A stretch of DNA of 64,000 nt from positions 50,305 to 114,304 of the forward strand of contig JANJVQ010000022.1 in assembly GCA_024710005.1 (NCBI GenBank). Reading direction: 5' to 3'. Made by a program: the position numbers and the translations under genes. The notes beneath the pieces were generated by a model. That model saw only the letters and a list, made by a program, of their open reading frames with translations. It ran no database searches and was not told where the DNA came from. Of this stretch, positions 1-64,000 are shown one piece after another. This stretch comes from Paludibacter sp. (GTDB taxonomy: Bacteria; Bacteroidota; Bacteroidia; Bacteroidales; Paludibacteraceae). The number at the start of each line of letters is the position of its first letter. Position 1 is the first letter of the stretch.

Positions 1-531
1 TACATGTAGCCCGACCCGCTTTGCAGCGGTTTCTAAATGCTCCCACTTTGCGATATTTTTTTTCTGCAGAAAGACCATCTCCCTGATCTCACGGAGAAAG
101 GAAATTGCTTTTTCATTATTCTGCATTTGTGCCGCTTTAAAAGCAATGGAAGGAGGATAAGAAGAATTCAGCGGGTCTTCCAGCCAAACATCACCATCGA
201 TGGGCATATCGTAATAAAGACTTGCCTCATCCCAGTGGCGGGCCACGTCAGAAGGCTGACTGATGCCTCCCCCGTTGTAACTCCAATCGGGCAACAAACC
301 ACCCATTCTGTATTCAATTTCAACGGTGTTGCCATATTCCAGCTTCAGTTTGCGCAACTGTGGCTCTATGCCCCAACACGATGAGCAGATAGGGTCTGTG
401 TAGTAAATAACCTTCACCGGTTTTTTTGTGAAGGTTATTTCATGGTTAACCGCATCCTCCTCCTTATCAGCAGGTATTTCACACATACCTGTTTCCAGGT
501 CGCACAATAAGGGATTATTCTTCTCTGTCAT
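1..531 (-). CDS. DsbA-family / thioredoxin-fold protein (FrnE-like), C-terminus beyond window
   Basis: Manual minus-strand translation from ATG at 531: MTEKNNPLLCDLETGMCEIPADKEEDAVNHEITFTKKPVKVIYYTDPICSSCWGIEPQLRKL; P-x-C-S-S-C-W motif; open to window edge. Confidence 0.75.
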   Translation of the reverse strand, partial: MTEKNNPLLCDLETGMCEIPADKEEDAVNHEITFTKKPVKVIYYTDPICSSCWGIEPQLRKLKLEYGNTVEIEYRMGGLLPDWSYNGGGISQPSDVARHWDEASLYYDMPIDGDVWLEDPLNSSYPPSIAFKAAQMQNNEKAISFLREIREMVFLQKKNIAKWEHLETAAKRVGLHV

Positions 532-544
532 TATGGCTATTTCG

Positions 545-1087
545 TTATGCTTGTTTTACAAATTGCACTTCGCCGGCGATTTTCACTTCATCACTCACCA
601 ACACACCACCGGTTTCTAAGGCTGCATTCCAATTCAGCCCCCAATCCTTACGGTTTATTTTTCCGCTAAAAGAAAATCCAGCTTTTATATTTCCCCAGGG
701 ATCTTTATTGGTTCCGCCAAACTCAACATCAAGCAACACCTCTTTACTTACGCCTTTAATAGTAAGCAATCCTCTGAGTTTATACTCATCGTCGTCCACT
801 TTTTTAAAATCAGTGCTTTCAAAAGTCATTGCCTGATGATTTTCTACATCGAAAAAATCAGCACTTTTAAGGTGGTTATCTCTGTCGGTGTTATTGGTAA
901 AAATTGACGAAGTTTCGATGCTTACTTTAACAGTAGCATTTTTAAAATCTTCATGATCAATTTCGGCGGTAAAGTTTTTAAACTCACCTTTCACATTGCT
1001 AATCATCAAGTGTTTTACTTTGAAGGTAAGTTCACTGTGTGTCGGGTCAAGTACCCATTTTGCTGCGTTATTTTTTACATTTTCCAT
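545..1087 (-). CDS. YceI family protein
   Basis: WVLDPTHSELTFKVKHLMISNVKGEFKNF and C-terminal VSDEVKIAGEVQFVK typical of YceI. Confidence 0.9.
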   Translation of the reverse strand: MENVKNNAAKWVLDPTHSELTFKVKHLMISNVKGEFKNFTAEIDHEDFKNATVKVSIETSSIFTNNTDRDNHLKSADFFDVENHQAMTFESTDFKKVDDDEYKLRGLLTIKGVSKEVLLDVEFGGTNKDPWGNIKAGFSFSGKINRKDWGLNWNAALETGGVLVSDEVKIAGEVQFVKQA

Positions 1088-1175
1088 TTTCTGATTGTTT
1101 TATATTGTTTACGATGCAAAGATACAACCCGACAAAAAGCTGTGGGTAATAGTTTTCAGAAGAAGGGTTGTAATT

Positions 1176-2006
1176 TTACGCAATAAGGTTTTGCATCTCA
1201 TCGCGAAACTCGGATGGTGTTTGCCCCGATTTCTTTTTAAAAACATTGGAAAAGTACGATTTTTCGTTGTAACCCAGCTCAAAACCAATTTCGGAAATGG
1301 ATTTATTTGTGCTGGCGAGCAGATTCTTGGCTTCGGTAAGTTTTCGGGTTTCAATTATCTCCGAAACGCTTTGATTCATTATCTTCTGGCAAATCAGGTT
1401 CAGGTTACGGGATGACATGAATAATTTTTCGGCATAAAATTCAACGCCCAGCGGTCGGCGAAAGTTATCTTCCAAAATTTTCAGAAAGTTTACAAAGGTT
1501 TCGTTTTGTATGATGTTGTTGGTATTGTCATTTTCTGTGAGTTTTTTTCTTTCCGACTCAATCATGATAAACAGAACGCTTAACAGATGCCTTACAATTG
1601 ACAAATCAGGTGTTGCACTTTTCATTTCCTGGTCGATGATTTCGCACATGGCGCTTAACCGGTTGAAACAAGTGTCGGTCTGCAATACCTGATTGGCATT
1701 GTTGTGGAAACTATTGTATAGCTGAAAAATAGTTTCGGAAATAAATTCACTTTTAAAACGCAACACCCACATATCAAAATCACCATGTTGCAATTTGGTA
1801 ACAACCCGGTGCGCTTTCCCCTTTGCGATAAAACTAACCAATGGAGCCTGAACGGTATCAGCTTTAAAATCGATAAAATGTTCCAGCTCGCCCTTTATAC
1901 CCACGATCAACTCTTCAAAATCGTGTATGTGCGGCTCATCAGGCATGGCTGCAATTTCGTTTGCCCTTGCCGCATCAATTCTGAATATGCTAAAGAGTTG
2001 ATTCAT
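1176..2006 (-). CDS. AraC family transcriptional regulator
   Basis: C-terminal SISEIGFELGYNEKSYFSNVFKKKSGQTPSEFR helix-turn-helix; likely start at 2006 (MNQLFSIFRID) rather than the ORF start 2048. Confidence 0.88.
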   Translation of the reverse strand: MNQLFSIFRIDAARANEIAAMPDEPHIHDFEELIVGIKGELEHFIDFKADTVQAPLVSFIAKGKAHRVVTKLQHGDFDMWVLRFKSEFISETIFQLYNSFHNNANQVLQTDTCFNRLSAMCEIIDQEMKSATPDLSIVRHLLSVLFIMIESERKKLTENDNTNNIIQNETFVNFLKILEDNFRRPLGVEFYAEKLFMSSRNLNLICQKIMNQSVSEIIETRKLTEAKNLLASTNKSISEIGFELGYNEKSYFSNVFKKKSGQTPSEFRDEMQNLIA

Positions 2007-2392
2007 GAATATGAAGTATAGAAGTAATTTAGTTACATTTACTAACATCAGCAGATTCGGAATTGTTTAAATTTTTCTGTTAGATGCATAACTTTTCGAG
2101 TATGTTATTTAGTGCACCGTGAGAAACAGAATAACTTATCCCAGAAAACAGAGATTTAATCACATTCGTTAGCAGTGATAAAAACAATTTAACCGCGCCA
2201 AACAGATGTTGTTATAATTATTTACCATCGGGCATTTCAGCTTTAGAACTGACATCCAAAAATTTAGAATACAAAACAGAATTAGAAGCTGTTACAGACA
2301 AAACAGGACTTGAGTTCAGCGAGAACAGTATCTTGTTAACGATAAAACAGGACTTTGCTGAAGATAGAACACCATCTATCTGAAAATAGATG

Positions 2393-2458
2393 GGCATCTA
2401 ATGTCAACAAGTTAGGCATCTACCGTCAACGAGATGGACATCTCCGTTAGGATGTTGA
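2393..2458. repeat. 22-bp imperfect tandem repeat, 3 units
   Basis: ggcatctaatgtcaacaagtta / ggcatctaccgtcaacgagatg / gacatctccgttaggatgttga. Confidence 0.65.
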
Positions 2459-2482
2459 TTTTTCTGATTCTGGGAGCACTTA

Positions 2483-3637
2483 CTATGTAACATTAACCGG
2501 CAACGTAAATATAATCTCACTTCCTTTCCCCAACTCAGTTTTTATATGAATTTCGCCACCGTGTTTCTCGACAAATCTTTTGCAAAGCAACAAACCAAAT
2601 CCGGTACCTTTTTCGTTGGCTGTTCCCCGGGTTGAATGCATTTGTGTTGTATCAAATAGTTTGGATAAAACCTCGGGTGCGATGCCAACACCATTATCAG
2701 AAACTGTTATACTAACATCAGCATGGTTTTGTTCTGCATAAATATTGATATTTCCACCCTCAGCGGTGAATTTCAGGGCATTCGAAATCAGGTTGCGCAA
2801 AATAGTATTCAACATATCAATATCGGCAAACACCTTAATCTTTTCTGTTACAGCATTATTAATTGTTATGTTCTTTTCAGCGGCATTTGGAATGAATAAT
2901 TTCACAAGCTCATCGCAACATAATTTTAAATTAATTTCTTGGGGATCAAATGGCAATGCACCCGATTGCGACCGAGTCCACAACAAAATGTCTTCCAACA
3001 AATTAAATGCGTTAATGGCAGAACTGTTCACTGCTGTTATCAGTTTTTCAATCATATCCATATCATACTGACGGAGATCGTTTACCAATAAATCCAAACA
3101 GCCCAGTATCGAATTAAAAGGACTTCTTAAATCATGTGCAAGGATTGACATTAACGTGTCTTTATTGGCGTTTAATCTTTGAAGCTCTGCATTTTTAAGT
3201 TTTATATCTTCTTCAGTCTGCTTACGGGCGGTAATATCATCAATAATCCCGGTCCAAATAATATCCCGATTTTCAAGTATGCGGGGAGTTGATTTAAATT
3301 GTACCCAAATAATGCTACCATTAATTAAAAAACGGCCTTCCCACACAAAAGGCGTTTTTTTCAAATTAGCTTCTACATTTAATCTTGCAAATTCAGCCTT
3401 ATCAGATTCAAAGATTAAAGTACTAATAATGCCGGGGTTCCTTAAATAAAGAGATTTGTCCAACTGAAGTATTTCACAGAAGCGATCATTTACATATTCG
3501 ACGATGTATGGTGTGTCATGTGAACCAACCCATTTATCTTCAATCAAAGACACATCATGATAAACCCGCAACCGGTATACTCCGGATGGCAGTGTATTTG
3601 CTAAATCATCGTATAATCCATGTTCCAGTTTATGCAT
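2483..3637 (-). CDS. PAS domain-containing sensor histidine kinase
   Basis: LAHDLRSPFNSILG H-box, N/G boxes (LISNALKFTAEGG, VSDNGVGI, GTGFGLLLCKRFVEKHGG). Confidence 0.92.
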   Translation of the reverse strand: MHKLEHGLYDDLANTLPSGVYRLRVYHDVSLIEDKWVGSHDTPYIVEYVNDRFCEILQLDKSLYLRNPGIISTLIFESDKAEFARLNVEANLKKTPFVWEGRFLINGSIIWVQFKSTPRILENRDIIWTGIIDDITARKQTEEDIKLKNAELQRLNANKDTLMSILAHDLRSPFNSILGCLDLLVNDLRQYDMDMIEKLITAVNSSAINAFNLLEDILLWTRSQSGALPFDPQEINLKLCCDELVKLFIPNAAEKNITINNAVTEKIKVFADIDMLNTILRNLISNALKFTAEGGNINIYAEQNHADVSITVSDNGVGIAPEVLSKLFDTTQMHSTRGTANEKGTGFGLLLCKRFVEKHGGEIHIKTELGKGSEIIFTLPVNVT

Positions 3638-3891
3638 TGTTGTGATTTGTTTTCAGGCTTATACATTATCCTTTAATTTTATTCTCTGCATTAGAGATTT
3701 CGGCTTACAAACTTAAAAATAAAATCTGATATGATTAATTCATGCAGGATATTTTTTCAAAAAGTTCTTTATCACAAAAAATAATCAACCGTAAATGCAT
3801 TTTACGCCCTACTACTTTGCGTTTTATGTAGGGCAGTTTTCAAAAAAGTGCCCTACACTTTGGTCCACAAATAAACAATGTACTGTTTTCA

Positions 3892-4023
3892 CATCAACGA
3901 TGTACTGATTATACATCGCTGATGTACCGATTATACAAGCCCGATGTAAGAACCGTACATCACCGATGTAATTGTTTTGCATCGCCGATGTAAATGTTGT
4001 ACATGGCTGATGTAATTTTTCAG
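3892..4023. repeat. 22-bp tandem repeat, 6 units with CATC-N3-GATG core
   Basis: catcaacgatgtactgattata / catcgctgatgtaccgattata / caagcccgatgtaagaaccgta / catcaccgatgtaattgttttg / catcgccgatgtaaatgttgta / catggctgatgtaatttttcag. Confidence 0.9.
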
Positions 4024-4111
4024 ATGCTCTGCATAACGCTAAATTTTGCAAGCAAGTTTACCGGATATTAATGTTCGCTACCTACGGAAGCTTTTCCAAG
4101 AAATACAGCTT

Positions 4112-4157
4112 CACTATTCGTTTTCCGCTTTCCATTTTCCGCTCTCCGCTAACCAAC
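4112..4157 (-). repeat. Heptamer (7-bp) drifting tandem array at stop codon of RecD-like gene
   Basis: cactatt cgttttc cgctttc cattttc cgctctc cgctaac, 7-bp phased. Confidence 0.8.
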
Positions 4158-5543
4158 GTAATTCACCAAAAATACGTTTTCCGTAGCCCTCGTCAGTGCC
4201 GTGTACAGCCAACGATAATAATTGCGGTCGATTTCGGCATCGGGCATCATACCCATATCAATAAAGACTTTCTTCCACTGACCGCCCTGGGCTTTGTGGC
4301 AGGTGACTGCGTAGGCGAATTTTACCTGCAAGGCATTCAGGAATTCGTTTTCGAACATCTGTTTGTAGCGTTCGCGTTTGTTTTTGATGTCGGCATAATC
4401 TTCGGCAACGGCTTCGAAGAGTTTGCGACTCAGTTCGGCAGCTTGTGCAGGTGATTCGGATTGCAGACTTTCGAGCCATACCCGGGCATCGATTTCCCAG
4501 TCGAAATCAAGTGAACGCAGCGTGAGGTCGACAAACCGGAATCCATACATTTCCCTGAATTTGCGGATGCGGACCACTTCCACGATGTCTCCGTTGGCTA
4601 TAAAGTCAATTTCTTTATAAGGCTTATTCCAAAAATAGTTGTTACGCGTAATCATCAACAAGTCACCGTTCGAAATCTCTTCTTCCCGCATCATCACCCT
4701 TCCCCGGATACCATTGTTATACATATTGGCTTTTTTGTTAGAACGGGTAATCACGATGGTATCCTCCACTCCCACGCCGTCGTATGACTGTTGCACTTCG
4801 TCCACCAAATCCATTCCGCTCAACGCCTTAATATCCGTGAATTTTGATAATTTCAGCCTGGGCATAGCCGATGTTAATTCGTCTTCCAGGGCTTTTCTCA
4901 ACAGGGTGGCATTATACAGGATGCCGCTTTCTAAGGCTTGTCGCACCACCTGCGTGAGGGTGAACTCCGTAATTTTCAGTCCGTAACCCTCCAGCTTGTT
5001 TTTATCGAGCGCCGGACTGCTTTCCTGCATCACCGGAGGAAGCTGAGCCGTATCGCCGAGCAACAGCAGACTGCAATCAGCGCCATTATAGACAAAACGA
5101 ATCAGGTCATCGAGCAGAAAGCCCGTACCAAATTCGGTGTCACCACCCGTGTTGGAAATCATGGACGCTTCATCGACAATGAAAAGGGTGTTGGTATGCA
5201 GGTTATCGGCCAACTGAAATTCGCTTTCAGCCATGGATTTCTGCCGGTATATCTTCTTGTGGATAGTGAAGGCCGGAAAGCCGGCATAACTGCTCAGCAC
5301 CTTGGCAGCACGGCCGGTCGGCGCCAACAGCACCGTTTTCTGTTGTAGCTTGTGCAGCGAACGCACTAAGGCGCTCACAACGGAGGTCTTACCTGTTCCG
5401 GCATAACCCTTCAACAGAAAAGCTTTCTCCACAGCCGGGTCGGTCATGAAACCGCCCAACAGCCTGATCAACTCATGTTGCTGCTCCGTGGGTTCAAACG
5501 GAAGCTCCTTCGTGATAATATCGTACAAATAATTACCTAACAT
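4149..5543 (-). CDS. ATP-dependent RecD-like DNA helicase (AAA/UvrD_C_2)
   Basis: Walker A GYAGTGKTS, DEASMI, C-terminal FAYAVTCHKAQGGQWKKVFID; start MLGNYLYDII at 5543. Confidence 0.9.
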   Translation of the reverse strand: MLGNYLYDIITKELPFEPTEQQHELIRLLGGFMTDPAVEKAFLLKGYAGTGKTSVVSALVRSLHKLQQKTVLLAPTGRAAKVLSSYAGFPAFTIHKKIYRQKSMAESEFQLADNLHTNTLFIVDEASMISNTGGDTEFGTGFLLDDLIRFVYNGADCSLLLLGDTAQLPPVMQESSPALDKNKLEGYGLKITEFTLTQVVRQALESGILYNATLLRKALEDELTSAMPRLKLSKFTDIKALSGMDLVDEVQQSYDGVGVEDTIVITRSNKKANMYNNGIRGRVMMREEEISNGDLLMITRNNYFWNKPYKEIDFIANGDIVEVVRIRKFREMYGFRFVDLTLRSLDFDWEIDARVWLESLQSESPAQAAELSRKLFEAVAEDYADIKNKRERYKQMFENEFLNALQVKFAYAVTCHKAQGGQWKKVFIDMGMMPDAEIDRNYYRWLYTALTRATENVFLVNYVG

Positions 5544-5547
5544 CGTA

Positions 5548-5555
5548 CAAAAGTA
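5548..5555 (-). promoter_or_regulatory. Bacteroidetes -7 box (TACTTTTG) for RecD-like gene
   Basis: CAAAAGTA on plus strand, 4 nt from ATG. Confidence 0.45.
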
Positions 5556-5599
5556 TAAAAAATATCGTTTTGATAATTGGTAAACCAATTTATTTGGGT

Positions 5600-5607
5600 T
5601 ATCTTTG
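5600..5607 (+). promoter_or_regulatory. Bacteroidetes -7 box (TATCTTTG) upstream of kduI
   Basis: Consensus TAnnTTTG. Confidence 0.6.
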
Positions 5608-5616
5608 CGATTGAAT

Positions 5617-5684
5617 CGTCAGACGCCGGACGCCGGACATCAGACGCCGGACGACTGGAGACTGGTGACTGGAGACTGGAGACA
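5617..5684 (+). repeat. Heptamer array (GACGCCG/GGAGACT type) in kduI 5' leader
   Basis: cagacgccggacgccggacatcagacgccggacgactggagactggtgactggagactggagac. Confidence 0.8.
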
Positions 5685-5698
5685 TTAAAAGAAAAAAT

Positions 5699-6541
5699 AT
5701 GAAAACAAATTATGAAGTTCGTTATGCTTCCCACCCGGAAGATGCAAAACATTACGACACAGCTCGTTTACGTAAAGAACATTTAATCGAGACATTATTC
5801 GCGGCTGATGAGGTGAATATGGTGTATACCCTGTACGACCGTTTGGTTGTAGGTGGCGCCATGCCGGTTAAAGAAGCATTGAAACTCGAATCTATCGACC
5901 CGTTGAAATCTGATTTTTTCCTATCGAGAAGAGAGTTGGGCATGTTCAACGTGGGTGGAGCAGGTAAGGTTGTAGTTGAAGGAGAGGTATTTGAACTGGG
6001 TTATAAAGAGGCGCTTTATGTTGGCGCAAGCAACCGCAACGTGGTTTTCGAAAGTGTGGATGCTGCTAATCCGGCCAAATTTTATTTCAACTCGGCACCG
6101 GCACACCGCAACTACCCCGACCGCAAAATCACCAAGGCAGATGCCATCGTGATGGAGCTGGGCTCTTTAGAGACCGCCAACCACCGCAACATCAACAAGA
6201 TGATGGTTCGCGAGGTAGTAGAAACCTGTCAGCTGCAAATGGGCATGACCGAACTGAAAACCGGTAGCGTTTGGAACACCATGCCGGCACATACGCACAG
6301 TCGCCGCATGGAAGCATATTTCTATTTCGAAGTGCCGGAAGGTGAAGTGGTATGCCACTTTATGGGCGAACCCACCGAAACCCGCCATATCTGGATGCAG
6401 GGCGACCAGGCCGTGATTTCTCCCGAATGGTCGATTCACTCCGCAGCAGCTACCAGCAACTACACCTTTATATGGGGTATGGCCGGTGAGAATTTGGATT
6501 ATAGCGATCAGGATTTCAGGAAACATACGGAGTTAAGATAA
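5699..6541 (+). CDS. kduI: 5-dehydro-4-deoxy-D-glucuronate isomerase
   Basis: KduI signatures: NTMPAHTHSRRMEAYFYFEVP, GEPTETRHIWM, SPEWSIHSAAATSNYTFIWGMAGEN. Confidence 0.95.
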   Translation: MKTNYEVRYASHPEDAKHYDTARLRKEHLIETLFAADEVNMVYTLYDRLVVGGAMPVKEALKLESIDPLKSDFFLSRRELGMFNVGGAGKVVVEGEVFELGYKEALYVGASNRNVVFESVDAANPAKFYFNSAPAHRNYPDRKITKADAIVMELGSLETANHRNINKMMVREVVETCQLQMGMTELKTGSVWNTMPAHTHSRRMEAYFYFEVPEGEVVCHFMGEPTETRHIWMQGDQAVISPEWSIHSAAATSNYTFIWGMAGENLDYSDQDFRKHTELR

Positions 6542-6615
6542 TAACAGACACCAGACACCAGACACCAGACGCCAGACGCCAGACGCCAGAAGACTGGAGA
6601 CCGGAGACTGGAGAC
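6539..6615 (+). repeat. Heptamer array between kduI stop and kduD
   Basis: taacagacaccagacaccagacaccagacgccagacgccagacgccagaagactggagaccggagactggagac. Confidence 0.85.
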
Positions 6616-6630
6616 ATAAATAAAAAAAAC

Positions 6631-7410
6631 ATGAAACAATTTGATTTAACAGGAAAAATCGCCATGGTAACCGGGGCATCTTATGGCATCGGGTACGCGT
6701 TGGCAACCGCATTTGCAAAGGCAGGTGCTAAAATAGTTTTCAACGACATCAACCAGGAAATGGTTGACAAAGGACTGGCTGCTTACAAGGCGGATGGTAT
6801 CGAAGCATACGGTTACGTGTGTGATGTTACCGACGAAGATGGCGTGTATGCCACTATTGCTAAAATCAAAGAAGAAGTGGGCATTATCGATATCCTGGTA
6901 AACAATGCCGGTATCATCAAACGTATCCCCGCCATCGAAATGTCGGCGAAAGATTTCCGTCAGGTTATCGACATCGACCTGAACGGTCCGTTTATCGTAT
7001 CGAAAGCCGTTGCACCAGGCATGATCGAAAAGGGAGGCGGTAAAATCATCAACATCTGCTCCATGATGAGTGAACTGGGACGTGAAACCGTTTCGGCTTA
7101 TGCATCAGCCAAAGGTGGTTTGAAAATGCTGACCAAGAACTTAGCCTGCGAATGGGCTGAATACAACATCCAGGTAAACGGCATTGGTCCGGGTTATATT
7201 GCAACGCCACAGACAGCGCCTTTGCGCGAACCGGGACATCCATTTAACGACTTCATCATAGGAAGAACACCGGCTGCACGCTGGGGAACACCTGAAGATT
7301 TGCAGGGACCGGCTGTGTTCTTAGCTTCACCGGCATCCGACTTCGTAAACGGTCATATTTTGTATGTTGATGGAGGAATCCTGGCTTATATCGGCAAGCA
7401 ACCGAAATAA
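6631..7410 (+). CDS. kduD: SDR family 2-deoxy-D-gluconate 3-dehydrogenase / gluconate 5-dehydrogenase
   Basis: TGASYGIG, NNAG, YASAKGG motifs; adjacent to kduI. Confidence 0.88.
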   Translation: MKQFDLTGKIAMVTGASYGIGYALATAFAKAGAKIVFNDINQEMVDKGLAAYKADGIEAYGYVCDVTDEDGVYATIAKIKEEVGIIDILVNNAGIIKRIPAIEMSAKDFRQVIDIDLNGPFIVSKAVAPGMIEKGGGKIINICSMMSELGRETVSAYASAKGGLKMLTKNLACEWAEYNIQVNGIGPGYIATPQTAPLREPGHPFNDFIIGRTPAARWGTPEDLQGPAVFLASPASDFVNGHILYVDGGILAYIGKQPK

Positions 7411-7516
7411 GTATTTCAATTTGAACCAGATGTATCTGGAACTTCATGATAGTTTTAAAAAAAACTAAAAAACAGTTTTTATAAAAAACGAGTTCGGTTC
7501 ATTCCCTGTAAAATGT

Positions 7517-7524
7517 TATATTTG
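7517..7524 (+). promoter_or_regulatory. -7 box TATATTTG inside palindrome CATTCCCTG-N16-CAGGGAATG (7500-7533)
   Basis: Sequence read; palindrome arms flank the -7 box. Confidence 0.5.
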
Positions 7525-7656
7525 CAGGGAATGAGTTTTTAAGGGATCAGATTCCTTATTATAATCGTAACAACAGGTAACTATAATTAGATAACATTAC
7601 CCATTATTTGCAGAATTAATTTATTTCGCAATAAACTAATTTTAAGCATAGTGACA

Positions 7657-7914
7657 AAACCTTATTTTATAAACCTTATTTTCTTACTAAAACAACCTTA
7701 GTAGGGAAAAATAATAATTATGACTACCTCTCTTACCTTATTACCTTATTTAATTTAATAAGGTTAAATAAGGTTTAGGATAATGTGACAATCATTTGCT
7801 ACTAAGGTTGTTTTAGTAAGAAAATAAGGTTAAAAATAAGGTTGAGATAACAAAATCAATATTTATTTCTACTAAGGTTGTTTTAGTAAGAAAATAAGGT
7901 TAAAAATAAGGTTG
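7657..7914. repeat. 46-bp direct repeat (7799-7844, 7869-7914) plus inverted copy (about 7661-7704)
   Basis: ctactaaggttgttttagtaagaaaataaggttaaaaataaggttg twice; reverse-complement core at 7681-7704. Confidence 0.85.
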
Positions 7915-7989
7915 GGATTCTGCAGTTTCCTGATCAACATAATAATTGCAAAACATAATTCAACATAGTATTCATTAAATTTTTATAGC

Positions 7990-9120
7990 ATGAAAAAAAA
8001 CAAAATCAGTATCCTTATTTTAATGTTAGCAACAGCAGTTTCCGGCTTTGCGCAGACAACCATTGAAATCGTCAATCAGTATCCATTCGACAGAGCAGAT
8101 GAAATCGTTGAAATTGCAGCATCCGAACTGGGTGGACTTTCAGGCACCAATTATGTGCTTACCGATGAAAATGGTCTGGAAATCCCCTATCAATTGATTT
8201 ATAACGGTACTGAAAGTGTTCAGGCTTTGCTGTTTCCGGCAACGGTTAAAACAGGAACCAAAGTGGCTTACACATTAAACGAAGGCACCCCAAAAGCAGT
8301 AAAAGCCAAAACTTCAGCACGCTTTGTTCCGGAAAGAAAAGATGACTTCGCATGGGAAAACGACATTGCCGCCTATCGCATGTACGGTCCGGCGCTTGCC
8401 GCTGAAAACCCATCCAATGGTATCGACCTGTGGTTGAAAAGAACTGAAGAACTGGTTGTGGATAGTTTCTACAGAGGTGAACTGAAATACGGCAAATCGT
8501 ATCACGAAGATCACGGTCAGGGACTTGATTGCTACAAAGTAGGTAATACCCTGGGTGCCGGTGGTGTTGCTCCGTATGTAAACGGTGAGTTGCTGGTCGG
8601 CAAACATTTCGACACCTATAAAGTACTGGATAACGGTCCACTTCGCTCCAGCTTTACACTTACCTATAACGAGGTTGATATCAACGGAAAGAAATACAAA
8701 AAGGAAGTCACCATCCACACCGATGCGGGAACCGTGATGAACAAAGCTGTGGTCAAACTGACCGGAGAGAAACAGCCTATGCAACTGGCAGCGGGCATTA
8801 CCCTGCACGATGGCAAAGGTTCTCTACAAAAAGGTACCGGACTGATTGTGTATGGTGAAAACGCTATTGCCGACAAAGATCAAAAAAACGTGGGAAAAAA
8901 TTATGTAGGCGTTGTGTTGCCGGACAAAGAAGACCTTTATAAAATTCAGAACCTGCATGCCCTGCTGATGAAAAATTACGTGCCAGGAGAAGAATTTACC
9001 TATTACTTTGGCGGAGGCTGGAGCCAATGGAAGTTCCCGACCCAGAAAGAATGGCTTGCCGCCGTACAACAATTCTCCAAACAAGTAAAATACCCGTTGA
9101 CAGTTAGGATAGTTAAATAA
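7990..9120 (+). CDS. Secreted DUF4861-like protein (pectin-utilisation associated)
   Basis: Signal peptide MKKNKISILILMLATAVSGFAQ; similarity by eye to DUF4861; next to kduI/kduD. Confidence 0.6.
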   Translation: MKKNKISILILMLATAVSGFAQTTIEIVNQYPFDRADEIVEIAASELGGLSGTNYVLTDENGLEIPYQLIYNGTESVQALLFPATVKTGTKVAYTLNEGTPKAVKAKTSARFVPERKDDFAWENDIAAYRMYGPALAAENPSNGIDLWLKRTEELVVDSFYRGELKYGKSYHEDHGQGLDCYKVGNTLGAGGVAPYVNGELLVGKHFDTYKVLDNGPLRSSFTLTYNEVDINGKKYKKEVTIHTDAGTVMNKAVVKLTGEKQPMQLAAGITLHDGKGSLQKGTGLIVYGENAIADKDQKNVGKNYVGVVLPDKEDLYKIQNLHALLMKNYVPGEEFTYYFGGGWSQWKFPTQKEWLAAVQQFSKQVKYPLTVRIVK

Positions 9121-9146
9121 AAGCGGAAAGCGGAAAGCGGAAAATT
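9121..9146 (+). repeat. Heptamer array directly after stop codon
   Basis: aagcggaaagcggaaagcggaaaa. Confidence 0.8.
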
Positions 9147-9149
9147 AAG

Positions 9150-9189
9150 AAAAGGAGCAGCAAACTATTGTTTACTGCTCCTTTTTTTT
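9150..9189. terminator. Bidirectional intrinsic terminator between convergent genes
   Basis: aaaaggagcagcaaac tatt gtttactgctccttttttt. Confidence 0.85.
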
Positions 9190-9200
9190 ATAACCATAAA

Positions 9201-9240
9201 TGGTTTTCCGCTTTCCGCTGTTAGCTTTCCGCTTCCTCTT
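9201..9240 (-). repeat. Heptamer array overlapping the BCCP-like gene's 3' end
   Basis: Minus strand gaagcggaaagctaacagcggaaagcggaaaacc. Confidence 0.75.
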
Positions 9241-9565
9241 CCGCCGCTTCCAGTTCCAGCATCAACATATCCTTCGGAATGCGGTCTCCTACGTTTACAT
9301 TGACTTTCTTGATTTTAGCGGTAAAGGGCATTTGGATACGGTTACGCATTTTCATTGCTTCGAGAATGAGCAGGGGTTCGCCTTCCTGTACCACATCACC
9401 TTCTTTCACCGAAATTTCGATGATGGTTCCCGGAATAAACGACTGAATTTCATAAGGATTGGGATCAACCCAAGCCTTACGGTTCTTGTATTTATTGGTC
9501 AGTAATGTTTTGTATTTTCTGGCAGTAACTGCAAATTCCACTAAATCCTGATTTTTTTTTGCCAT
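9221..9565 (-). CDS. Biotin carboxyl carrier subunit of acyl-CoA carboxylase/decarboxylase
   Basis: ILEAMKMRNRIQMPFTAKIKKV biotinylation motif; next to carboxylase beta subunit. Confidence 0.88.
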   Translation of the reverse strand: MAKKNQDLVEFAVTARKYKTLLTNKYKNRKAWVDPNPYEIQSFIPGTIIEISVKEGDVVQEGEPLLILEAMKMRNRIQMPFTAKIKKVNVNVGDRIPKDMLMLELEAAEEEAES

Positions 9566-9615
9566 GATGATTTGTTTTAAATTCTACATCTTAAAAATAA
9601 ACACACCAAAACAAA

Positions 9616-11160
9616 TCAGAATGGAGGAACCCCGTGTTTTTTATACGGACGGTGGTCGTCTTTGTTTTTGGAAACTTCCAACGCATGCAGGATGAGTTCG
9701 CGTGTTTCGAGCGGCTCAATCACGGCATCGATATATCCTTTGGCAGCAGCTACGAAAGGATTGGCAAATTTCTCGATATACTCTTCTACTTTCTGCTGAC
9801 GCATTGCATCCTGATCTTCAGCTTCCATGATTTCCTTGCGGAAGATGATATTGGCAGCTCCTTCCGGACCCATAACCGCGATTTCAGCACCCGGCCAGGC
9901 AAACATAAAGTCGGCGCCGAGGTGACGTGAGTTCATGGCAATGTATCCACCACCGTAAGCTTTACGCAGGATTACCGTGATTTTAGGTACAGTAGCTTCT
10001 GAATAGGCGTACAACATCTTGGCACCGTGACGGATTACACCCGCGTGCTCCTGGTCAACACCCGGCAGATAACCCGGCATATCTTCCAGTGTAACGATAG
10101 GAATATTGAAAGCATCGCAGAAACGAATGAAACGAGCCGCTTTATCTGAGGCATCGCAATCAAGCACACCAGCTAAATACATCGGTTGGTTAGCTACGAA
10201 ACCTACTGTTTCTCCATTCATACGTCCAAAGCCGATCACGATGTTAGGCGCCCAGAGTTCCTGTACTTCGAGGAATTTTGACTCATCGGAAAGCGCAAAA
10301 ATAATTTCACGCACATCATAAGGCTGTTTTGGATCAGCCGGGATGATGTTTTCTAAATTTTTATTGAAAGTTGGTTTTTTAGGGGCTATTTTAGCCGCTT
10401 TTTCCTGATTGCTGTGAGGAATCAGTCCAATCAAATCTTTAATCTGATTCAAACATTGAATCTCAGTCTGCGCATAAAAATGCGCGTTACCAGTAATTTC
10501 AGCATGTACACGGGCTCCACCCAGGTCTTCCTGTGAGATTTTCTCACCCAATACCGTTTCGATTACATTCGGACCGGTAATAAACATCTTCGAGATATTT
10601 TCTACCACGAATACGAAGTCGGTCAACGCCGGAGAATAAACCGCGCCACCGGCACAAGGACCGAGAATTACCGAGATCTGAGGAATAACACCGGAAGCCA
10701 TGGTATTGCGATAAAAAATTTCGCCATAACCGGCTAATGCACCGATACCTTCCTGGATACGGGCGCCACCAGAGTCGTTGATACCGATACAAGGCATTTT
10801 CATTTTCAGAGCATGGTCCATGATTTTGGTAATCTTACGGGCATGTTTCAAACCCAACGAACCACCCATCACGGTAAAGTCCTGTGCATAGATACAAACG
10901 GGAGCGCCATTGATGGTACCGGTACCGGTAATTACGCCATCACCGGCCAGTTCTTTCGTGTCCATCCCGAAATTGCGTTCCTCATGTTCCACAAACATGT
11001 CATATTCATGAAATGAATTCACATCCAACAAATAAAGGATACGTGCACGGGCAGTCATTTTACCCATTGCAGCCTGTTTCTCAATGGCTTTCTTACCACC
11101 ACCCATTTGAACCAGGGCTTTCTTTTGTCGCAATGCGATAATGTTTTTCTTTAAAGTCAT
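9616..11160 (-). CDS. Acyl-CoA (propionyl/methylmalonyl-CoA) carboxylase beta subunit
   Basis: GINDSGGARIQEG, GPCAGGAVYSPALTDF, KAYGGGYIAMNSRHLGADF. Confidence 0.93.
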   Translation of the reverse strand: MTLKKNIIALRQKKALVQMGGGKKAIEKQAAMGKMTARARILYLLDVNSFHEYDMFVEHEERNFGMDTKELAGDGVITGTGTINGAPVCIYAQDFTVMGGSLGLKHARKITKIMDHALKMKMPCIGINDSGGARIQEGIGALAGYGEIFYRNTMASGVIPQISVILGPCAGGAVYSPALTDFVFVVENISKMFITGPNVIETVLGEKISQEDLGGARVHAEITGNAHFYAQTEIQCLNQIKDLIGLIPHSNQEKAAKIAPKKPTFNKNLENIIPADPKQPYDVREIIFALSDESKFLEVQELWAPNIVIGFGRMNGETVGFVANQPMYLAGVLDCDASDKAARFIRFCDAFNIPIVTLEDMPGYLPGVDQEHAGVIRHGAKMLYAYSEATVPKITVILRKAYGGGYIAMNSRHLGADFMFAWPGAEIAVMGPEGAANIIFRKEIMEAEDQDAMRQQKVEEYIEKFANPFVAAAKGYIDAVIEPLETRELILHALEVSKNKDDHRPYKKHGVPPF

Positions 11161-11308
11161 AAAAACATTGATTTAATTAAACTTCGATTTAATTTGTATT
11201 TGTAATTTAAAAACGATACAAAAGTAACACTTTTTTCTGACGCAACAACGCACAAGCAAGACTACTGTATTATAGCAATTTACAAAACAGAATCAATAAA
11301 TATACGAA

Positions 11309-11836
11309 TTATTTAACCCTTTTTGTATAGTATTTCAGTATGTTTCGACGGGAAGAAACAAATGCGGCAGTATATTCACTTTCATCGGCCTGATCGATGG
11401 TAATGATGAATTCACGGAGGAGGTCTTCGTCGGTAAGCGCATATTTATACAGCAATTTCATGGCCAGACTTTGCACCCCGATAGAAAAAGCGGGAGAAAG
11501 CATCCAGTCGTACAGCGTATTCAGCATGTCAACATTGATTGGATCAGGTACAGGAAATGAGTTCAGAATAGATAGTCCAATCCGGTGCATGCCCTGGTGT
11601 TTGGTTGTCAACACCATTTTTGTTATGCGGTCTAACTTATCCTGATCAAACCACTCCGGGTTGCGCTGACTTATCTTCTCGACAGCCCAGAGCACCCGCC
11701 AGGCTTTCTTATTATCTGCTTCGAAAGCCATGTTAAATAATGTGTCAAAGTCCACCTGATGATGGTAGATATGTAACAACAATTCTTCGAGGTGGTAACG
11801 GGATTGCAGGTTTTCAAAAAAAGCGTGGTAATCCAT
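11309..11836 (-). CDS. Conserved hypothetical, helical (HEAT-like) protein
   Basis: Intact 175-aa ORF abutting the upstream transglycosylase gene. Confidence 0.7.
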   Translation of the reverse strand: MDYHAFFENLQSRYHLEELLLHIYHHQVDFDTLFNMAFEADNKKAWRVLWAVEKISQRNPEWFDQDKLDRITKMVLTTKHQGMHRIGLSILNSFPVPDPINVDMLNTLYDWMLSPAFSIGVQSLAMKLLYKYALTDEDLLREFIITIDQADESEYTAAFVSSRRNILKYYTKRVK

Positions 11837-11842
11837 GACAAG

Positions 11843-13210
11843 TTACATTTTTCCTTTGTATTTCTGATAGGTATCCAGCGTATTGCGCACGTAACGAATG
11901 GTCTCACCCGAGCGGAACCGGCCGTATTTCACCACCTCATCGTTGTAGTATTCGGGCTCATGCTTCTTTGATAGAAAATATTCTACGTGCTCAAACCAGA
12001 TGTACGGATTTTTACCATGTTTCTCAGCCAGGGCCATGGCATCGAGGATGTGGGCCGGACCTGAATTATAGGAAGCGAGGATAAACTTCTTCCTTTCGTC
12101 CTGATTCTCTATCTTCCTGAAAAGCAGATTTAAACTTTTGATATATTGTACACTGGCTTCAATATTTTTCTCCGGATTCAGTATATTATCCAGGCTCAAA
12201 CCGAACTTAGCCGCCGTTCGGGGCATTAACTGCATTAAACCCGAAGCTCCCATGCGCGACACCTGTGATGAGTCGAATCTGGATTCATGAAATGCAAGAG
12301 CAGCCAGCAAACGCCAGTCCCAGTTGATTTCCGCGGCATATTTTCTGAAATAGGCATCATATGGGGAAATAGCTCCTTTGGGTATAGAAATCTTTTTCGT
12401 TACAAAATAGGGATTTTTGATGCGGTATTTGCCGTATAACTGTGACCGTATCAACTCGGTTTCTGAACTGTTTTCCCAGTCGGTAATAAGTTCTTTAATC
12501 CGGTCATTTTGCTTGTTAACCAGCCAGCCGTTGCGTTGCAGGAACCCAACCGGAATACGGCAGTCGAGCCGGCGGTTGAAATCTTTGTGCTGCACCGCCG
12601 TCTTGTAATGGGCAATGGTGTAGGAAATCTTACGTTTGGTAACCATCTCGATAGCCTGATCCACGGAAACTGTATCGTCCAGCAATTGAATATCGATACC
12701 GCCACCCAGTTCCCGGTTCAGGTGCTGCATGCGCTGATGGTAAACAGAATTTCTGATGACATGCACGGTTTTGCCTTTCAGTTCACTGATATCGCTCACG
12801 GTCTGCAAACCGATTTCCTGCACCAGCACCATATACGAATCTTCCTGAAATGCCACAAAGTCAAACTCATCCTTGAGCGCTTTTGTTTCGTACATACTGT
12901 AGGCTATCAGATCAACCCGTTCGTTTCGAAGCATATTCAGCATTTCTTCCCGTGAACCGGCCAGGTGTACCTTCACCGGAATACCGCTGAAGGCAGCAAA
13001 ATGATTAACCAAATCATAATCATATCCCATGATTTCATCACCCCTGAAGTTAAAATAAGAGGAGGATCCGTACAATGTGGCAACATGCATGGTGTCTTGT
13101 GCCTGTTCTTCAGCGGATGAACCGGCCGAAAGCAGCTCATCGTTGGGTATATCCTGTTGGGTACAGGATATCAGTAACAGCAGCAAAAACAGGACGGAGC
13201 GGATAAACAT
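11843..13210 (-). CDS. MltF-like membrane-bound lytic transglycosylase (SBP_bac_3 + SLT domains)
   Basis: Lipobox LLISCTQQ; solute-binding N-terminus; ALAFHESRFDSSQVSRMGASGLMQLMPRTA SLT motif. Confidence 0.88.
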   Translation of the reverse strand: MFIRSVLFLLLLLISCTQQDIPNDELLSAGSSAEEQAQDTMHVATLYGSSSYFNFRGDEIMGYDYDLVNHFAAFSGIPVKVHLAGSREEMLNMLRNERVDLIAYSMYETKALKDEFDFVAFQEDSYMVLVQEIGLQTVSDISELKGKTVHVIRNSVYHQRMQHLNRELGGGIDIQLLDDTVSVDQAIEMVTKRKISYTIAHYKTAVQHKDFNRRLDCRIPVGFLQRNGWLVNKQNDRIKELITDWENSSETELIRSQLYGKYRIKNPYFVTKKISIPKGAISPYDAYFRKYAAEINWDWRLLAALAFHESRFDSSQVSRMGASGLMQLMPRTAAKFGLSLDNILNPEKNIEASVQYIKSLNLLFRKIENQDERKKFILASYNSGPAHILDAMALAEKHGKNPYIWFEHVEYFLSKKHEPEYYNDEVVKYGRFRSGETIRYVRNTLDTYQKYKGKM

Positions 13211-13286
13211 ACTTTCATGGTTTGGATTTCAGCGGACTAAAATAACCATATTTTTTCAAACTCAGGCAATATAAACTGATTTTTTA

Positions 13287-15077
13287 TTACATCCGTTCCG
13301 GCACATCAATGCCCAGTAAGTTCATTCCTTTTCTGATAACATCTGCCACTGCGGCAGAAAGCACCAGACGGAAATATTTAATTTCGGGATTTTCTTCCCG
13401 CAGGATAGAAAAATCGTGATAGAACTGGTTGTATTCTTTAACGAGTTCGTACACATAATTGGCAATTACGGCCGGACTGAACTCCTGTCCGGCTTCCCTT
13501 ACGATAGTGGGGAATGCCGAAAGCAACTGCACCAGATTACTTTCTTTATCCGACAAAGGCAGATTTTCTGTCACAGGCACTTCGGTAATGATATCCTGTT
13601 CGGCAGCCTTCCGCAGTACCGACTTAATACGTGCGTGGGTGTACTGGATAAATGGACCGGTATTGCCATTGAAATCGATGGATTCTTTCGGGTTGAAAGT
13701 CATATTTTTTTTCGGATCGACTTTCAGTATGAAGTATTTCAGGGCGCCCAGTCCCACCATGCGGGCTATTTCGTCAATTTCTTCTTCAGATGATTGGTCG
13801 AGTTTACCCAGTTCACGCGCTGTTTCTCGGGCTGTATCAATCATTTCTTCCATGAGGTCATCGGCATCCACCACCGTACCTTCACGGCTTTTCATCTTGC
13901 CCTCGGGCAGTTCCACCATGCCGTAAGAGAAGTGCACCAAATCTTTACCCCACGCAAAGCCTAATTTATCAAGCAATAAGGCCAATACCTGAAAATGGTA
14001 ATTCTGCTCATTGCCCACCACGTACACCATCTTTTTGATTTCGTATTCGCTGTATCGCAAAGCTGCGGTACCAATATCCTGTGTCATGTATACAGAGGTT
14101 CCGTCGGCACGCAATAATAGTTTTTCGTCCAGACCATCAGCGGTTAAGTCGGCCCACACCGAACCATCTTCTCTTTTGTAGAAAACGCCCTTGTCAAGTC
14201 CTTCTTCTACCTTGGCTTTGCCATCGAGATAAGTTTGAGACTCATAATAAATCTTATCAAAATCAACACCCAGCTGTTTATAGGTTTCATCAAAACCGGC
14301 ATACACCCATCCGTTCATCTTCTCCCACAGACCATACACTTCCGGATCGTGGTTTTCCCAGGCCACCAGCATTTGTTGTGCCTGCTGAATCAGCGGCGCC
14401 GATTTTTTGGCATCGTCTTCCGACATCCCTTTTTTCATCAGCTCCTTAATTTCAGCCTTGTAGGCCTTATCAAATTCCACGTAATACTTTCCAACCAGGT
14501 GGTCGCCTTTCAGACCGGAACTTTCAGGTGTTTCGCCATTTCCAAACAGCTTCCACGCCAGCATGGATTTGCAGATATGAATACCACGATCATTGACGAT
14601 ATTGGTTTTCACCACCTTCCAGCCATTAGCCCGCTGAATCTGCGCAATGGAATACCCGAGCAGGTTATTACGGATATGTCCGAGATGCAACGGTTTGTTG
14701 GTATTCGGCGAAGAATATTCGACCATCATGATTTCATCGTCGCCATCCATATTGAATCCGAAATTTTCGGCGCTCCGGATTTTATTCAGCAACTGCAACC
14801 AGTAGTTTTTGCTGATGGAGAGGTTCAGGAATCCTTTGATCACGCTAAAACCGGTAATCAGTCCGTTGTTTTCCTGCAGATACTCCCCTATTTCCTGTCC
14901 CGTTGCCTCCGGCGATTTCTTAGCCGCTTTCACGAAAGGGAATGTCACCACTGTCAGGTCACCTTCGAATTCTTTTCTGGTTTTCTGTATTTGTATCTGT
15001 GTCGCCTCGAGTTCCAGAGCATACAACTCCGACACGGCATCTTTAACAATCAATTGAATGGAAGATTCTAAATTCAT
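13287..15077 (-). CDS. argS: Arginyl-tRNA synthetase
   Basis: SSPNTNKPLHLGHIRNNLLG; C-terminal MNLLGIDVPERM. Confidence 0.97.
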   Translation of the reverse strand: MNLESSIQLIVKDAVSELYALELEATQIQIQKTRKEFEGDLTVVTFPFVKAAKKSPEATGQEIGEYLQENNGLITGFSVIKGFLNLSISKNYWLQLLNKIRSAENFGFNMDGDDEIMMVEYSSPNTNKPLHLGHIRNNLLGYSIAQIQRANGWKVVKTNIVNDRGIHICKSMLAWKLFGNGETPESSGLKGDHLVGKYYVEFDKAYKAEIKELMKKGMSEDDAKKSAPLIQQAQQMLVAWENHDPEVYGLWEKMNGWVYAGFDETYKQLGVDFDKIYYESQTYLDGKAKVEEGLDKGVFYKREDGSVWADLTADGLDEKLLLRADGTSVYMTQDIGTAALRYSEYEIKKMVYVVGNEQNYHFQVLALLLDKLGFAWGKDLVHFSYGMVELPEGKMKSREGTVVDADDLMEEMIDTARETARELGKLDQSSEEEIDEIARMVGLGALKYFILKVDPKKNMTFNPKESIDFNGNTGPFIQYTHARIKSVLRKAAEQDIITEVPVTENLPLSDKESNLVQLLSAFPTIVREAGQEFSPAVIANYVYELVKEYNQFYHDFSILREENPEIKYFRLVLSAAVADVIRKGMNLLGIDVPERM

Positions 15078-15186
15078 GATGATATCTTTTTAGGGAGTGC
15101 AAAGATAAGAAAAATAATAAATTAAATTTGTTCAGGATGTCCTGAAGTAATATTGTATTAACTATTAATGCGAATGTTTGTTAATA

Positions 15187-15489
15187 ATGACGCACATTTA
15201 ATCAACCAAGAACAGGTTCGAGGGGGGGTTGCTTCGTCGGCTACGCCTCCTCGCAATGACGGTGCGTTGGTTAGGTCAGTATTACGTCGCGAGAGATTTT
15301 GCGAACCTATTTAGTGAATTGTAGCGACGGGTTCGGCGGACAATAGCGCCCGTCGTGCAAAAACCAATGATGTTTTGCACAGATATGGTCGACGGGTATT
15401 TATTATAATTCGATGACCTCGTCATTGCGAGTCGGTGCAACCGACGAAGCAACCACCTGAAAGTTTGTACTTGGTTATTCGCACGTCAT
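15187..15489. repeat. Composite inverted-repeat element, MITE-like / dispersed palindromic repeat
   Basis: GGTTGCTTCGTCGG-N9-CTCGCAATGAC at about 15227-15260 and its inverted copy 15421-15454, with imperfect ATGACG...CCAAG...CAGGT flanks. Confidence 0.6.
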
Positions 15490-15650
15490 TGCGAAGTGAG
15501 GAATCTCCGGTGCAAATAAGCAAAAAAAAACAACTCCTGATTCGAATTATTTGTTATTTTTGCAAGCAATAGATTATACTCGCTTTGTAAAAACCTTATT
15601 GATTGATATTAAAATATGACTGTTATTTGATTCATTCAATTTGAATTGTC

Positions 15651-16175
15651 ATGAAAAAACATCAAATTATCATTATATCCTTATTTCTATTATTGGGAAG
15701 TTGCAACCTTGAAACATATCAATGCTGGTCCAGAATACAATCATTAAATTTGTATCCTGTTGTTAAAAACAAGACTTCTGAAAAATCTACTATAAAAGGT
15801 TGGTATCATTCCGAATTTCAAAATCAGTTGTTAAACTTTGCTATAGAATTCAATCATGATTATTGTAATGAGCATTACTTTATGAGATATGAATATTATT
15901 GGGAAAATTACCCAATTGAAAATTCCATAAGGATCACTTGCAATAAAGATATTACAAATGGTGTGGATACAATTAAATCAGGAGTTGAATTAAATGAATG
16001 TTTCGACATAATGACTTACGATGAATCAGGAACATTCAGGTTAATTTCAATTTTACTTTCTGAAAAATCAACTAACACCTATCAATTTGATGATAAATAC
16101 TATACATTTAATGTTTCATTAAATACTTCTGACAGCATCCAGATGATAGATTCATGTTTAATCAAAAGATTCTAA
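15651..16175 (+). CDS. Hypothetical lipoprotein
   Basis: MKKHQIIIISLFLLLGSC lipobox; preceded by TATTTTTG-type box near 15555. Confidence 0.65.
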   Translation: MKKHQIIIISLFLLLGSCNLETYQCWSRIQSLNLYPVVKNKTSEKSTIKGWYHSEFQNQLLNFAIEFNHDYCNEHYFMRYEYYWENYPIENSIRITCNKDITNGVDTIKSGVELNECFDIMTYDESGTFRLISILLSEKSTNTYQFDDKYYTFNVSLNTSDSIQMIDSCLIKRF

Positions 16176-16177
16176 CT

Positions 16178-16693
16178 ATGAAACCATTTATTTTTTGCTT
16201 TTTGGGGATAATAACTCTTTTATCAGCTTGTTTTAATGATGAGCCCATGTATTTTCGCAGCAAATTTTATCCGGTTGTTACAGAAGGAAGCAACCAACAG
16301 TATCAGCACAGAAAAAGTGCACATTTTCATCCATCAACCCCAATTACAATCATTTTAGACAGCAGGATTGATTATAAAAACGAGAATTGGGAAGGCAAAT
16401 TTGACTTGATTAAACAAGAAACTGCACTCCTTAGATTCGACAGGGATATTATACTAACCAACGAAACTATTCCCAAATACTCCAATCTGTTAGAAACAAA
16501 TTATGCTGAGATTGAAACATTAATGGGCTCATTAAATGGCGAACCAAGACCTTTGTATTATATTATCTGGATAAATAAAAACTTAGAAATTGATTATGAA
16601 TTAAATAAAGGATATCATACGATATACTTTAAAGCCAGAACCGAGCAAAATAATATCATAAACGATTCTACCATTATTTACATCGGAAATTGA
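16178..16693 (+). CDS. Hypothetical lipoprotein
   Basis: MKPFIFCFLGIITLLSAC lipobox; directly follows the previous ORF. Confidence 0.65.
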   Translation: MKPFIFCFLGIITLLSACFNDEPMYFRSKFYPVVTEGSNQQYQHRKSAHFHPSTPITIILDSRIDYKNENWEGKFDLIKQETALLRFDRDIILTNETIPKYSNLLETNYAEIETLMGSLNGEPRPLYYIIWINKNLEIDYELNKGYHTIYFKARTEQNNIINDSTIIYIGN

Positions 16694-16703
16694 ATATATT
16701 ATC

Positions 16704-19700
16704 TTAATACTCGTCCCAGCTCTTAATCTTAATATCTTCCAACGTCATATTACAAAATGCCTGGATGAACGCTGAGGCCAACCGGGCATTCGTCAGCAAC
16801 GGGATGTTGAAATCCACGGCGCTGCGGCGGATGATGTAGTCGTTGCGCAACTCCCGCTCTGTCGTGTTTTTGGGGATATTGATGACCAAATCAAAATGCT
16901 TTTTCGCCAAGAGACTTTTCACATTCAGTTCGCCATCCTCATCCGGCCACTGTACCGCTATGGCTTCTACCCCGTTTTCGGCCAAGAAACGCTGCGTTCC
17001 GCGGGTAGCGTAAATTTTATATCCTTTTTGTTGCAACAGACGCGTGGCTTCCATCAATTCCACTTTCGATTTGGGCTCTCCGGAAGATATCAGGATGCTC
17101 TTTTTCGGAATTTCGAAACCTACCGACAGCAAGGATTTCAATACCGCTTCGGAATAATCATCACCTATACAACCCACTTCACCGGTAGAGGACATGTCCA
17201 CACCCAGAATCGGATCGGCATTGTGCAGCCTCGCGAAGGAGAATTGCGATGCTTTGACACCAATATGATCCACATCGAAAACGGACGAGTCAGGCTTGCT
17301 GTATGGAGCATTCAACATGATGCGGGTAGCTGTTTCGATGAAGTTGCGCTTGATGACTTTCGATACGAATGGAAATGAACGCGAGGCACGCAGGTTACAT
17401 TCGATTACCTTGATGTAGTTATCCTTGGCTAAGAACTGGATGTTAAACGGTCCGCTAATATTAAGCTCTTTGGCAATCTTCTTCGAAATGCGTTTGATGC
17501 GACGCATGGTTTCAAAGTAAATCTTCTGTGCCGGGAAGACGAGGGTAGCATCGCCCGAATGCACACCGGCAAACTCTACATGCTCTGAAATCGCGTATTC
17601 AACCACTTCTCCGTTCTGGGCTACAGCATCAAATTCTATTTCTTTCGCGTTCTGCAGAAATTCTGAAACAACAACAGGATATTGTTTTGACACTTTAGCT
17701 GCCAATGACAAGAACTTGCGCATTTGCTCTTTGTTGTAGCAAACGTTCATGGCTGCACCGGAAAGCACATAAGACGGACGAATCAGTACCGGAAAACCAA
17801 CTTCTTCGATGAAAGAATCAATTTCGTCGAAGCTGGTCAACTCTTTCCAGCGTGGCTGGTCGATGTCCAACTCATCAAGCATGGTCGAAAACTTATGACG
17901 GTTCTCTGCACGATCGATTGACGCTGCTGAGGTTCCGAGAATAGGAACTTGCTGACGGTCGAGTTTCGTCGCCAGGTTATTCGGTATTTGTCCGCCCATC
18001 GACAACACAACTCCTTTCGGAGATTCAATATCGACCACATCCAATACCCTTTCGAAAGATAATTCATCAAAATAAAGACGGTCGCACATATCGTAGTCGG
18101 TCGAAACCGTTTCGGGGTTGTAGTTAATCATCACAGATTCGTAACCCAAGTTCCGTGCAGTTACTACGGCATTCACCGAACACCAGTCGAATTCCACGGA
18201 AGAACCAATGCGGTATGCGCCTGAACCTAACACCACTACGGCTTCTTTATCAGATTTCGCAGGTTGATAGGCTTTTTCTGAACCATAGGTAAAATACAGA
18301 TAGTTAGTATCATCCGGATGGTCGGATGCAACGGTGTTGATGCGACGGATAACCGGCGTTACGCCTTTACTTTTACGAAGTTCACGTACTTCCAGCACTT
18401 CTTTTTCCATCGTACCGGTCGGATTTTCCACATAACGGGCAATCTGGAAATCAGAGAAACCAAGTCGCTTGGCTTCCGCCAGGACTTCTTTCGGCAAATC
18501 AGCAATTTTGTTGTATTGCTCCAGTACTTTGGTGTACTTATAAATATTTTCTAATTTTTCGAGGAACCAGGTATCGATTTTTGTCAGCGCTTCAATCTGA
18601 TTCACAGTATATCCTTTCTCAAAAGCATCAGCAATAGCAAAGATGCGCAAATCCGTCGGTTTGGAAAGCGCATCTTCAATATTATCGAAAGTCAAGTCTT
18701 TGTTGCCCACAAAGCCGTGCATACCCTGACCAATCATACGCAATCCTTTCTGGATGATTTCTTCAAACGACTGACCGATAGACATGATTTCGCCCACTGA
18801 TTTCATCGAAGAACCGATTTCGCGACTCACACCCTGGAATTTGGTGAGGTCCCAACGGGGAATCTTCACAATCATATAGTCTACAGAAGGCGCTACATAA
18901 GCCGAGTTGGGCGTACCCATCTCCCCAATCTGGTCGAGCGAATAACCCAACGCCAGTTTAGTAGCCACGAAAGCCAGCGGGTAACCCGATGCTTTGGATG
19001 CCAGTGCTGAAGAACGACTCAGACGGGCATTGATTTCGATGATGCGATAGTCGTTGGTTTCAACATTAAACGCGTACTGGATGTTACATTCACCCACGAT
19101 GCCGATGTGACGAACTACCTGACGGGCAACATCTTCGAGATAAGCAATCTGATCCTTGGTAAGGGTAATAATCGGCGCCACCACGATACTTTCACCGGTG
19201 TGAATACCCAGCGGGTCGAAGTTTTCCATCGGAACCACGGTAAAGCAATGGTCATTTTTATCGCGTATGACTTCAAATTCAATCTCTTTCCAACCTTTCA
19301 GACTTTCTTCCACCAGAATTTGTTTCGAATGAGCCAGGGAGCTTTTACACAGTGTGATAAACTCTTCTTCATTGTCACATATACCAGACCCCAATCCACC
19401 CAATGCATAAGCAGAACGCACCATCACCGGGAAACCGATTCGGCGACCCACTGTCAGCGCATCTTCCAGATTTTCTACCGCCTGCGAAACCGGCGTTTTG
19501 GCCTCAATTTCATTCAGTTTCTTTACAAACAAATCACGGTCTTCCGTAATCATGATGGCCTCGACGGAAGTCCCCAGCACACGTACATTATATTTATCCA
19601 GTGTACCGTTCAGATACATTTCCGTACCGCAGTTCAGTGCCGTCTGTCCCCCGAAAGCGAGTAAAATACCATCCGGTTTTTCCTTGATGATAATCTGTTC

Positions 19701-19919
19701 TACAAAATAAGGAGTGATGGGAAGAAAGTAAACCTTATCGGCAATACCTTCCGATGTTTGAATTGTAGCGATGTTGGGATTGATGAGGATAGTTTCAATG
19801 CCCTCTTCTTTCATGGCTTTTAACGCCTGCGACCCTGAATAGTCAAATTCTCCTGCCTGTCCGATTTTTAAGGCACCTGATCCTAAGAGGATCACTTTTT
19901 TAATAGTGTTCTCTACCAC
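16704..19919 (-). CDS. carB: Carbamoyl-phosphate synthase large subunit
   Basis: KKVILLGSGALKIGQAGEFDYSGSQALKAM; full-length; GTG at 19919 preferred because the ORF's TTG at 19952 lies in the tRNA. Confidence 0.95.
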   Translation of the reverse strand: MVENTIKKVILLGSGALKIGQAGEFDYSGSQALKAMKEEGIETILINPNIATIQTSEGIADKVYFLPITPYFVEQIIIKEKPDGILLAFGGQTALNCGTEMYLNGTLDKYNVRVLGTSVEAIMITEDRDLFVKKLNEIEAKTPVSQAVENLEDALTVGRRIGFPVMVRSAYALGGLGSGICDNEEEFITLCKSSLAHSKQILVEESLKGWKEIEFEVIRDKNDHCFTVVPMENFDPLGIHTGESIVVAPIITLTKDQIAYLEDVARQVVRHIGIVGECNIQYAFNVETNDYRIIEINARLSRSSALASKASGYPLAFVATKLALGYSLDQIGEMGTPNSAYVAPSVDYMIVKIPRWDLTKFQGVSREIGSSMKSVGEIMSIGQSFEEIIQKGLRMIGQGMHGFVGNKDLTFDNIEDALSKPTDLRIFAIADAFEKGYTVNQIEALTKIDTWFLEKLENIYKYTKVLEQYNKIADLPKEVLAEAKRLGFSDFQIARYVENPTGTMEKEVLEVRELRKSKGVTPVIRRINTVASDHPDDTNYLYFTYGSEKAYQPAKSDKEAVVVLGSGAYRIGSSVEFDWCSVNAVVTARNLGYESVMINYNPETVSTDYDMCDRLYFDELSFERVLDVVDIESPKGVVLSMGGQIPNNLATKLDRQQVPILGTSAASIDRAENRHKFSTMLDELDIDQPRWKELTSFDEIDSFIEEVGFPVLIRPSYVLSGAAMNVCYNKEQMRKFLSLAAKVSKQYPVVVSEFLQNAKEIEFDAVAQNGEVVEYAISEHVEFAGVHSGDATLVFPAQKIYFETMRRIKRISKKIAKELNISGPFNIQFLAKDNYIKVIECNLRASRSFPFVSKVIKRNFIETATRIMLNAPYSKPDSSVFDVDHIGVKASQFSFARLHNADPILGVDMSSTGEVGCIGDDYSEAVLKSLLSVGFEIPKKSILISSGEPKSKVELMEATRLLQQKGYKIYATRGTQRFLAENGVEAIAVQWPDEDGELNVKSLLAKKHFDLVINIPKNTTERELRNDYIIRRSAVDFNIPLLTNARLASAFIQAFCNMTLEDIKIKSWDEY

Positions 19920-19944
19920 GCTTGATATTAGTTTTATTGTTTCG

Positions 19945-20017
19945 AGCGGCAAACGGGGTTCGAACCCGCGACCTTCGGCTTGGGAAGCCGACGCTCTACC
20001 AACTGAGCTATTGCCGC
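19945..20017 (-). tRNA. tRNA-Gly(CCC)
   Basis: GCGGCAATAGCTCAGTTGGTAGAGCGTCGGCTTCCCAAGCCGAAGGTCGCGGGTTCGAACCCCGTTTGCCGCT; loop TTCCCAA. Confidence 0.93.
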
Positions 20018-20027
20018 GTTATAAGTC

Positions 20028-20158
20028 AGCGAAAAACTGAGAGCGGAAAGCGGAAAGTAAAATTTTTAATACTTCAACTTAAACACCAGAAAACATAGCT
20101 TCAAAAAACAATAGAAATATAAAGGAGATATTCCGTTTTCCGCTTTCAGTTTTCCGCT
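20028..20158. repeat. Inverted pair of heptamer arrays downstream of rnfA
   Basis: agcgaaaaactgagagcggaaa (20028-20049) vs tttccgctttcagttttccgct (20137-20158): 22-nt arms, 2 mismatches. Confidence 0.8.
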
Positions 20159-20207
20159 TTCAGTTTTCCGCTATTTACTATTCGCTATTCGTTATTCGTT
20201 ATTATCA
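20131..20207 (-). repeat. Heptamer array starting at the rnfA stop codon
   Basis: Minus: TGATAATAACGAATAACGAATAGCGAATAGTAAATAGCGGAAAACTGAAAGCGGAAAACTGAAAGCGGAAAACGGAA. Confidence 0.88.
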
Positions 20208-20780
20208 TTTCACGATTCCTGCAAACCCCATAAACGCCATCGCCAGTAATCCGGCTACGAGCAGGGCGGCAGGTGTTCCTTTCATTCCGCGCGGCAAAGA
20301 TACTAAATTTAATTGTTCCCTGATACCGGCAAATAAAATTAATGCCAGTCCGAAACCTATGGCCGTTGAAATAGCAAAAACAACACTTTGTAAGAGGGTG
20401 AAATCCTTTTGGATAACCATAATGGCAACACCCAAGATAGCACAGTTGGTTGTAATCAGTGGAAGAAAAACACCCAAAGCCTGATAGAGTGCAGGTGAAA
20501 TTTTCTTGAGAATAATTTCTACCAGCTGTACCAGTGCTGCAATGATTAAAATAAAGGAGATTGTTTGCAGATAACCAATCTGCAAAGGTTCAAGCACATA
20601 AACCTGAATTAAAAAGGTAACAATGGTTGCTATGGTCATTACAAATGCCACAGCGCCACTCATTCCCAGCGCGGTATCAATCTTTTTCGACACCCCCAGA
20701 AATGGACAAATTCCCAAAAATTGTGACAACACGATGTTGTTCACAAATACGGCTCCGATGAATATTAATATATACGTCAT
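20205..20780 (-). CDS. rnfA: Electron transport complex subunit RnfA/RsxA
   Basis: FVNNIVLSQFLGICPFLGVSKK. Confidence 0.95.
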   Translation of the reverse strand: MTYILIFIGAVFVNNIVLSQFLGICPFLGVSKKIDTALGMSGAVAFVMTIATIVTFLIQVYVLEPLQIGYLQTISFILIIAALVQLVEIILKKISPALYQALGVFLPLITTNCAILGVAIMVIQKDFTLLQSVVFAISTAIGFGLALILFAGIREQLNLVSLPRGMKGTPAALLVAGLLAMAFMGFAGIVK

Positions 20781-20808
20781 TGTTTGGTGATTTTTTATTT
20801 TTTATCCG

Positions 20809-20836
20809 GTAGAGACGCAATGAATTGCGTCTCTAC
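20809..20836. repeat. Perfect palindromic hairpin GTAGAGACGCAA-TGAA-TTGCGTCTCTAC between rnfE and rnfA
   Basis: 12-bp arms, 4-nt loop. Confidence 0.85.
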
Positions 20837-20841
20837 ATTAT

Positions 20842-21441
20842 TTAATTTTTTGTTGTTTTCAATTTATTAAATATGGCAATCAGGTAGGCCAGCGCGATAA
20901 ATGCACCAGGTGCCAGAACGAAAAGCAACATACCGTAATTTTCCGGGAAAATAGTCATGCTGAACACCTTGCCGGTTCCAAGCAATTCACGGGTGGTACC
21001 AAGCAAGGTCAATGCCATGGTAAAACCCAAACCCATTCCTAAGCCATCAAAAAACGATTTGAAAACAGTATTTTTGGCAGCAAAGGCTTCCGCTCTTCCG
21101 AGCACGATACAGTTCACCACAATCAGCGGGATAAAGAGTCCCAGACTTTCATACAACGCAGGAACATAAGCCTGCATCACCATTTCCACCAGCGTAACGA
21201 ATGTAGCGATAACCACGATAAACGCTGGAATACGCACCTTGTCAGGGATCAGGTTTTTCAACAGCGAAACAACCATGTTGGCAGACAGAAGAACAAAAGT
21301 GGTTGCCAGTCCCATACCTAACCCATTGATTGCTGAAGAAGTCGTCCCCAGTGTCGGGCACATGCCTAACAGCAGCACAAAAACAGGATTTTCTTTGATA
21401 ACCCCGTTTAAAAGTGTTTTTAAATTTGAATTTGCAGCCAT
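20842..21441 (-). CDS. rnfE: Electron transport complex subunit RnfE/RsxE
   Basis: NPVFVLLLGMCPTLGTTSSAINGLGMG. Confidence 0.95.
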   Translation of the reverse strand: MAANSNLKTLLNGVIKENPVFVLLLGMCPTLGTTSSAINGLGMGLATTFVLLSANMVVSLLKNLIPDKVRIPAFIVVIATFVTLVEMVMQAYVPALYESLGLFIPLIVVNCIVLGRAEAFAAKNTVFKSFFDGLGMGLGFTMALTLLGTTRELLGTGKVFSMTIFPENYGMLLFVLAPGAFIALAYLIAIFNKLKTTKN

Positions 21442-21450
21442 ATATCCTCC

Positions 21451-22080
21451 TTAATTTGTTTGAGCCACTTCATTTTCTACAGAAGTTGCTCCAGTTAATC
21501 CATCATAATTTTGCGAGTAGGCGCTGTAAGCGTACCGGACAGCCTCCAGAAATGCATTGGACGAAATGGTTGCAGCCGTTATGGCATCAACTTCTCCGCC
21601 ATTTTTGGTTACATTCAGGTTGTTTCTGGAACCGTTTAGTCCGCGAATATCCTGATTTCCTTTTTCTGTTTTAAACCAATCCACCATTTTAGTTCCCAAG
21701 CCGGGAGTTTCTTTTTGCTCCAATACCGAATAGTTGATAATATTTCCCTTTGCATCAAAGCCCACCATTATTTTTATCTCACCACTGAATCCGTTTTTGG
21801 AATAGGTCTGAACCGCTGCACCCACAAATTCATCTCCGGCATAAGCCTGATACACATAATACGGCTCCGGCATTCCTTCGATTGTGATGGTATCGGTTCC
21901 TTTTATCAACACATCCGGAGGCAGTACCTCCATGATGGCATTTTCCTGTTTAGCCCTTTTCGAGGCTTCAATCGGTTCTTTGGTGAGGTTGTACACCGAA
22001 CCCAGTGCCACTGCTGCAACCAACGTAATCGACGTCAGCACAAGCACCATATTTCTGAAAGTTGATTCTAATTTTGCCAT
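21451..22080 (-). CDS. rnfG: Electron transport complex subunit RnfG/RsxG
   Basis: FMN-binding domain, VDAITAATISSNAF covalent flavin motif. Confidence 0.93.
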   Translation of the reverse strand: MAKLESTFRNMVLVLTSITLVAAVALGSVYNLTKEPIEASKRAKQENAIMEVLPPDVLIKGTDTITIEGMPEPYYVYQAYAGDEFVGAAVQTYSKNGFSGEIKIMVGFDAKGNIINYSVLEQKETPGLGTKMVDWFKTEKGNQDIRGLNGSRNNLNVTKNGGEVDAITAATISSNAFLEAVRYAYSAYSQNYDGLTGATSVENEVAQTN

Positions 22081-22085
22081 TTTTT

Positions 22086-22178
22086 TTGTTGTCTACAGTC
22101 TACGGTCTACGGTCTACAGTCTACAGTCAGCACTATTAGCTATTAGTTATTCGCTTTCCGTTTTCCGCTATTTTTTCA
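22086..22178 (-). repeat. Heptamer array filling the rnfD-rnfG spacer
   Basis: gtctacagtctacggtctacggtctacagtctacagtcagcactattagctattagttattcgctttccgttttccgct. Confidence 0.88.
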
Positions 22179-23138
22179 CTTCACTTTTTCCCCGAATCGT
22201 TTCGGTTTCACATAAAAATTTATCAGAGGCGTAAATCCATTCATGATGAGAATCGCGAACGAAACCCCTTCCGGATACGCTCCCCAGGTACGGATAACTA
22301 CTGTCAGCACACCGATCCCCACGCCATAAATCCACATCCCTTTTGGGTTCATGGGAGACGTTACATAATCAGTTGCCATGAAGATTGCTCCCAACATCAA
22401 ACCACCTGTAAGCAAATGTACCAATGGAGAAATGTATGTTGCAGGATCAACCCAATACAGTATCCCGGAAAAAACGATGACAGTTACGAAAATACTCACC
22501 GGAATATGCCAGGTGATGATTTTTCGTATCAGCATATACACCAGGCCAATTAACAATGCTAACGCGGAAACTTCACCGAGCGATCCGGGCATATTTCCCA
22601 GAAACATATCTTTTGCTGAGGGTATAGCCGAACTGCCTTCATTGAGCAAAGAAAGTACTGTTGCACCTGTAGCCGCATCGAGATAATTCATCGAGAAAGG
22701 TTCAACCACTGGCCAGGTCGTCATCTCCACCGGAAAGGAAATCAGCAGAAAAACACGTCCAACTAATGCCGGGTTGAAAGGATTATTTCCTAATCCTCCG
22801 AAACTCATTTTGGCGACACCGATAGCAACCAACGCACCAATCAAGATCATCCAGATGGGTAAGTTGGATGGCAGGTTGAATGCCAGCAGCAAACCTGTCA
22901 GGGCAGCCGAGCCATCCAAAATCGTTTTTTCTCCTTTGATTAAAAATCGTTGAATCAGGTATTCGAATAACACACAAGCCACGATGGCGGTCACGGTGAC
23001 AATCAACGCTCCCATTCCGAAGAAATACAATGAGGCCAGCAAAGCCGGAACAAGCGCGATGATTACGCCGGTCATATTTTTACTTACCGAGTCACCTCCA
23101 TGGATATGCGGCGCAGGCGATATGATTAATTTTTCCAT
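22176..23138 (-). CDS. rnfD: Electron transport complex subunit RnfD/RsxD
   Basis: GATGATVLS flavinylation motif; MATDYVTSPMNPKG. Confidence 0.95.
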   Translation of the reverse strand: MEKLIISPAPHIHGGDSVSKNMTGVIIALVPALLASLYFFGMGALIVTVTAIVACVLFEYLIQRFLIKGEKTILDGSAALTGLLLAFNLPSNLPIWMILIGALVAIGVAKMSFGGLGNNPFNPALVGRVFLLISFPVEMTTWPVVEPFSMNYLDAATGATVLSLLNEGSSAIPSAKDMFLGNMPGSLGEVSALALLIGLVYMLIRKIITWHIPVSIFVTVIVFSGILYWVDPATYISPLVHLLTGGLMLGAIFMATDYVTSPMNPKGMWIYGVGIGVLTVVIRTWGAYPEGVSFAILIMNGFTPLINFYVKPKRFGEKVK

Positions 23139-23149
23139 AATGATTTCTG

Positions 23150-24481
23150 TTATTTAGCGTTCCTGTTACGAATAATACCTCCTACCGTTGCTTTACCATA
23201 ACGGATATAATCCAGTAGCGGACGGTTCGATGGACAGGTATAACTACAACTGCCACATTCAATACAATCCATCACGCGATCTGCTTCCATTTCCGGCCAC
23301 ATATTTCTCTCGCTCTGCGCCATCAGCAGGTACGGTTCCAGTCCCATCGGACAAACCGACACGCATTTGGAACAACGAATACAATTCTGAACGGGTTTAC
23401 GAATGGATTCTTCATCCCGCATGTACAATACACCGGCACTACCTTTGGCCATCGGCACATTCAGGTTCATCAACGAACGCCCCATCATCGGTCCGCCACC
23501 AATGATTTTACCCGTACCTTCGGGCACACCTCCTGCCTGCTCTACTACATGAGCCAGGTAAGTTCCGAGACGAACACGATAATTGGAAGGATTGGGGGCA
23601 TCTTTACCTGTGACAGTCATCACGCGCTCAAACATGGGTTTGTTTTTCTGAACAGCTTCGTAAACAGCGAAAGTTGTACCCACGTTAAACACCACCGCGC
23701 CGACTTCCACCGGAATCCTGCCACTGGGTACCTGACGGCGGATTACTGCATCAATCAGCTGTTTCTCACCACCCTGAGGATATTGCACTTTCAGGGGTTC
23801 AATGGTAATACCTTTAAATGTAGTTGCTAATTGCTTCAGGTGACTGATGGCATCAGGCTTATTATTTTCAATGCCGATGATTGCTTTTTCTACTCCCAGG
23901 GCTTTCATCAGAATCGAAACACCAACCAGGATTTCCTCACCGCACTCCAGCATCAGCTGATGATCACAAGTCAGGTAAGGCTCACATTCCACCGCATTGA
24001 TAATCAACACTTCTGCCTTCTTTCCCGGAGGTGGAGAAAGTTTCACGTGAGCGGGAAAGGTAGCGCCACCGAGGCCTACTATACCTGCATCCTGTACTTT
24101 TTTTATAATCTCTTCTTTGGTAAGATTACATTCTCTGTTAATAACCGGACTTCTGTCAATGGTTTCCAGCCATTCATCACCGTCAACATCAATAAATACG
24201 GCGGGACGCTTATATCCCGAAGCATCCAGTTGTACGTCAATCTTATTTACCTTACCTGATACAGAAGCATGTACATTAGCTGAAACAAATCCATTAGCTT
24301 GTCCGATCATCTGCCCCACTTTCACCAGATCACCTTTCTTGACAATTGCCTCGCTGGGATTTCCAATATAATGTGCCAATGGAATGGCAACCATCTTCGG
24401 AATCTCAGCCTGTTGAATCTTTTTGCCGGCTGAGAATTTATTTTCTGCCGGATGTACACCTCCAATTCTGAAAGTCTTCAT
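23150..24481 (-). CDS. rnfC: Electron transport complex subunit RnfC/RsxC
   Basis: CIRCSKCVSVCPMGL, CIECGSCSYTCPSNRPLLDYIR. Confidence 0.96.
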   Translation of the reverse strand: MKTFRIGGVHPAENKFSAGKKIQQAEIPKMVAIPLAHYIGNPSEAIVKKGDLVKVGQMIGQANGFVSANVHASVSGKVNKIDVQLDASGYKRPAVFIDVDGDEWLETIDRSPVINRECNLTKEEIIKKVQDAGIVGLGGATFPAHVKLSPPPGKKAEVLIINAVECEPYLTCDHQLMLECGEEILVGVSILMKALGVEKAIIGIENNKPDAISHLKQLATTFKGITIEPLKVQYPQGGEKQLIDAVIRRQVPSGRIPVEVGAVVFNVGTTFAVYEAVQKNKPMFERVMTVTGKDAPNPSNYRVRLGTYLAHVVEQAGGVPEGTGKIIGGGPMMGRSLMNLNVPMAKGSAGVLYMRDEESIRKPVQNCIRCSKCVSVCPMGLEPYLLMAQSERNMWPEMEADRVMDCIECGSCSYTCPSNRPLLDYIRYGKATVGGIIRNRNAK

Positions 24482-24663
24482 GCTTTGTTGTTATATTATT
24501 TATATATAAAAATCACAAGTCTTATATTATCAGTCACCAGTCTGTATTTCAGTCGCTACCTACGGCAGCTCTGCAAGGTGGTGTGTTCTCCATAACCCAG
24601 TAAGCAAGCATACTGGTTACTAAACTTCGCTTCCTCCGGAAGCAAAACCCAACAAATCAGATT

Positions 24664-24709
24664 CCCGTTTTCCGCTCTCAGTTTTCCGCTATTCATTATT
24701 CACTTCCTA
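24664..24709 (-). repeat. Heptamer array at rnfB stop
   Basis: Minus: AATTAGG AAGTGAA TAATGAA TAGCGGA AAACTGA GAGCGGA AAACGGG. Confidence 0.82.
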
Positions 24710-25558
24710 ATTTACTATTGCCTCTTCCTTTTTCTTCTTCGGTGCCGGGAAATTGACATCGGTAATGGCATTTGTCGGACATACGATCACACATTCACGA
24801 CATAACTTACATTTATCATCGTGGATAAATGCTAAACTATTGTTAATGGTGATGGCTTCATGCGGACAAACCTTCTGGCATTTGGCACAACCGATACAGC
24901 CAACTTCACAGGCTTTTCGGGTAATATGCCCTTTATCTTCATTGCGGCAATTTACGTATACACGGCGACCTTTAGGACCCTTTTTCCTGAGCTCAATCAA
25001 CAACTTAGGACAAGCACGCACACAGGCTCCACAGGAAGTACATTTATCTTCATCCACTTCCGGAATTTTAGTAATAGGATTTACCTTTATGGCATCAAAT
25101 TCGCAGGAGAGCTCACAATCACCAAAGCCCAAACATCCCCAGGAACAATTGGTTTCGCCACTGTAAAGGTTATGGGCGATAAAACAATGCTTTACCCCAT
25201 CATATTCATTATTATGCGGACGATGCTCACAGGTTCCGTTACAACGAACAACAGCTACAGTCGGAGCCTTGGCTACAGCTACCTTGCCCAAAATCTCCGC
25301 CACTTTCTTCATGGTATCATTACCACCAACCGGACAAAACAAATCGCCCAACTCGTCCGATTTAACACAAGCATCGGCAAATCCGCGACAACCCGGGAAT
25401 CCACATCCACCACAATTCGCAGCAGGCAATGCTTCTTCAACCTCGTCTATCCGTGGATCCTCAAAAACGTGGAATTTCTTGGCGACAACATACAAAATAA
25501 CGGCTGCAACAGAACCTATTACCCCCAGGGTAATCAAAGAAATCAATACTAAATTCAT
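24707..25558 (-). CDS. rnfB: Electron transport complex subunit RnfB/RsxB
   Basis: LPAANCGGCGFPGCRGFAD; multiple Fe-S CxxCxxCxxxCP motifs. Confidence 0.95.
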   Translation of the reverse strand: MNLVLISLITLGVIGSVAAVILYVVAKKFHVFEDPRIDEVEEALPAANCGGCGFPGCRGFADACVKSDELGDLFCPVGGNDTMKKVAEILGKVAVAKAPTVAVVRCNGTCEHRPHNNEYDGVKHCFIAHNLYSGETNCSWGCLGFGDCELSCEFDAIKVNPITKIPEVDEDKCTSCGACVRACPKLLIELRKKGPKGRRVYVNCRNEDKGHITRKACEVGCIGCAKCQKVCPHEAITINNSLAFIHDDKCKLCRECVIVCPTNAITDVNFPAPKKKKEEAIVN

Positions 25559-25586
25559 GTGTTTCTCTATTGAATTTTATGCTCAT

Positions 25587-26006
25587 TCAAGCTCCATTCT
25601 TTTTGATCTGGAACTTTAATTTTGATTTTAATCTGGAATTAAAAAAAGATAATATAATGAAATAAGGAAGTAATGTACCCAGCGCAATGCTACCGGAAAT
25701 CGCCTCATTATCAATATAATTTTTGAGAATAAAAAGGGTGAGAAGGATAATTAAAAAGGGAATGACAAAAGCAAGTAAAACAGCAAACAATCCCATGGAG
25801 CTTTGTCCATATAAGGTTACCTGTTCACCAACTTTGTAATCAGAACCATCAGATTCGATGTCGACAAATTTATCTTTCATGTCGGCAGCCGAGCAGGCAC
25901 CTTTAGCATGACAACTACTACAGGCCGATTCCTGCAGTATTTGTACCCTGATGTGTCTTCCATCTATCTGGTGAATAACACCAGCATGTTCGATTAATTG
26001 GCTCAT
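25587..26006 (-). CDS. SoxR-reducing / RseC family protein
   Basis: ACSSCHAKGACSA and hydrophobic segments; upstream of rnfB. Confidence 0.85.
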   Translation of the reverse strand: MSQLIEHAGVIHQIDGRHIRVQILQESACSSCHAKGACSAADMKDKFVDIESDGSDYKVGEQVTLYGQSSMGLFAVLLAFVIPFLIILLTLFILKNYIDNEAISGSIALGTLLPYFIILSFFNSRLKSKLKFQIKKNGA

Positions 26007-26087
26007 TTTGTAATCCCGACATTGCAATTCGGGCACAAATGTACTATAAATTTTGAATTACCGCAATAATAAATGATAAATATTTAT

Positions 26088-26231
26088 AGCGGAAAGCGGA
26101 AAGCGGAGAGCGGAAAACTAATGTTGTATTAATCTAAAATTTGTTACTCAGATGAATCTTTATTTCAAGATTAAACTGACTTAGTATACTACAGCACGTT
26201 TTTCGTTCTCCGCTCTCCGTTTTCCGCTTTA
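26088..26231. repeat. Inverted pair of heptamer arrays downstream of serS
   Basis: atagcggaaagcggaaagcggagagcggaaaac vs gttctccgctctccgttttccgcttt. Confidence 0.85.
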
Positions 26232-27500
26232 ATTTATTACATCAAATCCTGTATAAGAAACCAGCGCTGTCGGAATCCTGATTCCATCCGGAGTTTGGTT
26301 ATTCTCGAGCAGTGCCGCAACGATGCGGGGCAATGCAAGTGCACTACCATTGAGGGTATGACAAAGTTGGGTCTTTTTATCGTTACCTTTGAAACGGCAT
26401 TTGAGCCTGTTGGCCTGATAGCTTTCAAAATTTGAAACCGAGCTTACTTCCAACCAACGTTCCTGCGCAGCCGACCATACCTCAAAATCGAAAGTCAGTG
26501 CCGACGTGAAACTCATGTCACCACCACACAAACGCAGAATCCTCCAGGGAAGTTCTAATTTTTCAACGAGGGTTTGTACGTAACTTACCATCTCTGCAAG
26601 AGATTCATAAGACTTCTCCGGATGCTGAATCTGTACAATCTCCACTTTATCAAACTGATGCAGGCGGTTTAACCCGCGCACATCCTTACCGTAGGAACCC
26701 GCTTCCCTGCGGAAACAGGCTGAATAGGCTGTATTTCTAATGGGTAATTCGTTCTCACTGAGAATTACATCCCGGTAAATATTCGTCACCGGTACCTCAG
26801 CAGTCGGAATCAGGTATAAATCATCCAAAGTAGCATGATACATTTGTCCTTCTTTATCGGGCAACTGTCCTGTTCCGTATCCTGAAGCAGCATTCACCAC
26901 ATAAGGTGGTTGCACTTCCAGATAGCCGGCTTCACGCGCCTGATCGAGGAAGAAATTGATGAGGGCACGTTGCAATCGGGCGCCTTTGCCTTTGTAAACC
27001 GGAAAACCAGCACCTGATATCTTCACGCCTAACTCAAAATCAATCAAATCATACTTTTTAGCTAAATCCCAGTGCGGCAAAGCTCCTTCAGGCAATTGCG
27101 GCACAACCCCACCCGACCGTTCAATTACATTATCCTCAGCATGCTTACCTGCGGGGACAGAATCATGCGGCAGATTAGGAATCTGAACCAACAAATCATT
27201 CAATTGTTGCTCATAAGAAGCCTGTTTTTCTGTCAATTCCCGGATGGTTTCTTTCAACTCTGCTGTTTTTTCCTTGGCTGCATTCGCTTCATCTGTTTTA
27301 CCCTGTTTGAACAACATGCCGATTTCTTTCGACAAAGCATTAGATTGTGCCAGGGCATTATCAGCAGCAGTTTGGGTTTGCTTGCGTTGTTTGTCCAGCT
27401 CAACTACCTGAGCAATAATTTCTTCAGCTTTGAAATGCTTCTTAGCCAAACGGTCAATGACTTCAGCGGTATTTTCGGTGATGTATTTGAGTGTAAGCAT
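26229..27500 (-). CDS. serS: Seryl-tRNA synthetase
   Basis: GLNRLHQFDKVEIVQ, C-terminal LCHTLNGSALALPRIVAALLENNQ. Confidence 0.97.
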   Translation of the reverse strand: MLTLKYITENTAEVIDRLAKKHFKAEEIIAQVVELDKQRKQTQTAADNALAQSNALSKEIGMLFKQGKTDEANAAKEKTAELKETIRELTEKQASYEQQLNDLLVQIPNLPHDSVPAGKHAEDNVIERSGGVVPQLPEGALPHWDLAKKYDLIDFELGVKISGAGFPVYKGKGARLQRALINFFLDQAREAGYLEVQPPYVVNAASGYGTGQLPDKEGQMYHATLDDLYLIPTAEVPVTNIYRDVILSENELPIRNTAYSACFRREAGSYGKDVRGLNRLHQFDKVEIVQIQHPEKSYESLAEMVSYVQTLVEKLELPWRILRLCGGDMSFTSALTFDFEVWSAAQERWLEVSSVSNFESYQANRLKCRFKGNDKKTQLCHTLNGSALALPRIVAALLENNQTPDGIRIPTALVSYTGFDVIN

Positions 27501-27517
27501 TATTTTATGTTTTTTAT

Positions 27518-27646
27518 ACCATATAAGTCATATAAGTAACATATAAGCCTGATGTAATAAATTAATAACAAACAGTCTGATTTATAATGTATATCAATTA
27601 CTATTAAGAGTTATAACTTATATGTCGCTTATATGACTTATATGGT
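27518..27646. repeat. 30-nt near-perfect inverted repeat with about 69-nt loop
   Basis: accatataagtcatataagtaacatataag (27518-27547) vs cttatatgtcgcttatatgacttatatggt (27617-27646). Confidence 0.9.
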
Positions 27647-27651
27647 GAATT

Positions 27652-27702
27652 TAAAAAAAATCTCCCGCAATTTTACACTACGGTAAAACAACAGGAGATT
27701 CG
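27652..27702 (-). terminator. Intrinsic terminator downstream of rpmA
   Basis: Minus: AATCTCCTGTTGTTTTACCGTAGTGTAAAATTGCGGGAGATTTTTTTT. Confidence 0.75.
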
Positions 27703-27742
27703 TTATTTTTAAGTCTTATAGCCTTTTCAGACTAAGGGCTTA

Positions 27743-28006
27743 TTAATTCGCTTCGATAGGTTTTACAGAAACGTAAGATTTGTTATCTCTTTTCTTTCTG
27801 AATTCCACGATACCGTCAACCAATGCGAATAAAGTATGGTCTTTACCTAATCCCATGTTTTCACCCGGGTGGTGTACTGTTCCGCGCTGACGAACGATGA
27901 TGTTACCTGCTTTGGCAAACTGACCACCGTAAATTTTCACTCCAAGTCGCTTACTTTCCGATTCACGACCGTTCTTCGAGCTACCAACTCCTTTCTTATG
28001 TGCCAT
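27743..28006 (-). CDS. rpmA: 50S ribosomal protein L27
   Basis: [24 protein letters not shown]. Confidence 0.98.
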
Positions 28007-28030
28007 TTTCTCTAATTTTTAATCGGTTAA

Positions 28031-28345
28031 TTAAGCTACAATCTCTTTAATTTTTAACTCGGTAAAATCCTGACGGTGACCGTTGCGTTTACGATATCCC
28101 TTGCGACGTTTTTTATGAAAAACAATCACTTTTTCACCACGCAGGTGCGATACCACTTCACAAACCACTTTTGCACCTTCAACAACGGGAGTACCTACAG
28201 TAACTGCACCGGCATTGTCAACGAGCAAAACTTTATCAAACTCAACTTCTGAAGCAATCTCAGCTTCATTCATACGGTGTACATACAGTTTTTTTCCGGC
28301 TTCCACCTTAAACTGCTGACCCAAAATTTCTACAATTGCGTACAT
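28031..28345 (-). CDS. rplU: 50S ribosomal protein L21
   Basis: [44 protein letters not shown]. Confidence 0.98.
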
Positions 28346-28463
28346 CTTATTGTGTATTATAATTACATCGGGAAGGTGAGTTGCCTGAGGCAGCGCTGCT
28401 TAAAACCCTCTTCGAAACGGAGCGCAAAGATAAAAAATGTTTTTCGATTATACAAACTTCATC

Positions 28464-30116
28464 TTATTTTTTTACTCTATTGGAATCTTCGACCGACTTT
28501 GGGATAGTTGACTCATTGCCATCTCTTTCAGCCCGGTAATGCGGCGACATGATTTCAATACCTTTTTCGGCGCATACATCCAAAATATGTTGATGTAATT
28601 CTGAATAAATCGGGGCCAGTGCATTCGACTCGGATGTGTATACGTTTAATTGATATGACACATAAAAATCATCGAGACTGGTTTGCAATACGAAAGGTTT
28701 TTTATTTTGCATCAGGCTTCCAGTCCTGGCAGCAGCCTCCAACAAGGCTTCATGCATTGTCTTCCAGTGCACATCGTATCCGATTGTGACAGTCGTATGT
28801 ATAATCAACCCCTCTTCTTTCGCCATCGCAGAATAATTAGTTGTATTACCCGATAAAACGGCTGAATTAGGAATCGTTATTTCTTCATTTTTAATGGTCC
28901 TTAAACGGGTAACCAGCAGGTTTTTTTCTACCACATCTCCTGTAACATCACCCAATTTTATCCGGTCGCCTATTTTAAACGGACGCATGTAAGTAATCAC
29001 CAATCCGGCTACCATGTTACTGATTGCACTTGATGATCCCAAAGACACCAACAAGCCCAGGAATACAGAAACTCCCTGGAAAATGGGCGAGTTTGATCCA
29101 GGTAATTTTGGAAAAATCATAACCAACATAAAGGCATACAAAAGAAATTTAATTATACTAAATGTTGGTATAGCCCAATCAGCATGAAAACCGGAAATCT
29201 TTAATTTTTCTGCTTCAATCTCAGTGAAAATGTATTTAACAAATTTTATCAGGTAATTAAACACAAAATAAATCACTATAATTGTAAACAAATTTGGCAG
29301 ATAATTCCAAATTGAAATCAAAATACTCTTTAATGGACTCCAGAGTAACTCAAATAAGGTTGCCGCCCATCCTCTTGAAAAAGGAAAAATACTGAAAATT
29401 AAGGGTAGTAAAAGGTAAATCAGAATAATTATGATTGCCCATTTAAATATCTTAAGCAGCCAAAAAACAACATTTAGTTCCTGTTCTGCCGTCAGAAAAG
29501 TATAATCTTTATAAGAAAGGTTCTTAAGCCATCTATCTTTATTGTCTGATATCCGTTTCTCAACATACTGATGTCCACGTTTGATAAGTCTTATCATCAA
29601 CCAGATTCCCGCCAACACCAACAACACCAAACCGATACGGATGATTACAGTAAGAAAGCTCCTGTCTTTCCTGGTATTTTCAAATGCTGCCTGAATCAGT
29701 TTAATGTACTCATCTGCCAGCTCCTGACTACTAACACCCTTATTCACAACATCATTCTCCGATACACTCATGATGATGATTTCACCACAAATTATATCTA
29801 CATAACTCCCGCTTTGACTTGTCGTAATCTTATTATTACTAAAGTAGTCATCATCAAATATTTTTTCAAGTCTTAAAGTAATTTTTTCTGCTCTTTCCTC
29901 AGCAGTCAGAGATCCTTGCCGGCTGTCGATGTAAAACAGCGTATCTACATAAAAAACAACCGGATAGGCCTTTTGGGTTTCACTACCCGTTTCTGAAACA
30001 ACTAACTGGTCAGACGAAGTATTTTGTGCAAAAGAATCGAAAATAAAGAACGTGCACAAAAAAAAGAACAAATACAGGAATTTTCTCATGGCAGTCCGAA
30101 TTTGATTACCTGACAA
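28464..30116 (-). CDS. Mechanosensitive ion channel family protein (MscS-like)
   Basis: LGSSSAISNMVAGLVITYMRPFKIGDRIKLGDVTGDVVEKNLLVTRLRT. Confidence 0.9.
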   Translation of the reverse strand: MSGNQIRTAMRKFLYLFFFLCTFFIFDSFAQNTSSDQLVVSETGSETQKAYPVVFYVDTLFYIDSRQGSLTAEERAEKITLRLEKIFDDDYFSNNKITTSQSGSYVDIICGEIIIMSVSENDVVNKGVSSQELADEYIKLIQAAFENTRKDRSFLTVIIRIGLVLLVLAGIWLMIRLIKRGHQYVEKRISDNKDRWLKNLSYKDYTFLTAEQELNVVFWLLKIFKWAIIIILIYLLLPLIFSIFPFSRGWAATLFELLWSPLKSILISIWNYLPNLFTIIVIYFVFNYLIKFVKYIFTEIEAEKLKISGFHADWAIPTFSIIKFLLYAFMLVMIFPKLPGSNSPIFQGVSVFLGLLVSLGSSSAISNMVAGLVITYMRPFKIGDRIKLGDVTGDVVEKNLLVTRLRTIKNEEITIPNSAVLSGNTTNYSAMAKEEGLIIHTTVTIGYDVHWKTMHEALLEAAARTGSLMQNKKPFVLQTSLDDFYVSYQLNVYTSESNALAPIYSELHQHILDVCAEKGIEIMSPHYRAERDGNESTIPKSVEDSNRVKK

Positions 30117-30122
30117 AAATAA

Positions 30123-30893
30123 CTATTTTTTGAGATTATCCAACAAAACTTCTACGGCAGTGCCAATTTGATGCTGTTCGCCGAGGGTTTTGATGAAAGC
30201 CGAACCTATAATTGCTCCTGAGGCATGTTGATTGACCATTTCGAGGGTTGCTTTATTAGAAACCCCAAAACCAATCAACCTTGGATTTTTCAATCCCATG
30301 GCATTGATGCGATTGAAATAGGCAATGCGACTGTCGAACGATTGTTGAGTGCCGGTCACGGCTGCCGAAGAAACCATGTAGATAAATCCGTTTGTATGTT
30401 CATCGATTTCACGGATTCTGCCTTCAGAAGTTTCAGGTGTAATCAGAAAAATGAATTTCAGATTAAAACTTTCAGCAATAAGTTTGTATTCAGCCAAATA
30501 ATCCGACATAGGCAGATCCGGTATAATCATGCCGTCCACACCAACCCGACTGCACTCCCGGCAAAAGTTTTCAAAACCGAATTGCATCACGGGGTTGAGA
30601 TAACCCATCATCACCAATGGAATTTGGATTTCCCGGCGTATATCGGTCAACTGACTGAACAACTTGCGAATGCTCATGCCATTTTGCAGGGCTTCATGGC
30701 TCGACTGCTGAATAACAGGTCCGTCAGCCATCGGATCGGAAAACGGAATCCCTATTTCGACCAAATCAACACCATTTGCCTGTAATGCTTTTAGTACCGG
30801 CACTGTATCTTCTAATTGTGGGAAACCGGCTGTAAAATAAACTGAAAGAATATTCTTCTGTTTCTTTTCGAACAATTGATTGATTCTATTCAT
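30123..30893 (-). CDS. trpA: Tryptophan synthase alpha subunit
   Basis: GVDLVEIGIPFSDPMADGPVIQQSS. Confidence 0.97.
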   Translation of the reverse strand: MNRINQLFEKKQKNILSVYFTAGFPQLEDTVPVLKALQANGVDLVEIGIPFSDPMADGPVIQQSSHEALQNGMSIRKLFSQLTDIRREIQIPLVMMGYLNPVMQFGFENFCRECSRVGVDGMIIPDLPMSDYLAEYKLIAESFNLKFIFLITPETSEGRIREIDEHTNGFIYMVSSAAVTGTQQSFDSRIAYFNRINAMGLKNPRLIGFGVSNKATLEMVNQHASGAIIGSAFIKTLGEQHQIGTAVEVLLDNLKK

Positions 30894-31519
30894 AACTCGT
30901 TAAGCTGTTTGATAAATTGTTGTAATAATTCATAATCTTTGATTGCCGGAGCAGTTTCGAATCTGCTGTTTAAATCAACTCCCCTGAAATATGGATGATT
31001 GATCTTTTGTATCTCGCAGACATCATCCGAACCAATTCCCCCACTGAGGAAAAAAGGGGTATCTCCATGATAAACATCAAGTAAACTCCAGTCAAACTTG
31101 GAGCCTGATCCTCCGTAAGAAGCTGTCTTCGTATCAAACAAGAAATAATCGACCTGACGATTATAACGCGCTGCATTTTTAAAATCTTCAGCTGAATGTA
31201 TTTGAAAAGCTTTCAATACTATTAAACCTTTATTTTTCAGGAAACTGCAAAGATCAACTGACTCATCTCCATGTAACTGTACTGCCTGCAAATCGTATAA
31301 TTCCACCTTTTGCATGATATCTTCTTCGGAAGCATTGACAAAAACCCCGGTTTTTGTCGTGTTCTGACCAAATCTGATATGCTTTAGCGCTTCAGGTGAT
31401 GATACATACCTTGGAGATTGAGGATAGAAAATGAATCCCATAAAATCAGGAGTGAGTGTCAACACTTCACGTATGTTGTCAGCATCGCGCATGCCGCATA
31501 TTTTAATTAAAACATTCAT
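30890..31519 (-). CDS. trpF: Phosphoribosylanthranilate isomerase
   Basis: KICGMRDADNI, FFLSGGIGSDDV. Confidence 0.95.
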   Translation of the reverse strand: MNVLIKICGMRDADNIREVLTLTPDFMGFIFYPQSPRYVSSPEALKHIRFGQNTTKTGVFVNASEEDIMQKVELYDLQAVQLHGDESVDLCSFLKNKGLIVLKAFQIHSAEDFKNAARYNRQVDYFLFDTKTASYGGSGSKFDWSLLDVYHGDTPFFLSGGIGSDDVCEIQKINHPYFRGVDLNSRFETAPAIKDYELLQQFIKQLNEL

Positions 31520-31525
31520 TTTTTC

Positions 31526-31560
31526 AAGTGGTGAGTGGTCAATGGTCAGTGGTTAGTTCG
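31526..31560 (-). repeat. Heptamer array spanning the trpC stop and trpC-trpF spacer
   Basis: Minus: ACTAACC ACTGACC ATTGACC ACTCACC ACTTG. Confidence 0.85.
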
Positions 31561-32340
31561 TTTTTTTAGTTTCTCAACAAAACTGGTTAATGCTTTTGCA
31601 GGATTTAGTTCTTTCATGAAGTTTTCTCCCATCAGAAAGCCCTGATATCCTGCATTTTTAAGCACATTAACCGTTTCAGGAGAAGAAATGCCACTTTCAC
31701 TTATTTTGACAAATTGATCCGGAATCAATCCTGCCAGTTCAAGCGAAACATTTGTACTGACTTCAAAAGTTTTTAAATTACGGTTGTTCACACCTACCAT
31801 ATCCACAAAATCATTGATATATACAAGTTCTTCCCTGTTATGAATTTCCAGTAACACTTCCAGCGACAACGCTTTTGCCTGCCGGGCAAGCTCGAGCGTA
31901 TCATCTACTGTTAACGCCGCTGCAATCAATAAAATCACATCAGCTCCCATCGCTTTTGCTTCGAATAACTGATAAACATCAATGATAAAATCCTTACGCA
32001 GGATGGGACAATGCACATGCGGACGGGCTGCTGTCAGGTCTTCAGGTACGCCGCCGAAATACTTGCTGTCGGTCAAAACAGAAATGCCGGCTGCCCCTGC
32101 TTCATCATATCCCGAAGTAATCTCCACCACGTCCGCCTCTTCGTGTATCCAACCTTTCGAAGGTGATTTTCTTTTAAACTCAGCTATAATGCCTGAAGAT
32201 GATGCAATCAACCTGTCTTTCAGAGAAATGCATTTTCTACTGAAATAGGGTGCGGTTCGTAAATCATCAATCGTTACTAATTTTTTACGATTTGCAACTT
32301 CTGTTTTTTTATCTGCAATTATGTTGTCTAATATCGTCAT
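31546..32340 (-). CDS. trpC: Indole-3-glycerol phosphate synthase
   Basis: IIAEFKRKSPSKGWI, GVNNRNLKTFEV. Confidence 0.96.
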   Translation of the reverse strand: MTILDNIIADKKTEVANRKKLVTIDDLRTAPYFSRKCISLKDRLIASSSGIIAEFKRKSPSKGWIHEEADVVEITSGYDEAGAAGISVLTDSKYFGGVPEDLTAARPHVHCPILRKDFIIDVYQLFEAKAMGADVILLIAAALTVDDTLELARQAKALSLEVLLEIHNREELVYINDFVDMVGVNNRNLKTFEVSTNVSLELAGLIPDQFVKISESGISSPETVNVLKNAGYQGFLMGENFMKELNPAKALTSFVEKLKKRTNH

Positions 32341-32363
32341 GCCTCCTTAATTATACATTATTT

Positions 32364-32382
32364 GGGCGCAAGGGTTGCGCCC
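32364..32382. repeat. Palindromic hairpin GGGCGCAA-GGG-TTGCGCCC in trpD-trpC spacer
   Basis: 8-bp perfect arms. Confidence 0.85.
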
Positions 32383-32394
32383 CTACGTTTTCTG

Positions 32395-33390
32395 TTAATT
32401 GTATATTTCAATAAATTTCCGAAACGCATTGATTGCCGATCCACTTTGCAGCGATTCCATGGCTTCTGTTTTACAATCTTCGATTGATTTAAGCGGACAA
32501 CGGGTCTGGATTGCCAAAGCGGCATTGATAATCACCGCATCTCTTTGTGCAGTTGAAGCTTTATTCTCAAGCACATTCAGGAAAATTGCCGCAGCATCCT
32601 GTACAGTTGCACCGCCCCATAAAGCCTGTTGTTCAATCTTATTAAAGCCCAATTCTTCCGGAGTAAAAATAAATTCGCCTGTATTGTTTACTACCTTAGT
32701 GGTATCTGTCAGCGATATTTCATCATAACCATCCAAGCTGTGTACGATGCTATACTGAGCACCTAAACGTTGATAGATATAGCTATACAACCGCATCATC
32801 TTCAGGTTATAAACACCCAAACACTGATATTTGGGTTGCGCCGGATTGATAAGGGGTCCGAGCACATTGAAGAATGTTCGCACACCCAGATTTTTCCTCA
32901 CCGGCGCCACATGTTTCATCGCAGGATTGAAAATAGGTGCATGCAAATAAGCAAAACCCGAACCATCCAAAGATGTTTTCAAGACTGACTCATCCGTAGT
33001 AAATTTTGCACCAAAATATTCGAGTACATTGGAGGAACCACTCACTGATGTTGCTCCATAGTTGCCGTGCTTGGCGACTTTATAACCGGCGCCTGCCACC
33101 ACAAAACAAGCAGCAGTTGAGATATTGAAAGTGTTTTTTCCATCACCTCCTGTCCCTACAATATCCATAATCCCGAAGTCCGACAAATCAACCTTCACAG
33201 CCATGGAAAGCAAAGCATCCCTGAACCCGATGATTTCATCCAATTCAATGCTACGCATCAGGTACACCGAGATAAAAGCAGCAATCTGCGCCTCGTTGTA
33301 TAATCCTGCTGCCATATTGGTCATCACCTCTGTGGCCTCATTCCTCGATAAGGATTGATGATCGAATAATCTGTTTAAAATTTGTTTCAT
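32395..33390 (-). CDS. trpD: Anthranilate phosphoribosyltransferase
   Basis: IVGTGGDGKNTFNISTAACFVVAGAG. Confidence 0.96.
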   Translation of the reverse strand: MKQILNRLFDHQSLSRNEATEVMTNMAAGLYNEAQIAAFISVYLMRSIELDEIIGFRDALLSMAVKVDLSDFGIMDIVGTGGDGKNTFNISTAACFVVAGAGYKVAKHGNYGATSVSGSSNVLEYFGAKFTTDESVLKTSLDGSGFAYLHAPIFNPAMKHVAPVRKNLGVRTFFNVLGPLINPAQPKYQCLGVYNLKMMRLYSYIYQRLGAQYSIVHSLDGYDEISLTDTTKVVNNTGEFIFTPEELGFNKIEQQALWGGATVQDAAAIFLNVLENKASTAQRDAVIINAALAIQTRCPLKSIEDCKTEAMESLQSGSAINAFRKFIEIYN

Positions 33391-33413
33391 GTTTTTATAT
33401 TTATGTCTAATTT

Positions 33414-33540
33414 ATCCCCCGCCAGTGAACTGGCGGGCCAGACAGGGCGCAAGCATTGCGCCTACGGCCTACGGTCTCCGCTTTCCGTTCTCCGCTATTC
33501 GCTATTCACTATTCACTATTCACTATTCGCTAATAATTAC
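33414..33540 (-). repeat. Two palindromic hairpins plus heptamer array in trpG-trpD spacer
   Basis: ccccgccagtgaactggcggg; gggcgcaagcattgcgcc; then drifting heptamers up to the trpG stop. Confidence 0.88.
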
Positions 33541-34103
33541 TGTTCCAACCAATTTCTCAACATCTCCTCCCCTTCCGGTGTCAGCACCGATTCCGGATGA
33601 AATTGTACACCCCGCACATCAAATTGCTTATGCGCCAATGCCATGATCATGCCGGACTCATCGACTGCAGTCACCTTCAAACAATCGGGCAAAGATTCCT
33701 TCTCAACAGCCCAGGAATGATATCGGCCTACGGTCATTTTTCCCGGCAAATTGTTGAACAACACATCATTTTCAAGTACTTGTATTTCAGACGTTACACC
33801 ATGATGCACCTCCGGCAGGTTTATCAGCTTACCTCCAAATGCTTCAGCGATGGCCTGTTCGCCCAAACAAACACCCAATATACTTTTAGAAGCGGCATAA
33901 GTCTTTATCAAATCCAATAGAATCCCCGACTCGGAGGGTACTCCCGGCCCCGGTGACAAGATAATTTTGTCATAAATCGCTATTGCTTCTAAAGCAATCT
34001 GATCATTGCGGTGTACTTCAACATCATTATATCCGAGCTTTTTCAGCGCATGCACGATGTTGTAGGTAAAAGAATCGTAATTGTCGAATACTAATATTTT
34101 CAT
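33537..34103 (-). CDS. trpG: Anthranilate synthase component II (glutamine amidotransferase)
   Basis: LSPGPGVPSESG, GVCLGEQAIAEAFGG, GVQFHPESVLTPEG. Confidence 0.95.
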   Translation of the reverse strand: MKILVFDNYDSFTYNIVHALKKLGYNDVEVHRNDQIALEAIAIYDKIILSPGPGVPSESGILLDLIKTYAASKSILGVCLGEQAIAEAFGGKLINLPEVHHGVTSEIQVLENDVLFNNLPGKMTVGRYHSWAVEKESLPDCLKVTAVDESGMIMALAHKQFDVRGVQFHPESVLTPEGEEMLRNWLEQ

Positions 34104-34150
34104 GTTTTTTTTTAATCTAATGTCAAACGACTAATCTTATGCATCGATAT

Positions 34151-34240
34151 CCCCCGCCAGTGAACTGGCGGGCTAGACAGGGCCAAGCATTGCGCCCCTA
34201 CGCTCTCCGCTTTCCGCTATTCACTATTCGCTAACTGAAT
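34151..34240 (-). repeat. Palindromic hairpins plus heptamer array in trpE-trpG spacer
   Basis: cccccgccagtgaactggcggg...; tctccgctttccgctattcactattcgctaa. Confidence 0.88.
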
Positions 34241-35623
34241 CGCCCGCTTCAACGCCGCCAACTTATTATTTACTTCCTGCAATTCACTTTCTTCATCAGA
34301 TTTCGCTACCACACCTGCTCCGGCCTGATAATACAGGGTATTTTGTTTGCTTACAAAGGAACGGATGGTGATGGCCTGGTTGAAACTGCCATCGAAACCA
34401 ATATAACCCAAACAACCTCCGTAGGGTCCTCGGTCATGCGGTTCAATCTCATCAATCAGCTGCATTGCCCTGATTTTTGGTGCGCCCGACAATGTTCCGG
34501 CCGGAAATGTATCGGCAAAAAGCTTGATGACTTTAGTCTCAGGTCTGAGTTTTCCGCTGACACTTGAGACCAGATGCAACACATGCGAATAATATTGCAC
34601 TTCCCTGAAAACTTCCACTTCCACATTTTCAGTATTGCGACTCAGGTCGTTGCGCGCCAAATCAACCAACATCACATGTTCGGCATTTTCTTTTTTATCC
34701 TTGCTTAACTTTTCTGCCAGCTCCAGGTCTTTTTCATCATCACCGGTGCGACGGAAAGTCCCGGCTATCGGTTTAATAAATGCTTTCTGTTTTTTTCCAT
34801 CCACCACCAAATGTGCCTCCGGCGATGAGCCGAAAATCCGGAAATTTCCAAAATTAAAATAAAACAAGTAGGGAGAAGGATTGACGGAGCGAAGTGTGCG
34901 GTACAACATAAAATCATCGCCCCTGAACTGCTGATAAAACCTTCTTGAAAGCACAATCTGAAAAACATTCCCCTTGAAACATTCTTCTTTGCCACGTGCA
35001 ACCATTTTTCTAAAATCATCATCAGAAATATCGCATCTCTCCTCACCTACCGGTTGAAAATCGAATGTGGCAATGTTATTATTCAACAGCACTTTCTCAA
35101 TCACATCAATTTCAGATTTCTCTGCTTCCTGCAGGTTCTCAATGATGGTCAACTCATTATTAAAATGATTAATCGCGATAATGTACTTAAACAGCACATA
35201 ATGCAAACCCGGCATCGAACCCGGGACCGTTTCACGCGCATGCAGTTTGACATCTTCAAAATACTGTACCGACTCGTAAGAGGTATATCCCAGCAAACCA
35301 TTAATCAGTCCTTTTTCTGTTGGCTGATTAATCAATTCAAATGATTTGAGAAAAACATCAAAACGATCCGCCACCGTCATTTTATCCGCAACTTTCGTTT
35401 CAATTTGCTTTCCATCCGGATATTCTTCTTTGATCAGAAATCGGTTCACCGAAATACCACCCACGGGTGCAAAACCTATATACGAAAAACTGTTTTCGGT
35501 CCCGTGATAATCAGAGCTCTCCAGCAGCACCGAGTTGGTATACAAATCCCGTATTTTCAGATATATACCCACAGGTGTCTGCATATCTGCCAGCATTTTT
35601 TTTGTATGTACGTATAATTTCAT
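34217..35623 (-). CDS. trpE: Anthranilate synthase component I
   Basis: FQIVLSRRF, AGTFRRTGDDEKD, FPAGTLSGAPKIRAMQLIDEIE. Confidence 0.95.
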   Translation of the reverse strand: MKLYVHTKKMLADMQTPVGIYLKIRDLYTNSVLLESSDYHGTENSFSYIGFAPVGGISVNRFLIKEEYPDGKQIETKVADKMTVADRFDVFLKSFELINQPTEKGLINGLLGYTSYESVQYFEDVKLHARETVPGSMPGLHYVLFKYIIAINHFNNELTIIENLQEAEKSEIDVIEKVLLNNNIATFDFQPVGEERCDISDDDFRKMVARGKEECFKGNVFQIVLSRRFYQQFRGDDFMLYRTLRSVNPSPYLFYFNFGNFRIFGSSPEAHLVVDGKKQKAFIKPIAGTFRRTGDDEKDLELAEKLSKDKKENAEHVMLVDLARNDLSRNTENVEVEVFREVQYYSHVLHLVSSVSGKLRPETKVIKLFADTFPAGTLSGAPKIRAMQLIDEIEPHDRGPYGGCLGYIGFDGSFNQAITIRSFVSKQNTLYYQAGAGVVAKSDEESELQEVNNKLAALKRAIQLANSE

Positions 35624-35657
35624 ATAAAATATTTTTTCTTCAGATTGAACGCAATTA

Positions 35658-35714
35658 TCCCCCGGGTTAAAACCCGGGGCTATAGATTATTCGTTATTCG
35701 CTATTCGCTTAACA
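35658..35714 (-). repeat. Palindromic hairpin (CCCCGGGTTAAAACCCGGGG) plus heptamer array in trpB-trpE spacer
   Basis: cccccgggttaaaacccggggc; minus AAGCGAA TAGCGAA TAACGAA TAA. Confidence 0.88.
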
Positions 35715-36874
35715 TACGTTTCCATATCCTTATCACCCCTGCCAGAAACCGTCAATACAACAACATCATCGGGTTTAAAGTTTGGCTGTTCCTTTTTCAG
35801 CACGCCCAGCGCATGAGCCGATTCAATGGCCGGAATGATTCCTTCCATTTTCGTAAGTTCAAATGCAGCCACAAGGGCCTCATCATCGTTAATGGCATGA
35901 ACTTTTGTTCGTCCAATTTGCGCAAAATGAGCATGTGCAGGTCCAACTCCCGGATAGTCCAGTCCGGCCGAAATAGAATAAGGCTCAATAATCTGCCCAT
36001 CCTCATCCTGCATCAGCAACGTTCTGAAACCGTGGATTATTCCTACCGTTCCGACATGTATTGTAGCAGCAGTTTCCCCCGATTCAATACCCAAACCACC
36101 TGCTTCCGCCGAAATAATCTTCACCCGTTCATCATTCAGATAATGAAAATATGTACCCATAGCATTGCTGCCACCGCCCACACAAGCAATCAGGTAATCC
36201 GGATAATTCCGGTTTATTTGTTCCTGTAATTGTGACTTAATTTCTTCTGATATAACCGACTGAAAATAGGCCACCATATCCGGATAAGGATGCGGTCCGA
36301 CCGTGGAACCAATGATGTAAAACGAATCGGGATTAGAGCACCAGTAACGAATAGCTTCATTTGTAGCATCCTTCAGGGTCATGTTACCACTGGTCACCGG
36401 CTCGACTTTGGCGCCCAGCATGTTCATTTTCTGCACATTCAGGAACTGTCTGTCCACATCCGTTTTACCCATAAACACGATACATTCCAAGCCCATGAGG
36501 GCACAGGCAGTGGCAGTAGCCACACCATGTTGTCCGGCGCCGGTTTCAGCAATAATTCGTGTTTTTCCCATGCGTTTGGCCAATAATATCTGACCCAGTG
36601 CATTGTTGATTTTATGCGACCCGGTGTGATTCAGGTCTTCTCTTTTCAGGTAGATGTTGGTTCCGTATAAAGCCGACAGCCTTTTCGCATGATACAATGG
36701 AGAAGGTCTCCCTGCATAGTGTTTCAGCAAATCATAATATTCAGCTTTAAAAGCCGGATCAGCTTTTGCTTCATCGAAAGCAGCTTTTAAACGTTCAACA
36801 GAGCCATGTAGTATTTCAGGGATGTAAGCTCCTCCGAATGTTCCGTAATATCCTTTATTATCCGGTTGATTCAT
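35687..36874 (-). CDS. trpB: Tryptophan synthase beta subunit
   Basis: LKREDLNHTGSHKINNALGQ; start MNQPDNKGYYGTFGGAYIPE at 36874 preferred over 36931. Confidence 0.96.
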   Translation of the reverse strand: MNQPDNKGYYGTFGGAYIPEILHGSVERLKAAFDEAKADPAFKAEYYDLLKHYAGRPSPLYHAKRLSALYGTNIYLKREDLNHTGSHKINNALGQILLAKRMGKTRIIAETGAGQHGVATATACALMGLECIVFMGKTDVDRQFLNVQKMNMLGAKVEPVTSGNMTLKDATNEAIRYWCSNPDSFYIIGSTVGPHPYPDMVAYFQSVISEEIKSQLQEQINRNYPDYLIACVGGGSNAMGTYFHYLNDERVKIISAEAGGLGIESGETAATIHVGTVGIIHGFRTLLMQDEDGQIIEPYSISAGLDYPGVGPAHAHFAQIGRTKVHAINDDEALVAAFELTKMEGIIPAIESAHALGVLKKEQPNFKPDDVVVLTVSGRGDKDMETYVKRIANNE

Positions 36875-36944
36875 TATTATATTGAAATTAGAAATGATTT
36901 TTATCTTTTGCACACCCATCCGGGCTATCATTATTATTTAAAAC

Positions 36945-36982
36945 AAAAAAGGCTTATCGTGAGTTCCGACAAGCCTTTTCAA
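36945..36982 (-). terminator. Attenuator terminator of trp operon leader
   Basis: Minus: AAAAGGCTTGTCG-GAACTCA-CGATAAGCCTTTTTTGTTTT. Confidence 0.9.
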
Positions 36983-37017
36983 ATATAATTCATTTGATAA
37001 ATACATGTTTATAACAC

Positions 37018-37083
37018 TCACGAACCGAAATTCTGCAAGCGCCACCACCAAGCTGTATTTATTAAATTCTGTTTCATTTTCAT
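37018..37083 (-). CDS. trpL: trp operon leader peptide MKMKQNLINTAWWWRLQNFGS
   Basis: 21 codons with three consecutive TGG; between promoter box and terminator upstream of trpB; not in ORF track because of its size. Confidence 0.88.
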   Translation of the reverse strand: MKMKQNLINTAWWWRLQNFGS

Positions 37084-37097
37084 ATTAATTCGACGAC

Positions 37098-37130
37098 AAA
37101 GATATAAATGTAATTTTAATTATACAAATT
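37098..37130 (-). promoter_or_regulatory. trp operon promoter: -33 TTTG, 20-nt spacer, -7 TATCTTTG
   Basis: Minus: TTTGTATAATTAAAATTACATTTATATCTTTG. Confidence 0.7.
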
Positions 37131-37146
37131 TAATTACAATTTTTTA

Positions 37147-40098
37147 TCACAAAGTCTTTTTAACTTCGGTTTCCTCAAAACTTTCAATCATGTCACCAAC
37201 GCGGATGTCGTTGTAATTTTTGATATTCAAACCACATTCGTAATTGGTTCCGACTTCTTTCACATCTTCTTTGAAACGTTTCAGGGATTCCAGTTCGCCG
37301 GTATAAATTACAATGCCGTCGCGGATAATGTGCACTTTGTTCGTTCTCTTAATTTTACCTTCGCGAACGAGACAACCTGCAACCGTACCAACCTTTGTAA
37401 TCTTGAATACTTCACGAACCTCAACTGTGGCCGTAACTTCTTCCTTGATTTCAGGAGAAAGCATACCTTCCATTGCCGATTTAATTTCTTCAATTGCATC
37501 GTAGATGATAGAATACAAGCGCACATCGATTTCCTCTTTTTCAGCCATCTTACGGGCAGAAGCGGTCGGACGAACCTGGAAACCGCAAATAATTGCATTG
37601 GACGCAGCTGCCAGCAAAATATCAGAATCCGAAATCGCCCCAACAGCCTTATGAATGACATTTATCTGAATATTCTCTGTTGAAAGTTTGAGTAAGGAGT
37701 CAGCAAGCGCTTCCACAGAACCGTCCACATCCCCTTTTACAATGATATTCAGCTCTTTGAAATCTCCCAAAGCGATACGACGACCCAATTCGTCCAGGGT
37801 AAAGTGTTTCTTGGTACGCAAACTTTGCTCACGTTGCAGTTGTTCCCGTTTATTGGCAATTTCACGCGCTTCCTGTTCGGTTGCCATCACATTGAAATTG
37901 TCGCCGGCCTGTGGGGCTCCATTCAAACCAAGAATCAACACCGGTTCAGCAGGTTTTGCCTCCTGAATACGCTGATTTCTTTCATTAAACATGGCTTTCA
38001 CCCTGCCGTGATAAATTCCGGCCAACACCACATCTCCCATTTTCAGGGTACCATTCTCAACCAATATGGTTGAAATATAACCCCGACCTTTATCAAGCGA
38101 TGATTCAATCACTGAACCTACAGCTCTTTTATTCGGATTGGCTTTCAGTTCAAGCATTTCAGCTTCAAGCAATACTTTTTCAAGCAGTTCTGCTATACCC
38201 ATACCCTGTTTGGCTGATATATCCTGCGATTGGTATTTACCACCCCAGTCTTCAACCAAATAATTCATGTTAGCAAGCGTTTCCTTGATTTTTTCAGGAT
38301 TTGCACCTGGCTTATCAACCTTGTTGATGGCAAAAATCATCGGCACTCCCGCAGCAGATGCGTGGTTAATCGCTTCAATCGTCTGGGGCATCACATTATC
38401 ATCAGCCGCCACGATGATAATCGCGATATCTGTCACTTTTGCACCACGGGCACGCATGGCGGTAAATGCTTCGTGACCGGGAGTATCGAGGAATGTAATG
38501 CGCTGACCGTTATCTAATTTCACATTATAGGCACCGATGTGCTGTGTAATACCACCGGCTTCACCCGCGATTACATTAGTTTTGCGGATATAGTCGAGTA
38601 AAGAAGTTTTACCATGGTCAACGTGACCCATCACCGTTACAATCGGGGCACGTGGTTGCAGATCTGCTTCATCATCCGGCTCATCCTCACCAATGGCTTC
38701 TACCACATCCGCACTAACGAACTCAGTTGTAAAACCAAATTCATCAGCAACAATATTGATTGTTTCGGCATCAAGACGCTGGTTGATTGAAACCATCATA
38801 CCAATACTCATACAAGTGGCTATTACCTGATTGACAGAAATATCCATCATTACAGCCAATTCACTTACCGTTACAAACTCGGTGAGTTTCAATACCTTTT
38901 CCTGTTCGCGTTCCTGCATTTCCAACTCACTCTGGCGGGCAGAAAAGCTATCACGTTTTTCTCTGCGGTACTTAGCGCCCTTACCTTTTTTGTTGGTTCC
39001 GGCCATTCTTGCCAAGGTTTCTTTGATCTGACGTTGCACTTCTTCTTCGTCAACAACCGTTTTCAAAGGCTTCTTAAATTTATCCTTAGCCAGTTTAGCC
39101 TGCATGCCACCTGCCTGAGCCGGTTTTTTCGAATGATCTACCGGGAAATGTTCGATATCTACTTTTTGATTTGAGAAACGTTCCCGTTTCTTTTTCTTTT
39201 TGATATCTTCTTCTGTTTCTACATGATTCTTTTTCTTTTCATCAATCGCATTTTTGGCTTTTTCCTCCCTTTCCTTTTTCTTTTGTTCTTTTGTTTTGGG
39301 TTTGGGACGGGTAGTTTGATTCAGTGCATCCAGGTCAATACGACCCAACACAACCGGTTTAATTTCAACCACAGGTCTGGCAATGGAGAACACTTCATCT
39401 TCATCATCTTTTTCTGATTCGACTTCAGGCTCTTGCTCTTTTTCTACAACCACTTGTTTTTCTTCTTCCTGCGAATCAACTTCTTTAGAAACAACTGGTT
39501 CGATTTGAGGAGTAATTTCAGGTTGCTCCGAAACTTCCACTTCCTGATTGATTTCCGGTATAACTTCTACTGAGTGTTCTTCAGCAACTGCTTCCTGAAC
39601 AATTTCAACTGGTTCTTGAACCAGCTCATTAACAACAGGAATCTCAACTTCTTCTTTTTCAACCACTTTAAGTTCCTCAACAGGTTCTGTTGTTTTTACC
39701 GGTTCTTGCACAACCGGTTCAGGTTTTATCGGTTCAGGCTTTTTGTTGATAGCATCCAAATCAATTTTACCAACCTGTTTGATTGAAGGCAACTGATCAA
39801 CCGGCACCTCAACGGGGATGATATTTTCTGCTTTCTCTGCTGTTTTCTTAGCGCCATAACCTTCCAACGCAACGGTTGATGCCTTTTCTTTCTGGTGGCG
39901 CTCCTGACTGATGCGTTCCGACTCCATTTTCAGAGCCATGTCTTTATTGAACTCTTTTACCAATAACAAGTGAAGTTCATCCGACAATTTCAGGTTGGGA
40001 TCAACGGCAATCTTGTTTCCTTTTTTGGCTAAAAAGTCAACTGCTGTGGTTATACCGATATTTAATTCTTTACAAGCTTTACTTAATCTGATGGGCAT
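37147..40098 (-). CDS. infB: Translation initiation factor IF-2
   Basis: [40 protein letters not shown]. Confidence 0.98.
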
Positions 40099-40180
40099 GT
40101 TATAATCTATAATTTTTTAAGTAAGTTATACGAAATGGAAACAGAAAGCGATACGCAAAATATCATTTTTTACGAAATGC

Positions 40181-41446
40181 CTACATTTCTGTTTCTTCTT
40201 CAAATTCAGCGCGTAAAATAGCAAGCACTTCATCTATAGTTTCTTCCTCAAGGTCTGTCCTTCTGATCAAATCCTGACGTGGAACAGCAAGCACACTCTT
40301 AGCTGTATCATAACCGACATTCTTGAAGGCATCAATTACCCACTGTTCTATTTCATCATTGAATTCATCTAAGTAGATATCTTCGGTTTCTTCTTCATCA
40401 TCCAACTCACGATAAACATCCAGGGTATAACCTGTCAGCATACTGGCCAGCTTAATATTCAACCCTCCTTTACCAATTGCCTGCGAAACTTCTTCCGGTT
40501 TCATGTAGATTTCGGCTTTTTTATCCGCTTCGCTTAAACGGATTGAAGAAATCTTTGCCGGACTCAATGAACGCTGGATAAAAAGACTGATGTTGTTGGT
40601 GAAATTAATTACGTCGATATTTTCATTCCGCAATTCACGTACAATACCATGGATACGGGAACCCTTAACCCCCACACAGGCGCCAACCGGATCAATGCGG
40701 TCATCATAGGACTCAACAGCCACTTTGGCTCTTTCACCAGGCATACGGGCAATTTTCTTGATGGTTATCAATCCTTCGTTGATCTCGGGAACTTCGAGTT
40801 CAAACAATCTTTCCAGGAAAACCGGGGATACCCTCGAAAGAATAATTTTAGGATTGTTGTTTTTATTTTCCACCATGGCTACGACTGCACGAACTGTATC
40901 ACCCTTGCGATAAAAATCTGATGGAATCTGCTCTGACTTTGGCAAATACAATTCATTACCCTCATCATCAATCAGCAACATTTCCTTCTTCCATATCTGA
41001 TATAATTCAGCGCTGACAATCTGCCCCACTTTTTCACTGTATTTGGCAAATACATTTTCTTTCTGAAGCTCCAGTATCTTGGACGATAAGGTTTGTCTGA
41101 GATTCAAAATCGCCCTGCGACCAAAACTCATGAAGTCAACCGTATCGGTCACTTCTTCACCTACCTCATAATCTTCATCAATTTTTTTCGCATCAGAAAG
41201 TTTGATTTCCAGGTTGTCATCTTCAAATTCATCATCCTCAACCACTGTACGGTTGCGATAAATTTCGAAGTCACCCTTATCCGGATTGATAATCACGTCG
41301 TAATTATCGTCACTTCCGAACATTTTCGCGATTACACTTCTGAAAGACTCTTCCATAACGGAAATCAGCGTGGTTCTGTCGATACTTTTCAACTCCTTGA
41401 ATTCCGAAAAGGTATCGATCAAGTTAATCGTTTCTTTTTTGCTCAT
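40181..41446 (-). CDS. nusA: Transcription termination/antitermination protein NusA
   Basis: GERAKVAVESYDDRIDPVGACVGVKGSRIHGIVRELRNENIDVI KH domain. Confidence 0.97.
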   Translation of the reverse strand: MSKKETINLIDTFSEFKELKSIDRTTLISVMEESFRSVIAKMFGSDDNYDVIINPDKGDFEIYRNRTVVEDDEFEDDNLEIKLSDAKKIDEDYEVGEEVTDTVDFMSFGRRAILNLRQTLSSKILELQKENVFAKYSEKVGQIVSAELYQIWKKEMLLIDDEGNELYLPKSEQIPSDFYRKGDTVRAVVAMVENKNNNPKIILSRVSPVFLERLFELEVPEINEGLITIKKIARMPGERAKVAVESYDDRIDPVGACVGVKGSRIHGIVRELRNENIDVINFTNNISLFIQRSLSPAKISSIRLSEADKKAEIYMKPEEVSQAIGKGGLNIKLASMLTGYTLDVYRELDDEEETEDIYLDEFNDEIEQWVIDAFKNVGYDTAKSVLAVPRQDLIRRTDLEEETIDEVLAILRAEFEEETEM

Positions 41447-41449
41447 GGC

Positions 41450-41917
41450 TTATTTGAATCTAATGATCAGTTTTGTTGTTTTTATATTTTTGAATGATAA
41501 TGTAATTTCTTCCTGAACGTTTTTTTTACGTTTTGCACCTTCTTCTTTAATCGTTTTTTCAACTGTCAACACAACAGCATCAGACGACACAGAACTCAAT
41601 ACTCCTGCCAGCTTCTTTCCCTCTGTAGTCAGCACCTCTACTTCTTTTCCGATATTTTTCTCGTATTGCTTTAATACTTTAAACGGCGAACTTAAACCGG
41701 CAGAGCTGACTTCAAGTTCAAAGTCCTCTACCTCACGATCCAGTTTTGATTCCAAAAAACGGTTCAACGCCACGCAATCGTCCAACGAAACGCCATTGAA
41801 AGAATCAATTTCCACCTGAATCCGGTTATCCTGATTCACTTTTAAATCTACGAGATAGTGCTCACTTTCCCGAATATAGGACTCAACTATCTGACTAACA
41901 ATACTTTTATCTAACAT
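41450..41917 (-). CDS. rimP: Ribosome maturation factor RimP
   Basis: DDCVALNRFLESKLDREVEDFELEVSSAGLSSPFK; start MLDKSIVSQ at 41917. Confidence 0.93.
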   Translation of the reverse strand: MLDKSIVSQIVESYIRESEHYLVDLKVNQDNRIQVEIDSFNGVSLDDCVALNRFLESKLDREVEDFELEVSSAGLSSPFKVLKQYEKNIGKEVEVLTTEGKKLAGVLSSVSSDAVVLTVEKTIKEEGAKRKKNVQEEITLSFKNIKTTKLIIRFK

Positions 41918-41939
41918 CTTTTGACTTATTTCAACAATA

Positions 41940-41959
41940 AAGGGGACTGCCGTCCCCTC
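41940..41959 (-). other. Short GC-rich hairpin in rimP-nusA-infB leader
   Basis: Minus: GAGGGGAC GGCA GTCCCCTT. Confidence 0.6.
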
Positions 41960-41979
41960 CACATTTCAAATATCGCATG

Positions 41980-41987
41980 CAAAGATA
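41980..41987 (-). promoter_or_regulatory. -7 box TATCTTTG for rimP-nusA-infB
   Basis: CAAAGATA on plus strand. Confidence 0.6.
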
Positions 41988-42019
41988 GTCTTTTTTTCTT
42001 AAATAACAAATTTTCATTA

Positions 42020-43072
42020 TTATCTTTCTACATATTGTTGCTGATAATAAGACTGATATTGCCCGCTTGTAACATTATCCATCCACTCCTGATTAGCCAG
42101 ATACCAGTCGACTGTTTTTTCCAGTCCTTCTTCAAACTGAAGTGAAGGTTTCCATCCCAGTTCACGTTGCAATTTAGATGAATCAATGGCATATCGCAAA
42201 TCGTGACCGGCACGGTCTTTTACAAAAGTAATGAGTTTAGCCGACTCTCCCGCCTCGCGCCCCAGCTTCCGGTCCATGATTTCACAAAGTTTTCTGATCA
42301 GGTCTATGTTCGTCCATTCGTTATTTCCACCGATATTATAAGTCTCACCAACTACACCGTCATGGAAAATCACATCAATAGCCCGGGCATGATCATTCAC
42401 CCACAACCAGTCACGCACATTTTCTCCTTTTCCGTAAATGGGAATCGGTCTGTTATTTTTTATATTATTGATTGACAACGGAATCAGCTTCTCAGGAAAA
42501 TGATTAGCTCCGTAATTATTGGAGCAATTGGAAATCACAACCGGCAAACCATAAGTATGATGGTATGCCCGGACAAAATGGTCGGAAGAGGCTTTCGCAG
42601 CAGAATAAGGACTTCTCGGATCATAAGCTGTCTCTTCCGTAAAAAAACCCGTATCACCTAACGAGCCATACACTTCATCAGTAGAAATGTGGTAAAAACG
42701 CTTTCCCTCCATGTTGCCTTTCCAGCTTTCTTTAGCTGCATTCAACAAATTAGCAGTACCAAAGACATTCGTTCTGATAAAAGCAAACGGATCGGTAATA
42801 GACCTGTCGACATGCGACTCGGCAGCCAGGTGAATCACGCCGTCAAACTGATACTTAGCAAACAGTTCCGGAATAAAACTTTCATCCGTAATATCTCCTT
42901 TGACAAAAGTATAATTGGACAATCCATCAATATCTTTCAGGTTTTCCAGATTACCTGCATAAGTCAACGCATCCAGATTTACCACCTGATATTCAGGATA
43001 TTTAGTCACAAACAAACGAACAACGTGCGAGCCTATAAATCCGGCCCCACCGGTAATTAATAATGTTTTCAA
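42020..43072 (-). CDS. rfbB: dTDP-glucose 4,6-dehydratase
   Basis: LITGGAGFIGSHVVRLFVTKYP, HLAAESHVDRSI, YSAAKASSDHFVRAYHHTYGLP. Confidence 0.95.
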   Translation of the reverse strand: MKTLLITGGAGFIGSHVVRLFVTKYPEYQVVNLDALTYAGNLENLKDIDGLSNYTFVKGDITDESFIPELFAKYQFDGVIHLAAESHVDRSITDPFAFIRTNVFGTANLLNAAKESWKGNMEGKRFYHISTDEVYGSLGDTGFFTEETAYDPRSPYSAAKASSDHFVRAYHHTYGLPVVISNCSNNYGANHFPEKLIPLSINNIKNNRPIPIYGKGENVRDWLWVNDHARAIDVIFHDGVVGETYNIGGNNEWTNIDLIRKLCEIMDRKLGREAGESAKLITFVKDRAGHDLRYAIDSSKLQRELGWKPSLQFEEGLEKTVDWYLANQEWMDNVTSGQYQSYYQQQYVER

Positions 43073-43198
43073 TGTTGTCTATATTTTAAAATTTGGTTAG
43101 CGCTTGCAAAAATACACAGAAATTCCAGGTTTAAAAAATTATTGGATTTTTTTCAACAAAAAGTAGCTTTTCCAGAATCTTTATTTTATTTTTGTGTC

Positions 43199-44116
43199 GT
43201 GGAAACAATTTTCAGGAACATAGAAAAACTGTTAGCGACTAATGATCACGCAGTTGTTCCGGGTTTGGGTGGATTTGTTGTACAGCAGCAACCGGCCCGG
43301 ATCTCGGGTAAATACATCGTTGCACCCAGGGCAACCATCAGCTTCAATCCACTGATCAGTCAAAACGACGGCATGCTGGCCATAGAAATTTCCCGGCAAA
43401 AAGGAATCAGCTATCGTGAAGCGACGGTTATCGCTGAAAAAGAAACCAGGGAATTTCTAACGAAACTGAAAGCTGTTCGTAAAATGGCGTATGGACGTTT
43501 GGGAACTTTTTTCTTAGAAAATGACTCGCACCTGATTTTCACTCCGGCAACCGATTTGTCATTCTTACCTGCTAATGTTGGATTACAGGATTTATTGTTA
43601 CCAACAATAAATCAGACATCAAAAGACATTGTATTTACCATTTCGGCAAGGAAGATGATGAAATATGCCGCCATTTTCATCACTTTTATAGCACTGCTTT
43701 TTTCACCGCGTCTCAACGAATCCACGAATATCACAAGAGCAGATTTCAGTCAGCTAAACCGGGTTGAACTACCCGAGATCACAGTTTCACCCATGATTGA
43801 AACAACAATACAGGAGATTCAACCTCAGGAACCGGCAAAAGAGTCGGCAAAAGAGTCGACTGAAGACATTTTGCTTCAAGACAAAAACAACTATAAAGTA
43901 ATTGTTGCTGCCTTCGACTTGCCGGAAAAAGCCATGCTTTTACGCGACAAACTCAAGAAGGAAGATTATCCCGAATCTGAAATCATCGTAACCAGCAACA
44001 ACACCCGGGTTGCTATCCGCTCGTTCAGCAACATTATTTCCGCAGTGAACTACATGGAAGAGGTTCGCAATGAAGACCCGCGGTTTGCCGACGCGTGGGT
44101 GATGAAGAGTGAATAG
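43199..44116 (+). CDS. HU-CCDC81/SPOR domain-containing protein
   Basis: VETIFRNIEKLLATNDHAVVPGLGGFVVQQQPARI; C-terminal SPOR-like; GTG start at 43199 inferred. Confidence 0.8.
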   Translation: METIFRNIEKLLATNDHAVVPGLGGFVVQQQPARISGKYIVAPRATISFNPLISQNDGMLAIEISRQKGISYREATVIAEKETREFLTKLKAVRKMAYGRLGTFFLENDSHLIFTPATDLSFLPANVGLQDLLLPTINQTSKDIVFTISARKMMKYAAIFITFIALLFSPRLNESTNITRADFSQLNRVELPEITVSPMIETTIQEIQPQEPAKESAKESTEDILLQDKNNYKVIVAAFDLPEKAMLLRDKLKKEDYPESEIIVTSNNTRVAIRSFSNIISAVNYMEEVRNEDPRFADAWVMKSE

Positions 44117-44140
44117 TGGTTAGTGGTTAGTGAGTTTAAT
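44105..44140 (+). repeat. Heptamer array across the stop codon
   Basis: gaagagt gaatagt ggttagt ggttagt gagttta. Confidence 0.8.
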
Positions 44141-44225
44141 AATCTATGAGTTTAAAAATTCAAGAGTTTAAGAGTTTAAGGAAATCTTTTTTAATTCTTA
44201 ATTTTTAATTCTTAATTCTTTTTCC

Positions 44226-44233
44226 TATCTTTG
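44226..44233 (+). promoter_or_regulatory. -7 box TATCTTTG for rpsP
   Basis: Consensus match upstream of rpsP. Confidence 0.65.
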
Positions 44234-44285
44234 CAGCCGCTTTTCGAGAAAAAGCAACAGGTATAATCATTTAATAAAGACAAAA

Positions 44286-44849
44286 ATGCCAGTAAAAATC
44301 AGATTACAACGTCATGGTCGCAAAGGATATGCTTATTATCATATCGTAATTGCCGACAGTCGTGCGCCACGTGATGGCAAATTCATTGAACGAATTGGTT
44401 CATACAACCCGAACACCGATCCTGCTACGGTAAACCTGAAGTTCGACAGAGCTTTGTATTGGATGCAGGTAGGCGCTCAACCTACGGACACAACCCGTAA
44501 CATCCTTTCTGCTGAAGGGGTACTCATGAAAAAACACTTGTTGGAAGGTGTAAAGAAAGGCGCTTTCGATGAAGCAGAAGCCGAAAAACGTTTTGCTGCA
44601 TGGCAAACAAGCAAAGAAAGCAAAGTAAACAAAACAAAAGAACAAATTGCTGCTGAAAAAGCTGCAGCTGCCAAAGCCCGTCTTGCCGCTGAAGTAGAGG
44701 TAAACAAAGCTAAAGCCGCTGAACTTGCTAAGAAATTAGCTGAAGCGAAAGCTGCTGAAGCTGAAGCACAGGTAGAAGCTGCACAGGCTGAGGCTCCTGC
44801 TGAAGCTGAAGCGCCTGTAGAAGAAAAAGAAGCTCCGGCTGCAGAATAA
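44286..44849 (+). CDS. rpsP: 30S ribosomal protein S16 with Ala/Glu/Lys-rich C-terminal extension
   Basis: [46 protein letters not shown]. Confidence 0.97.
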
Positions 44850-44867
44850 ATTTCAAATTTTATCAAC

Positions 44868-44919
44868 AAAACAGGTCAATTTCCGGACATATTCTGGAAA
44901 TTGACCTGTTTTGTTTTAT
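44868..44919 (+). terminator. Strong intrinsic terminator after rpsP
   Basis: caaaacaggtcaatttcc ... ggaaattgacctgttttgtttt. Confidence 0.9.
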
Positions 44920-44989
44920 CAAAACTAACCTGTAAATTTGTCGGAAAAAATTTCGAAGAAATAAATTCAACATTATACTTCTCACCATC

Positions 44990-46306
44990 ATGGACGAATT
45001 GATCAATATACTGCCTGAAGAGTTGGTAACATTTGTTCTCACCACCCTTTTTTCGCTGCTGATAGGACTATCCCAACTGAAATTTCAGCTTAAACACGAT
45101 GAGGACAAAGGAGGTATCACATCTTTCGGTACAGACCGGACTTTTACTTTCATCGGAATTCTGGGCTACATACTTTATATGCTTGAGCCAACGGGTTTTA
45201 CTTTGTTTATTGGTGGTGGACTTGCTTTGATTGTATTATTAGGATTAAACTATGTTACGAAGGCATGGAAACATGAGGATTTTGGCATGACTACCATCTC
45301 CATCGCCCTCATTACCTATTGCTTAGCTCCCATCATCATAACTCAACCCCTGTGGTTCTCGCTGACTATTGTGGTGCTGATTCTTATGCTGACAGAGATG
45401 AAACCAACTTTCAAACGTTTCGCCAATAAAATGAGAAACGATGAATTAATCATACTTGCCAAGTTCCTTGCTATCAGTGGCATTATCTTGCCAATACTAC
45501 CTGACAATATTTTAATTGAAGGCACAAAACTTACTCCTTATTCAATCTGGTTAGCTACAGTTGTTGTCTCTGGCATTTCCTACGCTTCATACCTGCTTAA
45601 AAGATATGTTTTTAAATCATCAGGGATATTCATATCCGGACTGATTGGAGGCTTATACAGTAGTACTGCCACCATCACACTTTTAGCTAAAGATGCCAAA
45701 ACAGCCCCTGAAGCTAAATTATCAAAATATGCCGGATCCATGATCGTTGCGAAAAGCATGATGTTCCTTAAATTCATGTTTTTAATTTATATCTTCAGTA
45801 AAGAAATTTTCACGCTAATTTACCCATATCTCATTTTTTTAACGTTGGCATCTGCCTTCATCTCTTGGCTCATTTACCGTAAATCCCTTAACAAGGAGGA
45901 AAAAGCCACTGAAGATGAACATGACGATAAGGATTACAAAAATCCATTGGAATTTAAAGTGGCACTAATATTCGCGGCGTTATTTGTGTTCTTCACGATA
46001 ATAACCACATACACGATTCGATATACAGGAAACAGCGGGTTAACGATATTATCATTATTAAGCGGACTAAGCGACATTACGCCTTTCGTACTTAACTTAT
46101 TACAGAACGTTGCAGAAATACCAAGGCAAATAGTGGTTATTGCAGTTTTATTGGCCATGCTCAGCAATACAGCCGTTTCCATGTTTTACATCTATTTTTT
46201 CTCCGGACAACGGATGGATTTACAGAAGAAAGTCTTATGGGGATTTCTGGCAATCGTCATCCTGACAGGCATTGCCGCCGGAATTATGTATTTGTTTACC
46301 ACCTGA
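44990..46306 (+). CDS. MgtC/SapB family membrane protein with DUF4010-like region
   Basis: LLIGLSQLKFQLKH... many TM segments; GLYSSTATITLLAKDAKT. Confidence 0.8.
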   Translation: MDELINILPEELVTFVLTTLFSLLIGLSQLKFQLKHDEDKGGITSFGTDRTFTFIGILGYILYMLEPTGFTLFIGGGLALIVLLGLNYVTKAWKHEDFGMTTISIALITYCLAPIIITQPLWFSLTIVVLILMLTEMKPTFKRFANKMRNDELIILAKFLAISGIILPILPDNILIEGTKLTPYSIWLATVVVSGISYASYLLKRYVFKSSGIFISGLIGGLYSSTATITLLAKDAKTAPEAKLSKYAGSMIVAKSMMFLKFMFLIYIFSKEIFTLIYPYLIFLTLASAFISWLIYRKSLNKEEKATEDEHDDKDYKNPLEFKVALIFAALFVFFTIITTYTIRYTGNSGLTILSLLSGLSDITPFVLNLLQNVAEIPRQIVVIAVLLAMLSNTAVSMFYIYFFSGQRMDLQKKVLWGFLAIVILTGIAAGIMYLFTT

Positions 46307-46369
46307 TAAATACATCGATTCTTTTAATAATTTTTTCGTACATTTGTACATTATTTTTATTCATATAAA

Positions 46370-46663
46370 ATGCAAAACACCGTCAACATCGCCCTGCAGA
46401 TCCTGCCGGCATCCAAAGATAAACACCCGTACACCCTTGTGGATGAAGCCATCAGCATCATCGAAAACTCCGGATTGAAATACCGCGTAACGCCTTTTGA
46501 AACCGTGATGGAAGGAAGTTATGATGAAATCATGGAAGTGGTAAAAAAAGCGCAGGAAGCTTGTTATGCCTCTGGAGCAGACAGTCTGATGACTTACCTG
46601 AAAATCCAGAGTGCAAAAACTGATGTATGTATCGAGGATAAAATGGAAAAATACGATATCTGA
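46370..46663 (+). CDS. MTH1187 family thiamine-binding protein
   Basis: VNIALQILPASKDKHPYTLVDEAISIIENSGLKYRVTPFETVMEG. Confidence 0.82.
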   Translation: MQNTVNIALQILPASKDKHPYTLVDEAISIIENSGLKYRVTPFETVMEGSYDEIMEVVKKAQEACYASGADSLMTYLKIQSAKTDVCIEDKMEKYDI

Positions 46664-46683
46664 TTACATCTAAGCTGCTTACC

Positions 46684-47487
46684 ATGCTGCATGTTTCTAT
46701 CGTCATATATAAACATCTGTACAGCGAAACTGAATCGCTGATTCATGTTTTAAGGGAATCGGAAGTCGTTGAAAAAATTTACATCATCGACAACTCACCT
46801 GTTCCTTCCTGTGATTTTAAGCAGGAGGGACTCACCTATATCTTCACAGGAAAAAACATCGGCTATGGTGCGGCACATAACATCGCGCTACGGAAAACGA
46901 TAGCTGCCGGCGTTCCCTATCATCTGGTTGTAAATCCCGATATTACCATGGATGCGCATATCCTGAAAGAAATGGTGGAATACCTGGAACAAAACACGGA
47001 CATCGGCCACCTGATGCCAAAAATTGTTTATCCCTCGGGCGAAACACAATACTTATGCAAACTTATCCCGGCTCCTTCAGATTTGATTTTCAGAAGGTTT
47101 CTCCCAAAGAAGTGGACTGAAAAACGCATGTACCGGTTCGAAATGCGTAATACAGGATACGATAAAATCATGGATATTCCTTATCTTTCGGGTTGTTTCA
47201 TGCTGCTCAGAACAGAAGCCCTTAAAAAGGCCGGTTTATTTGATGAACGTTTTTTCCTGTATCCGGAAGATATCGATTTAACACGCAGGATTGGAATTCA
47301 TTACAGAACCGTTTTTTATCCCCGGGTTTCAGTCGTTCATCATCATGCGCAGGAATCCTATAAAAGTCTTTACATGATGCTTGTTCATAGCTGGAATTTG
47401 ACGAAATATTTCAACAAATGGGGATGGTTTTTTGATAAACAAAGAAAAGAAATCAATCAGCAATACATTAAAAAATACAACTTATGA
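46684..47487 (+). CDS. Glycosyltransferase family 2 protein
   Basis: NIGYGAAHNIAL, LVVNPDITMDAHIL, FDERFFLYPEDIDLTRRIG. Confidence 0.88.
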   Translation: MLHVSIVIYKHLYSETESLIHVLRESEVVEKIYIIDNSPVPSCDFKQEGLTYIFTGKNIGYGAAHNIALRKTIAAGVPYHLVVNPDITMDAHILKEMVEYLEQNTDIGHLMPKIVYPSGETQYLCKLIPAPSDLIFRRFLPKKWTEKRMYRFEMRNTGYDKIMDIPYLSGCFMLLRTEALKKAGLFDERFFLYPEDIDLTRRIGIHYRTVFYPRVSVVHHHAQESYKSLYMMLVHSWNLTKYFNKWGWFFDKQRKEINQQYIKKYNL

Positions 47488-48062
47488 ACTTCAGTTTTGT
47501 AGAAATTACAAGTGCTTTCATGGTACTCTTTGCCATTATCGACATTTTGGGTTCAATCCCCATTATTCTGAATATCAAAAAGAAGGACAAAAATATTTAT
47601 GCATTCTGGGCCAGTTTGATCGCCCTCGTTATTTTAATTTTGTTTTTATTCACCGGAGAAGGTATCCTGAAATTGTTCAGTGTTGACATCCAGTCATTCG
47701 CTGTTGCAGGAGCGTTAATCATATTCATCTTCGCCATTGAAATGATTTTAGATATCGAGATTTTCCGCAACAACGGGCCCAAAAACACTTCTTCTTTTAT
47801 TCCGTTGGCTTTTCCATTGATTGCGGGCCCGGGGTCATTTACTACCTTGCTGTCACTACGTGCCGAATATCAGATTGAAAATATTATTGTTGCCTTGGTA
47901 TTGAACTTAGCCTTCGTGTACCTGGTGCTAAAATCGACCAATCGCATTGAAAGATTATTCGGAGAGGCCGGCATTTACATTCTACGTAAATTCTTCGGTA
48001 TCATCCTGTTGGCAATCGCAGTAAAACTATTTACCACAAATTTGAATCACCTGCTTCAATAA
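47484..48062 (+). CDS. MarC family protein
   Basis: MVLFAIIDILGSIPIIL, PLAFPLIAGPGSFTTLLSL. Confidence 0.9.
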   Translation: MNFSFVEITSAFMVLFAIIDILGSIPIILNIKKKDKNIYAFWASLIALVILILFLFTGEGILKLFSVDIQSFAVAGALIIFIFAIEMILDIEIFRNNGPKNTSSFIPLAFPLIAGPGSFTTLLSLRAEYQIENIIVALVLNLAFVYLVLKSTNRIERLFGEAGIYILRKFFGIILLAIAVKLFTTNLNHLLQ

Positions 48063-49222
48063 TGGAATGTTCCAAACGGACTTTCGATGATCAGCTCTTT
48101 TTGTCCGGATTGCTCTACATATCCGACAATTTGAGCCTCAATATTGAATGAACGGGAGATTTCGATGACCTGGCTTGCCTGTTCCGCTGGCAGGTAAATT
48201 TCCATGCGATGTCCCATATTGAACACTTTATACATCTCTTTCCAGTCGGTTTTGGATTCCTGCTGAATTAGCTGGAACAAAGGCGGAACAGGAAAGAGAT
48301 TGTTTTTCACCACCCTGAGTTGATCGACAAAATGCAGAATTTTGGTTTGTGCTCCTCCTGAACAATGCACCATGCCATGAATAAACGGACGTAATTCGGC
48401 CAGTATTTTTTTGATGACCGGCGCATAGGTGCGTGTAGGCGAAAGCACTAATTTACCGGCATCCAAACCGGTCTCAGCAATCATATCAGTTAATTTACAC
48501 GAACCTGAATACGCTAAATCTCCCGGAATATCAGGATTGTAGCTCTCCGGGTATTTTTCAGTCAGGTAATTGGCGAATACATCATGACGGGCCGAGGTCA
48601 GTCCGTTGCTCCCCATCCCCCCGTTGTATTCCTTTTCATAAGTTGCTTGTCCCGATGAAGATAAACCGACAATCACGTCACCCGGACGGATATTCGCATT
48701 GTCAATCACATCAGCACGTTTCATGCGACAAGTAACGGTGCTGTCGACAATGATGGTACGCACCAAATCGCCCACATCGGCCGTTTCACCTCCGGTGGGA
48801 TAGATATTTACCCCCATGGCGGCAAGTTCCCCGACCAATTCATTGGTTCCGTTGATAATGGCTGATATCACTTCTCCCGGAATGAGGTTTTTATTGCGAC
48901 CAATGGTCGATGAAAGCAAGATATTATCCGTAGCCCCCACACAAAGCAAATCATCAATATTCATAATCAGCGCATCCTGTGCAATGCCCTTCCACACATT
49001 CAAATCTCCGGTCTCCTTCCAATAAATATAGGCTAATGAAGATTTTGTGCCAGCCCCATCAGCATGCATGATATTGCAATACGCAGGATCATTACCCAGA
49101 AAATCAGGGACTATCTTGCAGAAAGCCTTAGGATAAAGTCCTTTATCAATGTTTTTGATTGCATTGTGCACATCTTCTTTCGATGCTGAAACTCCACGCT
49201 GATTGTATCTTTGATCACTCAT
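48056..49222 (-). CDS. purM: Phosphoribosylformylglycinamidine cyclo-ligase / AIR synthase-related protein
   Basis: YNIMHADGAGTKSSLAY-like region, GGETADVGDLV, GLSSSGQATYEKEYNGGMGSNGLT. Confidence 0.75.
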   Translation of the reverse strand: MSDQRYNQRGVSASKEDVHNAIKNIDKGLYPKAFCKIVPDFLGNDPAYCNIMHADGAGTKSSLAYIYWKETGDLNVWKGIAQDALIMNIDDLLCVGATDNILLSSTIGRNKNLIPGEVISAIINGTNELVGELAAMGVNIYPTGGETADVGDLVRTIIVDSTVTCRMKRADVIDNANIRPGDVIVGLSSSGQATYEKEYNGGMGSNGLTSARHDVFANYLTEKYPESYNPDIPGDLAYSGSCKLTDMIAETGLDAGKLVLSPTRTYAPVIKKILAELRPFIHGMVHCSGGAQTKILHFVDQLRVVKNNLFPVPPLFQLIQQESKTDWKEMYKVFNMGHRMEIYLPAEQASQVIEISRSFNIEAQIVGYVEQSGQKELIIESPFGTFHY

Positions 49223-49309
49223 ATATAATTATTTAATAATTTTAAACCACAAAAGGCACAAAAGGAGGCAAAAGAAAAAACAAATATTTATTCGTTAAAC
49301 TACCAATTT

Positions 49310-49356
49310 ATCCGCTCTCAGTTTTCCGCTTTCAGTTTTCCGCTTTATTCGCTCTT
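49310..49356 (-). repeat. Heptamer/14-mer array overlapping the malQ 3' end
   Basis: Minus: AGAGCGAATAAAGCGGAAAACTGAAAGCGGAAAACTGAGAGCGGATAAATT. Confidence 0.85.
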
Positions 49357-52031
49357 CCACTATCTTCAATCACCTTCCTGATTCTTTCATTCAAGGAATT
49401 CAGTTTCAGCAAGTCCTCCAAACTGATATGCATACGGTAACACCAGAAGTTCCGGGGGTTAGCAGGCACATTAATCCGTTCTGCTTCCGGATTCTCATGG
49501 GCATATCTGCCATCAATAGCTAACCAATCCTGCCATGGTAAAATTACCAACATAGCATTCGATTCCAAATGTTGATTAATAATTCTCTCTGCAATCCACG
49601 GCTCACATTGCTCGGGAGCGACACCCTGTATTCCGAGCGCTTTGTTGTAAAAACGCTGTGTTATGTTTCTATCCTCAAGCCACCAGGCCCTGATTGGATT
49701 CATGTCGTGTGTCGAAGTTGTACAAACCGACCGGTACGGTGCATCCTGAGGCATGGCAAATTCATGGTGTGGTTTTTTCGGCATACGTTGAATCTCCAGG
49801 CTCAGAATTTCCAGTTTGTTCATCACATCTGGCACAGAATCGGGCACCATACCCAGATCCTCGCCGCAGACCAACATATCGGTTGAAGCAATCAATGCCG
49901 GTAATTTTTTCATTGCCTGTTCTTTCCAGAAAGCATTGTGCCGGTGGTAATAATAATCAACATAAATACCGTCCAGCAGACGACGGGTTTCGTCGGGTAA
50001 ATCACGGAAAGTGGCCGAACTGTGCATCGATATCCGCGGATGAAATTTATCCGGCTGTCGGGTATCCCGTATGAAAAGAACTTCACAATGAAGCATATAC
50101 AAACCATCCCTGATCATCACCTCTTTGGTCCCGAAATTATAACCCAGCGAAGCAAAATAGGCTTCAACCTTTTTCTGGGTATCAAATGCCGGTTTGAATT
50201 TGTAGTTTTGCCAGCCGTCCTGATCAAAGTACTCCCGAAGGACATCGGCTGTATATTTTCCGAAAGTTGCATGCAACACATGTTCTCTCAGGTAAGGCTT
50301 CAGAAAACGATTTTCGTCCCAGTACAAACCCTTCTTCTGTAACTCTTCCACCGTAAACGGAAGAGAAGGACTGAAACTGCCCGTCAATCCCCATACATCC
50401 TGTTGAGGGATTTCCCATATCCTGAAAAATCCGAGTATATGGTCAATCCGGTAAGCATCAAAATACTCCGCCAGTTTCTGAAAACGTTTAATCCACCAGC
50501 GGTAATTATCTTTTTCCATGAGTTCCCAGTTATAGGTAGGGAAACCCCAGTTCTGACCAGTTGCTGAAAAGTCATCCGGCGGTGCTCCGGCCTGCATACT
50601 GGTATTGAACATCTCCGGCTCCATCCAGGCGTCTACACTTCGCGGACTCACACCAATCGGTATATCACCTTTAATGGTAATTCCCTGACTGCGGGCGTAA
50701 TCATGCACTTCAGTCAGTTGTTTATTGAGATGAAACTGAACAAAATAAAACAGGGCAATTTCGTCATAAAAATCACTCCCGGGAGCAGCCAACTCTTCAA
50801 TTTCAGCCGCATTGTATTGACTCTTTTCTGGCCATTTAGAAAACTCTGGAGTTCCATATTTATCCCTCAGATAAGAAAAAACGGCATACGGAACAAGCCA
50901 GGATTTATTTTGCTGAAAAAAGAGTTTGTATTCTTCCGAACTGAAAAGCTTTTTAGATGAATCCTGATAAACTTCTTTACAGAATTCCCATTTCACATTC
51001 ATCACATTCTGATAATCCGAAAAGGATTTGGCATTCAGCGCTTTTTTTTGTTCAGCATAATAAGCCTTGCGAACCGGATCCTTTATTTTCCCAACAGCAT
51101 CCAGATGCAAATAAATGGGATGCAAGGCATACACCGAAACCGCATTATAAGGATAAGAATCATAATTACTGTGATACAGGATGGTATCGTTGATGGGAAG
51201 CGTTTGTATCATTTGCTGGCCAGTAAGTTTTGCCCAGTCAATCATCAGTTTCAGATCATAAAACTCACCGGTTCCGAAACTTTTTTTACTTCTCAGCGAA
51301 AAAACCGGGATAGCGACCCCGGCTCCTCTCCAGGAAGGAATGGTACGCATAAAATTTTCATCGGTCACAACATGAAAACCTTCTCCCGAAAGTTTGTCAA
51401 CTTTCCGGTTTGGTCCCCCACCCCATGCCAAGACTTCATCAGTAGCTGTATCAACAATAAGATATTTGTATTCCAACGGGAACTTTATCTTACCCGTTTC
51501 CATATAAACCGACCAAACCGGATAATTTAACTCATCAAGTCTGACTTTTCTGTTTACATCCCAGTTCCCCAGAAAATCCTGATTTCCAACAATGGCAAAA
51601 TGCCTCCCCGGTTCCATCTGTTGACAAAATAGCTGCAAGCGAAAATTGCCCCCTTCAGGCTGATTAGACTTTAGGAGTTCGCGTTTAAAATAACAATCCC
51701 TGAATACTGTGGTGGAAAAAGGACTTTCTCCGAATGAATCCCGCCAGGAATCGTGTAAAAACACCTGTTTTTGTCCTGAAGGCAAGTGAACTTCCCGCAT
51801 CTCACCCGATTCACGGATAAATTTACCGGAATTATCCAGTAGTTCGTATTGATAATGAAGGAAAGTAATCCGGTCATCAAGAGTCAGTTCTTTTTTCCAG
51901 TAAAAATGCTGATTGCAATGCATTTCATGGGAAACGACACGTATATCTCCGGATTCACCCGTTTCTTTCAGTAGTAATTGAATCTTACCACCCCATTGGG
52001 TTACAAAATGTATGTTGAATGTTATTAACAT
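49332..52031 (-). CDS. malQ: 4-alpha-glucanotransferase (GH77) with N-terminal starch-binding domains
   Basis: YRIDHILGFFRIWEIP, VCGEDLGMVPDSV, STHDMNPIRAWW. Confidence 0.93.
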   Translation of the reverse strand: MLITFNIHFVTQWGGKIQLLLKETGESGDIRVVSHEMHCNQHFYWKKELTLDDRITFLHYQYELLDNSGKFIRESGEMREVHLPSGQKQVFLHDSWRDSFGESPFSTTVFRDCYFKRELLKSNQPEGGNFRLQLFCQQMEPGRHFAIVGNQDFLGNWDVNRKVRLDELNYPVWSVYMETGKIKFPLEYKYLIVDTATDEVLAWGGGPNRKVDKLSGEGFHVVTDENFMRTIPSWRGAGVAIPVFSLRSKKSFGTGEFYDLKLMIDWAKLTGQQMIQTLPINDTILYHSNYDSYPYNAVSVYALHPIYLHLDAVGKIKDPVRKAYYAEQKKALNAKSFSDYQNVMNVKWEFCKEVYQDSSKKLFSSEEYKLFFQQNKSWLVPYAVFSYLRDKYGTPEFSKWPEKSQYNAAEIEELAAPGSDFYDEIALFYFVQFHLNKQLTEVHDYARSQGITIKGDIPIGVSPRSVDAWMEPEMFNTSMQAGAPPDDFSATGQNWGFPTYNWELMEKDNYRWWIKRFQKLAEYFDAYRIDHILGFFRIWEIPQQDVWGLTGSFSPSLPFTVEELQKKGLYWDENRFLKPYLREHVLHATFGKYTADVLREYFDQDGWQNYKFKPAFDTQKKVEAYFASLGYNFGTKEVMIRDGLYMLHCEVLFIRDTRQPDKFHPRISMHSSATFRDLPDETRRLLDGIYVDYYYHRHNAFWKEQAMKKLPALIASTDMLVCGEDLGMVPDSVPDVMNKLEILSLEIQRMPKKPHHEFAMPQDAPYRSVCTTSTHDMNPIRAWWLEDRNITQRFYNKALGIQGVAPEQCEPWIAERIINQHLESNAMLVILPWQDWLAIDGRYAHENPEAERINVPANPRNFWCYRMHISLEDLLKLNSLNERIRKVIEDSGRANKAEN

Positions 52032-52152
52032 GTTATACTGTTTATTATGCCGGCAAAGTTACTAAAATAACAGGCATATTGACATGTATGTAAACCTAAA
52101 ACCACTGAAACATCCGAAAACGTTTGCTTTAAAAACATCATCTTAAACGATG

Positions 52153-52192
52153 AAGGATGTCTAAAAGCCTGCGACTTAATAGACATCCTTCT
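52153..52192. terminator. Inverted repeat downstream of tRNA-Cys, possible terminator
   Basis: aaggatgtct ... agacatcctt. Confidence 0.5.
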
Positions 52193-52195
52193 TTG

Positions 52196-52266
52196 AGGTA
52201 CTTGGCGGATTCGAACCGCCGTAGACGGTTTTGCAGACCGGTGCCTAACCACTCGGCCAAAGTACC
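52196..52266 (-). tRNA. tRNA-Cys(GCA)
   Basis: GGTACTTTGGCCGAGTGGTTAGGCACCGGTCTGCAAAACCGTCTACGGCGGTTCGAATCCGCCAAGTACCT. Confidence 0.92.
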
Positions 52267-52356
52267 CTTTGTTTTTGGTTTGCAAAGATAATGTAATTTT
52301 TTTATGTGACAAATAGAAAAATCCACTGTTTGATGTTTTATGGGGTGCAAAACAAC

Positions 52357-52399
52357 AATAATACCGGTAATGAATTCAGAATCAATTACCGGTATTATT
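52357..52399 (-). terminator. 15-bp perfect inverted repeat, likely terminator of the 52422-53876 gene set
   Basis: aataataccggtaat ... attaccggtattatt. Confidence 0.75.
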
Positions 52400-52421
52400 A
52401 TCTCAACATTACAAAACTTAT

Positions 52422-52883
52422 TTATTGCTGTTGTTTTGGTCCACGATGCTGACCCGGAACCTTTTGCATTAATTCTCTCTTGTATGATTTTTCGGCCAAA
52501 AGTAAACGGTTGATAGTTTGTGCAGGTAATATTTTCTTTAATTTTATGTAATATTTTTGTTGAATCCGGGCATTATCCAACTCGAAATTTACCATGGCAT
52601 CGTTAATTGCTTCGTAATTTGTGCCTGATATTTCAGATTTTCGGCGATTATCCCTGAAAACATCCCTGTATTTTTCAAGCAAATCCCACAATTCAAGTTC
52701 TGTTTCCATAAACACTGGCTCAACCTTTTGTATATCAGCATCCGACAATCTCGATTTTTCAATTACAAAAGTCCATTTTTTATTGATGACATCATCCTTA
52801 GAAAAGCGTGGACCTCTTTCCTGTCCAACTAATCCGCCAAAAAATAAAACCAAAACGCTTAACAATATTATTTTCTTTTCCAT
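52422..52883 (-). CDS. Periplasmic Spy/CpxP-like (metal-sensor-like) hypothetical protein
   Basis: Signal peptide MEKKIILLSVLVLFFGGLVGQ; helical charged body. Confidence 0.6.
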   Translation of the reverse strand: MEKKIILLSVLVLFFGGLVGQERGPRFSKDDVINKKWTFVIEKSRLSDADIQKVEPVFMETELELWDLLEKYRDVFRDNRRKSEISGTNYEAINDAMVNFELDNARIQQKYYIKLKKILPAQTINRLLLAEKSYKRELMQKVPGQHRGPKQQQ

Positions 52884-52905
52884 ACAATCATGATTTTTTT
52901 TCAGA

Positions 52906-53232
52906 TTATTCATTATCATCCGACTCAACCGGATAGTAGTCCAACACGACTGTTTGGTCTATCTGAGACATCACATACATTTCATACAAATCAGCATCCA
53001 TCTTCCTGTTATTTTGATAAACAACATAGAACACATTGCCCATGAGAAACAAGCCGACGAACATGGCTGCCAGATAGAACCAGGGCTTCAATAACTTTTT
53101 CGCTGAAAGTCTGTCTTTAGCAATCTTCGTGTCTATTTCAGCAGCAAAACTTTCGAAATAGTTTTCCGGCACTGTAAAGGGATTTCTGTTGCCGGTTTCT
53201 TTCAATATTTTATGTAATTCTTTATCCATCAT
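52906..53232 (-). CDS. Small single-TM protein, putative anti-sigma-like
   Basis: NPFTVPENYFESFAAEID and one TM helix; directly downstream of ECF sigma. Confidence 0.6.
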   Translation of the reverse strand: MMDKELHKILKETGNRNPFTVPENYFESFAAEIDTKIAKDRLSAKKLLKPWFYLAAMFVGLFLMGNVFYVVYQNNRKMDADLYEMYVMSQIDQTVVLDYYPVESDDNE

Positions 53233-53318
53233 AATTTTAATACCTACATTTAGACTTTTAATATATCAAAAGGTTTAATTTCTGAAACGTTAAAGTGATT
53301 CATCTGCCGGATAATTGT

Positions 53319-53876
53319 TTAAGTTACTTTCTCTTCGGTCAGATATTTCTCTATTTTTTTTACGGCATGATGATACGATGCTTTCAATGCACCTACTGAT
53401 GTTTCGAGGATATTTTCCATTTCTTCGTAAGTGAGGTCATCAAAATATTTCATATTAAATACCAGTCTTTGTTTTTCCGGCAGTGTAAGAATTGCTTGCT
53501 GAAGTTTCATTTCGGCTTCATTACCCGAAAAATAGGTATCAGCCTGTAACTGACCAAGCAACAGACCTTCCACATCATCAATTCCGGAGATATTACGCAT
53601 CCTTTTGTTGGTCAGGAAAGTCAAGGTTTCATTTGTAGCAATGCGATACAACCAGGTTGATATCTGCGACTCTCCCCTGAAACCGGCGAGGCCATTCCAG
53701 GCTTTCATAAATGTGTTCTGCAGCACATCATTGGCATCCTCGTGCGATAACACCATCTTTCTGATGTGCCAATACAAACGCTCCTGATACAAACGCACCA
53801 GTTTGGAAAAAGCTTGTGCATTTGTTTTCGGATTGACCAATTGGCTTAAAATATTATGCTCTTCTATATCTGCCAT
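53319..53876 (-). CDS. ECF-type RNA polymerase sigma factor
   Basis: FSKLVRLYQERLYWHIRKMVLSHEDANDVLQNTFMKAW; TYEEMENILETSVGALKASYHHAVKKI. Confidence 0.92.
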   Translation of the reverse strand: MADIEEHNILSQLVNPKTNAQAFSKLVRLYQERLYWHIRKMVLSHEDANDVLQNTFMKAWNGLAGFRGESQISTWLYRIATNETLTFLTNKRMRNISGIDDVEGLLLGQLQADTYFSGNEAEMKLQQAILTLPEKQRLVFNMKYFDDLTYEEMENILETSVGALKASYHHAVKKIEKYLTEEKVT

Positions 53877-53948
53877 TTATGTATTTTAAATCACATCAGA
53901 TTGCTTAGACTATATTGCTTTTGAAAAGTTTAATCAGACTTTAATTAA

Positions 53949-54785
53949 TCACGGAATAATTCCCTTAATCATCCTGTTATTGCCTGCAATATCTTTTTTA
54001 ATTTCAAGTTGCTGAAAGTTCATTTCCCGAAGCATCAGAAGACATGCATGCCCAAAATCACGATGAACTTCAAAAAACAGTTTTCCTCCTGCATGAAGAT
54101 GACGTTTTGCAAATTCTGCTATTTTCCGGTAGAAAATCAAAGGATCGTCATCCGGGACAAACAAAGCAGCTTCCGGCTCAAAATTCTTTACATGGTCCGA
54201 AATTTCAGTTCGTTCGGCATAGGGAATATAGGGTGGATTGCTTACTATTACATCATACCGGTTATCAGTATTATGCTCTTCTAAAACATCCATATAAAAG
54301 AAATCAACCTGATTTTCATTAAGTTCTGCGTTTTTGCGGGCAGTTTGCAAACTTTCCAACGACACATCACAAGCATGCACATCTGCCTGTGGCATAAAAT
54401 ATTTAAGAGCGATGGCAATACAGCCACTACCAGTACCTATATCTAAAATCACACTATTCTCTGCTGATTCTTTTACAATCCATTCAACCAACTCCTCCGT
54501 TTCGGGACGTGGAATCAATACCGACGGATCTACTCTGAAAATCAACCCGCAAAACTCAGTTTCACCTAATACATACTGTACAGGCATACCGGTTTTAAGC
54601 TTTTCAAGATAAAAATTCAATAAATCCCACTGATATGCAGAAAAAATTGTATTTTTGTTAACTAAAATTTCCGTAAAACTGAATCCGGTGATTTTTGATA
54701 TGAGTAGCCGGACGACCGATTGCAGCTCATTTTCTGTATAATAAGCTGATAATTCGGACCGGATGTGATTAATGGCATTTTGCAT
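53949..54785 (-). CDS. prmC: Peptide chain release factor N5-glutamine methyltransferase
   Basis: VLIPRPETEELVEWIV, DIGTGSGCIAIAL, VSNPPYIPYAE. Confidence 0.96.
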   Translation of the reverse strand: MQNAINHIRSELSAYYTENELQSVVRLLISKITGFSFTEILVNKNTIFSAYQWDLLNFYLEKLKTGMPVQYVLGETEFCGLIFRVDPSVLIPRPETEELVEWIVKESAENSVILDIGTGSGCIAIALKYFMPQADVHACDVSLESLQTARKNAELNENQVDFFYMDVLEEHNTDNRYDVIVSNPPYIPYAERTEISDHVKNFEPEAALFVPDDDPLIFYRKIAEFAKRHLHAGGKLFFEVHRDFGHACLLMLREMNFQQLEIKKDIAGNNRMIKGIIP

Positions 54786-54790
54786 GCATG

Positions 54791-54798
54791 CAAAGATA
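54791..54798 (-). promoter_or_regulatory. -7 box TATCTTTG for prmC
   Basis: CAAAGATA on plus strand, 5 nt from prmC ATG. Confidence 0.55.
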
Positions 54799-54804
54799 GG
54801 AAAA

Positions 54805-55866
54805 ATGAATTACGAAGAAAAATACATGTATCGTTGTTTGCAACTGGCAACTTATGGTGCCGGCCATGTTGCTCCCAATCCGATGGTTGGTGCCGTGTTG
54901 GTTCACAATGACCGCATTATCGGTGAAGGTTATCATCACCGGTTCGGAGAATCGCATGCCGAGCCAAATGCCATACATAGTGTAAAAGACACATCTTTGC
55001 TAAAAGAATCAACACTCTATGTCAATCTGGAGCCCTGTTCCCATTTCGGCAAAACACCACCCTGTGCAAATCTCATTGTAGAAAAAGGCATTCCAAGGGT
55101 CGTAATCGGAACCCTGGACCCAAATCCGAAGGTTTCGGGCAAAGGGATAGAAATACTCCGAAACGCTGGCGTAGAAGTTATTACAGGAGTAGCAGAGGAT
55201 GCCTGTGAGGAATTAAATAAACGTTTTTTCATCTGGCAAAAAGAGAAAAGACCTTATGTGTTGCTTAAATGGGCACAAACCAGAGATGGTTACATCGACA
55301 GGATCAGAACGAATGCGGATACGCCGCCTTTACAGATTTCCGATAACATCACCAGGCAATTAACCCACAAAGTCAGATCAGAAAATCAGGCAATCATGGT
55401 TAGCACCAATACCGTTTTTCTCGATAATCCTTCCCTAACAGTGAGAAACTGGCCGGGCAAAAATCCGATTCGAATCATGCTCGATCGAACCGGCAGGATA
55501 CCCCTGGATTATGTAATTTTTGATCAGACTGTTAAAACCCTTGTATTTACTGAAAACCCACGCGAGAATACAGATAAAATTAACTATATATTTCTGCGTT
55601 TTGATGACAAGATGCTTCATAACATGCTGAAAATAATTGCTTCACAGGGCATACATTCAGTTTTGGTTGAAGGTGGTTCAAGTTTATTAAACAGTTTTAT
55701 TACAAGTGGGTTGTGGGATGAAGCACGTACAGAAGTTTCGGATACAACAATCGGTAACGGTGTCCCCGCCCCGGCAACTGGTACTGCCGCCGAAAACGTA
55801 AGCATAATCAACAAGCATTTGTATTTTATATATTATAACAGAAACAAAAAATTCTCTCATGAATAA
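54805..55866 (+). CDS. ribD: Riboflavin biosynthesis bifunctional deaminase/reductase
   Basis: NPMVGAVLV, HAEPNAI, VNLEPCSHFGKTPPC; start MNYEEKYM at 54805. Confidence 0.94.
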   Translation: MNYEEKYMYRCLQLATYGAGHVAPNPMVGAVLVHNDRIIGEGYHHRFGESHAEPNAIHSVKDTSLLKESTLYVNLEPCSHFGKTPPCANLIVEKGIPRVVIGTLDPNPKVSGKGIEILRNAGVEVITGVAEDACEELNKRFFIWQKEKRPYVLLKWAQTRDGYIDRIRTNADTPPLQISDNITRQLTHKVRSENQAIMVSTNTVFLDNPSLTVRNWPGKNPIRIMLDRTGRIPLDYVIFDQTVKTLVFTENPRENTDKINYIFLRFDDKMLHNMLKIIASQGIHSVLVEGGSSLLNSFITSGLWDEARTEVSDTTIGNGVPAPATGTAAENVSIINKHLYFIYYNRNKKFSHE

Positions 55867-57283
55867 CCTGCTGTTCATCATATTGGTTGTATTTTATTTC
55901 TATATGATTGTCAGCGCCATTTCGGTGTTGTTATTAGAAAACCGTAACCCTGTAAGATCCTTATCCTGGGTGCTGGTGTTGGTTTTGCTACCCGTAATTG
56001 GTATATTGCTGTATTTTTTGATAGGTCAGAATTACAGAAAACAAAAAATAATTTCCAAGAAAAGCATCAAACATGAAACCAAGTTGCCTTATAAAGAACT
56101 CAAACCTGATGCTTTCACGGAATTCATCACAAGCCCCAATCAACTGAATATGATTAATTTATTGTACAAAAACAGTGATGCATCTGTTTATGCTTACAAT
56201 AAAATTGATGTACTGGCCGATGGGGAATCCACCTTCTCGGCAATGTTTGAAGCCATCAAAAACGCAGAAAACCATATTCACATCGAATTTTTTATTTTTG
56301 AAGACGACCGGATTTCAAACTATCTGAGAGAATTGCTCATAGAAAAAGCAAAAGCCGGAGTCAGGGTCAGGATGATTTACGATTACCTGGGTAGTTTCGA
56401 CCTGTCACGGAAATACCTGCGGACGCTTAAAGAGGCAGGTGTTTATGTGAGACCATTTTTGCCATTAAGACTCAGGCTCAGAAGAAGTAAAATTAATTTC
56501 AGGAATCACCGGAAAATTTTGATTGTGGACGGAAAGTACGGCTTTACAGGCGGATTGAATTTCGCCGACCGGTATATCTTTGGAAATACGCTGGGAAAAT
56601 GGCGTGACACATTTGTCCGTTTTGAAGGAGCTGCTGTACACGGATTGCAATCGCTTTTTCTCACTGACTGGTACTTCGTTGAGCGCAAGCTGATTACGGA
56701 TATAAAATACTATCCAAAGCCAAAGAAATACGAGCAGAATCTCATTCAGATTGTCAGTAGCGGACCCGATTCCGACTGGGAATGTATCATGCAGGGCATT
56801 GCATCGGGAATCATGGCAGCTCATGATTATGTTTACCTCCATACACCCTATTTTGTACCCAATGATGTAATATTGAATGCTGTAATTATTGCTGCCCTGA
56901 GTGGAGTTAACATAAAACTGATGATCCCCAAAGAATCTGATTCAAAATTTTCAGATGCCTGTACTTTCAGTTATCTGGGCGAAATACTCGAAGCTGGCGT
57001 AAAGGTGTATCAATACGAAGAAGGTTTCCTACACAGCAAAGCAATTGTTATTGATGATTTCATTTCAATTGTGGGATCGGCCAATCTGGATGAAAGAAGT
57101 TTTAATCAGAACTTTGAGGCTAATGCTTTTATCTACGAAAAGAAAACTGCTCTTGAACTCAAAAAATTATTTGAGAACGACATGCAGAATTGCCGGGAGA
57201 TTACACTTGACGACTGGCATAACCGAAAAAGAAGTCAAAAACTGAAGGAATCATTTGCACGCCTTTTCAGTCCGATTATATAA
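55859..57283 (+). CDS. cls: Cardiolipin synthase
   Basis: Two HKD motifs: NHRKILIVDGKYGFTGGLN and HSKAIVIDDFISIVGSANLD. Confidence 0.94.
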   Translation: MNNLLFIILVVFYFYMIVSAISVLLLENRNPVRSLSWVLVLVLLPVIGILLYFLIGQNYRKQKIISKKSIKHETKLPYKELKPDAFTEFITSPNQLNMINLLYKNSDASVYAYNKIDVLADGESTFSAMFEAIKNAENHIHIEFFIFEDDRISNYLRELLIEKAKAGVRVRMIYDYLGSFDLSRKYLRTLKEAGVYVRPFLPLRLRLRRSKINFRNHRKILIVDGKYGFTGGLNFADRYIFGNTLGKWRDTFVRFEGAAVHGLQSLFLTDWYFVERKLITDIKYYPKPKKYEQNLIQIVSSGPDSDWECIMQGIASGIMAAHDYVYLHTPYFVPNDVILNAVIIAALSGVNIKLMIPKESDSKFSDACTFSYLGEILEAGVKVYQYEEGFLHSKAIVIDDFISIVGSANLDERSFNQNFEANAFIYEKKTALELKKLFENDMQNCREITLDDWHNRKRSQKLKESFARLFSPII

Positions 57284-57335
57284 TGATATTCAGTATTTAT
57301 TTTGTACTTTTGCAAGCATCAAAATTCAGGTATTT

Positions 57336-57890
57336 ATGCAGGAAAACATATTCAAATCCACCATGTTCAACGGGCTCATACTGGGCGTACTTTTCTCCGT
57401 TAACTTTTTGTTTACCAGTTCAAAAACGATTCCATTCGTATTGTTGTCCTATGTAATAATAGCTTTCATTATTGTTTTGATGTACCGGATGGCCAAACGA
57501 TACCGGGACACCGAATGCGGAGGATACATTGGATACTGGCGGGTTTTTAATTATGTTGTACTGACTTTTTTGTTTGCAGGAATTATTTCAACTGCTTTTA
57601 AAATCATCTACACCAAATACATCAACCCTGATTTTCTTCCGGCACTTTTTGAAGAAAGTATGCGACAGGTTGAACAAAATCGTGGAATTTTTGAAAGTCT
57701 GAACCTGCCTTTAGACGACAAATACTACGAAGAGCTTGAAAGACAGATGAAACCTGTCAACTACTCTATTCAAACCATCTGGATAAATGTCTTTTTGGGA
57801 GCAATTTTAGGGTTGGTGCTGGCTGGTTTCGTAAAAAAACAAAAAGGAATTTTTGAGGAAGAGACACCCAATGAAGAACAAAAATTATAA
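57336..57890 (+). CDS. DUF4199-like membrane protein
   Basis: Start MQENIFKSTMFNG; TM segments; preceded by TACTTTTG box. Confidence 0.72.
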   Translation: MQENIFKSTMFNGLILGVLFSVNFLFTSSKTIPFVLLSYVIIAFIIVLMYRMAKRYRDTECGGYIGYWRVFNYVVLTFLFAGIISTAFKIIYTKYINPDFLPALFEESMRQVEQNRGIFESLNLPLDDKYYEELERQMKPVNYSIQTIWINVFLGAILGLVLAGFVKKQKGIFEEETPNEEQKL

Positions 57891-57901
57891 TTACCAATTC
57901 C

Positions 57902-58852
57902 ATGAATATATCCATAGTTGTACCCCTTTATAACGAAGAAGAATCATTACCCAAACTCCATGAGTGGATTGAGAGGGTTATGCAAGAGAACCAATTTACT
58001 TACGAAATAATTTTTGTAAACGATGGAAGTACAGATCGTTCCTGGCAGGTAATCGAACAGCTGCAAGCTCAATCTCCGAATGTCAGGGGCATTAAATTTC
58101 GTAATAATTATGGAAAATCACCAGCCTTGTTTTGCGGATTTCAGGCAGCGAAAGGAGATGTGGTTATCACCATGGATGCTGATTTACAGGACAGTCCCGA
58201 TGAAATCCCTGAATTATACAGGATGATAACTGAAGAGGAATACGATCTGGTTTCCGGGTGGAAAAAGAAACGTTATGATTCTAAACTGGCTAAAAACCTA
58301 CCCTCAAAAATTTACAATGCCACAGCGAGAAAAGTAACCGGATTGAAACTCCACGACATGAATTGTGGTTTAAAAGCCTATCGGAATGAGGTCATTAAGA
58401 ACATTGAAGTATATGGAGAGATGCATCGTTACATTCCTTTTCTTGCAAAAAACGCAGGATTTACCCGCATTGGAGAAAAAGTTGTAACACACAGAAAACG
58501 CGAATTTGGCACCACCAAATTCGGTCTCAGCCGTTTCGTAAACGGGTATCTGGATTTGATGACACTCTGGTTTCTGTCAAAGTTTGGTAAAAAACCGATG
58601 CACTTCTTTGGTTTATATGGCAGTTTGATGTTCTTACTTGGTTTAATTTCAGTCGTGGTAGTTGGGGCTGTTAAACTACATGCGATCATCAATCAAACGA
58701 GAGCTGCCCTGGTAACCGACAGCCCCTATTTTTACATCGCGCTGGTTGCCATGATCTTAGGCACTCAGTTGTTCATGACCGGATTTCTGGGTGAAATTGT
58801 GGCCAGAAATTCAACCGAAAGAAATAATTACAAAATTGAAAAAGAAATCTGA
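57902..58852 (+). CDS. Glycosyltransferase family 2 (DPM1/GtrB-like) membrane protein
   Basis: SIVVPLYNEEESLPKL, FVNDGSTDRSW, MDADLQDSPDEIPEL. Confidence 0.93.
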   Translation: MNISIVVPLYNEEESLPKLHEWIERVMQENQFTYEIIFVNDGSTDRSWQVIEQLQAQSPNVRGIKFRNNYGKSPALFCGFQAAKGDVVITMDADLQDSPDEIPELYRMITEEEYDLVSGWKKKRYDSKLAKNLPSKIYNATARKVTGLKLHDMNCGLKAYRNEVIKNIEVYGEMHRYIPFLAKNAGFTRIGEKVVTHRKREFGTTKFGLSRFVNGYLDLMTLWFLSKFGKKPMHFFGLYGSLMFLLGLISVVVVGAVKLHAIINQTRAALVTDSPYFYIALVAMILGTQLFMTGFLGEIVARNSTERNNYKIEKEI

Positions 58853-58890
58853 TTCATTTTCAGGTTGCTTTACAAATAAACATTCGGCAT

Positions 58891-59406
58891 ATGGAAATTT
58901 TCAAATACATATTACCGGCATTTATCGTGATGATGACAGCTTATTTGCTGTTTGACAAAATGTTATCCAACGAGGAAAAAAGAAGAAAATTTGAACTCAC
59001 AAAAAAAGACCGTGCCTCATTCGTTCCTTTACAGCTAAGGGCTTACGAGCGATTGATGCTGTTGCTCGAACGCAGTAACCCGGCTAATATGGTGCTTCAG
59101 ATTATCAAACCCGGGATGTCCTGCATGGAATTTCAATCTCAGTTGACCGATCATATCAGAAAAGAATTTGAACACAATTATGCCCAACAATTATATGTTA
59201 GTGATGAACTGTGGTCGGCCATAAAAAACACGCAGGACAATCTGATTAAACTGATAAACACAACCGCAATCCGTTTTAAAGCTGATGAACCTGCCACTCA
59301 ACTGGCAGAGCAAATTATCCGTTTATATGCTGAGACAGATGACAATCCGACACAAATTGCCATTGGTATTTTAAAAACAGAAGTAAGAAATCAGTTTTTC
59401 AGGTAA
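58891..59406 (+). CDS. Conserved hypothetical membrane-anchored protein
   Basis: N-terminal TM; conserved-looking ORF in gene series. Confidence 0.7.
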   Translation: MEIFKYILPAFIVMMTAYLLFDKMLSNEEKRRKFELTKKDRASFVPLQLRAYERLMLLLERSNPANMVLQIIKPGMSCMEFQSQLTDHIRKEFEHNYAQQLYVSDELWSAIKNTQDNLIKLINTTAIRFKADEPATQLAEQIIRLYAETDDNPTQIAIGILKTEVRNQFFR

Positions 59407-59412
59407 ATATCC

Positions 59413-59877
59413 ATGAAAATATTCATTACATCACTTACTTTCATCTTATTGTTTTTTTCCTCTTGCACACAAGAAGAAGCTTGCAGGGAAAATAAACAGG
59501 TATTGTTCAGAACCGGGTTTTACACTTCGGGAACAAGTAATAGCCTGAACATCGATAGTATTACCGTATTTGGTCTGAATAATAATTCAATTGAGGTGGA
59601 TTCATTATATAAAAATGTCAAAAATATCAATAAAATAGCTTTACCTTTGAACAATTCGACAGAAGAGAGCATTTTCGTTTTGAATATTAATGGAATACAC
59701 GATACATTAAATATTCAGTATTCAAACAAAGAGTACTTTATTTCTTATTCCTGTGGGATGGTTATTACGCATCATGTTGATACGGTTATAAGTACCAACC
59801 ACACGATAAAAGGTTACAAAATTGTAAATCGCGATATAAACACAACAGATGTACAACATTTACAGATATTGCTTTAG
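59413..59877 (+). CDS. Lipoprotein, DUF6452-like
   Basis: ILLFFSSCTQEEACRENKQVLFRTGFYT. Confidence 0.65.
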   Translation: MKIFITSLTFILLFFSSCTQEEACRENKQVLFRTGFYTSGTSNSLNIDSITVFGLNNNSIEVDSLYKNVKNINKIALPLNNSTEESIFVLNINGIHDTLNIQYSNKEYFISYSCGMVITHHVDTVISTNHTIKGYKIVNRDINTTDVQHLQILL

Positions 59878-60535
59878 TCTGCTGTTGGTGTGTTGCGTAA
59901 CAACATTAACCGGGCAAAACGTAAAAACAGAACAAAACGACAGTATCAGGAAGTTTGAACTTAATAGCTTACGGGTTGAAGTTGATATATCTCCTGTTAT
60001 TACCACGTTTCTGAATCGAGGTGATGTTTATCAATACGAGGGTGCTATTCAGGCTGAAATCAACAAGCGGTTTTATCCGGTCTTTGAAATTGGTTATGCC
60101 GGGGCTGACAAACTTACCACATCAGGAATAGACTATCAGGGAAATGCACTTTTTTATCGGTTAGGAATGGATTTTAACCTGATAAAGAATCATACGAGTG
60201 AAAATAAGTTTACGAATTATTTTCTGATAGGTGCCCGCTTAGGTCATACGAACTTTGATTATAACCTGCAAAATATTACTTTTGAAAATGAATATTGGGA
60301 CACTAATTTTCAAAAAGATTTCCGGGGAGAATCTTTTAATTTATGGTTTGAAATAACAGCAGGTATCAGGGTCGAAATCTATAAAAGAGTATATATCGGG
60401 TGGACAGCACGCATCAAAAACCTGATAAACAAACCTGACCCGGGAGAATATAAACCCTTTTACATTCCCGGATTCGGCATCAACGGTGATGGATCTGTGT
60501 GGGCATTTAATTACATGTTAGGATATAAATTTTAA
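59849..60535 (+). CDS. DUF6048-like outer-membrane beta-barrel family protein
   Basis: Signal peptide, aromatic-rich beta strands, C-terminal YKF. Confidence 0.65.
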   Translation: MYNIYRYCFSLLLVCCVTTLTGQNVKTEQNDSIRKFELNSLRVEVDISPVITTFLNRGDVYQYEGAIQAEINKRFYPVFEIGYAGADKLTTSGIDYQGNALFYRLGMDFNLIKNHTSENKFTNYFLIGARLGHTNFDYNLQNITFENEYWDTNFQKDFRGESFNLWFEITAGIRVEIYKRVYIGWTARIKNLINKPDPGEYKPFYIPGFGINGDGSVWAFNYMLGYKF

Positions 60536-60551
60536 TCAAAAATAAATAATA

Positions 60552-62576
60552 ATGAATTCAATTGCAACTTTAAATCGGGCAGCAGATAACATTCGCATAC
60601 TTGCTGCATCCATGGTTGAAAAAGCAAAATCGGGGCACCCCGGTGGCGCTATGGGAGGAGCAGACTTTATCAACGTGTTATATTCCGAGTTTTTGGTATA
60701 TGATCCTGAGAATCCAACCTGGGCAGGTCGTGACCGGTTCTTTCTGGATCCGGGACACATGTCACCCATGTTGTACTCAGCATTGGCTTGTACCGGAAAA
60801 TACAACCTGGATGAGTTAGCACAGTTCCGTCAGTGGGGCTCTCCAACTCCGGGTCATCCTGAGGTAGATGTAAAACGTGGAGTTGAAAACACTTCCGGTC
60901 CGCTTGGGCAGGGACATGCCTATGCGGTTGGAGCGGCTATTGCGGCTAAATTTTTAAAAGCACGTTTCGGAGATGTGATGGGACAAACCATATACGCTTT
61001 CATCTCAGACGGAGGTATTCAGGAAGAGATTTCCCAGGGGACAGGACGAATTGCCGGTCACCTCGGACTCGACAACCTGATCATGTTTTATGATTCGAAC
61101 GACATCCAGCTATCAACTAATACTGATGCAGTTACAAGTGAAGATGTCGCGATGAAATACAAAGCCTGGAACTGGCATGTAATCGAAATCGATGGAAACA
61201 ATGCAGAACAAATCAGAAAGGCCCTTACCGAAGCAAAAGCCGAAAACTCGCGTCCAACCCTCATCATTGGCAAGACGATCATGGGTAAAGGAGCAAGGAA
61301 AGCTGACGGATCAAGTTATGAGCGCATGTGTGCAACTCATGGCATGCCACTCGGAGAAGCCGGTGCATCATTTGAAGAAAGTATCAGGAATCTTGGGGGG
61401 AATCCTGAGAATCCATTTGTATTCTTTGAAGAAACCAAAGCCCTATATGCAAAACGCGCTGAAGAATTAGCAGTGATTATGGCTGAAAAATATGCAGAAG
61501 AAGAAAAATGGGCTAAATCAAATCCTGCTTTAGCCGAGAAATTGGCCTTGTTCTTCTCCGGTAAAACCAATATAAACTGGGAAGCGATTGCTCAAAAGCC
61601 CAATCAGTCGACCAGGGCTGCATCAGCAACAGTGCTTTCCGAATTGGCAGTACAGGTAGAAAATATGATTGTCGCTTCAGCCGACTTATCCAATTCTGAC
61701 AAAACAGATGGATTTTTAAAGAAGACTACTGCTTTCACCAAAGGTGATTTCAGTGGCGCCTTTTTACAGGCAGGAGTTGCAGAGTTAACAATGGCCTGTT
61801 TAAGTATCGGGATGAGTTTACATGGAGGAGTGATACCAGCTTGTGCAACATTCTTCGTATTTTCGGATTATATGAAACCGGCCATACGTATGGCAGCGCT
61901 GATGGAACAACCTGTAAAGTTTATCTGGACGCATGATGCATTCAGGGTAGGAGAAGACGGTCCAACGCACGAACCGGTAGAACAGGAAGCTCAAATCCGT
62001 TTAATGGAGAAATTAAAGAACCACAACGGTCAGAATTCAATGCTGGTACTTCGTCCCGCTGATGTAGAGGAAACGACTGTGGCCTGGAGAATGGCCATAG
62101 AAAACACCCATACACCTACCGGTTTAATCCTTTCACGACAAAATATCAATGACCTTCCGGCTGTTAACTCACGTAAAGATGAAGCCAAACAAGCTGAAAA
62201 AGGAGCTTATGTGGTGAATTGTGATGGCAATCCCGATGTAATACTTTTAGCTTCCGGATCAGAAGTATCGACCTTGAATGAAGGTGCTGCTTTGTTGCGC
62301 GCTGAAGGCATTAAAGTGCGTTTAGTCTCAGTTCCATCTGAAGGTTTATTCAGGGCTCAACCCGTAGCATATCAGCAAAGCGTGTTACCCTCCGGCATCA
62401 GGATATTTGGACTGACGGCCGGTTTACCGGTAAATCTGGAAGGATTGGTTGGCGCTAACGGCAAAGTTTTTGGTCTGGAATCGTTCGGGTTCTCTGCCCC
62501 CTATAAAGTGCTCGACGAGAAGCTTGGTTTCACGGGTCAAAACGTATACAATCAGGTTAAATCCATGCTATCATAA
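60552..62576 (+). CDS. tkt: Transketolase
   Basis: EKAKSGHPGGAMGGADF, GPLGQGHAYAVG, FVFSDYMKPAIRMAALM. Confidence 0.97.
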   Translation: MNSIATLNRAADNIRILAASMVEKAKSGHPGGAMGGADFINVLYSEFLVYDPENPTWAGRDRFFLDPGHMSPMLYSALACTGKYNLDELAQFRQWGSPTPGHPEVDVKRGVENTSGPLGQGHAYAVGAAIAAKFLKARFGDVMGQTIYAFISDGGIQEEISQGTGRIAGHLGLDNLIMFYDSNDIQLSTNTDAVTSEDVAMKYKAWNWHVIEIDGNNAEQIRKALTEAKAENSRPTLIIGKTIMGKGARKADGSSYERMCATHGMPLGEAGASFEESIRNLGGNPENPFVFFEETKALYAKRAEELAVIMAEKYAEEEKWAKSNPALAEKLALFFSGKTNINWEAIAQKPNQSTRAASATVLSELAVQVENMIVASADLSNSDKTDGFLKKTTAFTKGDFSGAFLQAGVAELTMACLSIGMSLHGGVIPACATFFVFSDYMKPAIRMAALMEQPVKFIWTHDAFRVGEDGPTHEPVEQEAQIRLMEKLKNHNGQNSMLVLRPADVEETTVAWRMAIENTHTPTGLILSRQNINDLPAVNSRKDEAKQAEKGAYVVNCDGNPDVILLASGSEVSTLNEGAALLRAEGIKVRLVSVPSEGLFRAQPVAYQQSVLPSGIRIFGLTAGLPVNLEGLVGANGKVFGLESFGFSAPYKVLDEKLGFTGQNVYNQVKSMLS

Positions 62577-62588
62577 ATTATCTAAAAC

Positions 62589-62632
62589 GAAGGGTGAGTT
62601 GAAGATTATCAATCTGACGCTCACCCTTTATT
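62589..62632 (+). terminator. Intrinsic terminator after tkt
   Basis: aagggtgag ... ctcaccctttattattttc. Confidence 0.75.
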
Positions 62633-62642
62633 ATTTTCACAC

Positions 62643-63854
62643 ATGAGAAAAATATATTTACTAATAATTTTTGTGACAGTAATAAACAGTCTGTCGGCAC
62701 AAAACACAAAAGCAACTTTAGAACTATACGGTTTTGTAAGAAATGATTTCTATTATAATTCGCGACAATGCGAAGAAGGCATTGATGGAGTTTTTCATTT
62801 TTACCCTAAACCCATCAGATTAGATAATTCAGGGCAAGATGAAAATGCTGTTCCACAAGCCAACATGCTCAGTATTGCTACCCGGGTCGGACTCAACATC
62901 AAGGGACAACCCATTTTAGGAGCACAATCCTCAGGAAAAATAGAAGCCGACTTTGCCGGATTTGGTGTTGCAAATTATGTTGTCAGGATACGTCATGCGT
63001 ACATGCAATTAAAATGGGAAGAATCAACACTGCAAATCGGCCAGAACTGGCATCCCATGTGGGGATCGGTTATTCCGGTCACGGTTTCTTTGAATGCAGG
63101 AATGCCGTTTCAACCCTTCAACAGAAGTCCTCAACTTCGTATTACACATAATCTAAAAGAAAATTTCGCTTTGACCGGAGCTGCTGTTTACCAAATGCAA
63201 TATACCTCCTCCGGTCCAAAAGGTTTTTCGCCCAATTATTTAAGAAACTCATTGATACCAGAGCTTTTCGGTGGATTTGAATATAAAGGTGAGCATTGGG
63301 TTACCGGAGCCGGAGTTGACATGAAAGTAATCAAACCGGACGATAAAAGTCTTTCTTCAATCTCTGCAATAGCATATTCTCAGTTTACACAAGACAAATT
63401 CACTGCAAAAGCGAGGTTAACTGTGGGACAAAACCTGAGTGATCAACTACTTGCAAACGGATACGGTAAGACATACAACAGTTCAACTGGAGAATACGGA
63501 TACACCAATCAGAAAATTATATCAAGCTGGGTAAATCTTGTTTACGGTAGAAAATGGCAAATCAGTTTATTTGGAGGGTATGCTCAGAATTTAGGTAGCA
63601 GCATGCCACTTCATAATGATAACGGACGAATAACCATTTACAGCAGGGGATTCTACACCGATACCCAGGAAATGATTAGCAGTATGTTCAGGGTCTCACC
63701 AACCCTTATTTATAATCTGTCCAATTTCAGTTTTGGGGTTGAATATAACCTGACAGGTGTTACATACGGTACGATTCAGACAAATGGCAAAACAACACAA
63801 AACTACACGGTTAATAACCATAGGATTATTGGCTCTGTAAGCTATTATTTCTAA
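62643..63854 (+). CDS. Putative outer-membrane porin-like protein
   Basis: Signal peptide; ELYGFVRNDFYYNSR; C-terminal aromatic (SVSYYF). Confidence 0.7.
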   Translation: MRKIYLLIIFVTVINSLSAQNTKATLELYGFVRNDFYYNSRQCEEGIDGVFHFYPKPIRLDNSGQDENAVPQANMLSIATRVGLNIKGQPILGAQSSGKIEADFAGFGVANYVVRIRHAYMQLKWEESTLQIGQNWHPMWGSVIPVTVSLNAGMPFQPFNRSPQLRITHNLKENFALTGAAVYQMQYTSSGPKGFSPNYLRNSLIPELFGGFEYKGEHWVTGAGVDMKVIKPDDKSLSSISAIAYSQFTQDKFTAKARLTVGQNLSDQLLANGYGKTYNSSTGEYGYTNQKIISSWVNLVYGRKWQISLFGGYAQNLGSSMPLHNDNGRITIYSRGFYTDTQEMISSMFRVSPTLIYNLSNFSFGVEYNLTGVTYGTIQTNGKTTQNYTVNNHRIIGSVSYYF

Positions 63855-63927
63855 TAAACCGTAACCATTCGGCCAACTACATCTTGCCCTCCTGATTCTT
63901 TGCCTTTATCTTTGCGGCAAAAAAGTT

Positions 63928-64000
63928 ATGTCAAGAAACAGACGCAGTCAAGAAGACTGGTTTTCGCTGATTGAGGGATGTGAGGAATCCGGTTTGGGGA
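63928..64000 (+). CDS. Truncated ORF at window edge; possibly an IS66-type accessory protein N-terminus
   Basis: MSRNRRSQEDWFSLIEGCEESGLG resembles IS66 TnpA N-termini by eye; TATCTTTG box just upstream. Confidence 0.3.
   Translation, partial: MSRNRRSQEDWFSLIEGCEESGLG

Follow-up and report, generated by a model that had tools for sequence, protein, structure and literature searches.

A Bacteroid-trp tryptophan leader of Paludibacter sp. as a probable ribosome-mediated attenuator with a proposed loop-capturing antiterminator

Introduction

Ribosome-mediated attenuation of the trp operon relies on a leader peptide with tryptophan codons and on RNA regions that pair in alternative ways. In the trp leader of E. 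coli region 3 is the 5' side of the terminator, and sequestering it prevents the terminator hairpin from forming. The window analysed here (the whole stretch of 64,000 nucleotides from Paludibacter sp., contig JANJVQ010000022.1) contains a short reading frame with tandem Trp codons followed by a terminator directly before trpB. The question raised by this locus is whether such a leader works as a transcription attenuator and, if so, which part of the terminator is taken by the antiterminator. It is proposed, with a probability of about 0.8, that the trp operon is controlled here by a ribosome-mediated transcription attenuator belonging to the Bacteroid-trp (RF01692) kind, in which region 2 of the leader captures the loop of the terminator and the top of its 3' arm.

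Organisation of the leader locus

The attenuator element is located on the minus strand, between infB (37147-40098) and trpB (Table 1). Its leader ORF contains three tandem Trp codons (TGGTGGTGG, 37050-37042) and is separated by a spacer of 38 nt from an intrinsic terminator, which precedes the first structural gene, an arrangement expected of a ribosome-mediated attenuator. The TTTG and TAtcTTTG boxes upstream fit the Bacteroidetes promoter pattern, and 99 of 139 relatives have a TAnnTTTG-like box no more than 75 nt before the W codons. The infB stop codon is situated 63 nt before the leader ATG (window 37084-37146) with no terminator between them, so read-through from the infB operon could also cross the attenuator. 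Among the products of the downstream genes, TrpG, TrpD, TrpC and TrpA reach the curated NCBIfam cut-off, and the best matches of TrpE and TrpF lie below it. TrpB is 100% identical to that of a Bacteroidetes bacterium MAG (L032) and 83-88% identical to those of Paludibacter MAGs.

Four helices are distinguished in the leader RNA: P1, 1:2, 2:3 and 3:4, the last being the terminator. In P1 the early part of the leader ORF pairs with the stretch that follows region 2, and region 2 can pair with either region 1 or region 3. Region 3 is the exact reverse complement of region 2, and these 8 pairs constitute the longest exact match between leader and terminator, a pairing better than that of all 100 shuffled leaders. 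The leader folds with -45.4 kcal/mol, far better than its shuffled versions (z -4.9), and the 13-bp hairpin is the sole terminator-like site in the region (shuffle mean 0.1). The position of the leader stop codon (TGA, 37020-37018) inside region 2 is not peculiar to this locus, as it is placed identically (TCG/TGA or TCG/TAA) in 40 of 57 loci.

The original prediction for this DNA comprised a Bacteroidetes-type promoter, a 21-aa leader ORF with three tandem Trp codons, a 13-bp terminator stem with a U-tract, the gene order trpBEGDCFA downstream and an exact complementarity between the end of the leader ORF and the loop and 3' arm of the terminator. All these parts are present, the gene order agreeing with the NCBIfam matches; the strand had not been given, and the 1:2 hairpin and the outer helix P1 had been overlooked. 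The length of the peptide requires correction. In the nearest relative (L003, TrpB 93%) the leader peptide begins at the second ATG, so the true start is probably the counterpart of this codon in the window (37077), and 19 aa is the likelier length.

Table 1. Features of the trp leader and operon (window coordinates; element parts written in transcript orientation)
Feature	Position	Strand	Description and basis
Promoter, Bacteroidetes-type	37097..37128	-	TTTG 37128-37125, 20 nt spacer, TATCTTTG (TAtcTTTG) 37104-37097; sequence
Leader peptide ORF	37018..37083	-	MKMKQNLINTAWWWRLQNFGS; ORF reading; peptide rich in W before trpB in almost all Bacteroidales relatives checked
Outer helix P1	36992..37067	-	37067-37064/37062-37055 (ATTT.ATAAATAC) with 37004-36997/36995-36992 (GTATTTAT.AAAT); encloses regions 1 and 2; in RF01692 consensus
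Region 1	37031..37041	-	CGCTTGCAGAA; directly after Trp codons; pairs with region 2; MFE fold
Region 2	37016..37023	-	TCGTGAGT; overlaps leader stop codon; partner region 1 or region 3
Region 3	36957..36964	-	ACTCACGA; 5 nt of terminator loop and first 3 nt of 3' arm
Intrinsic terminator	36947..36979	-	13-bp stem, 7-nt loop; 5' arm AAAAGGCTTGTCG 36979-36967, loop GAACTCA 36966-36960, 3' arm CGATAAGCCTTTT 36959-36947; then TTGTTTT (36946-36940)
trpB, first structural gene	35687..36874	-	TIGR00263, above cut-off
trpE, trpG, trpD, trpC, trpF, trpA	30123..35623	-	NCBIfam best matches

Conservation of the leader

Regions upstream of trpB in TrpB relatives were parsed for a W-rich leader and a terminator. 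Of the 110 trpB loci taken, counted with copies, 83 have a leader with WW or WWW followed by a terminator. Within the family of the window the same arrangement occurs in 27 of 28 loci with a full upstream region, the exception being L022, and it is found likewise in records titled Phocaeicola, Parabacteroides, Dysgonamonadaceae, Tannerella, Prevotella, Alistipes and others. No such leader stands directly before trpB in the flavobacterial and Chitinophaga loci taken. Three tandem Trp codons are the rule in the parsed leaders (107/139), the remainder having two (32/139). Conservation of the leader ORF in relatives served as a check on the original prediction, and the W-rich leader proved to be kept across many families; with the terminator and gene context conserved just as widely, the proposed attenuation by a Trp-rich leader peptide is well supported.

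Two observations concern particular records. Upstream of trpB in L047 the tandem Trp codons have been lost and a single TGG is left; this locus retains regions 1 and 2 (the latter GTCGTAAG) together with a terminator loop that matches (ACTTACGA). Bacteroidales-type trp loci also occur in records titled Porphyromonas cangingivalis, Lachnospiraceae, Pseudoflavonifractor, Clostridium, Clostridiales and Paenibacillus (L037, L046, L053, L062, L070, L096), which are probably mislabelled or mixed MAGs.

Relation to known RNA families

At the gathering threshold an Rfam scan of the window returned two tRNAs only and no riboswitch family. In a relaxed search RF01692 (Bacteroid-trp) was found with 44.4 bits against a cut-off of 49 (E 1.7e-4 to 7e-4), aligned to 37096-36968 over the full length of the model (1-131) with several mismatches. 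Of 20 relatives scanned, 9 lie at or above the gathering cut-off, including orthologues from the same genus (L007, L008, L016), and for this reason the window leader is treated as a member despite its sub-threshold score. Like the family, it has tandem Trp codons in a short ORF that precedes trp genes; the consensus outer helix and apical hairpin are recovered in the alignment, the native fold and the coevolution; and it occurs in Bacteroidetes, as seen from the TrpB matches and from RF01692 matches in Bacteroidales and another family of the class. The RF01692 search gave matches in 37 of 247 Bacteroidales genomes and in 32 of 248 genomes of the phylum, the phylum matches belonging mostly to a single additional family within the class Bacteroidia; at 56 of the 58 loci of matches from both searches the parser recognised a W-rich leader and a terminator. 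The original prediction did not recognise this known family.

The RF01692 consensus contains the outer helix and the apical hairpin and ends at AAAAAGGCUUGUC, inside the 5' arm of the terminator, and thus the model includes neither the terminator loop nor the 3' arm nor the antiterminator, in which respect it differs from the window. Bacteroid-trp was described in 2010, and the main text of that paper presents it as a table row only, as cis-regulatory and not a switch (Weinberg et al., PMC2864571). A later paper notes the element before trp in Flavobacterium psychrophilum (PMC6414381). The open papers searched contain no test of how Bacteroid-trp works; the leader family has been known since 2010, and its antiterminator geometry is, as far as could be checked, undescribed.

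Other tryptophan-related families do not account for the element. With RF00513 (Trp_leader, at least 41 bits) the window scores 15.6 bits (E 1.2), and with the trpB motif RF04312 (at least 59 bits) it scores 20.9 bits. The trpB motif resembles the present leader in its name, its terminator and its possible antiterminator, whereas it is a riboswitch candidate of Firmicutes and Fusobacteria (PMC11109978).

Coevolution of the pairings

The pairings were evaluated by a swap test, in which helix partners are exchanged between relatives (61-67 representatives, <85% similarity). Native partners fit better than swapped ones in P1 (z -8.0), 1:2 (z -5.4), the core of 2:3 (z -9.1) and 3:4 (z -20.6), and the terminator 5' arm shows no coevolution with the leader segment beyond region 2 (z 0.0). 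Because relatedness inflates plain swap statistics, each locus was also exchanged only with its five closest relatives by TrpB. The core 2:3 pairing retained its significance (sign p 0.003, Wilcoxon p 3e-4), as did P1 (p 1e-5) and 3:4; the 1:2 signal was weak (Wilcoxon p 0.045), and neither the 5'-arm helix (p 0.26) nor a control stretch (p 0.50) was significant. Among near relatives coevolution of the loop alone was marginal (p 0.097).

In the core, 7.5 of 8 positions are paired on average, and in 37 of 67 loci the native pairing beats at least 95 of 100 shuffles. Compensatory changes are seen in two columns of the loop, whose bases have no partner in the terminator hairpin: that of the stop-codon base (TGA/CTCA to TAA/CTTA) and that of the last base. 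The column of the stop-codon base comprises 44 GC, 9 AT and 7 GT pairs and 1 mismatch in 61 loci. On the TrpB tree the best column shows about 4 independent changes in region 2 and 3 in region 3; the independent-pairs test on this tree was underpowered, and for this reason the swap statistics are not to be read as counts of independent events. The covariation of the core is consistent, although based on few events. These results support the claim that the partner of region 2 is the loop and 3' arm and not the 5' arm, and covariation across relatives speaks for P1, core 2:3 and 3:4 and less strongly for 1:2.

The fold switch under ribosome masks

Growing transcripts were folded at equilibrium with the ribosome footprint held unpaired; the footprints are approximate and the nested model cannot show pseudoknots. 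In the window, the terminator prevails at 3-4 nt of exposed 3' arm when the leader carries no ribosome or one at the stop codon; stalling of the ribosome on the second Trp codon raises this requirement to 8 nt. The E. coli trp leader, used as a control, shows a shift of 1-2 nt in the same direction. Averaged over 67 loci, the length of exposed 3' arm that is needed rises from 4.6 to 8.3 nt on stalling, and a stall delay of at least 2 nt is found in 59 of them, against 15 of 67 with shuffled leaders; in the 8 others the modelled switch is weak or absent. RNA folding, by which the original prediction was to be checked, gives the switch it called for. It can be said that in the computation the position of the ribosome switches alternative structures, as is characteristic of ribosome-mediated attenuators.

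Best duplexes of many leaders also include a distal helix, formed by the downstream leader and the 5' arm. When parts of the antiterminator were ablated in 61 loci, the terminator required 5.8 nt of 3' arm with the core alone, 4.2 with the distal helix alone, 4.6 with region 2 covered and 8.5 with both. The stall delay was retained in 30 of the 61 loci by the core alone and in 4 by the distal helix alone. Since the core by itself delays the terminator and the distal helix by itself hardly does, the core is regarded as the necessary part, the distal contacts helping only together with it. The distal helix was also considered as a second, independent antiterminator, for which the swap, shuffle and ablation tests gave no support.

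Proposed mechanism and rival explanations

With enough Trp-tRNA the ribosome would reach the stop codon and cover region 2, the terminator would form and transcription would end before trpB. With no ribosome on the leader, region 2 would be held by region 1 and P1, and the terminator would form as well. When Trp-tRNA is short, the ribosome is expected to stall on the Trp codons, covering region 1 and the 5' strand of P1 and leaving region 2 free to pair with the emerging terminator loop and to extend into the top of the 3' arm. During the passage of RNA polymerase over the U-tract this pairing would occupy the site from which the terminator nucleates, and transcription would proceed into trpBEGDCFA. 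RNA polymerase holds roughly 12-14 nt of RNA, so region 3 should emerge as the U-tract is made, and the outcome would be decided by the partner that gains the loop and the initial 3'-arm bases at this moment. The core occupies on average 4.2 nt (31%) of the 3' arm, and 3 of 13 nt in the window; as the lower terminator stem is not excluded by the core itself, the block would have to be largely kinetic. From the parts and their modelled folding we infer the actual stalling, the termination and the response to tryptophan.

The same geometry leaves the lower stem open to form, and it could in principle coexist with the core as a pseudoknot. Such a stable pseudoknot, with region 2 on the loop above the lower stem, might itself be the form that functions; it would influence RNA polymerase or termination through its structure and not as a simple competitor. 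Read from the sequence, the window would accommodate it, with 10 of 13 stem pairs remaining, a 5-nt linker (UCGGA) crossing the 8-bp helix and the helices stacking coaxially, and pairing of a terminator loop with an upstream hairpin has been proposed for the fhsA motif (PMC11109978). However, no result of the analysis shows a pseudoknot, and a 10-bp stem left before the U-tract would favour termination unless its formation were slow, which makes this explanation improbable. Slightly better placed, yet still unlikely, is an antiterminator like that of E. coli, in which the 5' arm of the terminator is bound by the leader segment beyond region 2, the match to the loop and 3' arm being accessory. 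In most loci the best duplexes do include a second short helix on the 5' arm (for example ACACCT with AGG..TGT, or GCAGCCT with AGGCCTG), and its addition deepens the modelled delay from 5.8 to 8.5 nt. Nevertheless this helix lacks coevolution, its mean z against shuffles is only -0.3, and the delay that it produces by itself is confined to the 4 loci mentioned above.

The present leader and that of E. coli (RF00513) have in common the regulatory Trp codons, the 1:2 hairpin and the mutually exclusive 2:3 and 3:4 helices; they differ in region 3, which in the window consists of the loop and the top of the 3' arm, the core of 2:3 being placed there and not on the 5' arm. That the terminator is constitutive and the W-rich ORF a product of chance, or that regulation is due to a Trp-binding protein or a riboswitch, is hardly credible, given the WW/WWW codons, the stop-codon placement and the four helices conserved over many families, and the lack of any riboswitch family matched at the gathering threshold. 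The capture of the loop by region 2 is retained as the main reading.

Other leaders in the genome and in Bacteroidales

Two further leaders of the same genome resemble the trp leader in having an amino-acid-rich leader ORF and a terminator upstream of a gene. A Phe/Tyr-rich leader (MTRFFTYFYFYFYFKR) with a terminator stands directly before pheA (L180:1863-1913, minus strand, equal to G000:C25:399362-399412), with no Rfam match found, and a Leu/Ile-rich leader (MNNNFLHILLLGIIILLQKQ) with a terminator precedes a leuA-like gene (L177:9566-9698, plus strand, in G000:C24). The best duplex lies on the terminator 5' arm in pheA and on the 5' arm and loop in leuA, in contrast to the loop and top of the 3' arm in trp; most Bacteroidales pheA leaders parsed likewise have it on the 5' arm. 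Near the leuA locus there is a TPP riboswitch-like match (L172:482-578, minus strand) of 48 bits (cut-off 54.3, E 3e-7). Before hisG in this genome there is a terminator, but it follows another gene, and no His-rich ORF was found, nor was a threonine/isoleucine leader found in the region of thrA (homoserine dehydrogenase).

The trp leaders themselves are not uniform. A group of 12 Muribaculaceae-type leaders (L045, L046, L053, L057, L058, L067, L069, L070, L086, L089, L095, L096; several of the records are titled Muribaculaceae) encodes a WWRIGNNYRWR-like peptide. Here region 2 (TCGATGGC), which contains a third Trp codon, pairs with GCCATCGA in the terminator 5' arm; the swap test in this group was not significant (p 0.07, n 12). 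These leaders may represent a register switch relative to other Bacteroidales. In leaders near Prevotella ruminicola GTCGCGA pairs with TCGCGAC at the top of the 5' arm and in the loop.

Significance

It appears somewhat probable that trp attenuators in much of the phylum Bacteroidota use a loop-capture antiterminator, in which the stop-codon region grabs the loop and the top of the 3' arm and blocks nucleation of the hairpin with no sequestering of the 5' arm, that pheA keeps 5'-arm designs, and that the Muribaculaceae-type group moved its trp switch to the 5' arm. The leader is now provided with a complete four-helix model including the terminator and the antiterminator, both absent from the Rfam entry, and this model predicts which bases to mutate. 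If loop capture is true, it would constitute a second geometry for ribosome-mediated attenuation, and the two geometries could be compared inside one genome, trp on one side and pheA and leuA on the other.
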